Source: Porphyromonadaceae bacterium
GTDB lineage: Bacteria; Bacteroidota; Bacteroidia; Bacteroidales; Porphyromonadaceae
Length of the DNA: 37,448 nt
Reading direction: 5' to 3'
Assembly: GCA_030528445.1 (NCBI GenBank)
Contig: JAUMYV010000013.1
Coordinates: 1-37,448, forward strand
Part shown: piece by piece, positions 1 through 37,448 of the stretch
Numbering within the stretch: the stretch's first letter is position 1
How the letters are laid out: every line of letters starts with the position of its first letter
The notes under the pieces: model-generated
Told to the model about the DNA's origin: nothing
The model's input: the letters and a program-made list of their open reading frames with translations, nothing else
Database searches by the model: none
Translations under genes and position numbers: made by a program

Positions 1-69
1 AAAATCTCTAATGACCGCCATTAGAAACTCATCCTAATGACATTTCTGGGTTTATGCAAATATCAGCGG

Positions 70-570
70 TGGATTTATATTTTAGCTCAAATTTCAGAAT
101 GTTGATGAGGGAAATGCTCTGCAGAAGGACCAAAAACGGCAGACTGCATATTTGCCCCCTAGGAGGCTCTAGATTGAGTCCGAGCTTGTTTGGGCCACTT
201 AGTCCCAGCCGAATAAAATAATCGCTTAAAACGCTTGTTTTGTATTGTTTTGATAATGAGATGGATGAGATGGAATTTGCTCCGATTTGGTTTAAGTCAA
301 GCTCCGATTTCAGAATTTCTCTGCACTAATCTTTGCGGATGTGTGTACACATCGAGGCGGATTAGTCCTACAATCCCGAAAAAACGCTCAGAGTTTTTGG
401 GCTAAGTTGGACTTGTACCCCCAAAATGCTTGACCACATAAGTCCAATTTGGCAATAATTTATTTGCATATTTTAACTGAATTCGCGACAATCGATTCGG
501 AAAATCTTCTGTTTTTGGAGGCATTGCACGCAGCGGTGTCGCCGTCTACTAGAGCGTAGGGAGCAACCCC
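70..570 (+). repeat. Dispersed ~500-bp repeat, left copy
   Basis: This stretch is homologous to the reverse complement of 27160-27653. The best blocks are about 88-200, 300-335 (near identity over about 32 bases) and 343-470, where TAAGTCCAATTTGGCAA is shared exactly. The middle (about 200-300) is poorly conserved. No reading frame is kept between copies, so it is probably not a coding remnant. It contains hairpin potential, for example a 7-bp inverted repeat around TGTGTACACA at 338-353 and AAAAAC/GTTTTT arms near 381-398. It could be a non-autonomous mobile element or a structured RNA locus. The homology was found by eye; the exact ends are uncertain. Confidence 0.75.
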
Positions 571-618
571 GAGAGCAAGAAATGTCATGTCTTGCCGAGG
601 CATTAGCTAGATTATCCG

Positions 619-626
619 TACCTTTG
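619..626 (+). promoter_or_regulatory. Probable -7 element of the T9SS beta-propeller gene
   Basis: TACCTTTG matches the Bacteroidota -7 consensus TAnnTTTG and lies about 85 bases before the start codon at 712. The upstream -33 element is weak: TTG at 592-594 is 24 bases away, where about 20 is usual. Apart from this and the repeat, nothing else is seen in 1-711. Confidence 0.45.
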
Positions 627-711
627 AGCATAGACTTTTGATAGCTATACGTTTAGATGGGATTTCGTTTCTTGTTATATTACATATTGTATCATCATTA
701 AATAGCCTAGT

Positions 712-3700
712 ATGCTACGTTTAAATCATTTTACTGCTAGCCTTCTGCTCCTACTTACGCTCGCCACAGCCTTGTGGAGCTATGCCCAAGAAAGTAGAGA
801 AGGTGAAGCATATCGAACCTTTATTCCCGAGGGGCTGCCGCATGGCGCACCCGAATGGATGACCCAGCTACTCACGCCCGAGGGGGTAGATTACAACCAA
901 GTGAGAGATCAGTGGCTTGCGTTTAGGCGAGCCAATCCCCAGTATCAGCGCAAGACCCCTGCGACCAAACCTCTTATTCGCTTCATGCAGCGTTGGGAGG
1001 AGCACTACAGAGCCTATGCCGATGCCAACGGAATCATTCGCCTGCCCCTAGGGCGCGACTATAAGGCCGAGGTTAGTAGCATCAATCGCCTTGCCTCTAG
1101 GGAGCGCAGTGGGCTGAGGGCCACTGCGCTCGATGGCAACAAGTGGCAGATTCTGGCTCCGCTGATTACTTACAGCCACAGTACGAAAAAAGTAACGCCT
1201 TGGCAGGCCAACATCCATCGCCTCGGTGTCTCGCGTAGCTCACCGAGTACACTCTATGCAGGCTCGGAGACGGGTATGATATTCCGTACCGACGACAAGG
1301 GCGAGCACTGGCATCCGTGTAGCCCCAATCACTACTTTGGGGGCGAAGTCAATAGTGTAGAGGTATCCTATCAGACGCCAGAGAAGGTTGTTGTCGGGGC
1401 TGGAGGGTATGTTTGGCTGACGACAGATGGCGGCGAGAATTGGCGAGACATTACACCAGAGCAGCAACGCAATGAGCTGATTCGTGATGTGGTTTTCCAT
1501 CCCGAGAACGACAACTTCATTCTCGTTGGTACCGCTAGGGGGTTGTATCGTACCGAAGACGCGGGGCTTACCTGGACGAAGGTTATACAGGCGCAGTGCT
1601 ACGACATCAAGTTCCAGTACGGAGCCAAGCGAATCTATGCCCTTGCAGGGCGCCCAGGGGCGGTAGCCTTCTACACCAGCGTAGACGGTGGTAAAACGTT
1701 CTCGCCCAGAGAGCTGGGCGCGCCAATCCTGGCAGGGCGCATCGGTCTCTCTTACTCCGAGAAGGGGCGCGACTACGTCTATGTTTGGGCGACCGAGGGG
1801 CGCTATCTCAATCACCCAGAGGAGTTTTTTATTGGTAAACCTCTGCTCTTCAAGAGTACGGACTCGGGCGCATCCTTCGCCATGAATCGAGAGGTTGCCG
1901 ACAAGCTGGAGCATGGTGACAAAAACGGAGGGCAGGGCTACTATGACCTAACTTGTCTTGCCTCTCCACACAACCCCGAATGGGTTTTCTTTGGTCTGAT
2001 GCATACCTATTTTTCCCCCGATGGCGGCACAACCGTCCAGAACAAAGGTGGATACTATGGTCAATTTGAGCTGCACTCGGATCAGCAGGATATGCATATC
2101 GTAGGCAACGATACTTGGCTCTCGACCGATGGTGGGATTATTTATTCCTCTGACTTCTTCCAGAAGCACGCCGAGCCTCGCATCCGTGGTATTTATGCCT
2201 GCGAATTTTGGGGCTTCGACCAAGGGTGGAATGAGGACGTTATGGTCGGCGGACGCTTCCACAATGGCAATATGGCGCAGATGGATAGCTACGAGGGCAT
2301 CAGCATCAGCATGGGCGGTAGCGAACAAGCTACGGGGCACCTGCTGCTGAGCAACCCGCGCAAGGTTCTCTTCTCCGACACCGAAAACGTTATCATCCCC
2401 GATGATTGGAAGAAAGATTTTGTCCCCTTTGGCAATATCGGCAAATACCCCTACGAAAGCTCCCAATTTGGTATCGGTCTGACCTTCGACCCTCGCTATG
2501 CCAAGTGTTTCTATAATGTGCAGGATGGTGGGAACGAACTGCGTTACCTCTGGAAGACCATTGACGACGGCGAGAGCTACACGCTGCTATACACCTTCCA
2601 GGCGCCAATCTCCTCTGTTGGTATCTCTAGGGTCAATCCCGATCGAATGGTTGTCTGCACCAGTCTCGGTCTCTACCAGTCGGTCGATGGCGGGAAAACA
2701 TTTGCCAAGGTAACCACCGCTCCCGAGGAGCTAAACAATATCCCCAATAGCTTCGTGGCCATGCATCCGCGCAACGAGCAGGAGTTCTGGATCTCTTGCT
2801 ACAACAATCAGAGTGTTTGGCGAACGAAGGACGCTGGGCTGACGTGGAAGGAAATTGGTCGCGAGGCCAAGTTCGATCATGACCTCTTCAGGAATGATTT
2901 CTTCTTCAGATACATCTTCCTCACGGGGAACGAGAAGAATGCCGCCTACGCAATCGTCGGAGCTATTCGCCCCTACAACGCAATCAATATGAGTCTGCGC
3001 AGTCGGATTGCCTACCGAGACGACACAACCAAGGGTTGGGTCGATCTCTCCGATGGTCTGCCCTATGGCTTGTCGATCAATAAGCTACTGCCTTTCTACA
3101 AAAAGGGAGTGCTCCGCCTAGCCTCTAGCAATGGGATTTGGGAGCGTCCGCTGATTGATCCGAACTTCAGACCTGTGGCTCAACCCATCATCCTCAATAG
3201 TGGTGCGGGCGAGTTTGCCACGACCAACGAGGTGGAGCTCGACAGTTACTCCATCGTCAACCAAGACGATGCCCAGTGGAGCTGGAGCTTTAGCCCCGCT
3301 CCGCTACACGTGAGTGACCCGAACGCACGCAACCCTAAGATCCGCATCGCGCCCAATACGACTTACGATGTGACCCTCACTATTACTACCCCTCAAGGTA
3401 GCGACACCAAGACCGTGAAGAGTATGATTGTAGGTAAGGCCACTGTACCGCCCTATACTGACCCAACCGATGCGCAGGAAGTAGAGATGATGGCCAAAGA
3501 CATCGTGCTTCGTCGCCACCTAATCCGTCAAGGTGAGCAGATTGCGCTCTCTTTCGGTGGTCTGACCCTACCTGTGGTGCTACACGTCTACGACATTCAG
3601 GGGCGTGAGGTAATGAGAAGTGAGTTGTCTCCTAGAGAAGCAACCCACCTCGATACCTCTAGGCTCCCCGTTGGTGCGTACATTTACACAGCGGAGAGCA

Positions 3701-3738
3701 CAGAAATCAAGAAGAGCGGACGTTTGCTCATTCATTAG
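712..3738 (+). CDS. Secreted Vps10/BNR-repeat beta-propeller protein with T9SS C-terminal sorting domain
   Basis: A 1008-residue protein with a clear signal peptide (hydrophobic core LLLLLTLATAL, probable cleavage after SYA near residue 25). Asp-box (BNR) repeats of the type xTxDxGxxW appear at about residues 191 (RTDDKGEHW), 235 (TTDGGENW), 280 (RTEDAGLTW), 382 (STDSGASF), 656 (SVDGGKTF) and 704 (RTKDAGLTW). This is the pattern of sortilin/Vps10-like or xyloglucanase-like beta-propellers. A PKD-like beta-sandwich follows at about 830-910. The last roughly 70 residues (LHVYDIQGREVMRS, LPVGAYIY, ending GRLLIH) form a type A Por secretion sorting domain, so the protein should cross the outer membrane by the type IX system and be anchored or released at the surface. 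The ligand or substrate cannot be read from the sequence; no sialidase or glycosidase catalytic set is evident. The start at 712 puts the signal peptide at the N-terminus. Confidence 0.88.
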   Translation: MLRLNHFTASLLLLLTLATALWSYAQESREGEAYRTFIPEGLPHGAPEWMTQLLTPEGVDYNQVRDQWLAFRRANPQYQRKTPATKPLIRFMQRWEEHYRAYADANGIIRLPLGRDYKAEVSSINRLASRERSGLRATALDGNKWQILAPLITYSHSTKKVTPWQANIHRLGVSRSSPSTLYAGSETGMIFRTDDKGEHWHPCSPNHYFGGEVNSVEVSYQTPEKVVVGAGGYVWLTTDGGENWRDITPEQQRNELIRDVVFHPENDNFILVGTARGLYRTEDAGLTWTKVIQAQCYDIKFQYGAKRIYALAGRPGAVAFYTSVDGGKTFSPRELGAPILAGRIGLSYSEKGRDYVYVWATEGRYLNHPEEFFIGKPLLFKSTDSGASFAMNREVADKLEHGDKNGGQGYYDLTCLASPHNPEWVFFGLMHTYFSPDGGTTVQNKGGYYGQFELHSDQQDMHIVGNDTWLSTDGGIIYSSDFFQKHAEPRIRGIYACEFWGFDQGWNEDVMVGGRFHNGNMAQMDSYEGISISMGGSEQATGHLLLSNPRKVLFSDTENVIIPDDWKKDFVPFGNIGKYPYESSQFGIGLTFDPRYAKCFYNVQDGGNELRYLWKTIDDGESYTLLYTFQAPISSVGISRVNPDRMVVCTSLGLYQSVDGGKTFAKVTTAPEELNNIPNSFVAMHPRNEQEFWISCYNNQSVWRTKDAGLTWKEIGREAKFDHDLFRNDFFFRYIFLTGNEKNAAYAIVGAIRPYNAINMSLRSRIAYRDDTTKGWVDLSDGLPYGLSINKLLPFYKKGVLRLASSNGIWERPLIDPNFRPVAQPIILNSGAGEFATTNEVELDSYSIVNQDDAQWSWSFSPAPLHVSDPNARNPKIRIAPNTTYDVTLTITTPQGSDTKTVKSMIVGKATVPPYTDPTDAQEVEMMAKDIVLRRHLIRQGEQIALSFGGLTLPVVLHVYDIQGREVMRSELSPREATHLDTSRLPVGAYIYTAESTEIKKSGRLLIH

Positions 3739-3760
3739 ACCCTGTAAACATTGCTAAATC

Positions 3761-3806
3761 AAAAAGGGGGCTGTGTCAAAATTGGCTTTTGGCACAGCCC
3801 CTTTTA
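3761..3806. terminator. Bidirectional terminator hairpin between convergent genes
   Basis: AAAAAGGGGGCTGTGTCA at 3761-3778 pairs with TGGCACAGCCCCTTTT at 3790-3805 (one bulged G, one wobble pair). It lies just after the T9SS gene and ends in a T-run. The A-run on the other side gives a T-run for the minus strand, so it could also end the TonB-receptor transcript. Confidence 0.7.
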
Positions 3807-3965
3807 GGTGTTTCAGGATGCGCAAGATGCAAGGCACTAAGACTGAGGCTAAGGGAGCATACTAGAGTATGTGACCGAAGCCGAATGTCGCAAGTAACAC
3901 AGCAGTTTGCGTATTATGACACACCGTCCTTTTTAGGTGTCTGAGAATGCGCATTCTGACACACC
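3807..3965. repeat. Tandem long-hairpin repeat (MITE- or REP-like)
   Basis: Two consecutive hairpins have the same ends. The first, 3807-3925, begins GGTGTTTCAGGATGCGCAA and ends with the approximate reverse complement (TTGCGTATTATGACACACC). It holds an inner CATACT/AGTATG hairpin. The second, 3936-3965, begins GGTGTCTGAGAATGC and ends GCATTCTGACACACC. It looks like the first with its middle deleted. Both are preceded by CCTTTT(T)AGGTG and followed by CACACCG. No coding capacity. I associate similar repeats with Porphyromonas genomes, but cannot check this here. Confidence 0.6.
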
Positions 3966-3990
3966 GCCATTGCGTTGGGTTGATTGATGG

Positions 3991-6201
3991 CTAGAACCTA
4001 TACGTCGTGGAGAGGACGAGCGAGCGACCCGCCCCCGAGATTCCAGAGCTATATGGGCGATAGCGTCGGTCGGTGATGTTCTCTATCGCAGCCGTTACGA
4101 ACCAGCGTCTAGATATCTGATAGTGGCTGCGTAGGTTGAGTATCAACCAAGCAGGTGCGTAGGTATTACCCGCTGCATCTTTGGCGTAAATCTCGGTTTT
4201 ACCCCGCTCGTCTAGATGTAGATCGGCATGCTTGCGCTCGGCTTGCATGCGGCTTTCTAGGCAGATGCGCAGGGATTTGGTCGAGAAGTCTAACCCTGCG
4301 CGGGCGAATAGGGGGGCTGCGTGGCGTAGGGGCGAAGAGGATTGGTCGTCTAGCTCCTCTCTGCCTTGCTGATAGTTCACCTCGGCGAATGCTGATAGCC
4401 CCGAGACCTCCTTAGTCCTTAACAGCAGATAAGCCCCGTAGACCTCGGCAAAGGCAGCATTCTGTATTGCCAGTACGCGGCTTAGCTCGCCCTTGTACAT
4501 CACTTCGGTCTCGCCAGTAGGTAGGCGAAATGGACGACGCACTAGTGCGTTGCTCAGATGTGTGTAGAAGCCCGAGAGCTCGATTTCGCCCCAAGAGAAA
4601 TGGCCTCTAGCCGTGAGGTCAATCCCGTGGGCATACTCTGGTTTGAGCGCAGGGTTGGGCATCACGACGGACTGATCTACCGAGTCGAAGAGCTTGCCCA
4701 TGTCGTCTACATTGGGAGCACGGAAGCCTCTCGATAGGTTGAGATTGAATGTCAAGGACTGAGAGGGCTGATAGTTTAGCCCTAGATTGCCCGATAGCGA
4801 CCCTGCCTGATTGGTCTGATGTGCATCGAAGGCTAGCGTAAAGCCTGGGTTGGTGAAGTTGGCATCGATCCGATAGAGGTTGTATCTCGTCCCAGCATAC
4901 GCCTCCAAGCTCTTGCCGAACCTCCATGCCCCTTGCAGATACGCCCCTGCCGAGTGCCATGAGGCTTGGGGGTAGCGAGAGGCGGTGCGATCATTCGTTT
5001 TTTTCTCTATATCGTAGGCCTCTCCCGTAGATTTAACTTGATCTAGCACATACTCTAGACCGTAGTTCCACACGGCTTTGGCTGCCGTTTTCTTTAGATC
5101 TAGATTGAGCGAATAGGCATCGACCTGCTCGGTTTGGGTGCTTCGGATAGACTTGTTGAGTGTCCTGTCGATACGGCTTTCTTCAAAATTCTGTAGGGCT
5201 AGGCGCAGGTCTATTTGATCGTATAGGATGCAGGGCTTCGTATGGCTCAGATGAAGCAGATTCATCATCCACTTCTGCGGTCCATAGCTCCACTCTGCGT
5301 AGCGAGGTAGCCCTTTGCGCAGACGGTTGTGGCGGTCGTAGCGACCATAGGGCGAGGTTTCTGATAGATGAAAGGCATACTCCACTAGCCAAGTATCGGA
5401 GGGTTTGTATAGAACCTTCTGCATGATGTTGCTCTGGTTGTAGGCCGAGGGTGTCTGGACTCGTGGATCGGGGTTGTCGAGTACGAGATCCGCTTTGTGA
5501 TCGGCGCGGCGCACGACGAAGGGTTTGAGGTAGTTCTCTGGCCCATAGCTCCCTTGTCTGAGGTCGCCGAACTCGAAGTTGCTGATGCTCGTCAGGAAAG
5601 CCCATCGGCGTAGGCTGATCTGGAAGTCGAAGTGTCCCGTACGTTCGTTGTTGGCGGAGGCATACCGCCCCGATGTGGATCCCGATATCCTGATGAGGCG
5701 ACCACCGCTGAGCTTGGGCGATAGAGTGCGAAAGTCCATTACGCCTCCAATGGCATCGCTGCCATAGAGCACAGACCCAGATCCGAAGAGGACTTGGGCC
5801 TGCTCCATGGTTAGAGGGTCTAGGGAAATCACATTTTGGATATTGCCCGAGCGGTAGATCGCTGTATTCATACGTACCCCATCGACCGAATAGAGCAACC
5901 TATTGGTGGCAAACCCTCTGATCATCGGGCTGCCACCACCTTGCTGACTTTTCTGTATGTAGACGCGCCCCGAAGCACCAAGCAGATCTGCTGTGGTCTG
6001 AGGTTGATACAGGATCACCTCTTTGGGGTTGATGCTGATGCGCCCAGACCTCCACGCCTCGGCCAGTGGGCTGGGAGGAGGAGCTTGTACGACCAGCTCG
6101 TCGAGCTTGATGCTAAGGGTGTCGCTCTGCCCGAGAGTGGGCAGGGGGGCTAAAGCCATTAGAGAGACGCCGATAGCCGTGAGTTGATGTTTTGCAGTCA
6201 T
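3991..6201 (-). CDS. TonB-dependent outer-membrane receptor, heme/hemoglobin type
   Basis: A 736-residue outer-membrane barrel with an N-terminal signal sequence (ALAPLPTLGQS) and a TonB-box-like segment (LDELVVQAP). The plug domain at about 60-160 contains SPMIRGFATNRLLYSVDGVR and VLFGSGSVLYGSDAIGGV, typical of the TonB-hemoglobin/transferrin/lactoferrin receptor family (HmuR/HemR-like). The FRAP motif is present near residue 494 (GFRAPNVDDMGKLFD), followed by NPALKPE in place of the usual NPxL block. The chain ends in a terminal beta strand with final aromatic residue (LVLSTTYRF). No carboxypeptidase-regulatory-like extension precedes the plug, unlike SusC proteins. It would import heme or a metal complex into the periplasm using TonB/ExbBD. 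No partner lipoprotein or HmuY-like gene is adjacent. The substrate is inferred from family resemblance only; a siderophore or cobalamin-type ligand is possible. Confidence 0.85.
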   Translation of the reverse strand: MTAKHQLTAIGVSLMALAPLPTLGQSDTLSIKLDELVVQAPPPSPLAEAWRSGRISINPKEVILYQPQTTADLLGASGRVYIQKSQQGGGSPMIRGFATNRLLYSVDGVRMNTAIYRSGNIQNVISLDPLTMEQAQVLFGSGSVLYGSDAIGGVMDFRTLSPKLSGGRLIRISGSTSGRYASANNERTGHFDFQISLRRWAFLTSISNFEFGDLRQGSYGPENYLKPFVVRRADHKADLVLDNPDPRVQTPSAYNQSNIMQKVLYKPSDTWLVEYAFHLSETSPYGRYDRHNRLRKGLPRYAEWSYGPQKWMMNLLHLSHTKPCILYDQIDLRLALQNFEESRIDRTLNKSIRSTQTEQVDAYSLNLDLKKTAAKAVWNYGLEYVLDQVKSTGEAYDIEKKTNDRTASRYPQASWHSAGAYLQGAWRFGKSLEAYAGTRYNLYRIDANFTNPGFTLAFDAHQTNQAGSLSGNLGLNYQPSQSLTFNLNLSRGFRAPNVDDMGKLFDSVDQSVVMPNPALKPEYAHGIDLTARGHFSWGEIELSGFYTHLSNALVRRPFRLPTGETEVMYKGELSRVLAIQNAAFAEVYGAYLLLRTKEVSGLSAFAEVNYQQGREELDDQSSSPLRHAAPLFARAGLDFSTKSLRICLESRMQAERKHADLHLDERGKTEIYAKDAAGNTYAPAWLILNLRSHYQISRRWFVTAAIENITDRRYRPYSSGISGAGRSLVLSTTYRF

Positions 6202-6245
6202 TGCGTTAGTAAATAAGTTTGGTTAATTCATCGCTGTGTGAGCCA

Positions 6246-6253
6246 CAAAGTTA
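6246..6253 (-). promoter_or_regulatory. Probable -7 element of the TonB-receptor gene
   Basis: On the minus strand this reads TAACTTTG, an exact match to TAnnTTTG, about 45 bases upstream of the start codon at 6201. No clear -33 element is seen at the usual distance. The rest of the 379-base divergent intergenic region (6202-6580) shows no other strong signal, except a weak TTG (6521) and TAGGTCTG (6546) pair that could serve the leucine-rich-repeat gene. No iron-box-like palindrome was noticed. Confidence 0.5.
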
Positions 6254-6580
6254 AGACAATTCGTGGCCAACGAGCTAAGTTAGTACACAAAGCTTTCGGA
6301 TTTTCAACGCTGCACGCAGACTGGCGACAAGCGGGAACCAATCTCCGAAGTAATTCAGTGATTTTGCAAATCTGGTTTTCGCGCTTTGGGCGATAAATCT
6401 CGGGATTGGAAGAATATGGGTATATTTACGGACGTAAATAAAGGGGAACAGAGCCGAAACTAGATAGGGAAAAGAATGATTTTGCTCGTCGTGTTGCTTC
6501 TCGGTTTGTAGTATGGACTATTGAGCTGGGGGGAGTTCCTCGTTATAGGTCTGTGCTAATTGATTCAATTTAAGTCGTAT

Positions 6581-8218
6581 ATGAACTATCACTACATCAG
6601 AAACAAATTCGGCCTATTGCTGCTGGCCGTAGTTACTTTCGTGAGCTTGGGTGAAGCCTATGCTCAGGAGGCGCAGCTTGTGACCCAAGAAGCCATCGGC
6701 AAGAAGATCAATCTCCTCATATCGGCTAAGGGTGATGTGACGCTAGAGGGAGTCGCCGAGCCTGTCAAGCTGGGGCAGAGAGAGGATTATACGCTTACCT
6801 CTCAGACAATCAAGATCAAGGGAGACTTGACTAAGCTCTACTGTGACCAAGTAGATCTGACGAGCCTTGAGCTGATCGATTTGGTCAATTTGGATGAATT
6901 GCAGTGTACTGCCAATCATCTTAGCAAGCTAGACGTGAGCAAAAGCCCAAAGCTCAAAAAACTTTGGTGTAATGATAACCAACTCAAGGAGCTGAACCTC
7001 GGATCTAATACAGAACTAGAGTCGCTTGTCTGCCACAAGAACCCTCTAGAGGGGCTCAACCTCAAGGCCAACGTCAACCTTCTAGAGCTGTCGGCGTACG
7101 AGTGTGGACTTACCGAGATTGATCTGAGCGCTCAGGTCAATCTCACGGGGTTACTGCTCCAAGGCAATCGGCTGACTAAGCTAGACCTGCGTCCTCTCGT
7201 TAGTCTCAAGGAGCTAAGTTGCGCCAACAACAAGCTCGGGAGCATTGATGTATCGTCAAACACCCACCTTGTGGCGCTACAGTGCTCCAGCTGCGACCTC
7301 AAGACCCTAGATGTGTCTAAGCTCTTGGAGCTAGCCACCCTAGACTGTGCGAATAACAATCTGACCGAGCTAGACGTAAGGCATAACTTGGCTCTAGAGG
7401 ATCTAGATGCAGGCTCCAATCAGCTCACATCGCTTGTTACGGTTTTCAATCCCAGCCTCTTCAGGCTATTCGTGGACAATAACCAGCTCTCATCTCTAGA
7501 CCTGTATCAGAATACAGAACTAGAGTCGCTCAATATCAGTGGTAATCAGTTCTCAAGTCTAGATATTTCGCCTTTGACCTCTTTGGTGGAGCTATTCGTT
7601 ACGAATAATAAGTTCAAAAATCTGGATGTAGCACACCTAGCAGAGCTGACGATATATTCTTGTGCGATGAATGAGTTCACGGAGCTTGATCTGTCTGGTC
7701 TGCACAAGCTACAGGTCGCTTTCCTATTTGACAATAAGCTATCAGAGCCCGCTATCGACAAACTTGTCGGTCAGCTCCCCTCCAACGTAGAGCAAGGGCC
7801 AGATACGTGGGGCTTGGCTTATGTGATCAATACGCTCTCGGATACAGAAGCCAACGTCTGCTCGGATCGTGCCGTTAAGGCGGCCCAAGCCAAGCAATGG
7901 GTCATCTTTGACTACTATGGTGGAGAGGAAGACGAGGAGGGTAATATCGGCCACGAGTATTCTGGTACGCCCGCGCCTGTCCTACCAGTTGATGGCGGTT
8001 TTAAGTTCTCTGTCTATCCCAACCCAGCCAAGGACTACATAGAGGTGCGTGGCGCAGTAGCAGGGGAGCTCGTCCGGATCCTTACTGTGGAGGGTAGGCA
8101 AGTGGCTCAGCATCGGGCAGACGAAAATGGTCTGGCACGTATTCCTGTGGCTCATCTGCCTCACGGGCACTACCTTGTACGCTCGATTGGCCACGTTGCC
8201 AAGTTGATGATTCGCTAG
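6581..8218 (+). CDS. Secreted leucine-rich-repeat protein with T9SS sorting domain
   Basis: A 545-residue protein. I choose the ATG at 6581 rather than the upstream in-frame TTG at 6560 because it places the signal peptide (GLLLLAVVTFVSLGEAYAQ) at the N-terminus. From about residue 70 to 390 it consists of some 14-15 leucine-rich repeats of 21 residues, consensus LxxLxCxxNxLxxLDVSxNxx. Many repeats carry a Cys at the strand position, as in BspA- or internalin J-like repeats. After a short acidic linker (GGEEDEEGN) the last roughly 75 residues (FSVYPNPAKDYIEV, HLPHGHYLVR, KLMIR) are a type A Por sorting domain, giving export through the type IX system. LRR surface proteins of this kind often bind host matrix or other bacteria; the ligand here is unknown. 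It is transcribed divergently from the TonB receptor. Confidence 0.88.
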   Translation: MNYHYIRNKFGLLLLAVVTFVSLGEAYAQEAQLVTQEAIGKKINLLISAKGDVTLEGVAEPVKLGQREDYTLTSQTIKIKGDLTKLYCDQVDLTSLELIDLVNLDELQCTANHLSKLDVSKSPKLKKLWCNDNQLKELNLGSNTELESLVCHKNPLEGLNLKANVNLLELSAYECGLTEIDLSAQVNLTGLLLQGNRLTKLDLRPLVSLKELSCANNKLGSIDVSSNTHLVALQCSSCDLKTLDVSKLLELATLDCANNNLTELDVRHNLALEDLDAGSNQLTSLVTVFNPSLFRLFVDNNQLSSLDLYQNTELESLNISGNQFSSLDISPLTSLVELFVTNNKFKNLDVAHLAELTIYSCAMNEFTELDLSGLHKLQVAFLFDNKLSEPAIDKLVGQLPSNVEQGPDTWGLAYVINTLSDTEANVCSDRAVKAAQAKQWVIFDYYGGEEDEEGNIGHEYSGTPAPVLPVDGGFKFSVYPNPAKDYIEVRGAVAGELVRILTVEGRQVAQHRADENGLARIPVAHLPHGHYLVRSIGHVAKLMIR

Positions 8219-8269
8219 GCCCCTTGCCCCTGATTTGGGCGATATGTGATATTCGCCTAGACACTCCTC

Positions 8270-8319
8270 AAAGACTTCGCTCAACTTGTAGATACACCCT
8301 GCTTTTGAGCGAGGTCTTT
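8270..8319 (+). terminator. Hairpin terminator after the LRR gene
   Basis: Arms 8270-8284 (AAAGACTTCGCTCAA) and 8305-8319 (TTGAGCGAGGTCTTT) pair over 15 bases with one wobble; the loop is 20 bases. It lies 52 bases after the LRR stop codon. The following T-run is short, so termination may be partial. Confidence 0.6.
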
Positions 8320-8344
8320 GCTCTTATGTTTCAAAAAAATAAGC

Positions 8345-8352
8345 TAACTTTG
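8345..8352 (+). promoter_or_regulatory. Probable -7 element of secDF
   Basis: TAACTTTG matches TAnnTTTG exactly. A TTTG at 8317-8320 lies 24 bases upstream, longer than the usual spacing. The predicted leader to the secDF start at 8509 is about 150 bases and can form an AGAGAGAA (8412-8419) / TTCTCTCT (8445-8452) stem. No small reading frame starting with ATG was seen in the leader. Confidence 0.5.
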
Positions 8353-8508
8353 CGCCCGACTCCTGTAGTGCCTAGAGCTCTGGTAAATTTGTCGTCTTAC
8401 TAGATTGGTTTAGAGAGAAAAAGCCATCGAAGATTAACCTAGAGTTCTCTCTGCGTGAGCCTGTAACACTTTAGAATTATAACTAAACTAAAAGATAAAT
8501 AGTACACG

Positions 8509-11403
8509 ATGCAAAACAAAGGATTTGTGACTTTCGTCACGGTGAGTTTGGCTCTAATCTGTGCGTTCTATCTCTCTTTCTCATTCGTAACTAATCACTA
8601 CGATAAGAAGGCTGAGGCCATGGGCGAAGTAGCAGGTAGAGCTTATCTAGACTCTATGGCTAACGAAACTGTGATGCCAGGGTACACCCTCAAGCAGGCT
8701 CGTGCTCAGCAGATTGGGCTCGGTCTAGACCTCAAGGGTGGAATGAATGTGGTACTCAGGCTCAATGCTGGGGATCTGCTACGCTCTCTAGCAGGCAACC
8801 CAGAGGATGCGACATTCCAGAAGGCTATTGAGCTGGCAGGTAAAAACAACTCTCAGGGCGACTATATCGACGAGTTCGTCAAGCAGTACAAGGCTCTAGA
8901 GCCTAGTGCCAACTTGGCTGTCGTATTCGGCTCGGGGGATCTCCGTGACCAAATCAATCCTAAGACTAGCGAATCTGAGGTAATCGGTCTGCTCAGAGAG
9001 AAGTACAATAGTGCTATCGACGCTTCGTTCAACGTGCTTCGTGCTCGTATCGACCGCTTCGGGGTAGTAGCCCCCAACCTACAGCGTCTAGAGGGGCAAG
9101 GGCGCATCCTTGTAGAGCTCCCTGGCGTCAAGGATCCAGAGCGTGTACGCGAGTTGCTACAGCGCAGTGCCAACCTACAGTTCTGGCGTACCTATACCTA
9201 TCAGGAAGTATCCGAAGACCTAATGGCTGCCAACGTTCGTCTAAGTGAGCTAAGCGCACCAGTAGCTGCCCCAGTCGATACTACAGGCCTAGATAGCGCT
9301 GCTATCGCTCAAGCCCAAGCCAAGGTTGCCGAGCAGGCAATGGCACAGAGCAATGCCCTCTTCTCTCTGCTCGTCCCTGGTGGTCGTGGTGGTGCTGTGG
9401 TAGGTTATGCTCGCAGGGCCGATATGGACAAGATCGACTCCATGCTCCGCGTTGCCAAGGAGCACCGCGCTATCCGCGAAGACCTAACTCTAATGTGGGG
9501 TGCTAAGCCTATCGAAGACCCCCAGACACGCAAGCCTACCGAACTCTACGAGCTGTATGCTATCCGTACGAATCGCAGCATGACACCAGACCTTGGTGGC
9601 GACGCTGTGACCTCGGCCTCTAGCGATATCCGCAATCAGTTTGGTCATAGTGAGCCCATGGTATCTATGTCTATGGATACAGAGGGAGCACAGAAGTGGG
9701 CTCGTCTGACCAAGGATAACGTCGGCCGTGCTATCGCTGTGGTTCTAGATGGTGTTGTTTACTCTGCACCCAATGTTAATCAGGAGATTACTGGTGGTAA
9801 CTCGCAGATCTCTGGTAGCTTCACGATGGAAGAAGCTGGAGACCTTGCCAACGTACTCAACTCTGGTCGTATGGAAACCTCTGTAGTCATCGAGCAGGAG
9901 AACGTAGTAGGACCAACCCTAGGTCAGGCCTCTATCAAGGCTGGTATCATTTCCTTCGCCATCGCACTAGTACTGCTGATGATCTACATGTGCCTAGCCT
10001 ACGGCTTCATCCCTGGTATGGTTGCCAATTCGGCCCTTATCATCAATAGCTTCTTCACGCTAGGTATTCTGGCTTCGTTCCACGCAGTGCTCACGCTATC
10101 TGGTATTGCTGGTCTTGTCCTCACGCTCGGTATGGCCGTCGATGCCAACGTATTGATCAATGAGCGTATCAAGGAAGAGCTTCGCAAGGGTAAGGATATG
10201 ACGCGTGCCATCGCTGATGGTTACGGCAATGCCTTTAGTGCGATCTTCGACTCCAACCTCACGACTATCATCACTGGTATCGTACTCTTCTTCTTCGGCA
10301 CAGGTCCTATCCGCGGTTTTGCCACAACCCTAATCATCGGTCTCATTGCTTCATTCATCACAGCGGTGTTCCTCACTCGTATGATTTTCGAAGCGCTCGA
10401 CAAGAAGGGTAAGCTCAAGAGTGTTACCTACGATACACCACTCACGCGCAATGTACTAGTTAATCCAAACTACGACATTCTAGGCTCTCGCAAGAAGGGC
10501 TACATCCTACCCGTGACTCTGCTCGCCGTAGGGCTACTGGGTCTCTTCACCATCGGTCTAAACAATGGTATCGAGTTCTCGGGTGGTCGCAACTATATAG
10601 TTAAGTTCGACCAGAAGGTAGACAACGATGCTATTCGCTCTACTCTAGCGCCATCGCTCGACAACAAGCTCGTGCTCACCTCTATCGGTACAGAGGGCGA
10701 CCAAGTACGTATCTCGACCAACTACAAGATTGAGGACGACAGCGAGGCTGTGGAAGAAGAAATCACCAATAAGCTATACGAAGGCGTGAAGCCATACTTC
10801 GCATCTGCACCAGATCGCGATACCTTCATCCACGAGAGCATCGTTAGCTCACAGAAGGTAAGCCCAAGCATGAGTGACGACATCAAGCGAGGCGCTCTGA
10901 TTGCTGTAGGTTTGGCTTTGCTCTTCATGGCATTATATATCTTGATTCGCTTCCGTGATGTGGCGTTCTCAATCGGAGCATTTGCTTCTGTTACGGTGAC
11001 CACACTGCTGATTATCTCTATCTACGCACTCACGTGGAAGTTCATGCCATTCACTATGGAGGTTGACCAGAACTTCATCGCAGCCCTGCTCGCGATCATT
11101 GGTTATGCAATCAACGACGTGGTGATTGTCTTCGACCGCATCCGTGAAGAAGTCGGTCTACATCCCAAGGAAGACAGAGCGAAGATCATCAATCAAGCGC
11201 TCAACGCAACCCTCTCCCGTACGCTCAATACGTCTTTCACTACCTTCTTGGTAATGGCTATCGTATTTGCCTTTGGTGGCGCCTCTATGCGTAGCTTCAC
11301 ATTCGCCATCCTCCTAGGTGTGGTGTTCGGTACTTACTGCACGCTCTTCGTAGCTACACCTATCGCCTACGAAGTGGCTAAGCGTCGTCGTGCAGCGAAG
11401 TAG
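8509..11403 (+). CDS. secDF: Fused SecD-SecF protein-export membrane protein
   Basis: A 964-residue fusion of SecD and SecF, the usual arrangement in Bacteroidota. It works with SecYEG in the inner membrane and uses the proton gradient to pull preproteins out on the periplasmic side. Visible SecD features: an N-terminal membrane segment (about 5-30), the D1 motif LGLDLKGGMNVVL near residue 70, the periplasmic P1 region with VVLDGVVYSAPNVNQEITGG near 405, and membrane helices from about 485 with GMAVDANVLINERIKE. SecF begins at about 655, with NNGIEFSGGRNYIVKF near 685 and GYAINDVVIVFDRIREE near 865. Length and both halves look complete. Both flanking secreted proteins would depend on it for the inner-membrane step. 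It is monocistronic: terminators lie on both sides. Confidence 0.98.
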   Translation: MQNKGFVTFVTVSLALICAFYLSFSFVTNHYDKKAEAMGEVAGRAYLDSMANETVMPGYTLKQARAQQIGLGLDLKGGMNVVLRLNAGDLLRSLAGNPEDATFQKAIELAGKNNSQGDYIDEFVKQYKALEPSANLAVVFGSGDLRDQINPKTSESEVIGLLREKYNSAIDASFNVLRARIDRFGVVAPNLQRLEGQGRILVELPGVKDPERVRELLQRSANLQFWRTYTYQEVSEDLMAANVRLSELSAPVAAPVDTTGLDSAAIAQAQAKVAEQAMAQSNALFSLLVPGGRGGAVVGYARRADMDKIDSMLRVAKEHRAIREDLTLMWGAKPIEDPQTRKPTELYELYAIRTNRSMTPDLGGDAVTSASSDIRNQFGHSEPMVSMSMDTEGAQKWARLTKDNVGRAIAVVLDGVVYSAPNVNQEITGGNSQISGSFTMEEAGDLANVLNSGRMETSVVIEQENVVGPTLGQASIKAGIISFAIALVLLMIYMCLAYGFIPGMVANSALIINSFFTLGILASFHAVLTLSGIAGLVLTLGMAVDANVLINERIKEELRKGKDMTRAIADGYGNAFSAIFDSNLTTIITGIVLFFFGTGPIRGFATTLIIGLIASFITAVFLTRMIFEALDKKGKLKSVTYDTPLTRNVLVNPNYDILGSRKKGYILPVTLLAVGLLGLFTIGLNNGIEFSGGRNYIVKFDQKVDNDAIRSTLAPSLDNKLVLTSIGTEGDQVRISTNYKIEDDSEAVEEEITNKLYEGVKPYFASAPDRDTFIHESIVSSQKVSPSMSDDIKRGALIAVGLALLFMALYILIRFRDVAFSIGAFASVTVTTLLIISIYALTWKFMPFTMEVDQNFIAALLAIIGYAINDVVIVFDRIREEVGLHPKEDRAKIINQALNATLSRTLNTSFTTFLVMAIVFAFGGASMRSFTFAILLGVVFGTYCTLFVATPIAYEVAKRRRAAK

Positions 11404-11419
11404 TCTCGCTTGTGAATAT

Positions 11420-11469
11420 AAAACGCCACACGGCATATAGCGCAGTCGCTATATGCCGTGTGGCGTTTT
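11420..11469 (+). terminator. Strong terminator of secDF
   Basis: A perfect 23-base inverted repeat (11420-11442 and 11447-11469) with a 4-base CAGT loop, ending in five T residues. It lies 16 bases after the secDF stop. Its A-rich 5' side could also give weak termination on the minus strand. Confidence 0.95.
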
Positions 11470-11659
11470 TGCGTCTTATTGTTTGTTCTATCCCTCGTCA
11501 TGGGGTTATCCGATAGGAGGTAGAGATATCTACGATTAGCACGGACTTCGTCCTTGGCTTCGGGCGTATCCTCTAGTCCACTTTTACCACACTGCCTTCG
11601 ATTGCTCTTGATACCAATAGCCCCCCTGTACAGACTAGAAGTCGTACTTGATGTGAGCG

Positions 11660-11840
11660 GAAATAAAAAGAGGTCATGCACGTCAGCCAAAGCCAACCAT
11701 ACATGACCTCTCTATGAGAGAGTACCTTACCAAGACTACAACACTACAGTCTACTATACCCGATAATATTGTGAATACAGCCGTGCGCTTCAACACCTCC
11801 TCGCTGTAGTCTCTTTTTGATACTCTAGATTAATTCTACA
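11660..11840 (-). ncRNA. Possible small RNA or structured 3' tail after the cluster
   Basis: On the minus strand TAGATTTG (11851-11844) fits the -7 consensus and the region ends at a clear terminator, so a transcript of about 170 bases is possible. It would contain the GACTACA...TGTAGTC inverted repeat and a CTCTC/GAGAG hairpin. No good -33 element was found at the expected distance, so a long 3' untranslated region of the cluster is an equal alternative. Confidence 0.25.
11669..11711 (-). terminator. Minus-strand terminator downstream of the DUF2589-type cluster
   Basis: On the minus strand AGAGGTCATG pairs with CATGACCTCT (arms at 11702-11711 and 11669-11678) across a 23-base loop, followed by TTTTATTT. 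It is the first convincing terminator after the cluster's last gene, about 175 bases beyond its stop. Confidence 0.75.
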
Positions 11841-11887
11841 CTACAAATCTAGGCATTTAAAATGATATAACCTAGCGTTTTGCGAAA

Positions 11888-13729
11888 TTATTTTACCGTC
11901 CTGTCGAAATATTTCCTCACCACGGGAATTTCTAGTAGAGAAGCACGCAAATCCTCGAAGTCTCTGAATAGTCTATCCACGATATCGCAGCAGAATTGCC
12001 CCGCTAGCTCGGAGGATTGACGCAAGGCTTGCTTAGCTCCCCAAACGTGCGTTATCAAGTCTTGCTGATGTAGCTGATCAAGCTCTAGGAGCGTTTTGAC
12101 AGGCGTTCCTGTATTCTCCGCACAGATGCCGAGTAGGCGCTGTTCGGCGAAGACCATTTGGCTCACCTCGTCGTTGGCTCGCTCGAGGTTGTCTACCATA
12201 AACTCGATTGCATGGGAGGTATATGTATCCTTGAATTTAGGATCAGAGATGTAGAGCAGGGCGGTATTGAATGGCTCTGCCGACCACTTCCAGTTGTCTG
12301 AGAAGCGGTACCCCTTGGCTGTCTTGAGATTCTCTATGCTTGGATAGATCTCCGATAGATACTCTTTGTGTACACAAACGACCTGATCAGACCGAGGATT
12401 GATAGCACGATTTAGATTCTTCCAAACAATCATATCCGTATCAAGCATCACGCAGGGCGTCTGCATATCTCGTAGTGCATAGAGCTTAGCTCCAGCCCAG
12501 AAGATAGAGAAGTCTACTCTATCTTGGATGCCATCCAAGACATCAACATTAATGCCACCATCCCAGATGAAATTCATGTTCTGCTCTTCGTAGATTCGCT
12601 TACCATAGCTGTCGGTATAGAGCCGAATCGGACCATTGTACTTGCGCCACTGCAAGGCCGACATGATGGTAGTGAGAAGATCGACGTCATGGATATACGG
12701 TTCCTGCCCTCTAGCTCTTGCTGGGGCTGTATGGGTGGTATGAAAAGCTGTCAATCCATATTGCTCTGGGGCAAGCCATGTAGTCTCTAAATCAATATCC
12801 GTCCGCTCAATGAGAGCTAGTCCATATCCGCCCTCTAGAGTTGCGGCACCATTGTCCATGGAGGAGCTGATACCCCACGAGGAAATATAGCTCTGTGGAG
12901 CGCTCGTGTATGCCGAGCTCGCAAGAGCTTCTGCCTCTCGCCTCTGACTATTTAGCTTGATTGCTGATAAGAGTCGCATGAGCTTGGAGTGATCGGATCG
13001 GACAATCACATGGCAACGCCCACGTGCCTCACTACTCTCAACGAAGATGTAGGCCTCGCCCTTACGGTGTGCCGTCACACCTCCTCGGGCGTTGACTGTA
13101 GCCACAGTGGGATTGCTAGAGCTCCATACCAGAGCCTCTGGAACAACTGGCTCAATAGGGTAGAGGGGATAGTGCCCTTGGACGAAGATCTCAATCTGCT
13201 CTGTATTGAGGAGTAGGTCGGCTTTGAGACTTGGGCGCTGAGGCTCCTCAAGGGCAATCGTCTCATCCAGCAGATTAAACAATTTAGACAGCCCGATGGG
13301 CATGTGGTTCTGCGAGGCTTGGAGCCTTACCTTGAGGTGATGATTAGTGGTGATGGTCTGTTGCTCTTCGCTATCGGTCTGTGTACCCCTAGATGCAAAA
13401 GAACACGTCAGATGTTTATCATCGAAGCTATCAACCAGCGCATTGAACTCTATGTCTAGTCTATCTACGGAGAAGTGAGGGAGGGGCACTAGTGCCATTA
13501 GCGGCATTGATAGCTCCAGCATCTGGCTACCATTCTGATACCTAAAGGCAATCATTACGGCCTCCTGCTTCCCGGCCTCGTTGGTACGCAGAGTAACGGA
13601 GTTCAAGTAACGCTTAGTGACCCGAGCGGCCTCAACCTGAGCCTGCACACAGGCTCTAACAGGCTCTCCGAGCATTTGGCTAAATGGGAGTGTGGCCAAT
13701 GCAGACTGCGGTGTTTCTTGATTTTTCAT
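11888..13729 (-). CDS. DUF2589-type core fused to Big2 domain and glycosyltransferase-like domain
   Basis: A 613-residue protein in three parts. Residues 14-155 are the shared core: LPFSQMLGEPVRACVQAQ (14-31), MPLMALVPLPHFSVDRLDIEF (about 75-95), then SQNHMPIGLSKLF (139-151). Residues about 173-245 form a bacterial Ig-like Big2 domain (VWSSSNPTVATVNARGGVTA). Residues about 330-600 resemble a GT-A glycosyltransferase: IRLYTDSYGKRIYEE, FWAGAKLYALRDMQTPCVMLDTDMIVW with a DTD triad near 430-432, and EPFNTALLYIS. This part is close to the DUF6734 type as I remember it. There is no signal peptide or membrane segment. The start is only 2 bases after the previous stop, with a strong AGGAGG inside the last codons of that gene, so translation is probably coupled. 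It is the last gene of the cluster. Activity and acceptor are unknown; the domain calls are by eye. Confidence 0.8.
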   Translation of the reverse strand: MKNQETPQSALATLPFSQMLGEPVRACVQAQVEAARVTKRYLNSVTLRTNEAGKQEAVMIAFRYQNGSQMLELSMPLMALVPLPHFSVDRLDIEFNALVDSFDDKHLTCSFASRGTQTDSEEQQTITTNHHLKVRLQASQNHMPIGLSKLFNLLDETIALEEPQRPSLKADLLLNTEQIEIFVQGHYPLYPIEPVVPEALVWSSSNPTVATVNARGGVTAHRKGEAYIFVESSEARGRCHVIVRSDHSKLMRLLSAIKLNSQRREAEALASSAYTSAPQSYISSWGISSSMDNGAATLEGGYGLALIERTDIDLETTWLAPEQYGLTAFHTTHTAPARARGQEPYIHDVDLLTTIMSALQWRKYNGPIRLYTDSYGKRIYEEQNMNFIWDGGINVDVLDGIQDRVDFSIFWAGAKLYALRDMQTPCVMLDTDMIVWKNLNRAINPRSDQVVCVHKEYLSEIYPSIENLKTAKGYRFSDNWKWSAEPFNTALLYISDPKFKDTYTSHAIEFMVDNLERANDEVSQMVFAEQRLLGICAENTGTPVKTLLELDQLHQQDLITHVWGAKQALRQSSELAGQFCCDIVDRLFRDFEDLRASLLEIPVVRKYFDRTVK

Positions 13730-13731
13730 AC

Positions 13732-14865
13732 CTACTGCCTCCTAATAATCTCAATACCCTCGGGGAGTACGTATTCATATTTCTTGCGATTCTCCTCAAA
13801 CCACCTTGAGACTACAAGCCGTCTGATGCGACTATGCTCTATGTTTAGATGCGTGAGCCTATTGCAGTACGATATATCCACGACATCGTGCACGCACTCT
13901 TTGATGACCAGCTTCGTCAGATGAACAGCCGAGGTGAGCAGTACTTGGGGAATGAAGCCCGCCCCCCACTTACAGAGTACTAGAGTATAGATCTGTTCGA
14001 GCCATCCGAAGTCCATGTTCGCTCTATGCTGTCCCTCTGCTAGTTTCTCTCCATTGCCCCATAGCTCTAGATAACGCAGATCGGCAAGACGACTCATAGA
14101 GAAAGCCTGCACTGCGGATAGATTGAGCCGGGTACATCTGAAGGCATACAGACTATGAAAGGCTCCAAAATCATCGATGCTGAAGAATGGGAACTGATCG
14201 TGCGGTATGTTGAGCGCTTTGATTTTGTCAATCGCGGCACGCTCGATATGATTCTTCTCCGGGAGTTTGATCGAGGCCTCTGTCTCGGACTTGCTACCAA
14301 ACGAGTAGTCTGGGGCTATCTTCTCGGGGACAGATTTGACGCAGCCACGGGCGATTGCTCTAGCGATCTCGGGATCCCTAAGCTGCATGTAAATGCTCTC
14401 TGGTACCACTGATTGCTCCATGAAGCCGAGCACTTTGCTTAGTCCCGAGGGGACGTGATCTTGGGTGGCACGTACAGCCACGTCAATCGTATTCTCCAGT
14501 TGAGTCGTCGTGGTATCGCCAGAGGTGGTAGCATAGGTCGCAGAAATCTTGCTCTCGCTATTGGAGAGGCTAGCATTTACTCCAGTCACCTTAGCTCTGA
14601 AGGAGATCTCTAGCGTATCTATCGAGAAGTAAGGCACGGGAACCAATGTCAGCAATGGGATGCGTAGGTATGCCTTGGTGCCATTGTTGATGAATGAGAA
14701 AGATACCATGACGGCCTCTTTGCCATTCGCCTCTAGGCCTACATCTCGGATATAGTGCCAAGTACTCATCGATGCCTGCTCTTGGGCTGCGATGCATGCC
14801 TTGAGTGGACCACCGATTAGATGATGAAAGGGTAGTCCTTTCATCTGTTCGTTTACACTACTCAT
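13732..14865 (-). CDS. DUF2589-type core with LRR-like C-terminal domain
   Basis: A 377-residue cytoplasmic-looking protein. The core spans about 10-155: GLPFHHLIGGPLKACIAAQ (10-28), IPLLTLVPVPYFSIDTLEISF (69-89), then a short Ser/Thr-rich insert and ATQDHVPSGLSKVLGFME (133-150). From about 225 to 360 it switches to irregular leucine-rich segments (ADLRYLELWGNG, HLTKLVIKECVHDVVDISY, RLTHLNIEHSRIRRLVVS) that look like a small divergent LRR domain with bulky aromatic positions. In this family the other members have a beta-sandwich or enzyme module at this place, so this is probably an interaction module. It lies 55 bases after the zinc-ribbon gene and 2 bases before the glycosyltransferase fusion. 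Confidence 0.78.
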   Translation of the reverse strand: MSSVNEQMKGLPFHHLIGGPLKACIAAQEQASMSTWHYIRDVGLEANGKEAVMVSFSFINNGTKAYLRIPLLTLVPVPYFSIDTLEISFRAKVTGVNASLSNSESKISATYATTSGDTTTTQLENTIDVAVRATQDHVPSGLSKVLGFMEQSVVPESIYMQLRDPEIARAIARGCVKSVPEKIAPDYSFGSKSETEASIKLPEKNHIERAAIDKIKALNIPHDQFPFFSIDDFGAFHSLYAFRCTRLNLSAVQAFSMSRLADLRYLELWGNGEKLAEGQHRANMDFGWLEQIYTLVLCKWGAGFIPQVLLTSAVHLTKLVIKECVHDVVDISYCNRLTHLNIEHSRIRRLVVSRWFEENRKKYEYVLPEGIEIIRRQ

Positions 14866-14920
14866 GCCTTTTCTTTTTATTCGTAGTACGGCCGACTACG
14901 ATGTTGATGAATAGATTGAA

Positions 14921-15139
14921 CTATCGACGGAAGTTGCTCGCCTCCTGTACGCGCTGCTTGGCGCGCTCTACATCGCCTAGTATCTCTAGGGCACGCTTGG
15001 ACTCTTGTTTATTGATCTCAAGTTTGAGGCGACAATGCTTGCACTCTATATATGGAGCCGAGATAAGTTCGGCGATTGTAGTCTCGATGAAGCGGTTGCA
15101 TTTGGGGCAGTTGAGCCCGGGTCTTCTTTGTTCGTTCAT
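14921..15139 (-). CDS. Small zinc-ribbon protein
   Basis: A 72-residue protein when started at 15139. A frame-consistent ATG at 15154 would add five residues, but GAGAGAA lies just upstream of 15139 and suits it as a ribosome binding site. CPKC near residue 11 and CKHC near residue 34 form a four-cysteine zinc knuckle pair; the last third (ESKRALEILGDVERAKQRVQEA) is a predicted helix. Such ribbons usually serve in protein or nucleic-acid contact. It lies inside the DUF2589-type cluster on the same strand, with gaps of 24 and 55 bases to its neighbours, so it probably works with those proteins. No further function can be read. Confidence 0.75.
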   Translation of the reverse strand: MNEQRRPGLNCPKCNRFIETTIAELISAPYIECKHCRLKLEINKQESKRALEILGDVERAKQRVQEASNFRR

Positions 15140-15163
15140 ACTGTTCTCTCGCATTTAAATAGG

Positions 15164-16123
15164 TTAGTATTCTTCCGATAGTCTTGTATTATTCCCCATA
15201 CCTCTAAATATATCGGCAAATCCTGCGGGGAGAGGGGATTGCTTTAGCTTGATTCTGATTGTGAAGTTGCTCTGCTCGGTCTGCTGATTCTGGCTAGTCA
15301 TCGTTACCTTGGCACTAGAGTCATCTTGCCGCGCGAGCTCACTCACTTTGGTATGGAGCAGAAATCTCCAAGCGATATGCTTGTGCGCATAGTCGTAGCG
15401 TCTGCCGTCTAATGGAAACTCAATGCGCACCTCTTTGGTCGAAGAGCTATTGCGCTGATAGGTGTTGCCTTGGTGCCAAAGAGATCCATCGCCATAGAGG
15501 CTGATGAGCAGACGATTGTTCCACTCAAACTCTTTGATTTTGTCATCGCCTAGTTTTTCCTCCCATAGCGTAATGTAGGGTCTACCTAGAGAGAGGAGGA
15601 CGCATCGCTTATTTTGAAGCGATTTGGTAGGGTCACTCTTGTAGTAGGATTTATTGCCACTCCTGTCTATAATCTGGAAGGTGAGTTTATTGGGATTCAC
15701 CAAAGACTGATATACGCTTATCTGGAGGGCATAAACTCGCTTGTTTTGCTTTTTGTCGTAGTACTCTGTTAGCGCTCGAGACTTATCAATAGAGTCATTG
15801 GTCGTGGCGAGTCTAGGCGCCTGAGTCTGGGTGTCTGATTTTTTGGTTTGGGTGTTTAGTTCCAGGCGACATGAGCAGGAGAACTCGGCCTCCTCTATGC
15901 GTAATAGGGATAGTGGCACTAGAGTGATCACAGGGATCTGTAGGCGTAGTCTACGCCCCTGATCATCGGTGTAGCCAAAAGAGATTGGGGGCATATCGCG
16001 TAGCTGCCCCAATATACGGAGGTACTCCTCTAGACCCATCTGTTCGGCTTTGAGCGTAGAGACATGCGCCTCCTTAATCAGATCGGCTAGCCCTATATCC
16101 ATCCTAGGTAATGTATTACTCAT
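15164..16123 (-). CDS. Diverged DUF2589-type protein
   Basis: A 319-residue protein. The N-terminal GGPLxAC helix signature is lost, but the central strand pair is clear (LQIPVITLVPLSLLRIEEAEFSC at about 61-83), and the C-terminus ends with IRIKLKQSPLPAGFADIFRGM (about 289-310), the counterpart of QDxxPxGxxK in the other members. Between them sits an insert of about 190 residues that is rich in beta strands and aromatic residues (QISVYQSLVNPNKLTFQIID, RVLLSLGRPYITLWEE-like, WNNRLLISLYGDGSLWHQG), unlike the inserts of its paralogs. No signal peptide or membrane segment. It is 44 bases from the gene before it and 24 from the zinc-ribbon start. Function unknown. Confidence 0.72.
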   Translation of the reverse strand: MSNTLPRMDIGLADLIKEAHVSTLKAEQMGLEEYLRILGQLRDMPPISFGYTDDQGRRLRLQIPVITLVPLSLLRIEEAEFSCSCRLELNTQTKKSDTQTQAPRLATTNDSIDKSRALTEYYDKKQNKRVYALQISVYQSLVNPNKLTFQIIDRSGNKSYYKSDPTKSLQNKRCVLLSLGRPYITLWEEKLGDDKIKEFEWNNRLLISLYGDGSLWHQGNTYQRNSSSTKEVRIEFPLDGRRYDYAHKHIAWRFLLHTKVSELARQDDSSAKVTMTSQNQQTEQSNFTIRIKLKQSPLPAGFADIFRGMGNNTRLSEEY

Positions 16124-16167
16124 TATTATACTTATGTATCTGCGTTTCCCCTGATGGGGGCAGAGGA

Positions 16168-16935
16168 TTAGACATTGGTAGTGGAGAGCTGCGGAGGTAC
16201 TACTTTTAGGGTGATGGATTGGATTGCCTCTGGTGGATAATCCTTGAGTCGCTCGGCGTCAATCTCAATGCGAAGCGAACGCTCCGTACGGGAGGAGAAT
16301 AGCTCTGCGCTTTGCTCCTCTTGGATGATTTTGCGGATTTCCTCGCTCACTTCGTCGTCTAGCACCCGCCGAGTTTCGGCTAGAAGATCCGCTCCGCCTG
16401 CTAGGGCAAATAGCCCCTCAATATCGCTGTGCCGTAAGAGAGCCTCCTCGCCCACAGCGAGTACCTGATCGGCGATAGGCTCTACCTCGAATTCATGCTG
16501 CTCATTGTATAGCTTGTCCACATGTGCTTTGAGGCGCGTGAGCATCCTATGGGCGATGTAGTCAATGAGCCTACGATTGTCTCCTAAGTCGTCGATATAA
16601 GAAAAACCATTGGAGGTATAGGGTACACCAGATGCTTGGGTTTGATGGACTAATTTGCGAATCACTAGTTTGGCGAGCTGCTCGGAGATATTGCCAAGTA
16701 GCCGGTCGCTCTCGTTTGCGTTGAGTACCTTGACCTCCGTGATGTCCTCTCCGTCTTGGATGGCATAGCGTAGGTTTAGGGTCAACTCGCCTACCGTGGC
16801 CGCTGGGGAGATGGATATCCCCCCAGTGATCTGTTGGTGAGACTTGGCTAGCTCACGAGCGTAGCTAGCGGCTTCGTGCTGAGCTTGTATTACATCTCGT
16901 AGCACGGATGATATTACTTGCTTGAGGTTTGTCAT
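16168..16935 (-). CDS. Hypothetical protein of the DUF2589-type cluster
   Basis: A 255-residue protein with no family I recognise. The N-terminus (SSVLRDVIQAQHEAASYARELAKSH) resembles the AQxxAAxTTxxFI helix of its neighbours. The C-terminus (RSLRIEIDAERLKDYPPEAIQSITLKVVP) could be a counterpart of their strand region, so it may be a distant member. The middle (about 80-215) is mostly helical and charged, with DDLGDNRRLIDYIAHRMLTRLKAHVDKLY and a run of acidic helix (LDDEVSEEIRKIIQEEQ). No signal peptide, membrane segment or cysteine motif. The gaps to the flanking genes are 33 and 44 bases. It may be a helical adaptor for the cluster; that is inference from position. Confidence 0.7.
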   Translation of the reverse strand: MTNLKQVISSVLRDVIQAQHEAASYARELAKSHQQITGGISISPAATVGELTLNLRYAIQDGEDITEVKVLNANESDRLLGNISEQLAKLVIRKLVHQTQASGVPYTSNGFSYIDDLGDNRRLIDYIAHRMLTRLKAHVDKLYNEQHEFEVEPIADQVLAVGEEALLRHSDIEGLFALAGGADLLAETRRVLDDEVSEEIRKIIQEEQSAELFSSRTERSLRIEIDAERLKDYPPEAIQSITLKVVPPQLSTTNV

Positions 16936-16968
16936 AAGATATATTACGGTAATAGTCCGAGAGACGAG

Positions 16969-18099
16969 CTACTCGGCCACTGCAATGCTTTGTTCTTTCT
17001 TCCCTGCCTTGATCGTGTAGACTGCAGCCTTCGAGAATGTTAGGGTTACTCCCGTCTCCGTCTTCTCTAGGGTTACGCCCTCGTTTGGGGTACACTCAAT
17101 CTCCGAAGGAGCCAAGATGCCGTCTTCGTTGAGGTATCTGACGAAGAGTTTTCGTCCACTAGAGTTAGGGTCGGGTGTAATCTGTAGTTCTCCTGCTGGG
17201 TCGAAGGTGATGATAGCATTATTGAGCGTCTCAATAATTTTGGCTAAACCACCTGGCATATCTGCAGGTCCTGCTTGGATCTCGAAGTCGACGGTCGTCT
17301 CAATGCTGTACTTGGACTCTTGGGTTACCTTAGAGTCTTTCTTGTTGGAGTACTCGGCCTTTTTCTCCGAGTCCTTGGCATCCTTCGACTTCTTATAATC
17401 TTTGTAGAAGTCAATAGCTTTGCCGCTATACTTCATTACCTCACGCCACCAAGCGGGATCATCGTCTTTGTCCTCTTTCTTGCTCTCGTCGGACTTGGCA
17501 GACTTGTCGTCCTTCTCTGCTTGCCCCGACTTGTCGTCCTTCTTGGTGCCATCTCCAGAGCTGTCCGCTTTGCTCGAGGCTTGGTCTCCTTCCTTGGATT
17601 TACCGTCCGCCTTCGCCTGCGCAATAGCCTCATCCGTTTTCGTATTCTTGTCCTTGTCGGAGGCTTCCTCTTTCTTCTCGTCCTTTTTGTCCTTGTCCTT
17701 ATTCAGATCAAGTGAGATATCGGGTGCTGTACCCCAAGAGGACGAGGCCTTGATAGAGGCCTTGAAGCTAATCGTGACAGCATTGATCTGCAAGAAGTTG
17801 ATTGGCACAAGCGTGATGAGTGGCACCATGATCTTCTGCCGCCTCCCATCCTTGACGAACTCGAAGCCAACCGAGGCTGCGACCTGATTATTCTCCTTGT
17901 CCGAGAAGATCCCCATCTCTCTAAGGGCTGCGATCGTCGTCTGGTGGCTCTCGTTTTGCGCAGCCACACACGCCCTTAGCGGTTCGCTAATTAAGTGTGT
18001 GAAAGGGATGTCTGTTACTCCACCTAATGTAGCCTTACGCAGGGCTGCATAGTCGATCGAGCTAGTAGAGTTCTGCGATTGATTTGTTTCTTCAGCCAT
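16969..18099 (-). CDS. DUF2589-type protein with long charged linker
   Basis: A 376-residue protein. The core reads IPFTHLISEPLRACVAAQ (31-48), VPLITLVPINFLQINAVTISFKA (92-114), then NKKDSKVTQESKYSIE (252-267) and PADMPGGLAKIIETLNNA (278-295). Between the halves lies an extreme low-complexity stretch at about 131-250, made mainly of K, D, E and S, interrupted by PAWWREVMKYSGKAIDFYKDYKK. The last part (about 300-376) is a small beta-sandwich-like domain ending YTIKAGKKEQSIAVAE. No signal peptide. The linker should be disordered and could act as a flexible spacer or polyampholyte tether. The gap to the previous gene is 28 bases. Function unknown. Confidence 0.82.
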   Translation of the reverse strand: MAEETNQSQNSTSSIDYAALRKATLGGVTDIPFTHLISEPLRACVAAQNESHQTTIAALREMGIFSDKENNQVAASVGFEFVKDGRRQKIMVPLITLVPINFLQINAVTISFKASIKASSSWGTAPDISLDLNKDKDKKDEKKEEASDKDKNTKTDEAIAQAKADGKSKEGDQASSKADSSGDGTKKDDKSGQAEKDDKSAKSDESKKEDKDDDPAWWREVMKYSGKAIDFYKDYKKSKDAKDSEKKAEYSNKKDSKVTQESKYSIETTVDFEIQAGPADMPGGLAKIIETLNNAIITFDPAGELQITPDPNSSGRKLFVRYLNEDGILAPSEIECTPNEGVTLEKTETGVTLTFSKAAVYTIKAGKKEQSIAVAE

Positions 18100-18127
18100 A
18101 GTCGTATCTCCTATTCTTTAGTTAGGG

Positions 18128-19009
18128 TTATGGAGTTACTACAATCAAGGCTTGGCAGTCGCCACCTTTGATGTAGTATTCCCCCTCTTCGCCGAAAGTC
18201 GCGATTACGTTCTCACCATTGCTTGCGACCTTGAGGGGATTTTGGTCAAATCCCCCAGTGGAACCGTTACCACCCTCTTGCCCTTGCCACTTATCCTCTG
18301 CATCCGTAGCCTTACGCCACTGGACTTCCTTGGGTGACCAAACACCTGCATTGTTGCGATAAGAAATGATGACCGACTGATTGACTGGCACCATATGTTC
18401 GCTCACCGTCAGCTCTCCCTTGGCATTGACTGTGTCTACCGCACTATTGAGGATCTCTAGTACCCTAGCCATACCAGCAGGCATACTATCTTGCCCAGCA
18501 TGGACATGCACGTCCATCGTGTACTCGACACTGTATTTGGACTCTTGCGTTGCCTTAGAATCCTTTTTGCTCGAGAAGTTGGCATGCATCTCTACCGAGG
18601 CCTTGGCAAATACTCCTTTGTAGCCAGCTTCGATTTTAGCCCCTACATCAACCGCCCTAGACTGCTTTACTTCGGTTGAGCTGGATGCAGATGCCGAAAT
18701 CTGAGCTTTGAAGTTGATCTCAATCTCATTGATCGCAATATAAGGTATCGGGACAATGGTTAGTAGCGGGATGATAAGCATCATCTTGCGGCCTCCCTGT
18801 ATATACTCGAAGCTGACAGTTATAGCCTTGGTATTCCCCTCTTTGTCCGTCTGCAAACCTACCTGCTTGATAAACTCCCACGTCGTTTGGGCAGCTTGAG
18901 CTTGAGCATTGATGCAGGCAGTAAGTGGTCCTCCGATGATCGAACCAAAGGGGATAGCCTGCAAGGCAGAGGTCGCAACCTGAGAGGGGGTTGTGTCTAT
19001 ATTAGCCAT
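18128..19009 (-). CDS. DUF2589-type protein, near-minimal member
   Basis: A 293-residue protein and the cleanest example of the family. The helix AIPFGSIIGGPLTACINAQ (18-36) leads into AQTTWEFIKQVG. Strands IPLLTIVPIPYIAINEIEINFKA follow at 80-102, then a short insert (about 105-145, alternating small and charged residues), SSKKDSKATQESKYSVEYT (146-164) and AGQDSMPAGMARVLEILN (171-188). The C-terminal domain (about 198-293) is beta-rich with a Gly-rich loop and ends in GEYYIKGGDCQALIVV. The N- and C-terminal halves are close to those of the gene upstream (19114-20169), so these two are probably a recent duplication. No signal peptide or membrane segment; probably cytoplasmic. Function unknown; the family name is from memory of the motif. 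Confidence 0.85.
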   Translation of the reverse strand: MANIDTTPSQVATSALQAIPFGSIIGGPLTACINAQAQAAQTTWEFIKQVGLQTDKEGNTKAITVSFEYIQGGRKMMLIIPLLTIVPIPYIAINEIEINFKAQISASASSSTEVKQSRAVDVGAKIEAGYKGVFAKASVEMHANFSSKKDSKATQESKYSVEYTMDVHVHAGQDSMPAGMARVLEILNSAVDTVNAKGELTVSEHMVPVNQSVIISYRNNAGVWSPKEVQWRKATDAEDKWQGQEGGNGSTGGFDQNPLKVASNGENVIATFGEEGEYYIKGGDCQALIVVTP

Positions 19010-19113
19010 AGCGTTTGTGTCTAAAAGTTAAACCATCACGAATATCTCTGTATTCGACCTATAGACTTCGTTGGAGGGATCCCAATATCCGAAATCCCTC
19101 TCTTGATGATGTC
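19010..19113 (-). promoter_or_regulatory. Intercistronic hairpins between the first two cluster genes
   Basis: This is the longest gap inside the cluster (104 bases). It contains two inverted repeats: CGAATA/TATTCG at 19039-19056 with a 6-base loop, and GAGGGAT/ATCCCTC at 19074-19100 with a 13-base loop. No T-run follows either on the minus strand. They may be partial terminators or RNA-processing or stability signals that set the first gene apart from the rest. Confidence 0.4.
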
Positions 19114-20169
19114 CTAGCTCTGTGTTTTGGCAACAACAACCTTGATAGTTTCCGTTAGCGTTCCTTCAGCATTGGATAGCAGATATTCTCCTTCTTCTAA
19201 TTCAGCAGAAGCTCTATCTTTATTACGGACAGTGAGCAAATCGCTATCCTTTTCAGATGTACTATCTCCCACCTTCTTCTTGAGCCAGAAGTCCTCCTTA
19301 CGTGTGGAGAGTAGCCCCTCTGGAGTCTTGTAGACCACCTCAAGGGTACCTTTCTTCCCTTGAGCAATCAGCAGGATGTTGTTATTGATGAGGAACTCGC
19401 CTTCTGGGTTGCAGACGTCCATAGCGTTACCGATAAGCTCTAAGACCTTAGCCATACCTGCTGGCATGCTGTCCTGTGAGGCGTGTACAGCCACATCCAT
19501 CGTGTACTCTACGCTATACTTAGACTCACGCGTGCCGACCGAGTCTTTCTTGCTCGAGATAGAGGCCTGCATCGAGTTGCGGGAGTAATCGCTCGAGTAG
19601 CTAGACTCGTTGTGGCCGCTTCTGTTTTTATTCCACCAGCGACCAGATCGCCCATAGCTTCGACTACTTTGGGTGTCCAAGCTACTATTGTAGTTAGAGC
19701 TAGTTCTATCATCCGCCTCTGTGATGGCGTCTTGATCCATGGCACTGGCTTGAGCCTTGATGTTAGCCTTGAAGTTGATATCAATTGTATTGATTGCAAT
19801 GTAAGGAATAGGCACGATGCTTAGCATGGGGACGTTGAGGCGTACCAAACGACCTGCTTGGATGAACTGAAAGCATACATAGATAGCCTTTTTCTCCAAC
19901 ACAGGATCCATAATAGTTTGACCTTTGGAGTCTTTAATTTCATTGCCATATCTATCCAAGCGAGGTGCTTTGACGATTTCTCCCTTGGGGTCTCTTACTG
20001 GCACATCCTCTAGCCCAACCTCACGAATGAAGTCTACTGTGGTCTGAGCGGCCAAGCGCTGAGCCTTGACGCACGCCTGCAGAGGGCCTCCGATGATGTT
20101 CTCGAATGGGATTGCTCTAAGAGCACTAGTGGCTACCGATGAAGGTGCCGTACTGATAACTTTTTCCAT
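19114..20169 (-). CDS. DUF2589-type protein, first gene of the cluster
   Basis: A 351-residue protein. Core: IPFENIIGGPLQACVKAQ (20-37), AQTTVDFIREVG, VPMLSIVPIPYIAINTIDINFKA (113-135), SSKKDSVGTRESKYSVEYT (205-223), SQDSMPAGMAKVLELIG (231-247), then a beta-rich C-terminal domain ending in a GEYLLSNAEG turn. Two regions are expanded relative to its nearest paralog. A charged loop (about 55-92, VRDPKGEIVKAPRLDRYGN) splits the helix from the strands. A Ser/Asn/Arg-rich insert (about 150-200) contains RSGRWWNKNRSG. The WW pair inside an otherwise polar insert recurs in the third gene. No signal peptide. It is the promoter-proximal gene, so probably the most abundant product. Function unknown. 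Confidence 0.83.
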   Translation of the reverse strand: MEKVISTAPSSVATSALRAIPFENIIGGPLQACVKAQRLAAQTTVDFIREVGLEDVPVRDPKGEIVKAPRLDRYGNEIKDSKGQTIMDPVLEKKAIYVCFQFIQAGRLVRLNVPMLSIVPIPYIAINTIDINFKANIKAQASAMDQDAITEADDRTSSNYNSSLDTQSSRSYGRSGRWWNKNRSGHNESSYSSDYSRNSMQASISSKKDSVGTRESKYSVEYTMDVAVHASQDSMPAGMAKVLELIGNAMDVCNPEGEFLINNNILLIAQGKKGTLEVVYKTPEGLLSTRKEDFWLKKKVGDSTSEKDSDLLTVRNKDRASAELEEGEYLLSNAEGTLTETIKVVVAKTQS

Positions 20170-20323
20170 AGTAACTCTAATTGTTTATGATTAAGAATTG
20201 AAAAGATTTAACATTCAATCTCGCTAGACTGGTCTAAAATATCTCCACAGACATATAGACTAGATGTTCGCTCAGCCTACATGAGCTCCTATTGTCTCTT
20301 TTTGGTTATACCATCCTATCCAA

Positions 20324-20355
20324 CAAAGGTATAGATTAAGATACATAAAACGAAA
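20324..20355 (-). promoter_or_regulatory. Probable promoter of the DUF2589-type cluster
   Basis: On the minus strand TTTC (20355-20352) and TACCTTTG (20331-20324) are separated by 20 bases, close to the Bacteroidota consensus TTTG-N20-TAnnTTTG. The leader to the start at 20169 would be about 150 bases. No other promoter of this quality was noticed inside the cluster, which supports one transcript. Confidence 0.6.
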
Positions 20356-20416
20356 TATTTGATGATAATAATTTTTTTTAGTACGCATAGTGAACTTATT
20401 TTCATAGATTATTCTA

Positions 20417-21106
20417 TCATAATAACAAGGGTGCCGCCGCGCGTAGAATCTCTCGCTTGTCAGGGGGACCTGGGAGACGGGATACGACGAAGCCTGCTCT
20501 CTGCAACCGACGGCGCACCTCTCCTTTGGCGCAGTAAGTCACCAGCACCGCCCCAGCTGCTGTATGCTCGTAGAGACGTCGGAAGATCTCCTCCGACCAC
20601 AACTCGGCTTGAGTCTCGGGGGAGAAGGCATCGAAGTATATTAAATCAACTTCGCCTTGAGGGGTATAGGCGAGTAGATCAACCGCTTCTTTGCGCAGGG
20701 TAAAGTATTCGTTTAGCTTATAGTTCTCTCCCCATGTCGCCTCGTGCAGGGCAATCAGTGTGGCACGGGGTGTATCGTGTGGCGTTTGGTAGCTAAGTTG
20801 GTGGTAGATTTCCTTGGGTACTGGGTAGAGCTCTAGAGAGGTGTAGTGTAGCGGGCGTTCGATGAGCTGAGCTTGCTCTAGGCTTAGTAGTGCGTTGAGC
20901 CCTGTGCCGAAGCCAATCTCGAGTACCCTTAGAGGCTTCTTGTCGTCTAGTGAAGCGCGAAAGAGTAGCCCTGCGTGGATGAAGATGTGCATACTCTCCT
21001 GCATCGCTCCGTGCGTGGAGTGATAATGTTCGCCAAGGGTGGCATTGTAGAGCGTTAGGCTGCCATCCTCGGTTAGGTGGCAAGAGGGGAGCGGTGGCTT
21101 ATTCAT
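20417..21106 (-). CDS. mnmD: tRNA (mnm5s2U34) methyltransferase, MnmD-type
   Basis: A 229-residue methyltransferase when started at 21106. This start overlaps the stop of the upstream SpoU gene in ATGAATAA, a translational-coupling arrangement. A longer frame from 21160 would run further into that gene. SAM-binding motif I is LEIGFGTGLNALL; DLIYFDAFSPETQAELWSEEIF and VTYCAKGEVRRRLQRAGF are the signature of the methyltransferase half of MnmC. The FAD-dependent oxidase half is absent, as in stand-alone MnmD proteins. It methylates 5-aminomethyl-2-thiouridine at tRNA wobble position 34. It is the last gene of the mfd operon. Confidence 0.9.
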   Translation of the reverse strand: MNKPPLPSCHLTEDGSLTLYNATLGEHYHSTHGAMQESMHIFIHAGLLFRASLDDKKPLRVLEIGFGTGLNALLSLEQAQLIERPLHYTSLELYPVPKEIYHQLSYQTPHDTPRATLIALHEATWGENYKLNEYFTLRKEAVDLLAYTPQGEVDLIYFDAFSPETQAELWSEEIFRRLYEHTAAGAVLVTYCAKGEVRRRLQRAGFVVSRLPGPPDKREILRAAAPLLL

Positions 21107-21653
21107 CGGACGAATGTTGTAGTAGCGCGAGCAAAGGGCGAGCGAATTGCCAGATTGCAATACCTGCGGCTACGCTCACGTTGAGGGAATGCTTTGTGCC
21201 GAACTGTGGGATCTCGATGCACCCCGTGCACATATCCACGACGCTCTGTCGCACACCTTTGACCTCGTTGCCCAGCACTAGAGCATAGCGCTCGGCTTCG
21301 GTCGGTGCGCATTGCTCTAGCGATAGGCTCCCGTGTGCCTGCTCTAGTGCATAGACCTTGTAGCCCGCGCCGAGCAGCTCGGCGACAGCATCCTCGGCCG
21401 ATGGGGTATAGTGCCACGATACAGTGTCCTCTGCCCCTAGAGCCGTCTTATGAATATCCGGATGTGGCGGCTGAGCTGTGATGCCACAGAGGTACAAGCC
21501 CTCTAGGCGAAAGGCATCTGCCGAGCGAAAAACCGAACCGATGTTGTTCATGCTACGCACATCATCGAGCACGATGACTAGCGGTAGCTTGCGGCTCGCC
21601 TTGTAGCCCTCGTGGTCGAGGCGAGCCATTTCTGTTATCTTGAGTTTCTTCAT
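21099..21653 (-). CDS. SpoU/TrmH-family RNA 2'-O-methyltransferase
   Basis: A 184-residue SPOUT-class enzyme with the three SpoU motifs: LDDVRSMNNIGSVFRSADAF (motif 1, about 29-48), YALVLGNEVKGV (motif 2, about 127-138) and IEIPQFGTKHSLNVSVAAGIA (motif 3, about 147-167). These form the trefoil knot that binds SAM. There is no N-terminal RNA-binding extension, so it belongs to the short forms. The RNA target, probably tRNA, cannot be assigned. It lies 15 bases after the outer-membrane protein gene and overlaps mnmD by 8 bases, so two RNA-modifying enzymes are translated together. Confidence 0.9.
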   Translation of the reverse strand: MKKLKITEMARLDHEGYKASRKLPLVIVLDDVRSMNNIGSVFRSADAFRLEGLYLCGITAQPPHPDIHKTALGAEDTVSWHYTPSAEDAVAELLGAGYKVYALEQAHGSLSLEQCAPTEAERYALVLGNEVKGVRQSVVDMCTGCIEIPQFGTKHSLNVSVAAGIAIWQFARPLLALLQHSSDE

Positions 21654-21668
21654 TCGGTGATTTTGGGG

Positions 21669-22286
21669 TTAGAGCATATAGCCAATGCCTACTGATATGG
21701 CAGGAGCGTAGTACCACTGCGCCTGGTAGTAGCTATTGGGATAGACATAGCTGGCCGAGAGGCCAATCTGGTAGTGGTACGAGAGCGACTCTCCCAGTCT
21801 ACGCCGAGCCCCCCAAGCTACGAGTGCACTGCTGTAGGCATGGCGGTAGTAACCCGAGCTAGCCACGAGGTTAGCCACTGTGATGGGTGATACCCTTAGG
21901 GTGATGTAGTTGGCAGTGTTGCCCGAGACATTGTAGCCCGCAGCCCGTCGCTTGAGTAGGTTGTAGTACCACGTAGCGTCCACCTCGAGGGCAGGAGAGA
22001 GGGAGAAACCGAAGTCGCTGTGGGTTGTCCGTCGCTCCGATGCGCCTTCTATGATGGTCTGCTGGTCGAAGCTAAAGTGGAAGGAGCTATTTACTCCGAT
22101 GCTAAAGCCTACGGAGAAGTCTGGTGCGATGTTTTTCTCTAGCGTGTAGCCGATGCGCCCAAGCCCTAGCTCTAGAGCGTGGTAGGTCGGGAGTTGCTCC
22201 GATGTCTCTTGGGCTGTGAGAGCCATCGGGCATAGCAAGCTTGCTAGCCCTAGTAGGCTAAGTATGGTGTGGATATGCCTCTTCAT
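21669..22286 (-). CDS. Probable outer-membrane beta-barrel protein
   Basis: A 205-residue protein when started at 22286, where a clear signal peptide begins (LSLLGLASLLCPMALTAQE). The longer frame back to 22445 overlaps the sirtuin gene and lacks a signal. The mature part shows alternating hydrophobic and polar strands with many Tyr and Ser residues (GFSLSPALEVDATWYYNLL, YHYQIGLSASYVYPNSYYQAQWYYAPA) and a C-terminal SVGIGYML, typical of small outer-membrane barrels of about 8 strands. No specific family recognised. It sits 46 bases after the sirtuin gene and 15 before the SpoU gene. Confidence 0.75.
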   Translation of the reverse strand: MKRHIHTILSLLGLASLLCPMALTAQETSEQLPTYHALELGLGRIGYTLEKNIAPDFSVGFSIGVNSSFHFSFDQQTIIEGASERRTTHSDFGFSLSPALEVDATWYYNLLKRRAAGYNVSGNTANYITLRVSPITVANLVASSGYYRHAYSSALVAWGARRRLGESLSYHYQIGLSASYVYPNSYYQAQWYYAPAISVGIGYML

Positions 22287-22332
22287 TGTCGTATTTTCTT
22301 GATGGGTGATTGGATGGCTGATACTTATCTGC

Positions 22333-23034
22333 CTACTGCTCCCTCTTCTTGAGCAAATCTCGTAGCTGACTAAGGCCTTGGCTGGCACCAGCCTCGATCC
22401 AGTGGATCTGACTTCGGTAGGGCGAAGAGACGGGTTTGGGGTCAATGAGGTAGACAGGTGTGGAGTAGGGGACGTAGCCGAGCAATCCTGCCGCGGGATA
22501 TACGTTGAGCGAAGTGCCTACGACGACGAATATATCAGCCTGCTCGGCTAGCTCAATAGCAGGCACCATCATGGGGACATCTTCGCCAAACCACACGATG
22601 AAGGGGCGAAGCTGACTGCCGTCTGGGGCAAGATCTCCAACCTTGAGGGCAAGGGTCTCGGGCGTAACGGGGTAGGTTTTCTGACGGTGCTTGACCGAGC
22701 AGTTCTTCGACAGCTCTCCATGTAGATGGATGACGTGTGTGCTACCTGCTCGCTCGTGTAGGTCGTCTACATTCTGCGTGATCACGTGCACCTCGTAGTC
22801 CTGCTCCAGCTCGGCGATAGCTAGATGCCCAGCGTTGGGCTTAGCCTGATCTGCCTCGCGTCTACGCATGGCGTAGAAGTCGAGCACGAGCTGTGGATTT
22901 CGGTAGAAGCCCTCGATTGAGGCCACATCCTCTACGCGGTGATTCATCCATAGCCCATCGCTATCTCGGAAGGTCGCCAGGCCACTCTCGGCACTCATAC
23001 CCGCGCCCGAGAGGATGACTAATTTCTTTTTCAT
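22333..23034 (-). CDS. cobB: Sirtuin NAD-dependent protein deacylase, CobB/SIRT5-like
   Basis: A 233-residue Sir2 protein. GAGMSAESGLATFRD (10-24) binds NAD, TQNVDDLHERAG (86-97) is the second NAD motif, and HLHG carries the catalytic His (about residue 105). Tyr54 and Arg57 in FYAMRR match the class III YxxR pair that selects succinyl, malonyl or glutaryl lysine, so desuccinylase activity is likely. The usual four zinc-binding cysteines are missing; the only Cys is at about 112 in SKNCSVK. It lies 23 bases after mfd on the same strand, so it is probably co-transcribed. Cytoplasmic. Confidence 0.93.
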   Translation of the reverse strand: MKKKLVILSGAGMSAESGLATFRDSDGLWMNHRVEDVASIEGFYRNPQLVLDFYAMRRREADQAKPNAGHLAIAELEQDYEVHVITQNVDDLHERAGSTHVIHLHGELSKNCSVKHRQKTYPVTPETLALKVGDLAPDGSQLRPFIVWFGEDVPMMVPAIELAEQADIFVVVGTSLNVYPAAGLLGYVPYSTPVYLIDPKPVSSPYRSQIHWIEAGASQGLSQLRDLLKKREQ

Positions 23035-23057
23035 ACTTCACAGTTGTTGTTGGGTGA

Positions 23058-26000
23058 TTACTTCATCATATCCTCGCAGAGAGCGATGGCCTCTGCGATG
23101 CTCTCAACCTGCTTGATGCGCAGGATGTGTCGGCCATTGCGCTGCTTAAACTCGCATCGCTTGCTGTGCTGCACCACATAGTTGATCAGTTTATCGAAAG
23201 CGGACGACTTGTAGTAGGGGCTTGCTTCGTCCGCTACGAGGTGCAGGCTCATCATCTCCGAGCGCAGGATCAGCTTCTCAATGCCCAGAGACTTGCCCAG
23301 GCGTCTGAGTCGTGGCACGAGGACGAGCTCCTCGGCCTGATGGGGCAGTACCCCGAAGCGGTCGATTAGACGCTCGCGGAAGGCCTTGAGCTCCTCGTCA
23401 CGCGAGAGATTGTCTAGCTCACGGTAGAGTAGGATGCGCTCGGCATCGCTCGGCACGTAGCTCTCGGGGAGCGAAAGTTCTAGGTCGCTCTCCACGGAGG
23501 TCTCCACGACGAAGTGATCTGCACGCCCCTCTGTCTCACTTCGGTAGAGCTCACTAAACTCATCGACTTTGAGTTCGTTCACAGCCTCCTCAAACACTTT
23601 CTGATAGGTCTCGTAGCCCATGTTGGCGATGAAGCCACTCTGCTCCGTCCCCAGAGCATTGCCTGCTCCACGTATATCTAGGTCTTGTAGTGCGATGCGC
23701 ACGCCACTACCTAGTTCGCTGAAGTTCTCCAGAGCCCTAAGCCTGCGTCGCGACTCCTCGGGCAGGGTAGCTAGAGGCGGACTAAGCAGGTAGCAGAAAG
23801 CCTTGCGGTCGCTACGCCCCACGCGTCCTCGTAGCTGATGTAGCTCGCCTAGGCCATAGCGGTGCGCATCGTTGATGATGATGGTGTTGGCGTTCGGCAC
23901 GTCAATGCCATTCTCAATGATGGTCGTGGCAACCAGTACGTCGTACTCGTGATTGCCAAAGTCGAGCAGCAGCTGCTCTAGCTCCGCTGGCGACATCTGC
24001 CCATGCCCTACAGCCACACGGGCATCGGGCACCTCGCGCTTGACCACACCAGCCACTTCACTGATGTTCTGGATGCGGTTATGCACTAGATAGACCTGCC
24101 CATTGCGGCTAAGCTCGAAGTTGACCGCCTCGGCGATCGTCTCGGCATCGAAGCGTGTGAGGATTGTCTCTACGGGGCGTCGGTTAGCAGGTGGCGTATT
24201 GATGTTGGAGAGGTCTCGGGCACCCATCAGAGAGAACTGCAGGGTGCGGGGAATTGGTGTCGCACTCATCGTCAGCGTATCGACATTGACCTGTAGCTTG
24301 CGTAGACGCTCCTTGACCGCCACGCCGAACTTCTGCTCCTCATCGATCACGAGTAGCCCTAGATCCTTGAACTGTACGTCCTTGCTCGTCAGGCGATGAG
24401 TCCCGATGACGATATCGATCTGACCCCCGCGCAGATCCTTGAGGGTATCCTTGGTGGCCTTGGCCGATCGCGCACGCGATAGATACTCGATGCGAACGGG
24501 GAAGCCTGCCAGGCGCTTGCAGAAGGTGCGGTAGTGCTGATATGCCAGCACCGTCGTGGGGACGAGCACTGCCACCTGCTTGCCGTCTGTAGCGGCTTTG
24601 AAGGCCGCTTGTATAGCAACCTCCGTTTTGCCGAAGCCAACGTCTCCGCAGAGTAGCCGATCCATCGGGAACGAACGCTCCATATCCGCCTTTACAGCCT
24701 CTATCGCTTTGGCTTGGTCGGGCGTGTATTCGTACATAAACGAGGCCTCTAGCTCGTGCTGGAGGTAGGAGTCGGGGCTGAAGGCGAAGCCTGGGGTCTC
24801 GCGTCGCTTGGCATATAGGCGAATGAGGTCTCGGGCAATGTCCTTGATCTGTTTCTTGGTCTTATCCTTGATGCGCTGCCATGCTCCAGTGCCGAGCGTC
24901 GAGAGCTGTGTCGCCTCGGCAGCGTCTCGCGAGCGGTAGTGCGAGAGCTTGTGTAGGCTGTGTAGGTTGACGTAGATGCTATCGCCCTTGCGGTACTCGA
25001 TCTTGACGACCTCCTGTGGGCGTCCGCCTAGATCCATCGTGAGCAAACCACCGAAGCGGCCAATGCCGTGCTCGGAGTGCACGACTAGATCCCCGGGGCT
25101 GAAGGTCATCAGCTCCTTGAGCGATAGATTGACTTTGCCTGCTCGCGCCTTGTCGCTACGTAGGTTATAGCGATGGTAGCGGCCAAATATCTCATGCTCG
25201 GTAAGTAGAACGATGCCTTGGGTAGCGTCTACGAAGCCCTCGTGTAGGATGCCCTGCTGCCACTGTGGTAGAGCCAGCTTGGGGCGACGCTCTAGGATGA
25301 TCTCGCAGACACGCTTATACTGCTCCTCGGTAGCCGCACTTAGGTAGACCTCGTGTCCACGCTCCTCCCATTCGGTCAGCCTTAGGGTTAGCGCATCGTA
25401 ATCCTTGCCTAGTACGGGGTGCGCCTCTATGCCTAGATCTAGAGAGGCCTCTTGAGCTTTGGTGCGCCAGTAGCAGTGGGGCATACGGCCGTCTGCCTCT
25501 CGTATCGCTTCGGGTGCGATGAGCAGGCGTTGTAGCTGCTCGAGCGTGTCGAAGCCTTCGCCATCGTTGAGCTTAGGGCTATCCTGCCAGATATACCCCA
25601 CTCGGTCGCTTAGGTAATGGCTATCCGAGGCGAAGACCAGCGTGCTAGCTCCGAGTAGAGCTTGCAGGGGTACTAGAACCCCTGTCGCCGAGGCTAGGTC
25701 AGGTACTAGGCTGATGTGTTCGTGCCGTGTGATGGAGAGCTGAGTCTCTACGTCGAAGCTACGCAGGCTGTCGATCTCGTCGCCGAAGAAGTCGAGCCTA
25801 AGGGGATGCTCCGAGGCAAAGGCATAGACGTCGAAGATGCTCCCACGTATGGCGAATTGCCCAGGCTCGTAGACGTAGTCCACACGCTCGAAGCCCCACT
25901 CGAGTAGCTGATCCGCTACAGCCTGCTGCGAGACCTCCTGCCCTACACTGATTGTCAGATGCTCTTGGCTGATTTCGCTCTCCTGCATCACCCCCTCGGC

Positions 26001-26384
26001 CAGTGCCTCTGGGTACGAGACGATGATTGGCAGGTTGCCACCTAGCTTGCCTCGCTCGGCAATCGTAGAGAGCACCATAGAGCGCAGGATAGCACTCGCT
26101 TCGTCTCGATGACCATATTTGATCGCACGGCGATAGGCGGAAGGGAAGAGCAGTACGGCCTCCTGCCCTAGTAGCTGTACCAAGTCGCTATAGAGATAGC
26201 CCGCTTCGTCGGCGTCGTCCATGATGCACAGCACCGACCTCTCGCCCGATAGCATCGAGATGAGTAGGGCTATGCTAGAGCCACCTAGCCCACGCAGAGA
26301 TATATTCTTTTTCGTCGTCTTGAGCTTCTGCCCTAGAGACGCATAGCGCGAGACGAAGGCCGAGCTTAATCGTGATAAGTCCAT
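23058..26384 (-). CDS. mfd: Transcription-repair coupling factor
   Basis: A full-length 1108-residue Mfd. It releases RNA polymerase stalled at DNA damage and recruits UvrA. Domains in order: a UvrB-like N-terminal region (to about 350), the CarD-like RNA polymerase interaction domain (FSPGDLVVHSEHGIGRFGG, about 430-490), and a superfamily 2 helicase with Walker A LLCGDVGFGKTEVA near 573-586. LLVIDEEQKFG follows near 680, then TMSATPIPRTL, the RecG-like TRG motif region with RHxYGLGELHQLRGRVGRS-like residues near 830-850 (DAHRYGLGELHQLRGRVGRS), and a TRCF C-terminal domain (about 940-1090). It is the first gene of a five-gene unit on the minus strand that continues with the sirtuin. Confidence 0.98.
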   Translation of the reverse strand: MDLSRLSSAFVSRYASLGQKLKTTKKNISLRGLGGSSIALLISMLSGERSVLCIMDDADEAGYLYSDLVQLLGQEAVLLFPSAYRRAIKYGHRDEASAILRSMVLSTIAERGKLGGNLPIIVSYPEALAEGVMQESEISQEHLTISVGQEVSQQAVADQLLEWGFERVDYVYEPGQFAIRGSIFDVYAFASEHPLRLDFFGDEIDSLRSFDVETQLSITRHEHISLVPDLASATGVLVPLQALLGASTLVFASDSHYLSDRVGYIWQDSPKLNDGEGFDTLEQLQRLLIAPEAIREADGRMPHCYWRTKAQEASLDLGIEAHPVLGKDYDALTLRLTEWEERGHEVYLSAATEEQYKRVCEIILERRPKLALPQWQQGILHEGFVDATQGIVLLTEHEIFGRYHRYNLRSDKARAGKVNLSLKELMTFSPGDLVVHSEHGIGRFGGLLTMDLGGRPQEVVKIEYRKGDSIYVNLHSLHKLSHYRSRDAAEATQLSTLGTGAWQRIKDKTKKQIKDIARDLIRLYAKRRETPGFAFSPDSYLQHELEASFMYEYTPDQAKAIEAVKADMERSFPMDRLLCGDVGFGKTEVAIQAAFKAATDGKQVAVLVPTTVLAYQHYRTFCKRLAGFPVRIEYLSRARSAKATKDTLKDLRGGQIDIVIGTHRLTSKDVQFKDLGLLVIDEEQKFGVAVKERLRKLQVNVDTLTMSATPIPRTLQFSLMGARDLSNINTPPANRRPVETILTRFDAETIAEAVNFELSRNGQVYLVHNRIQNISEVAGVVKREVPDARVAVGHGQMSPAELEQLLLDFGNHEYDVLVATTIIENGIDVPNANTIIINDAHRYGLGELHQLRGRVGRSDRKAFCYLLSPPLATLPEESRRRLRALENFSELGSGVRIALQDLDIRGAGNALGTEQSGFIANMGYETYQKVFEEAVNELKVDEFSELYRSETEGRADHFVVETSVESDLELSLPESYVPSDAERILLYRELDNLSRDEELKAFRERLIDRFGVLPHQAEELVLVPRLRRLGKSLGIEKLILRSEMMSLHLVADEASPYYKSSAFDKLINYVVQHSKRCEFKQRNGRHILRIKQVESIAEAIALCEDMMK

Positions 26385-26408
26385 TCAGCTGTAAGTGATT
26401 AATTGCTC

Positions 26409-26440
26409 CAAAGTTCGTCATTTATCTGCACCTGCACAAT
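26409..26440 (-). promoter_or_regulatory. Probable promoter of the mfd operon
   Basis: On the minus strand ATTG (26440-26437) is followed after 20 bases by GAACTTTG (26416-26409), one mismatch from TAnnTTTG. The predicted leader to mfd is short, about 20 bases. No convincing promoter for the divergent gene at 26558 was seen in this region. Confidence 0.45.
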
Positions 26441-26557
26441 CCGAATGGCCTTGCATCAAGCCTCCTAGACTTCCTTAATGCGCCTCGTGTGAGGAGGATG
26501 TGTTTGGTCGCTTTGTGAGAAATGCCTAGCTTAGTCAATTATTTCATCCTAACCAAA

Positions 26558-27043
26558 ATGGCAGAACATCTCATTTTATCACACACGACCAAGGGCGAGC
26601 GTTATGCCGAGCTACTCCCACAGCTCAAGGCCCTCGTCAGCTACGAACGCAATGCTGTGGCGAATATGGCGAATATCGCCTCCGCCCTGCGTATGGCCTT
26701 TGGTTTCTTTTGGGTGGGCTTCTATCTAGTCGAGGGGCAAGAGCTAGTTCTTGGCCCTTTCCAGGGAGATATCGCTTGCACGCGCATTCCCTATGGATGT
26801 GGCGTTTGTGGTACAGCGTGGGAGAGAGGTGAGACGCAGCTTGTGCCCGATGTGGAGGCCTTCCCCGGACATATCGCTTGTAGCTCTAGCAGTAGGAGCG
26901 AGATAGTAGTGCCCATCAAAGATGCTCAGGGGCAAATACTAGGCGTACTAGATGTGGATAGCGATCAGCTCAATGACTTCGACCAGACTGATGCCCTCTA
27001 CCTAGAGGCTGTTGCACAGCTCGCAGCCCAATGCCTGCAGTAA
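26558..27043 (+). CDS. msrC: Free methionine-(R)-sulfoxide reductase (GAF domain)
   Basis: A 161-residue single GAF-domain protein when started at 26558. A frame from 26522 adds 12 residues that do not look like the family. Cys74, Cys84 and Cys108 (IACTRIPYG, GVCGTAW, GHIACSSSSRSEIVVPI) have the same 10 and 24 residue spacing as the three redox cysteines of the E. coli enzyme, and the LGVLDVDS end matches too. It reduces free methionine-R-sulfoxide with electrons from thioredoxin. An extra Cys81 lies next to the active cluster (YGCGVCG). It is divergent from mfd and followed by a terminator. Confidence 0.93.
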   Translation: MAEHLILSHTTKGERYAELLPQLKALVSYERNAVANMANIASALRMAFGFFWVGFYLVEGQELVLGPFQGDIACTRIPYGCGVCGTAWERGETQLVPDVEAFPGHIACSSSSRSEIVVPIKDAQGQILGVLDVDSDQLNDFDQTDALYLEAVAQLAAQCLQ

Positions 27044-27081
27044 TGCATCGGGACTAAATGCCCCACATATATCTATCAAAG

Positions 27082-27117
27082 AAAAGGATACGGTAACTCG
27101 ATCGTATCCTTTTTTTT
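27082..27117 (+). terminator. Terminator of the methionine sulfoxide reductase gene
   Basis: AAAAGGATACG (27082-27092) pairs with CGTATCCTTTT (27103-27113) across a 10-base loop and runs into a tract of nine T residues. It lies 39 bases after the stop codon. Confidence 0.92.
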
Positions 27118-27159
27118 GTTGTACCGCTCCCTCTTTGATGATTGGTTCCGCCAGGTGGG

Positions 27160-27653
27160 TGGTCCCGCAGTTCGCGGCGTCGCTACAAACTGAAAACGAT
27201 TAATGAAAAACACGAAGATTGGGAAATCGTTTTTTCGCGTTTTTGGTTAAAGTGTGTAAATGGATTGTTGCCAAATTGGACTTATTTGTTCAATCACTTT
27301 GGGGAGCAAGTCCAACTTCGCAGAAAAACTCAGAGAGTTTTTGGGGGATTAGTCCTACAATCTGCCCCGATGTGTACACAGATTCGAAAAGATTAGTGCA
27401 GAGAAATTCTGAAATCGGAGTTTAGCTTGAATAAAATAGGGTTAGATCCTGTTTTATCTTTCTGATTATTAGTGCTATGTAGAGCGTGTGTTTTAAGGCA
27501 TTGTTTTTGCCTGGCTGGGGGGGAGTGCCCAAACGAGGTCAGACGCGCTGTAGAGCCCACTAGGAGGCAAATACGCGATGTGCCGTTTTTCGGCTCTCTC
27601 GAAGGCATTGCTCTCATCAATATTCTGAAATCTGGTCTAAAATCTAAATCTCA
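27160..27653 (-). repeat. Dispersed ~500-bp repeat, right copy (inverted)
   Basis: The reverse complement is homologous to 70-570. Shared blocks include 27611-27631 (TTTCAGAAT, TTGATGAG), 27540-27600 (TATTTGCC, CCTAG, GGGCTCTA), 27386-27417 (near-identical 32 bases) and 27260-27345 (TAAGTCCAATTTGGCAA). A 16-base segment at 27347-27362 is flipped relative to the rest. Together with the terminator at 27082 and the one at 27692, this fills the 706-base gap 27044-27749. Small open frames inside it are not kept in the other copy, so no gene is called. Confidence 0.75.
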
Positions 27654-27691
27654 CTCTTCTTGAGAAGAGAGTCTGGATATAGAATTGAAAA

Positions 27692-27730
27692 GGGGATATG
27701 CCGAGGCGTCATTCGCATCAGCATATCCCC
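27692..27730 (-). terminator. Terminator of the patatin-like gene
   Basis: GGGGATATGC (27692-27701) pairs with GCATATCCCC (27721-27730) over 10 bases with a 19-base loop. On the minus strand it is followed by TTTTC and an A/T-rich tail. It lies about 20 bases past the patatin stop. Confidence 0.85.
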
Positions 27731-27749
27731 CAAATCTTGGGGTATAGCG

Positions 27750-28784
27750 CTACTTATTAGCTTTGGGCTCTGAGTTATCGTACCACTCTAGGTAGGCTGT
27801 CGTATAGTTACGTCCAGAGTCTAGTAGCTCCTGCTTCTTTTGCTCCTCAATGGCAAAGTCGGTCGCCTTGACGCCTAGTGTGTCGATGTAGATGGTGCGT
27901 TGCCAGTCGTCGCTGTGTAGATGGGAGTTTTCTTGAGCGTCGATGAGCGTGTTCAATAGGGCTGTGGTGTAGTCCCATAGATCGTCTATCTGGCGTTTGG
28001 GAGGCTCTGCTTGGTCCCGAAACATGGAGATCTTCTCTTTGCTATCTAGCCTAAAGCCAAGGGTCTGCTTGTTGTAGACATAGTCCGAGATACGTCTGCA
28101 CCGATCACGTAGCTCTTGGTTGATACTCTCGTAGTACTCCGTGCGCATCCAGTCTTTCTTGACGTACTTGCGACGATCGAAGACCTTGACAGGATAGTTG
28201 TCTAGCATCCCACCATCGACATAGAGATCGCCTCGGAAGTTGCGCTTGGCGGCAAAGAATATGGGGATAGACATAGAGATACGTACAGCATCGGCGATGC
28301 AGAAGCGAGGCGTATGCTCGTGTGAGAATATCTCCGAGAAGCCCGTTGATAGGTTTGTCCCTACTAGATATATCTGCTTCGACTTGAGGGCTGGGTCGGA
28401 GCAGTGGATAAGGTCGTCGAACGTGGCCTCCGAGTTGCCGAGCTTGCGTGCGATGAGAGAGCCAATCCAAGCGCGGAAGAAGTCGCCCTTGTACCAGCCA
28501 AATTCGCTGATTAGGCGATTGGCGTCCCTGACGACTCCCCATGAGTCGTCCATGAAGTTCTTGAAGTCTAGCTCCCACATAATCTTTTTGATCTCCTCTG
28601 GCGTATAGCCGATGCCTAGCAGTACGGCGACGATTGCCCCTGCCGAGGTGCCGGCTACGCGCTCGATTCGCTCGAAAATCCCAGCTTCCTGTAGTACCTC
28701 AAGCGCGCCTACATAGGCAATGCCCTTGACACCTCCACCCTCGAAGACGAGGTTGCGAAAGAAATACTTGTTCTCTTTGTTCAT
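27750..28784 (-). CDS. Patatin-like phospholipase
   Basis: A 344-residue lipid acyl hydrolase with the patatin catalytic set. The oxyanion loop is GGGVKG (16-21), the nucleophile is Ser47 in GTSAG, and Asp190 in VDGGMLDNYP completes the Ser-Asp dyad. There is no signal peptide, no membrane segment and no POTRA or barrel domain, so it is a soluble cytoplasmic enzyme, unlike the long PlpD/PG1326-type autotransporter patatins. The C-terminal part (about 240-344) is helical and charged and would form a lid or substrate-binding region. It cleaves phospholipids or other acyl esters; the substrate is unknown. It is monocistronic, with no nucleotidyltransferase or E1/E2 genes beside it, so a CBASS role is not supported. 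Confidence 0.92.
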   Translation of the reverse strand: MNKENKYFFRNLVFEGGGVKGIAYVGALEVLQEAGIFERIERVAGTSAGAIVAVLLGIGYTPEEIKKIMWELDFKNFMDDSWGVVRDANRLISEFGWYKGDFFRAWIGSLIARKLGNSEATFDDLIHCSDPALKSKQIYLVGTNLSTGFSEIFSHEHTPRFCIADAVRISMSIPIFFAAKRNFRGDLYVDGGMLDNYPVKVFDRRKYVKKDWMRTEYYESINQELRDRCRRISDYVYNKQTLGFRLDSKEKISMFRDQAEPPKRQIDDLWDYTTALLNTLIDAQENSHLHSDDWQRTIYIDTLGVKATDFAIEEQKKQELLDSGRNYTTAYLEWYDNSEPKANK

Positions 28785-29047
28785 AGGTTCGGTATGTTTG
28801 TTTAACGGATGATTGGAGTTTGTTTAGCCACTAAAGTAATTATTTTTGATTCATCCGACATTCCGCCTGAGTAGAGACAAATCTATACCTCAACAGTCTC
28901 AATATGTCTGTTTGGGAGTGTGTTTCGTGAAAAACTTGTTACTTTGTGCCGATAAACAGCCCAAACCTACAGACTAAGACCCAAAACTAAGCCTCTCGGT
29001 CTAGGTGGACTAATACTGAACAACAACTCTATAATAGTGAATGCGAT

Positions 29048-30454
29048 ATGGCAATGATATGGATGATAGTAGTCTTTGTGATAGGCTATGCCCTTATCAC
29101 GATGGAACATGTTCTCAAAGTCAACAAAACAGCTATTGCCCTCCTGATGTGCGTCCTGTGCTGGGCTATCTACATGGGAGATAGTGTTAGTTTTTTCTCT
29201 CTTTTTCATCCGGAGGAATACCAAAATCTCAAAGCCCAATTAACCGATCCTCAGACTATCCGTGAGGCTGTGCTCAGCTACACCTCCTCGGTTCTATTGC
29301 TCGAGCATATGGGAGATGTGAGCGAGATTATCTTTTTCCTCCTAGGGGCTATGACCATTGTCGAGATTGTCGATATGAATGGAGGCTTCAATTTTGTCCG
29401 TGACCACTTGCTCACGCAAAACAAACGACGTCTATTGTGGCGTGTGGCTTTGCTCAGCTTTCTCTTGTCTGCCACACTCGACAATCTGACCACGACGATT
29501 GTGATGCTCATGGTCTTGCGCAAGCTCGTTCATAAGCAAGAAGATCGTTGGTATTATGCTGCAGCGATTGTCTTAGCAGCTAATAGTGGTGGGGCTTTTT
29601 CGCCCATAGGAGATGTGACGACCATCATGCTTTGGATCAAGGGGAATGTAACTTCTATAGGGCTACTCTCCAAATTGCTTTTGCCCTCGTTGATTTCTTG
29701 TCTAATTCCTATCGCTTTGCTGCAAGCGAAGCTTCAAGGCCAGCTTACCGATAGTCTGCGTCGTAGTGCCTCGAGCCAGGAGGCGCGTCGCATTACTCTC
29801 TCTCCACTAGCTGCTCGTCTTGTCTTCTGTATTGGTATCGGAGGACTAATTAGCGTGCCACTCTTTCGTTACCTCACAGGGCTCCCCCCTTTTATGGGTG
29901 TTTTGCTCGTTTTTTCTTTGCTTTGGTGCTTGACTGAGGTGATTCTTAGGGGGAAGGCTCGACACATGCAAGCGGACGAAGAAGCTATTGAGCTTGTGCG
30001 TGTCAATCAGCTATTGCACAAAATAGACCTTGGCACAATCCTCTTTTTCTTGGGTATTCTTCTGTCCGTAGCGGCTATCGAAGAAACGGGAGCCCTACGC
30101 AGTCTAGGTTTGTGGCTAGAGAAGTTCTCGGGGGGCAATGCTTTTGTCGTTACGGCGGCTATTGGCTTGTGCTCATCAGTCGTCGATAATGTTCCCTTGG
30201 TGGCTAGTTGTATCGGGATGTATGAGCTTGTCTCAGGTGACGTACATTATATGGTAGATGGTGAGTTTTGGCAGCTCCTTGCCTATTGTGCTGGGGTCGG
30301 GGGAAGTATGCTCATCATCGGTAGTGCCGCTGGGGTTGTGGCTATGGGGATGGAGCAAATGACCTTTTCGTGGTACTTCAAACGTATTACTTGGGTGGCT
30401 CTGTTAGGATACCTAGGTGGGATATTGACCTATTGGCTACTATCTTGCTTGTAG
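29048..30454 (+). CDS. nhaD: NhaD-type sodium/proton antiporter
   Basis: A 468-residue inner-membrane protein with about 12 hydrophobic segments. The two half-membrane signature loops are present: SATLDNLTTTIVM near residue 145 and SSVVDNVPLVASC near 378, each with the Asp-Asn pair of the ion-transporter superfamily. SGGAFSPIGDVTTIMLW near 177 and IGSAAGVVAMG near 432 also match. It exchanges sodium or lithium for protons across the cytoplasmic membrane. NhaD is common in Porphyromonas-like bacteria that run sodium-based energetics. A weak -7 element (TTACTTTG, 28939-28946) is the only promoter hint. It is monocistronic by position: 448 bases of non-coding DNA follow. Confidence 0.93.
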   Translation: MAMIWMIVVFVIGYALITMEHVLKVNKTAIALLMCVLCWAIYMGDSVSFFSLFHPEEYQNLKAQLTDPQTIREAVLSYTSSVLLLEHMGDVSEIIFFLLGAMTIVEIVDMNGGFNFVRDHLLTQNKRRLLWRVALLSFLLSATLDNLTTTIVMLMVLRKLVHKQEDRWYYAAAIVLAANSGGAFSPIGDVTTIMLWIKGNVTSIGLLSKLLLPSLISCLIPIALLQAKLQGQLTDSLRRSASSQEARRITLSPLAARLVFCIGIGGLISVPLFRYLTGLPPFMGVLLVFSLLWCLTEVILRGKARHMQADEEAIELVRVNQLLHKIDLGTILFFLGILLSVAAIEETGALRSLGLWLEKFSGGNAFVVTAAIGLCSSVVDNVPLVASCIGMYELVSGDVHYMVDGEFWQLLAYCAGVGGSMLIIGSAAGVVAMGMEQMTFSWYFKRITWVALLGYLGGILTYWLLSCL

Positions 30455-30613
30455 ATGAGAGGGGATTTGTTCGCTTGAGCCAAGGATACTACTATCCGCC
30501 TATTGCAGACGGGTATATTGCTTAGATTTTTTCGGTTTTTGCGATTGATTAATCAGATAATGGTGGTATTTGAGCAGATTGATAATGTTGGGCTTTGGAA
30601 CTGTATCAAAAGG

Positions 30614-30645
30614 TTTGGTTTATTAGATTAAATGAGCTAAGTTTG
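30614..30645 (+). promoter_or_regulatory. Promoter of the SusC/SusD operon
   Basis: TTTG (30614-30617) and TAAGTTTG (30638-30645) are separated by exactly 20 bases, a full match to the Bacteroidota consensus. Transcription should begin near 30652, giving a leader of about 250 bases before the susC-like start at 30903. Confidence 0.75.
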
Positions 30646-30651
30646 CCCTAG

Positions 30652-30902
30652 AGTATTGCATATATTGGGAGGTATTTCTCTCTTGTCCGGAGCACAGACA
30701 TTATTTTTCGTGATTATCATCCTCGTTTCGAGTTCGTGCTCGGTTCCCTAACCCGCTGGACTTGATCCCAGCACGTCGAGGCAGACGTGCTCATAAGGCG
30801 CTCAATTAGTTTGGTCTTACGTCGCAGATGTGTAGGCTTGGCTAGAGGTATTACTATTATTATTGTGTTTTTTCGAATGCAGTTTTTTACCAAGTTGAAT
30901 GT
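30652..30902 (+). promoter_or_regulatory. Long structured 5' leader of the SusC/SusD operon
   Basis: Between the predicted start site and the SusC-like gene lie about 250 bases without a protein-like frame. AGCACGTC (30770-30777) and GACGTGCT (30784-30791) form a perfect 8-base stem with a 6-base loop, and the block 30720-30800 is clearly GC-richer than its surroundings. It could be a regulatory RNA element or the target of an antisense RNA, as known for some Bacteroides sus-like operons. I do not recognise a known riboswitch. Confidence 0.4.
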
Positions 30903-33900
30903 ATGAAAAAGGGATTTTTATTCTTAGCACTCCTATTCTGTAGTATAGGGATGCTATTGGCTCAGCAGCGTACCGTCAAGGGGGTGGTGACATCCAAGGC
31001 GGACGGACTGCCTGTTATTGGAGCCTCTGTGGTGGTCAAGGGTAATCCAACGATTGGTGGAGCAACCAATCTAGATGGTCGTTTTACCTTCAAAGTCCCA
31101 GCCGACGCCCAGACTCTAGTCGTTTCCTACATTGGCTTCGTCACGCAAGAAATATCAGTGAGAGATGGCGAAATTCGGGTTGTCCTAGTTCCAGATGCTC
31201 AGTTGCTGGAGGATGTCGTCGTAACGGCTACAGGGATGACTCGATCCAAGAAAGCTCTAGGTTACGCGGCTACATCAATTAAGGGTGATATCATTGCTCA
31301 GTCCAAGGCGGTCAATCCGATGAGTGCCCTGCAAGGGCGTGTTTCTGGAGTTGATATTTCGTCTGCTCCAGGGCCAGGTGCTACGCAAAATGTAATTATC
31401 CGCGGAGCATCTTCCTTTGGCAATAATCAGCCTCTGTACATTGTGGATGGTATTCCTCTGACGAATGATCAGAATAGGTCGGGCAATAGTCTCAACTCAC
31501 AGGTGGACTTCGGTTCTGGAATCAATGCCCTCAATCCCGATGATATTGCAGATGTAACGGTGCTCAAAGGAGCCGCTGCGACAGCCCTATACGGTTCTCG
31601 TGCGGCTAACGGAGTAATCATGATTACTACTAAGTCTGGAGCTAATACAGAAGGAAAAATGCAAGTGTCTTATGATGCGGGGTACACTTTTACAAGAGTA
31701 GGTCGACTCCCTCAGGAGCAGACGATTTTTGGCCAAGGATGGAATGGTGCTAGAGCTCTTGACGAGAATGGTAACTGGGGATCTCCTTTTGATGGAAAAG
31801 ATCGTGTTTGGGGGCGTGTTATTGATGGCAAGCAACAGACCAAGCCTTATGTGTATCTAGAGGATAGAGTACGTGATTTTTATGAGATAGGGCAGGGCTA
31901 TAAGAATGCGATTTCTCTTTCAGGAGGTAACGCCAAGACAAATTATTTCCTCTCTCTCTCTCAGAATACAGTAGATGGTGTTATTCCTGGAGATCACGAT
32001 AACTATAAGCGTTATACCATGTCTACCAGAGGGGCTCATAAAGCAGGCAGGGCAACAGTTAGTTCTTCGGTTAATTTCAGTAGTGAGACGACGAAGTCCG
32101 TTCCCTCTGGTCAGGGAGCTTCTTTGCATAGATCTCTTTATGAGATTGCTAATGATATCTCTATTGTCGATTTTAAGGATTTGACCAATCCATTCAATAC
32201 GGCAGATAATTATTTTACCCCTTATGGGCTTAACCCCTATTATGTGCTGGAAAAGGATGGTGCTATTCAAAATAAATATAAAATATTTGGTAAGTTCCAG
32301 TTGGACTATGACTTGTTAGAGTCTCTTAAGTTTTCCTATCGCTTTGGGGGGGACTATGAGACCTCTACGAGTCGATCACATACTGCTCCTGTACACTTCT
32401 CCCCAGGAGCTCCTAACGAGGGGTCTTCTAATGAAAATCCAGGTTCGTACGATCAGGTTCGTCGAGAGCGTATCCAGATGAACCACGATTTATTGGTTAC
32501 TTACAATCAAGCTCTAGGAGAGAACTTCCAACTATCCGCTATTGCAGGTCTTAATGTCAATGAACGTGAGTACTCCTTTTTGAGAGGCAATATTACCTCT
32601 GTCGACTTGGAGGGGTTCTACAACTTGGTAAATAGTCTTACGCCCTCTTTGTCCAATGAACGAAAGGAAATTCGTCGCCTTGTCGGTGCTTATATTAATG
32701 CAGACTTGAGCTATAAGAACTTTGCATATCTAACGCTGACGGCTCGTAATGACTGGTCGTCGACTTTGCCCAAAGACAAGAATTCGTATTTCTACCCAGG
32801 ATTGACTTTCAGTCTTCTCTTACCTGATATGCTCAAGCAATATGGCATTAGTACTGGCTTTATGAACTTTGCCAAGCTTCGTGCAGCCTATGGGCAGACG
32901 GGTAGCGATACTCAGCCCTACTATGTCTATGATCGTTATGTTTTGGGACGCTCTCCCTATCCAGGTTATCCCAAGGTTGATGACCTTGAATTCCCAATCA
33001 ATGGGATTAATGCTTACTCGGCATCGGATCAGCAGGGGAACCCGAATCTGCGTCCAGAGCTCACAACTGAGTTTGAGGTCGGCGCGGAGCTTAAGTTTTT
33101 CAATAACCGTGTTGGGGTAGATCTCTCCTACTATAATAGGTTAACTAAAGACTTGATTTCAAGGATTCCACGTGACCCCTCTACTGGGTATACCTATCAA
33201 CAGAGTAATCTTGGAGATGTTCGCAATCAGGGTGTGGAGATAACTCTGAGCATCACACCTCTTAAGCTCAAAGACTTTGAATGGAATTTGGCATGGAACT
33301 ACTCTGCAAATCGGAATAAGGTTGAGCGTTTAGATGTTCCAGAGGTGAATATTGCAGGTTTTGGTGGTGCTGGTATCTATGCGGTAGAAGGCAAGGCGAT
33401 TGGTCAGTTCAAGATTTCAGGGATTAAGACTACGATTATAGATGGTAAGGAGAAAGTGATCGTAGATGGTAAGGGGCTCCCCTTGACGACTCCCACACAG
33501 GTCTATATGGATGGACGAGATATTCACGAGAAGTATCGTATGGGTCTCACTAATACCTTCAGATATAAAGGTCTATCGCTTTCTGCAACTTTGGACTATC
33601 GCCATGGTGGTTATATTTGGTCTAATACGAAGCTCTACATGCACTGGACAGGTAGTGGGCCAGAAACGGCTCTCAATGATCGTCGTCCGTTTGTCTTCCC
33701 AAACTCTGTACAGGAAATTGCTCCAGGTACTTTTGTAGAGAACAATGTGCCCGTGGAGCCTGATGGGTTGCATGAGTTTTATCAACACAAGTCGTTTGGA
33801 GGTGATTGGGCTCATGTGTTAGATCGTTCATACCTCAAACTGCGTAATGTAGGGTTGGCCTACCAGATGCCTCTTAATTTGATTAAGAAGATTGGCCTAT

Positions 33901-34076
33901 CGGGTTTGAGACTTTCTCTCAATGCCTCTGATATCTTACTTTGGACTCCCAGCGAAAACGTCTATATTGATCCAGAGACCACGACGTTTGGCAATGATGT
34001 GGGGGGGAAGTTTGGTGAGTTTAATGCTAATCCATCCAATCAGACCTACACGCTTGGTCTAACGCTTAATTTCTAG
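30903..34076 (+). CDS. SusC/RagA-type TonB-dependent transporter
   Basis: A 1057-residue outer-membrane transporter. Signal peptide at 1-20 (LFLALLFCSIGMLLAQ). A carboxypeptidase-regulatory-like domain spans about 22-100 (VKGVVTSKADGLPVIGASVVVKG, NLDGRFTF, VSYIGF). The TonB box is LEDVVVTATG near 101. The plug at about 115-240 has LQGRVSGVDI, IIRGASSFGNNQPLYIVDGIPL and VLKGAAATALYGSRAANGVIMITTKSG, the SusC/RagA signature. A barrel follows to the last strand (TYTLGLTLNF). Together with the SusD-like lipoprotein it forms a pedal-bin transporter for oligosaccharides or peptides. No glycoside hydrolase, peptidase or regulator gene is adjacent, so the substrate cannot be assigned. It is the first gene of a four-gene operon. 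Confidence 0.96.
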   Translation: MKKGFLFLALLFCSIGMLLAQQRTVKGVVTSKADGLPVIGASVVVKGNPTIGGATNLDGRFTFKVPADAQTLVVSYIGFVTQEISVRDGEIRVVLVPDAQLLEDVVVTATGMTRSKKALGYAATSIKGDIIAQSKAVNPMSALQGRVSGVDISSAPGPGATQNVIIRGASSFGNNQPLYIVDGIPLTNDQNRSGNSLNSQVDFGSGINALNPDDIADVTVLKGAAATALYGSRAANGVIMITTKSGANTEGKMQVSYDAGYTFTRVGRLPQEQTIFGQGWNGARALDENGNWGSPFDGKDRVWGRVIDGKQQTKPYVYLEDRVRDFYEIGQGYKNAISLSGGNAKTNYFLSLSQNTVDGVIPGDHDNYKRYTMSTRGAHKAGRATVSSSVNFSSETTKSVPSGQGASLHRSLYEIANDISIVDFKDLTNPFNTADNYFTPYGLNPYYVLEKDGAIQNKYKIFGKFQLDYDLLESLKFSYRFGGDYETSTSRSHTAPVHFSPGAPNEGSSNENPGSYDQVRRERIQMNHDLLVTYNQALGENFQLSAIAGLNVNEREYSFLRGNITSVDLEGFYNLVNSLTPSLSNERKEIRRLVGAYINADLSYKNFAYLTLTARNDWSSTLPKDKNSYFYPGLTFSLLLPDMLKQYGISTGFMNFAKLRAAYGQTGSDTQPYYVYDRYVLGRSPYPGYPKVDDLEFPINGINAYSASDQQGNPNLRPELTTEFEVGAELKFFNNRVGVDLSYYNRLTKDLISRIPRDPSTGYTYQQSNLGDVRNQGVEITLSITPLKLKDFEWNLAWNYSANRNKVERLDVPEVNIAGFGGAGIYAVEGKAIGQFKISGIKTTIIDGKEKVIVDGKGLPLTTPTQVYMDGRDIHEKYRMGLTNTFRYKGLSLSATLDYRHGGYIWSNTKLYMHWTGSGPETALNDRRPFVFPNSVQEIAPGTFVENNVPVEPDGLHEFYQHKSFGGDWAHVLDRSYLKLRNVGLAYQMPLNLIKKIGLSGLRLSLNASDILLWTPSENVYIDPETTTFGNDVGGKFGEFNANPSNQTYTLGLTLNF

Positions 34077-34165
34077 ACAAGTATAGAATAAGAAATAATA
34101 TACAATTAAGTAGTGGGTTTATTACTTCAATAGCCCATCTCTTGATTATAAAATACGACTTTATT

Positions 34166-35692
34166 ATGAAGAAGTTATTAGTCTTTCTGGGGGTCGCCTC
34201 CCTCTTGGTGGTAAATCCTGGATGTAAGGATTATTTGGACGTCAATCACGATCCCAATGTCGTAGAGAATATCAAAGAACCGAAGATAGTGCTGTCTAAC
34301 TCTCAGATGTTGATCGCTACTCAGCTTATGGGGTGGGATTTAGGCTTCATAGGAGCGTTTTGGACTCAGTATTGGACTCAGAAGCATACTGGTTCGCAGT
34401 TTAAGGGTCTATCTAACTACAGTGAAGTGCAAGCAGGCTCTGCCTATGAAGCTCTCACTTCTGGTGCATTGCAGGATTTGAATCGCATCAAGGATATTTC
34501 TGCCGACCATGAACGGTATGCAGGGTATGCGTACATCGCTGAGATTCTGAGCATATTTACATGGCAGGTATTAACCGATACATGGGGGGACATCCCTTAT
34601 TTCGAAGCTCAAAAGGGTGCGGTTGGCATCATTGCTCCCAAGTTTGATAAGGGAGAGGATATCTATGTAGACCTAATAAGGCGTATTGATGCTTTATTAG
34701 CCCAGCCTCTGCCCAAAGTGCCTATCGATGCTCGTTATGATTTTCTGTGTGAAGGAGATTATGCGCGTTGGAGACAATTGGCTAATGGCCTCAAGTTAAA
34801 GTTGATGCTCCGCCAAAGTGAAACTGCCAAGTATGACAATTCTGCCACTTTGGCTTTTGTAGAGTCGACGGACTTTATCAAACAGTCTGTCCTCATCTCA
34901 GGGAGTACGTGGGAAGATAGCAAAGAGGGAAAGAGACATCCACTGAGAGAGTTTGAAGAAGGAGGAGCCAACTATTTTACGGTTAATGTAATTGGTTGTG
35001 CTAGCTTTATTGAGTATCTTAAAGTTAACTCTGACCCACGCCTGAAGACCCTATTTACCGATAATGCTGGAGTTTATCGTGGGGCTTTCTTTGGAGATTA
35101 TGATTCTACAGAAAAGACCGATGGTGTCTTGTCGGACAAAGATGTCAAGTATAGTCGACCTATTATTCGCCCCGACTTAGATCTCATGCTCATGAGTCTT
35201 TGGGAAGTTAATTTCAATATAGCAGAGGTCTATGCTCGTGCAGGCAATGCCCTCAAAGCAAAGGACTATTACGAGAAGGCGGTAAAAGCATCGCTCGCTC
35301 AGCATGGTATTAATGATCAGGCCATCCTTGTAGCTGGAGGGTATGCTACATGGGATGTTGCCGCTAATGAGGAAGATCAGATTAAGCAAATTGCTATGCA
35401 GAGATGGGTGGCGAATGCCAACTATCAGCATGCTGAAACTTTTTTTGAGCGTAATCGCCTGAAATATCCTTCGGTTAATGAGATTGATGTTCGTTTGAAT
35501 CGCAAGTCAGTATTCGAGTCATTCCCCGTAGGTCAACTGACTATCTCTGTCTCAGGTAGAGAGCGGCTTAATCTAAATCTTCCCAAATCCCTTCTATACC
35601 CCAATAGTATTACTGAGCGCAATAGCAATGCTCTGCCTCAGAAACCCAATGTGGGGCAGAAAATTTGGTGGGATCAGAAGCCTGGAAAGTAG
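34166..35692 (+). CDS. SusD/RagB-type surface lipoprotein
   Basis: A 508-residue lipoprotein when started at 34166. The upstream TTG at 34142 would push the signal peptide inward. The lipobox ends NPGC, with Cys near residue 19, so it is lipidated and probably surface-exposed. The body is of the SusD-like 2 type (DYLDVNHDPNVV, LIATQLMGWDLGFIGAFWTQYWTQ, YAGYAYIAEILSIFTWQVLTDTWGDIPYFEA) with TPR-like helices (EVYARAGNALKAKDYYEKAVKASL). It acts as the lid of the SusC-like transporter and binds the ligand. It starts 89 bases after the susC-like stop. Length is normal for the family. Confidence 0.95.
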   Translation: MKKLLVFLGVASLLVVNPGCKDYLDVNHDPNVVENIKEPKIVLSNSQMLIATQLMGWDLGFIGAFWTQYWTQKHTGSQFKGLSNYSEVQAGSAYEALTSGALQDLNRIKDISADHERYAGYAYIAEILSIFTWQVLTDTWGDIPYFEAQKGAVGIIAPKFDKGEDIYVDLIRRIDALLAQPLPKVPIDARYDFLCEGDYARWRQLANGLKLKLMLRQSETAKYDNSATLAFVESTDFIKQSVLISGSTWEDSKEGKRHPLREFEEGGANYFTVNVIGCASFIEYLKVNSDPRLKTLFTDNAGVYRGAFFGDYDSTEKTDGVLSDKDVKYSRPIIRPDLDLMLMSLWEVNFNIAEVYARAGNALKAKDYYEKAVKASLAQHGINDQAILVAGGYATWDVAANEEDQIKQIAMQRWVANANYQHAETFFERNRLKYPSVNEIDVRLNRKSVFESFPVGQLTISVSGRERLNLNLPKSLLYPNSITERNSNALPQKPNVGQKIWWDQKPGK

Positions 35693-35728
35693 TAGATATA
35701 TGTTGTACAAAACAAAAGACTATTTGCA

Positions 35729-36424
35729 ATGAAAAGGATATATTGGGTATTGCTCCTATGTAGCACTATGCTTCTAGTTGCGTGTGACAAGATAAAGACG
35801 TCCGATATCTCTGGACTATTAGAATTTAAACTCAATGGAGAGGATCTCATGGTCGTCAATCTAGGAGAGAATTTTGAAGACCCCGGAGTGCACGTTAAAT
35901 ATTGGGGCAAAGATGTCAGTTCAGAAGTTAAGGTAGAGGGGGCGGTCAATACTGCAGAGGTTGGGTATTACACACTCCAATATACTTTCCTCAATAGAGA
36001 TGGTATACCTACTTATGCCTCGCGTGTTGTTATTGTGGCAGATCCTAAGGTCTCTATAGATCTATCAGGTAAATATTCTGTGCAGGAGGGGACACATCGT
36101 CTTTATGCTGGAGCTCAGAGGGATTTCTCTGGTCCTGTTGTGACTATTGAGCGTATCGCACCAGGCTTTTTCAGTGTTTCGGATTTGTTTGCTGGTTACT
36201 ACGATCAATTCCTCAAGAGGAATACAGCCTCCCAAAGGATGAGTGGTTATGTTGAACTCAAAGCTGATAACACGCTCAAGTTACACAAAAGTTTCGTTCC
36301 TCAGTGGGGAGACTCCCTCCATGGTTTTTCTGAAGCCACGTATAACCCAGAGAAAGGAGAGATTAGGTATCAGGCTACCTATGTAGAAGGTAAGATGATT
36401 TTTAATGTAATTCTCAAGAAATAG
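35729..36424 (+). CDS. Lipoprotein with Ig-like DUF5011-type domain (DUF5012-like)
   Basis: A 231-residue lipoprotein with lipobox LVAC near residue 19. Residues about 30-107 resemble a DUF5011/bacterial surface Ig-like domain (GENFEDPGVHVKYWGKDVSSEVKVEG, VGYYTLQYTFLNRDG). The second half (about 110-231) is beta-rich and looks like the DUF5012 type often found third in SusC/SusD operons. It may be an extra surface glycan- or peptide-binding protein working with the transporter. The gap after the SusD-like stop is 36 bases. The family call is from memory of the pattern. Confidence 0.75.
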   Translation: MKRIYWVLLLCSTMLLVACDKIKTSDISGLLEFKLNGEDLMVVNLGENFEDPGVHVKYWGKDVSSEVKVEGAVNTAEVGYYTLQYTFLNRDGIPTYASRVVIVADPKVSIDLSGKYSVQEGTHRLYAGAQRDFSGPVVTIERIAPGFFSVSDLFAGYYDQFLKRNTASQRMSGYVELKADNTLKLHKSFVPQWGDSLHGFSEATYNPEKGEIRYQATYVEGKMIFNVILKK

Positions 36425-36491
36425 GATGCGTTTTCTAGGTTTTAATGTAAAATCATCCGCTTCACTTTAGATTTAGAATAAGAATAGAACA

Positions 36492-37163
36492 ATGAAAAAG
36501 ATATTATTTCTAATTGCTGCTATTTGCGGGTTAACCTCTTGTCAGCAGAAACTAGATGTTTGGAAAAGCGCTACATATGACTATGCAGGACGCTTTGTGT
36601 TTCAGATAGCAACGGAGTCTAACCCCAATACCCCTATTGTAGGGTATGGATCTCATGAGATACGTATGTTTAATTCTGCGGAGAATAAGCCTAATGAAAT
36701 TTGGGTCGATGATCATAATCATATCATTCCTCTCAAGAATTATTTTGTTGTCTCAGGTAACTCTCTGTCATTCAAATCTCAGAGTTCAGGCTTTGATAAC
36801 CTCTCTAATAATTTATATCAAGTCGGGTTGCCTACTCCTAAGGAACATGCTGCCCCTACTGCTGTAGGCCAAATTGCAAGTGTTAATCGTGAAAGCGTTA
36901 GAGCCGAGATTCTGGAGGGTAAGATTGAGCCAAAGGCTGCTACAACAAAAGGCAACAATAAGGCTGACGCTCTATTCCTAAAGATTAAACTCTACTCGGG
37001 AAAAGTAGTCTTTGAGAGTGTAGAGAAAGATAAGGCTATTTGGGGGCGACCAGATAAACCTGAGTATGAGTGGCGATTCAAAGAAGTGCAGCCTCTCTCA
37101 GATAGCCAAGTGATCATTATATCGGGATATCGCTTTACTGGATTCCCCGAAGATAAATATTAG
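36492..37163 (+). CDS. Lipoprotein, possible lipid-binding/lipocalin-like SusCD accessory
   Basis: A 223-residue lipoprotein with lipobox LTSC at about 14-17. The mature part is beta-rich, beginning LDVWKSATYDYAGRFVFQIATES and ending YEWRFKEVQPLSDSQVIIISGYRFTGFPEDKY. This resembles the putative lipid-binding (Lipid_bd, PF12888-type) proteins that follow DUF5012-like genes in SusC/SusD operons. No catalytic motif is seen. It lies 67 bases after the previous stop and before a strong hairpin, so it is the last gene of the operon. Function inferred only from context. Confidence 0.65.
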   Translation: MKKILFLIAAICGLTSCQQKLDVWKSATYDYAGRFVFQIATESNPNTPIVGYGSHEIRMFNSAENKPNEIWVDDHNHIIPLKNYFVVSGNSLSFKSQSSGFDNLSNNLYQVGLPTPKEHAAPTAVGQIASVNRESVRAEILEGKIEPKAATTKGNNKADALFLKIKLYSGKVVFESVEKDKAIWGRPDKPEYEWRFKEVQPLSDSQVIIISGYRFTGFPEDKY

Positions 37164-37200
37164 GTGTTAAATTCCCCGAACTACATTAGGGATGTTAGAG

Positions 37201-37241
37201 TATCAATGAGGGTGGCGCAATACTCGCCACCCTCATTGATA
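37201..37241 (+). terminator. Terminator of the SusC/SusD operon
   Basis: A perfect 17-base inverted repeat (37201-37217 and 37225-37241) with a 7-base loop, 37 bases after the last stop codon. There is no long T-run after it, so it may act as a transcript-end stabiliser as well as a terminator. Confidence 0.8.
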
Positions 37242-37386
37242 TGTATACTGTTTCTGTGATGTCATATGTGAGAGGCGGAGATACTTTGGGTATATAGATT
37301 GGTTTTTCTTTGAGATTATAATCTTCTGATTTTTATGTGTTTGGTTGTTTTCTGTGGGTTTTCTAGGAAAATATTTTGTTGGAATA

Positions 37387-37419
37387 TTTGGAATGTAATA
37401 AATTTTTGCTCTATCTTTG
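37387..37419 (+). promoter_or_regulatory. Promoter facing out of the window
   Basis: TTTG (37387-37390), 21 bases, then TATCTTTG (37412-37419) gives a close match to the Bacteroidota consensus. The transcribed gene begins beyond the right end. The rest of 37242-37448 is AT-rich with no gene seen. Confidence 0.65.
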
Positions 37420-37448
37420 CAACCGCAAACGAGACAGATAGCGCCACT

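Follow-up and report, generated by a model that had tools for sequence, protein, structure and literature searches.

The cluster of eight genes in the analysed window, a 37,448-nucleotide stretch of a Porphyromonadaceae genome (contig JAUMYV010000013.1), is, judged by family matches and gene order, a D-B-D'-zinc ribbon operon in which the first gene, D, of the DUF2589 family, has been copied to five. By the same evidence it is related, within Bacteroidota, to the D-B-H operon that bacteria and archaea carry. The anatomy of these operons, namely their families, gene order, conservation, paralogue clades of the core group and varied neighbouring enzymes, is solidly established. As to function, we tentatively favour an assembly serving the cell envelope: a hetero-oligomer in the cytoplasm, one subunit of which would insert into a membrane and which would serve envelope-directed payloads.

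Organization of the gene cluster

Eight open reading frames occupy positions 11888–20169 of the minus strand with intergenic gaps of 2–104 bases, as in the one-strand, short-gap cluster described in an earlier note on this DNA. The features are as follows.

20324..20355, minus strand: promoter-like site TTTC-N20-TACCTTTG, 5' of the first gene, unique in the window
19114..20169, minus strand: D1, 351 aa, DUF2589 with C-terminal extension (PF11655, 79.8 bits), in the clade of first-position D
18128..19009, minus strand: D2, 293 aa, DUF2589 with Ig-like C-terminal domain (PF11655, 95.0 bits)
18569..18646, minus strand: candidate amphipathic beta-hairpin of D2, residues ~122-147 (sequence pattern; pLDDT <50 there)
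18131..18418, minus strand: Ig-like domain of D2, residues ~198-293 (predicted model and fold comparison)
16969..18099, minus strand: D3, 376 aa, DUF2589 (PF11655, 62.0 bits)
16168..16935, minus strand: B, 255 aa, companion family (profile built from B of other genomes, E 2.6e-9)
15164..16123, minus strand: D4, 319 aa, degenerate DUF2589 in the D' position (PF11655, 32.7 bits, partial)
14921..15154, minus strand: zinc-ribbon protein, 77 aa (similar zinc ribbons in D operons of other genomes)
13732..14865, minus strand: D5, 377 aa, DUF2589 with a C-terminal half that is LRR-like by eye (PF11655, 77.2 bits)
11888..13729, minus strand: D6, 613 aa, DUF2589 (13262-13687, 54.1 bits), Big_2 (13046-13132, 25.4 bits) and DUF6734 (12077-12679, 50.2 bits), all by Pfam
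11423..11466, no strand assigned: terminator-like hairpin with a 20-pair stem, separating the operon from the convergent secDF gene

The curated cut-off of Pfam family PF11655 (DUF2589) is 23 bits; seven window proteins were scanned together and the zinc ribbon separately, and six of the eight exceeded it. The DUF2589-type core that the note had recognized in six proteins (five clear and one with fewer motifs) was thus borne out, as were tandem paralogues with differing C-terminal modules (Ig-like; LRR-like; Big_2 with DUF6734). These six genes are the only PF11655 matches in the window genome, the assembly of which is 93% complete. The C-terminal half of D5 gave no Pfam family above cut-off, and neither did window B or the zinc ribbon. 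DUF6734 in D6 scored well above its cut-off of 27 bits; we take it to be a glycosyltransferase-like domain, a putative assignment based in part on a DTD motif near residue 430.

The TTTC-N20-TACCTTTG match, presumably a Bacteroidota-type promoter consensus, occurs once in the window against 0.11 expected, in agreement with the one good promoter claimed before. Each of the eight genes had a dN/dS of 0.07–0.15 relative to its counterpart in a congener (G015), and all are under purifying selection. The highest Kyte-Doolittle 19-mer over all eight proteins was 1.99; by this crude test no transmembrane holin is encoded, which fits the noted lack of signal peptides and membrane segments. Among the eight genes Pfam found no peptidoglycan hydrolase, and none of the called window genes matched H, so H after B is absent from the cluster.

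D3 is directly followed on the same strand by B, and the order D, B, degenerate D', zinc ribbon is present. D4 lies between B and the zinc ribbon, matching the arrangement in relatives, and its place in the tree, membership of the D' clade included, is unsure owing to a long branch. B corresponds to the protein regarded earlier as a possible distant relative. Comparison of B and D profiles with hhalign (probability 54, E 1.3e-4; the alignment covers the N-terminal helix as well as the PIPxLRIxExxIDF motif) moderately supports a distant relationship with D. The B profile was kept at the second iteration because a third round grew to 154 hits and had probably begun to take up D proteins. The AF2 model of B (mean pLDDT 80.5, pTM 0.61) shows a helical domain between an N-terminal helix and strand and C-terminal strands.

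Operon forms and distribution in other genomes

In bacteria and archaea the order D-B-H was found in 76 of 80 named loci, collected by a scan that favours canonical D; in the other four the contig ends 176–826 bases after D. H is a helical protein of about 190 aa, and representatives of B and H gave no Pfam family above cut-off. Further forms in Bacteroidota are D-B-D'-zinc ribbon, D-D-B' and D-D-zinc ribbon-D. The complete D-B-D'-zinc ribbon form was present at nine loci in nine genomes, counting the window and leaving aside L199 and L200, which lack the first D. Five window D genes and the first-position D of L204, L207, L231, L236 and L059 form one clade (support 99/94). Within the core group of loci paralogue clades track operon position, which is compatible with a hetero-oligomer.

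The basic unit is D-B-H or D-B-D'-zinc ribbon rather than many DUF2589 copies. Of the features that the note proposed to survey across Bacteroidota, several copies and the zinc ribbon, a regular partner in D operons, recur in other genomes; the D-glycosyltransferase fusion was seen, among the loci read, in just two genomes, that of the window and G015, so it is not general. Neither a lack of profile similarity between the members nor rare co-occurrence of the genes, the two results named in the note as refuting, was observed. The core had been said to have no assigned function, and the literature searched, where a single paper mentions DUF2589, gives none for the family.

The distribution is patchy: D was found in 2 of 38 genomes of the family and in 18 of 393 of the order, and 24 of the 26 genomes from the genus lack it. 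Archaeal D proteins are 49%–58% identical to the Bacteroides query D. A phage or plasmid origin was considered and set aside, since as far as tested these are not core phage genes. With D2 as tblastn query, two records were obtained, MT839761.1 from a phage collection (59% identity; 4 kb, unannotated) and a distant match to a plasmid; one viral_contigs scan gave two loci, and a PHROG search with the window proteins gave nothing at E 0.001 (nearest E 0.0014, over the Big_2 domain).

Enzymes beside D operons

Neighbouring peptidoglycan-active enzymes, like the candidate membrane-inserting hairpin, had escaped the earlier note. For neighbour counts, duplicate or near-identical loci were omitted. 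A protein with PG_binding_1 and Muramidase domains directly follows the zinc ribbon in L207 (E 6.9e-65), and in L204 another follows after one 139-aa gene (E 1.3e-60); in the window the place of these muramidases is held by the D-LRR-like and D-Ig-glycosyltransferase-like fusions. An SLT-like protein comes next in six of seven D-(D)-B' loci (L208 has a single D; L051 is D-D-B' without the SLT-like gene), an assignment based on motifs, with Pfam E values of 0.14 (L192) and 0.014 (L238) and no SLT hit for L229. PG_binding_1-type proteins adjoin D-B-H in L078, L121, L125 and L135, and an M15-like peptidase is among the envelope-directed neighbours in relatives. In L204 and L231, LytTR genes are located upstream. 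PG_binding_1 occurred in 4 of 112 near genes (chosen from 204) versus at most 1 of 112 sampled far genes, the expected direction and not significant alone (P 0.37).

A strongly hydrophobic N-terminus was missing from 14 of the 16 peptidoglycan-active or -like neighbours checked. In L234 the GH25 protein, and in L235 its counterpart, begin with a hydrophobic N-terminus and therefore need no D-based envelope device. Elsewhere D lies near varied hydrolases (S8, patatin, muramidase, C1, CHAP and GH25) and, in L234, near GT9 (E 2.5e-18). At many D-B-H loci none of the close neighbours on the same strand is an enzyme.

A candidate membrane-active hairpin

The sequence pattern of a Ser/Thr-rich amphipathic beta-hairpin with an aromatic residue at the tip was recognized in 34 of 35 non-redundant canonical D proteins, with an alternating run of 24 columns (P 0.0009 by column shuffling). 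Taken singly, 40% of 107 D proteins miss P < 0.05 for alternation, and the first-position D of L192 and L201 do not show the aromatic tip. In the window only D2 has a canonical-looking hairpin (pattern P 0.02); on reading, none was seen in D1 (loop alternation P 0.57), and in D3 a Lys/Asp-rich stretch of 155 residues occupies this region. Soluble beta-sheets may alternate too, which counts against a membrane hairpin. Confidence in the D model is low (pLDDT 66, pTM 0.48, hairpin <50), no PDB sequence match was found, and in the fold comparison of D2 the Ig-like domain filled the list, the core being poorly modelled.

Proposed mechanism and alternatives

The D, B and D' proteins would assemble with the zinc ribbon in the cytoplasm via the common N-terminal helix-plus-strand segment. 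On a trigger, the subunit whose amphipathic beta-hairpin bears the aromatic tip (18128-19009 in the window) would insert into a membrane, and an envelope-directed payload could thereby reach its target. In relatives this payload may be a muramidase, an M15-like peptidase or a lytic-transglycosylase-like protein, and in the window the D-fused LRR-like and Ig-glycosyltransferase modules. The outcome would be cell permeabilisation or lysis, or payload delivery to the envelope or another cell. We counted in favour the constancy of D-B-H, the recurrence of D-B-D'-zinc ribbon, the peptidoglycan-active neighbours, the hairpin, the paralogue clade and the patchy spread; and against, the weak D model, D proteins without the tip, the many enzyme-free D-B-H loci, the non-significant PG_binding_1 excess, the motif-based SLT assignment, the hydrophobic N-termini of the GH25 protein in L234 and its L235 counterpart, the missing peptidoglycan hydrolase in the window cluster and the presence of the operon in archaea.

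The D/B core could instead be a carrier, its N-terminal domain serving for assembly or recruitment so that diverse enzymes or binding modules are packed into a particle inside the cell or into an injection device, with no pore of its own. The fusions of window D proteins to Ig-like, LRR-like and Ig-glycosyltransferase modules and the variety of hydrolases near D would suit such a carrier, as would contractile-sheath matches in 15 of 39 D-positive versus 5 of 40 control genomes (P 0.010; controls not lineage-matched). However, no sheath match (PF04984) was found in the window genome, 93% complete, or in G015, the sheath matches of the 15 genomes are more than 0.7 million bases from D or on a different contig, and many D-B-H operons lack visible cargo. 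We hold this reading to be slightly less probable than the first. An intracellular conflict (abortive-infection) module, in which a sensed threat activates D-B and the host dies by the action of the protease, lipase or lysin encoded nearby, is less probable still. It agrees with the patchy distribution, the 49%–58% identity of archaeal D to the Bacteroides query, the integrase-like genes that L049 and L059 have next to D (2 of 112 near genes match Pfam integrase families) and PADLOC phospholipase-effector models in 2 of 112, whereas few near genes matched defence models and PADLOC matched neither D nor B nor H convincingly (E no better than 0.041 in the window; E 6.5e-4 for one H, none for the other representatives). 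Least probable is a housekeeping scaffold arranging peptidoglycan or glycan enzymes at the envelope: such enzymes and glycosyltransferases are indeed nearby (GT9 in L234, D-fused DUF6734 in the window), but nearly all genomes of the genus do without D, and archaea have it.

The envelope-serving assembly, if taken further, would make D-B-H and its Bacteroidota variants a new inter-domain cytoplasmic machine for pore formation or envelope breaching, built of paralogous subunits, one inserting by its hairpin, with a payload slot variously filled by muramidases, peptidases, lytic-transglycosylase-like proteins or, here, a D-fused glycosyltransferase; this broader proposal is, in our estimate, less likely than not. 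That a three-gene order holds at each of the 76 loci where the sequence extends far enough, in both bacteria and archaea, with no function attached to it, marks a real gap in what is understood of prokaryotic cells. Together, hairpin and lysin neighbours raise testable questions, namely whether D-B causes membrane leakage and whether the muramidase depends on it for access to the wall. The window also illustrates operon diversification, in which repeated copying has multiplied one subunit to five and joined it to new modules.

Comparison with known systems

Six of the eight window proteins belong by score to Pfam DUF2589, to which Pfam assigns no function. A short helix-plus-strand domain beside a peptidase, seen by eye, recalls Trypco2 (PF19631), but hhalign with a single Trypco2 sequence showed no relation to D or B, and Pfam gave no Trypco2 hit in the window proteins scanned. 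Extracellular contractile injection systems offer a parallel in the diverse enzymes as possible payload and in the commoner sheath matches of D-positive genomes, although sheath genes lie far from D and the window genome has no match. Holin-endolysin cassettes differ in that the D system has no transmembrane helix found, comprises several soluble subunits and occurs in archaea too, and the window cluster has no endolysin; the likeness is that several relatives encode a putative membrane-active protein close to a peptidoglycan hydrolase of the cytoplasm. Unlike beta-hairpin pore-formers such as bacterial gasdermins, D has the constant partners B and H and no PDB sequence match, while the two resemble each other in proteases near some D loci and in the pattern of a Ser/Thr-rich amphipathic beta-hairpin with an aromatic tip.

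Organization and conservation of the window operon

The eight genes at positions 11888–20169 of the minus strand encode six proteins assigned to DUF2589 (PF11655; hereafter D) by Pfam score, and no further matches to this family were found elsewhere in the window genome, whose assembly is 93% complete. The cluster has a G+C content of 0.495, close to that of the remainder of the window (0.500).

Genes in transcription order, and the terminator-like element
19114–20169, minus strand: D1, 351 aa, first gene
18128–19009, minus strand: D2, 293 aa, second gene
16969–18099, minus strand: D3, 376 aa, third gene
16168–16935, minus strand: companion family B, 255 aa, fourth gene
15164–16123, minus strand: D4, 319 aa, fifth gene
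14921–15154, minus strand: zinc ribbon, 77 aa, sixth gene
13732–14865, minus strand: D5, 377 aa, seventh gene, LRR-like module (by eye)
11888–13729, minus strand: D6, 613 aa, eighth gene, Big_2 and DUF6734 domains (Pfam)
11423–11466: terminator-like hairpin with a 20-pair stem, separating the operon from convergent secDF

D6 also contains a DTD motif. The predicted structure of D2 comprises a long N-terminal helix, followed by antiparallel strands and a C-terminal Ig-like domain. All eight genes occur in unchanged order in a second genome of the genus (G015), with dN/dS values of 0.07–0.15; the secDF flank is common to both genomes, and the opposite flank is different. The share of sampled genomes with a DUF2589 match was 2 of 38 in the family, 18 of 393 in the order, 16 of 396 in the class and 19 of 296 in the phylum; the samples overlap one another and each counts the window genome.

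The D-B-H unit

A scan of genome contigs yielded 118 relatives, from which 80 loci, near-duplicates among them, were retained. They include loci of Bacteroidota, several proteobacterial groups, Acidobacteria, Planctomycetota, Anaerolineae, Bacillota and Kribbia, as well as from the archaeal Bathyarchaeota, Methanotrichaceae, Methanosarcinaceae, Methanocellales and Methanoperedens. A six-frame profile search revealed the same-strand order D, B and H (a helical protein of about 190 aa) in 76 of the 80 loci, a fraction that describes the D-B-H type rather than all DUF2589, since the scan patterns favored canonical D and these same loci served to refine the profiles of B and H. In the four loci without the full set, the sequence stops 176–826 bases past D. 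No Pfam family exceeded the cut-off for two B representatives and one H representative, and no convincing PDB relative was found for either family. The B and D profiles aligned weakly over the N-terminal segment.

Bacteroidota variants and the origin of the window operon

Type II, with the order D-B-D'-zinc ribbon (D' being a degenerate D), was represented by nine loci in nine genomes (the window, L039 of G015, L041, L201, L204, L207, L230, L231 and L236), of which L230 has one extra gene ahead of D'. Both loci of genome G503 (L199 and L200) have B-D-zinc ribbon with the first D missing, and L059 has D-B-D', the zinc ribbon not being found. Type III comprises D-D-B' (L051, L192, L197, L205, L229 and L238; L208 has a single D), where B' was named from its position and by eye; an SLT-like gene follows the set in six of the seven loci, L051 being the exception. 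Type IV, D-D-zinc ribbon-D, occurs in L043, L052, L191, L195, L228 (zinc ribbon called by eye), L234, L235 and L237, and in shuffled form in L232. An upstream LytTR gene is present in L204 (E 1.9e-15) and L231 (E 3.7e-17) and, as judged by eye, in L207, L059 and L195.

The maximum-likelihood tree of 63 D cores united window D1, D2, D3, D5 and D6 with the first-position D proteins from L204, L207, L231, L236 and L059 in one 10-row clade (support 99/94), and D' of the same five loci formed a separate clade (96/86). In L041, L201 and L230, neither the first D nor D' was placed within these clades, and the position of D4, on a long branch, was unsure. Judged from this grouping with first-position D proteins, the window appears to be a type II operon in which the first D was multiplied to five. 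The slot past the zinc ribbon holds a muramidase directly in L207 and after a 139-aa gene in L204; in the window it is taken by D5 (with an LRR-like module, judged by eye) and D6 (Ig and glycosyltransferase-like), so that D appears as an N-terminal module on the slot occupant.

Integrase-like genes directly adjoin the D operons at L049:10707–11903 and L059:3625–4956, which hints at mobility. In four genomes of family f18, genus g50 (L026–L029), DUF2589 was matched over the first 41–51 positions only, in open frames of 97–115 aa; these genes are possibly truncated or remnants. A D protein with 59% identity to D2 is encoded at positions 3203–3895 of MT839761.1 in the phage collection, a 4-kb record from human faecal samples labelled 'Bacteriophage sp.', which may be a wrongly labelled bacterial contig.

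A candidate hairpin in D

Between the FNAKI-like and VRAxQDE-like strands, 107 D proteins contain a Ser/Thr-rich stretch (S+T 28%), which is 54 residues long in 67 of them. After thinning of this 54-residue set at 80% identity, the 35 remaining sequences showed alternation over 24 consecutive columns (column-shuffling P 0.0009) and a tip residue that is aromatic in 34 and Trp in 29; scored singly, 60% of the 107 proteins reached P < 0.05. Such alternation is what a membrane-inserting beta-hairpin would show, but it could also arise in a soluble sheet. Side-by-side reading of 22 D proteins revealed a WGPFS-like aromatic tip, or a looser version of one, in the first-position D of L204, L207, L231, L236, L059, L041, L230, L234 and L191; it was not seen in that of L192 and L201, nor in D' of L204, L207 and L231. 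Within the window, D2 has a similar alternating pattern (P 0.02), its structural model having no confidence over this region, and D4 reaches P 0.04 only across a 201-residue insertion. The pattern is not kept in D1, D3, D5 and D6.

Neighboring enzymes as candidate payloads

Pfam identified a PG_binding_1 plus Muramidase protein in L204 and L207, Peptidase_C1 in L105, GH25 and GT9 in L234, CHAP in L048 and S8 in L042. PG_binding_1 was found in 4 of 112 near genes and at most 1 of 112 genes lying beyond 3 kb, a difference not significant alone; patatin was found in 2 of the 112 near genes. SLT matches were weak (L192, E 0.14; L238, E 0.014) and absent from Pfam results for the L229 protein; ESLG and YNAG motifs are kept in four aligned SLT-like members. 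The SxHxxGxAxD motif of the L121, L125, L135 and L078 set we take to be M15-like. By eye, without Pfam support, a YkuD-like motif was seen in L230 and HEQDH in L064 and L085. At many D-B-H loci, no enzyme gene lies close by on the same strand. Large ORFs near D-B-H, L088:4770–10682 (1971 aa) and L054:2622–6818 (1398 aa), resemble Tc-type components by eye.

Possible function

In the literature searched, which takes in only a minority of subscription papers and no bioRxiv preprints, no paper was found under PF11655 or DUF6734/PF20508, and no function for DUF2589. Our tentative proposal is that these proteins would form a cytoplasmic hetero-oligomer, one subunit of which inserts into the membrane, serving envelope-directed payloads. 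Its main rival, a pure carrier, we consider only slightly less likely. No contractile-sheath match was found in the 93% complete window genome, and in D-positive genomes such matches are not near D. Sheath matches were present in 15 of 39 genomes with D vs. 5 of 40 without it (P 0.010; controls not lineage-matched), and this association at the genome level would be compatible with extracellular delivery.
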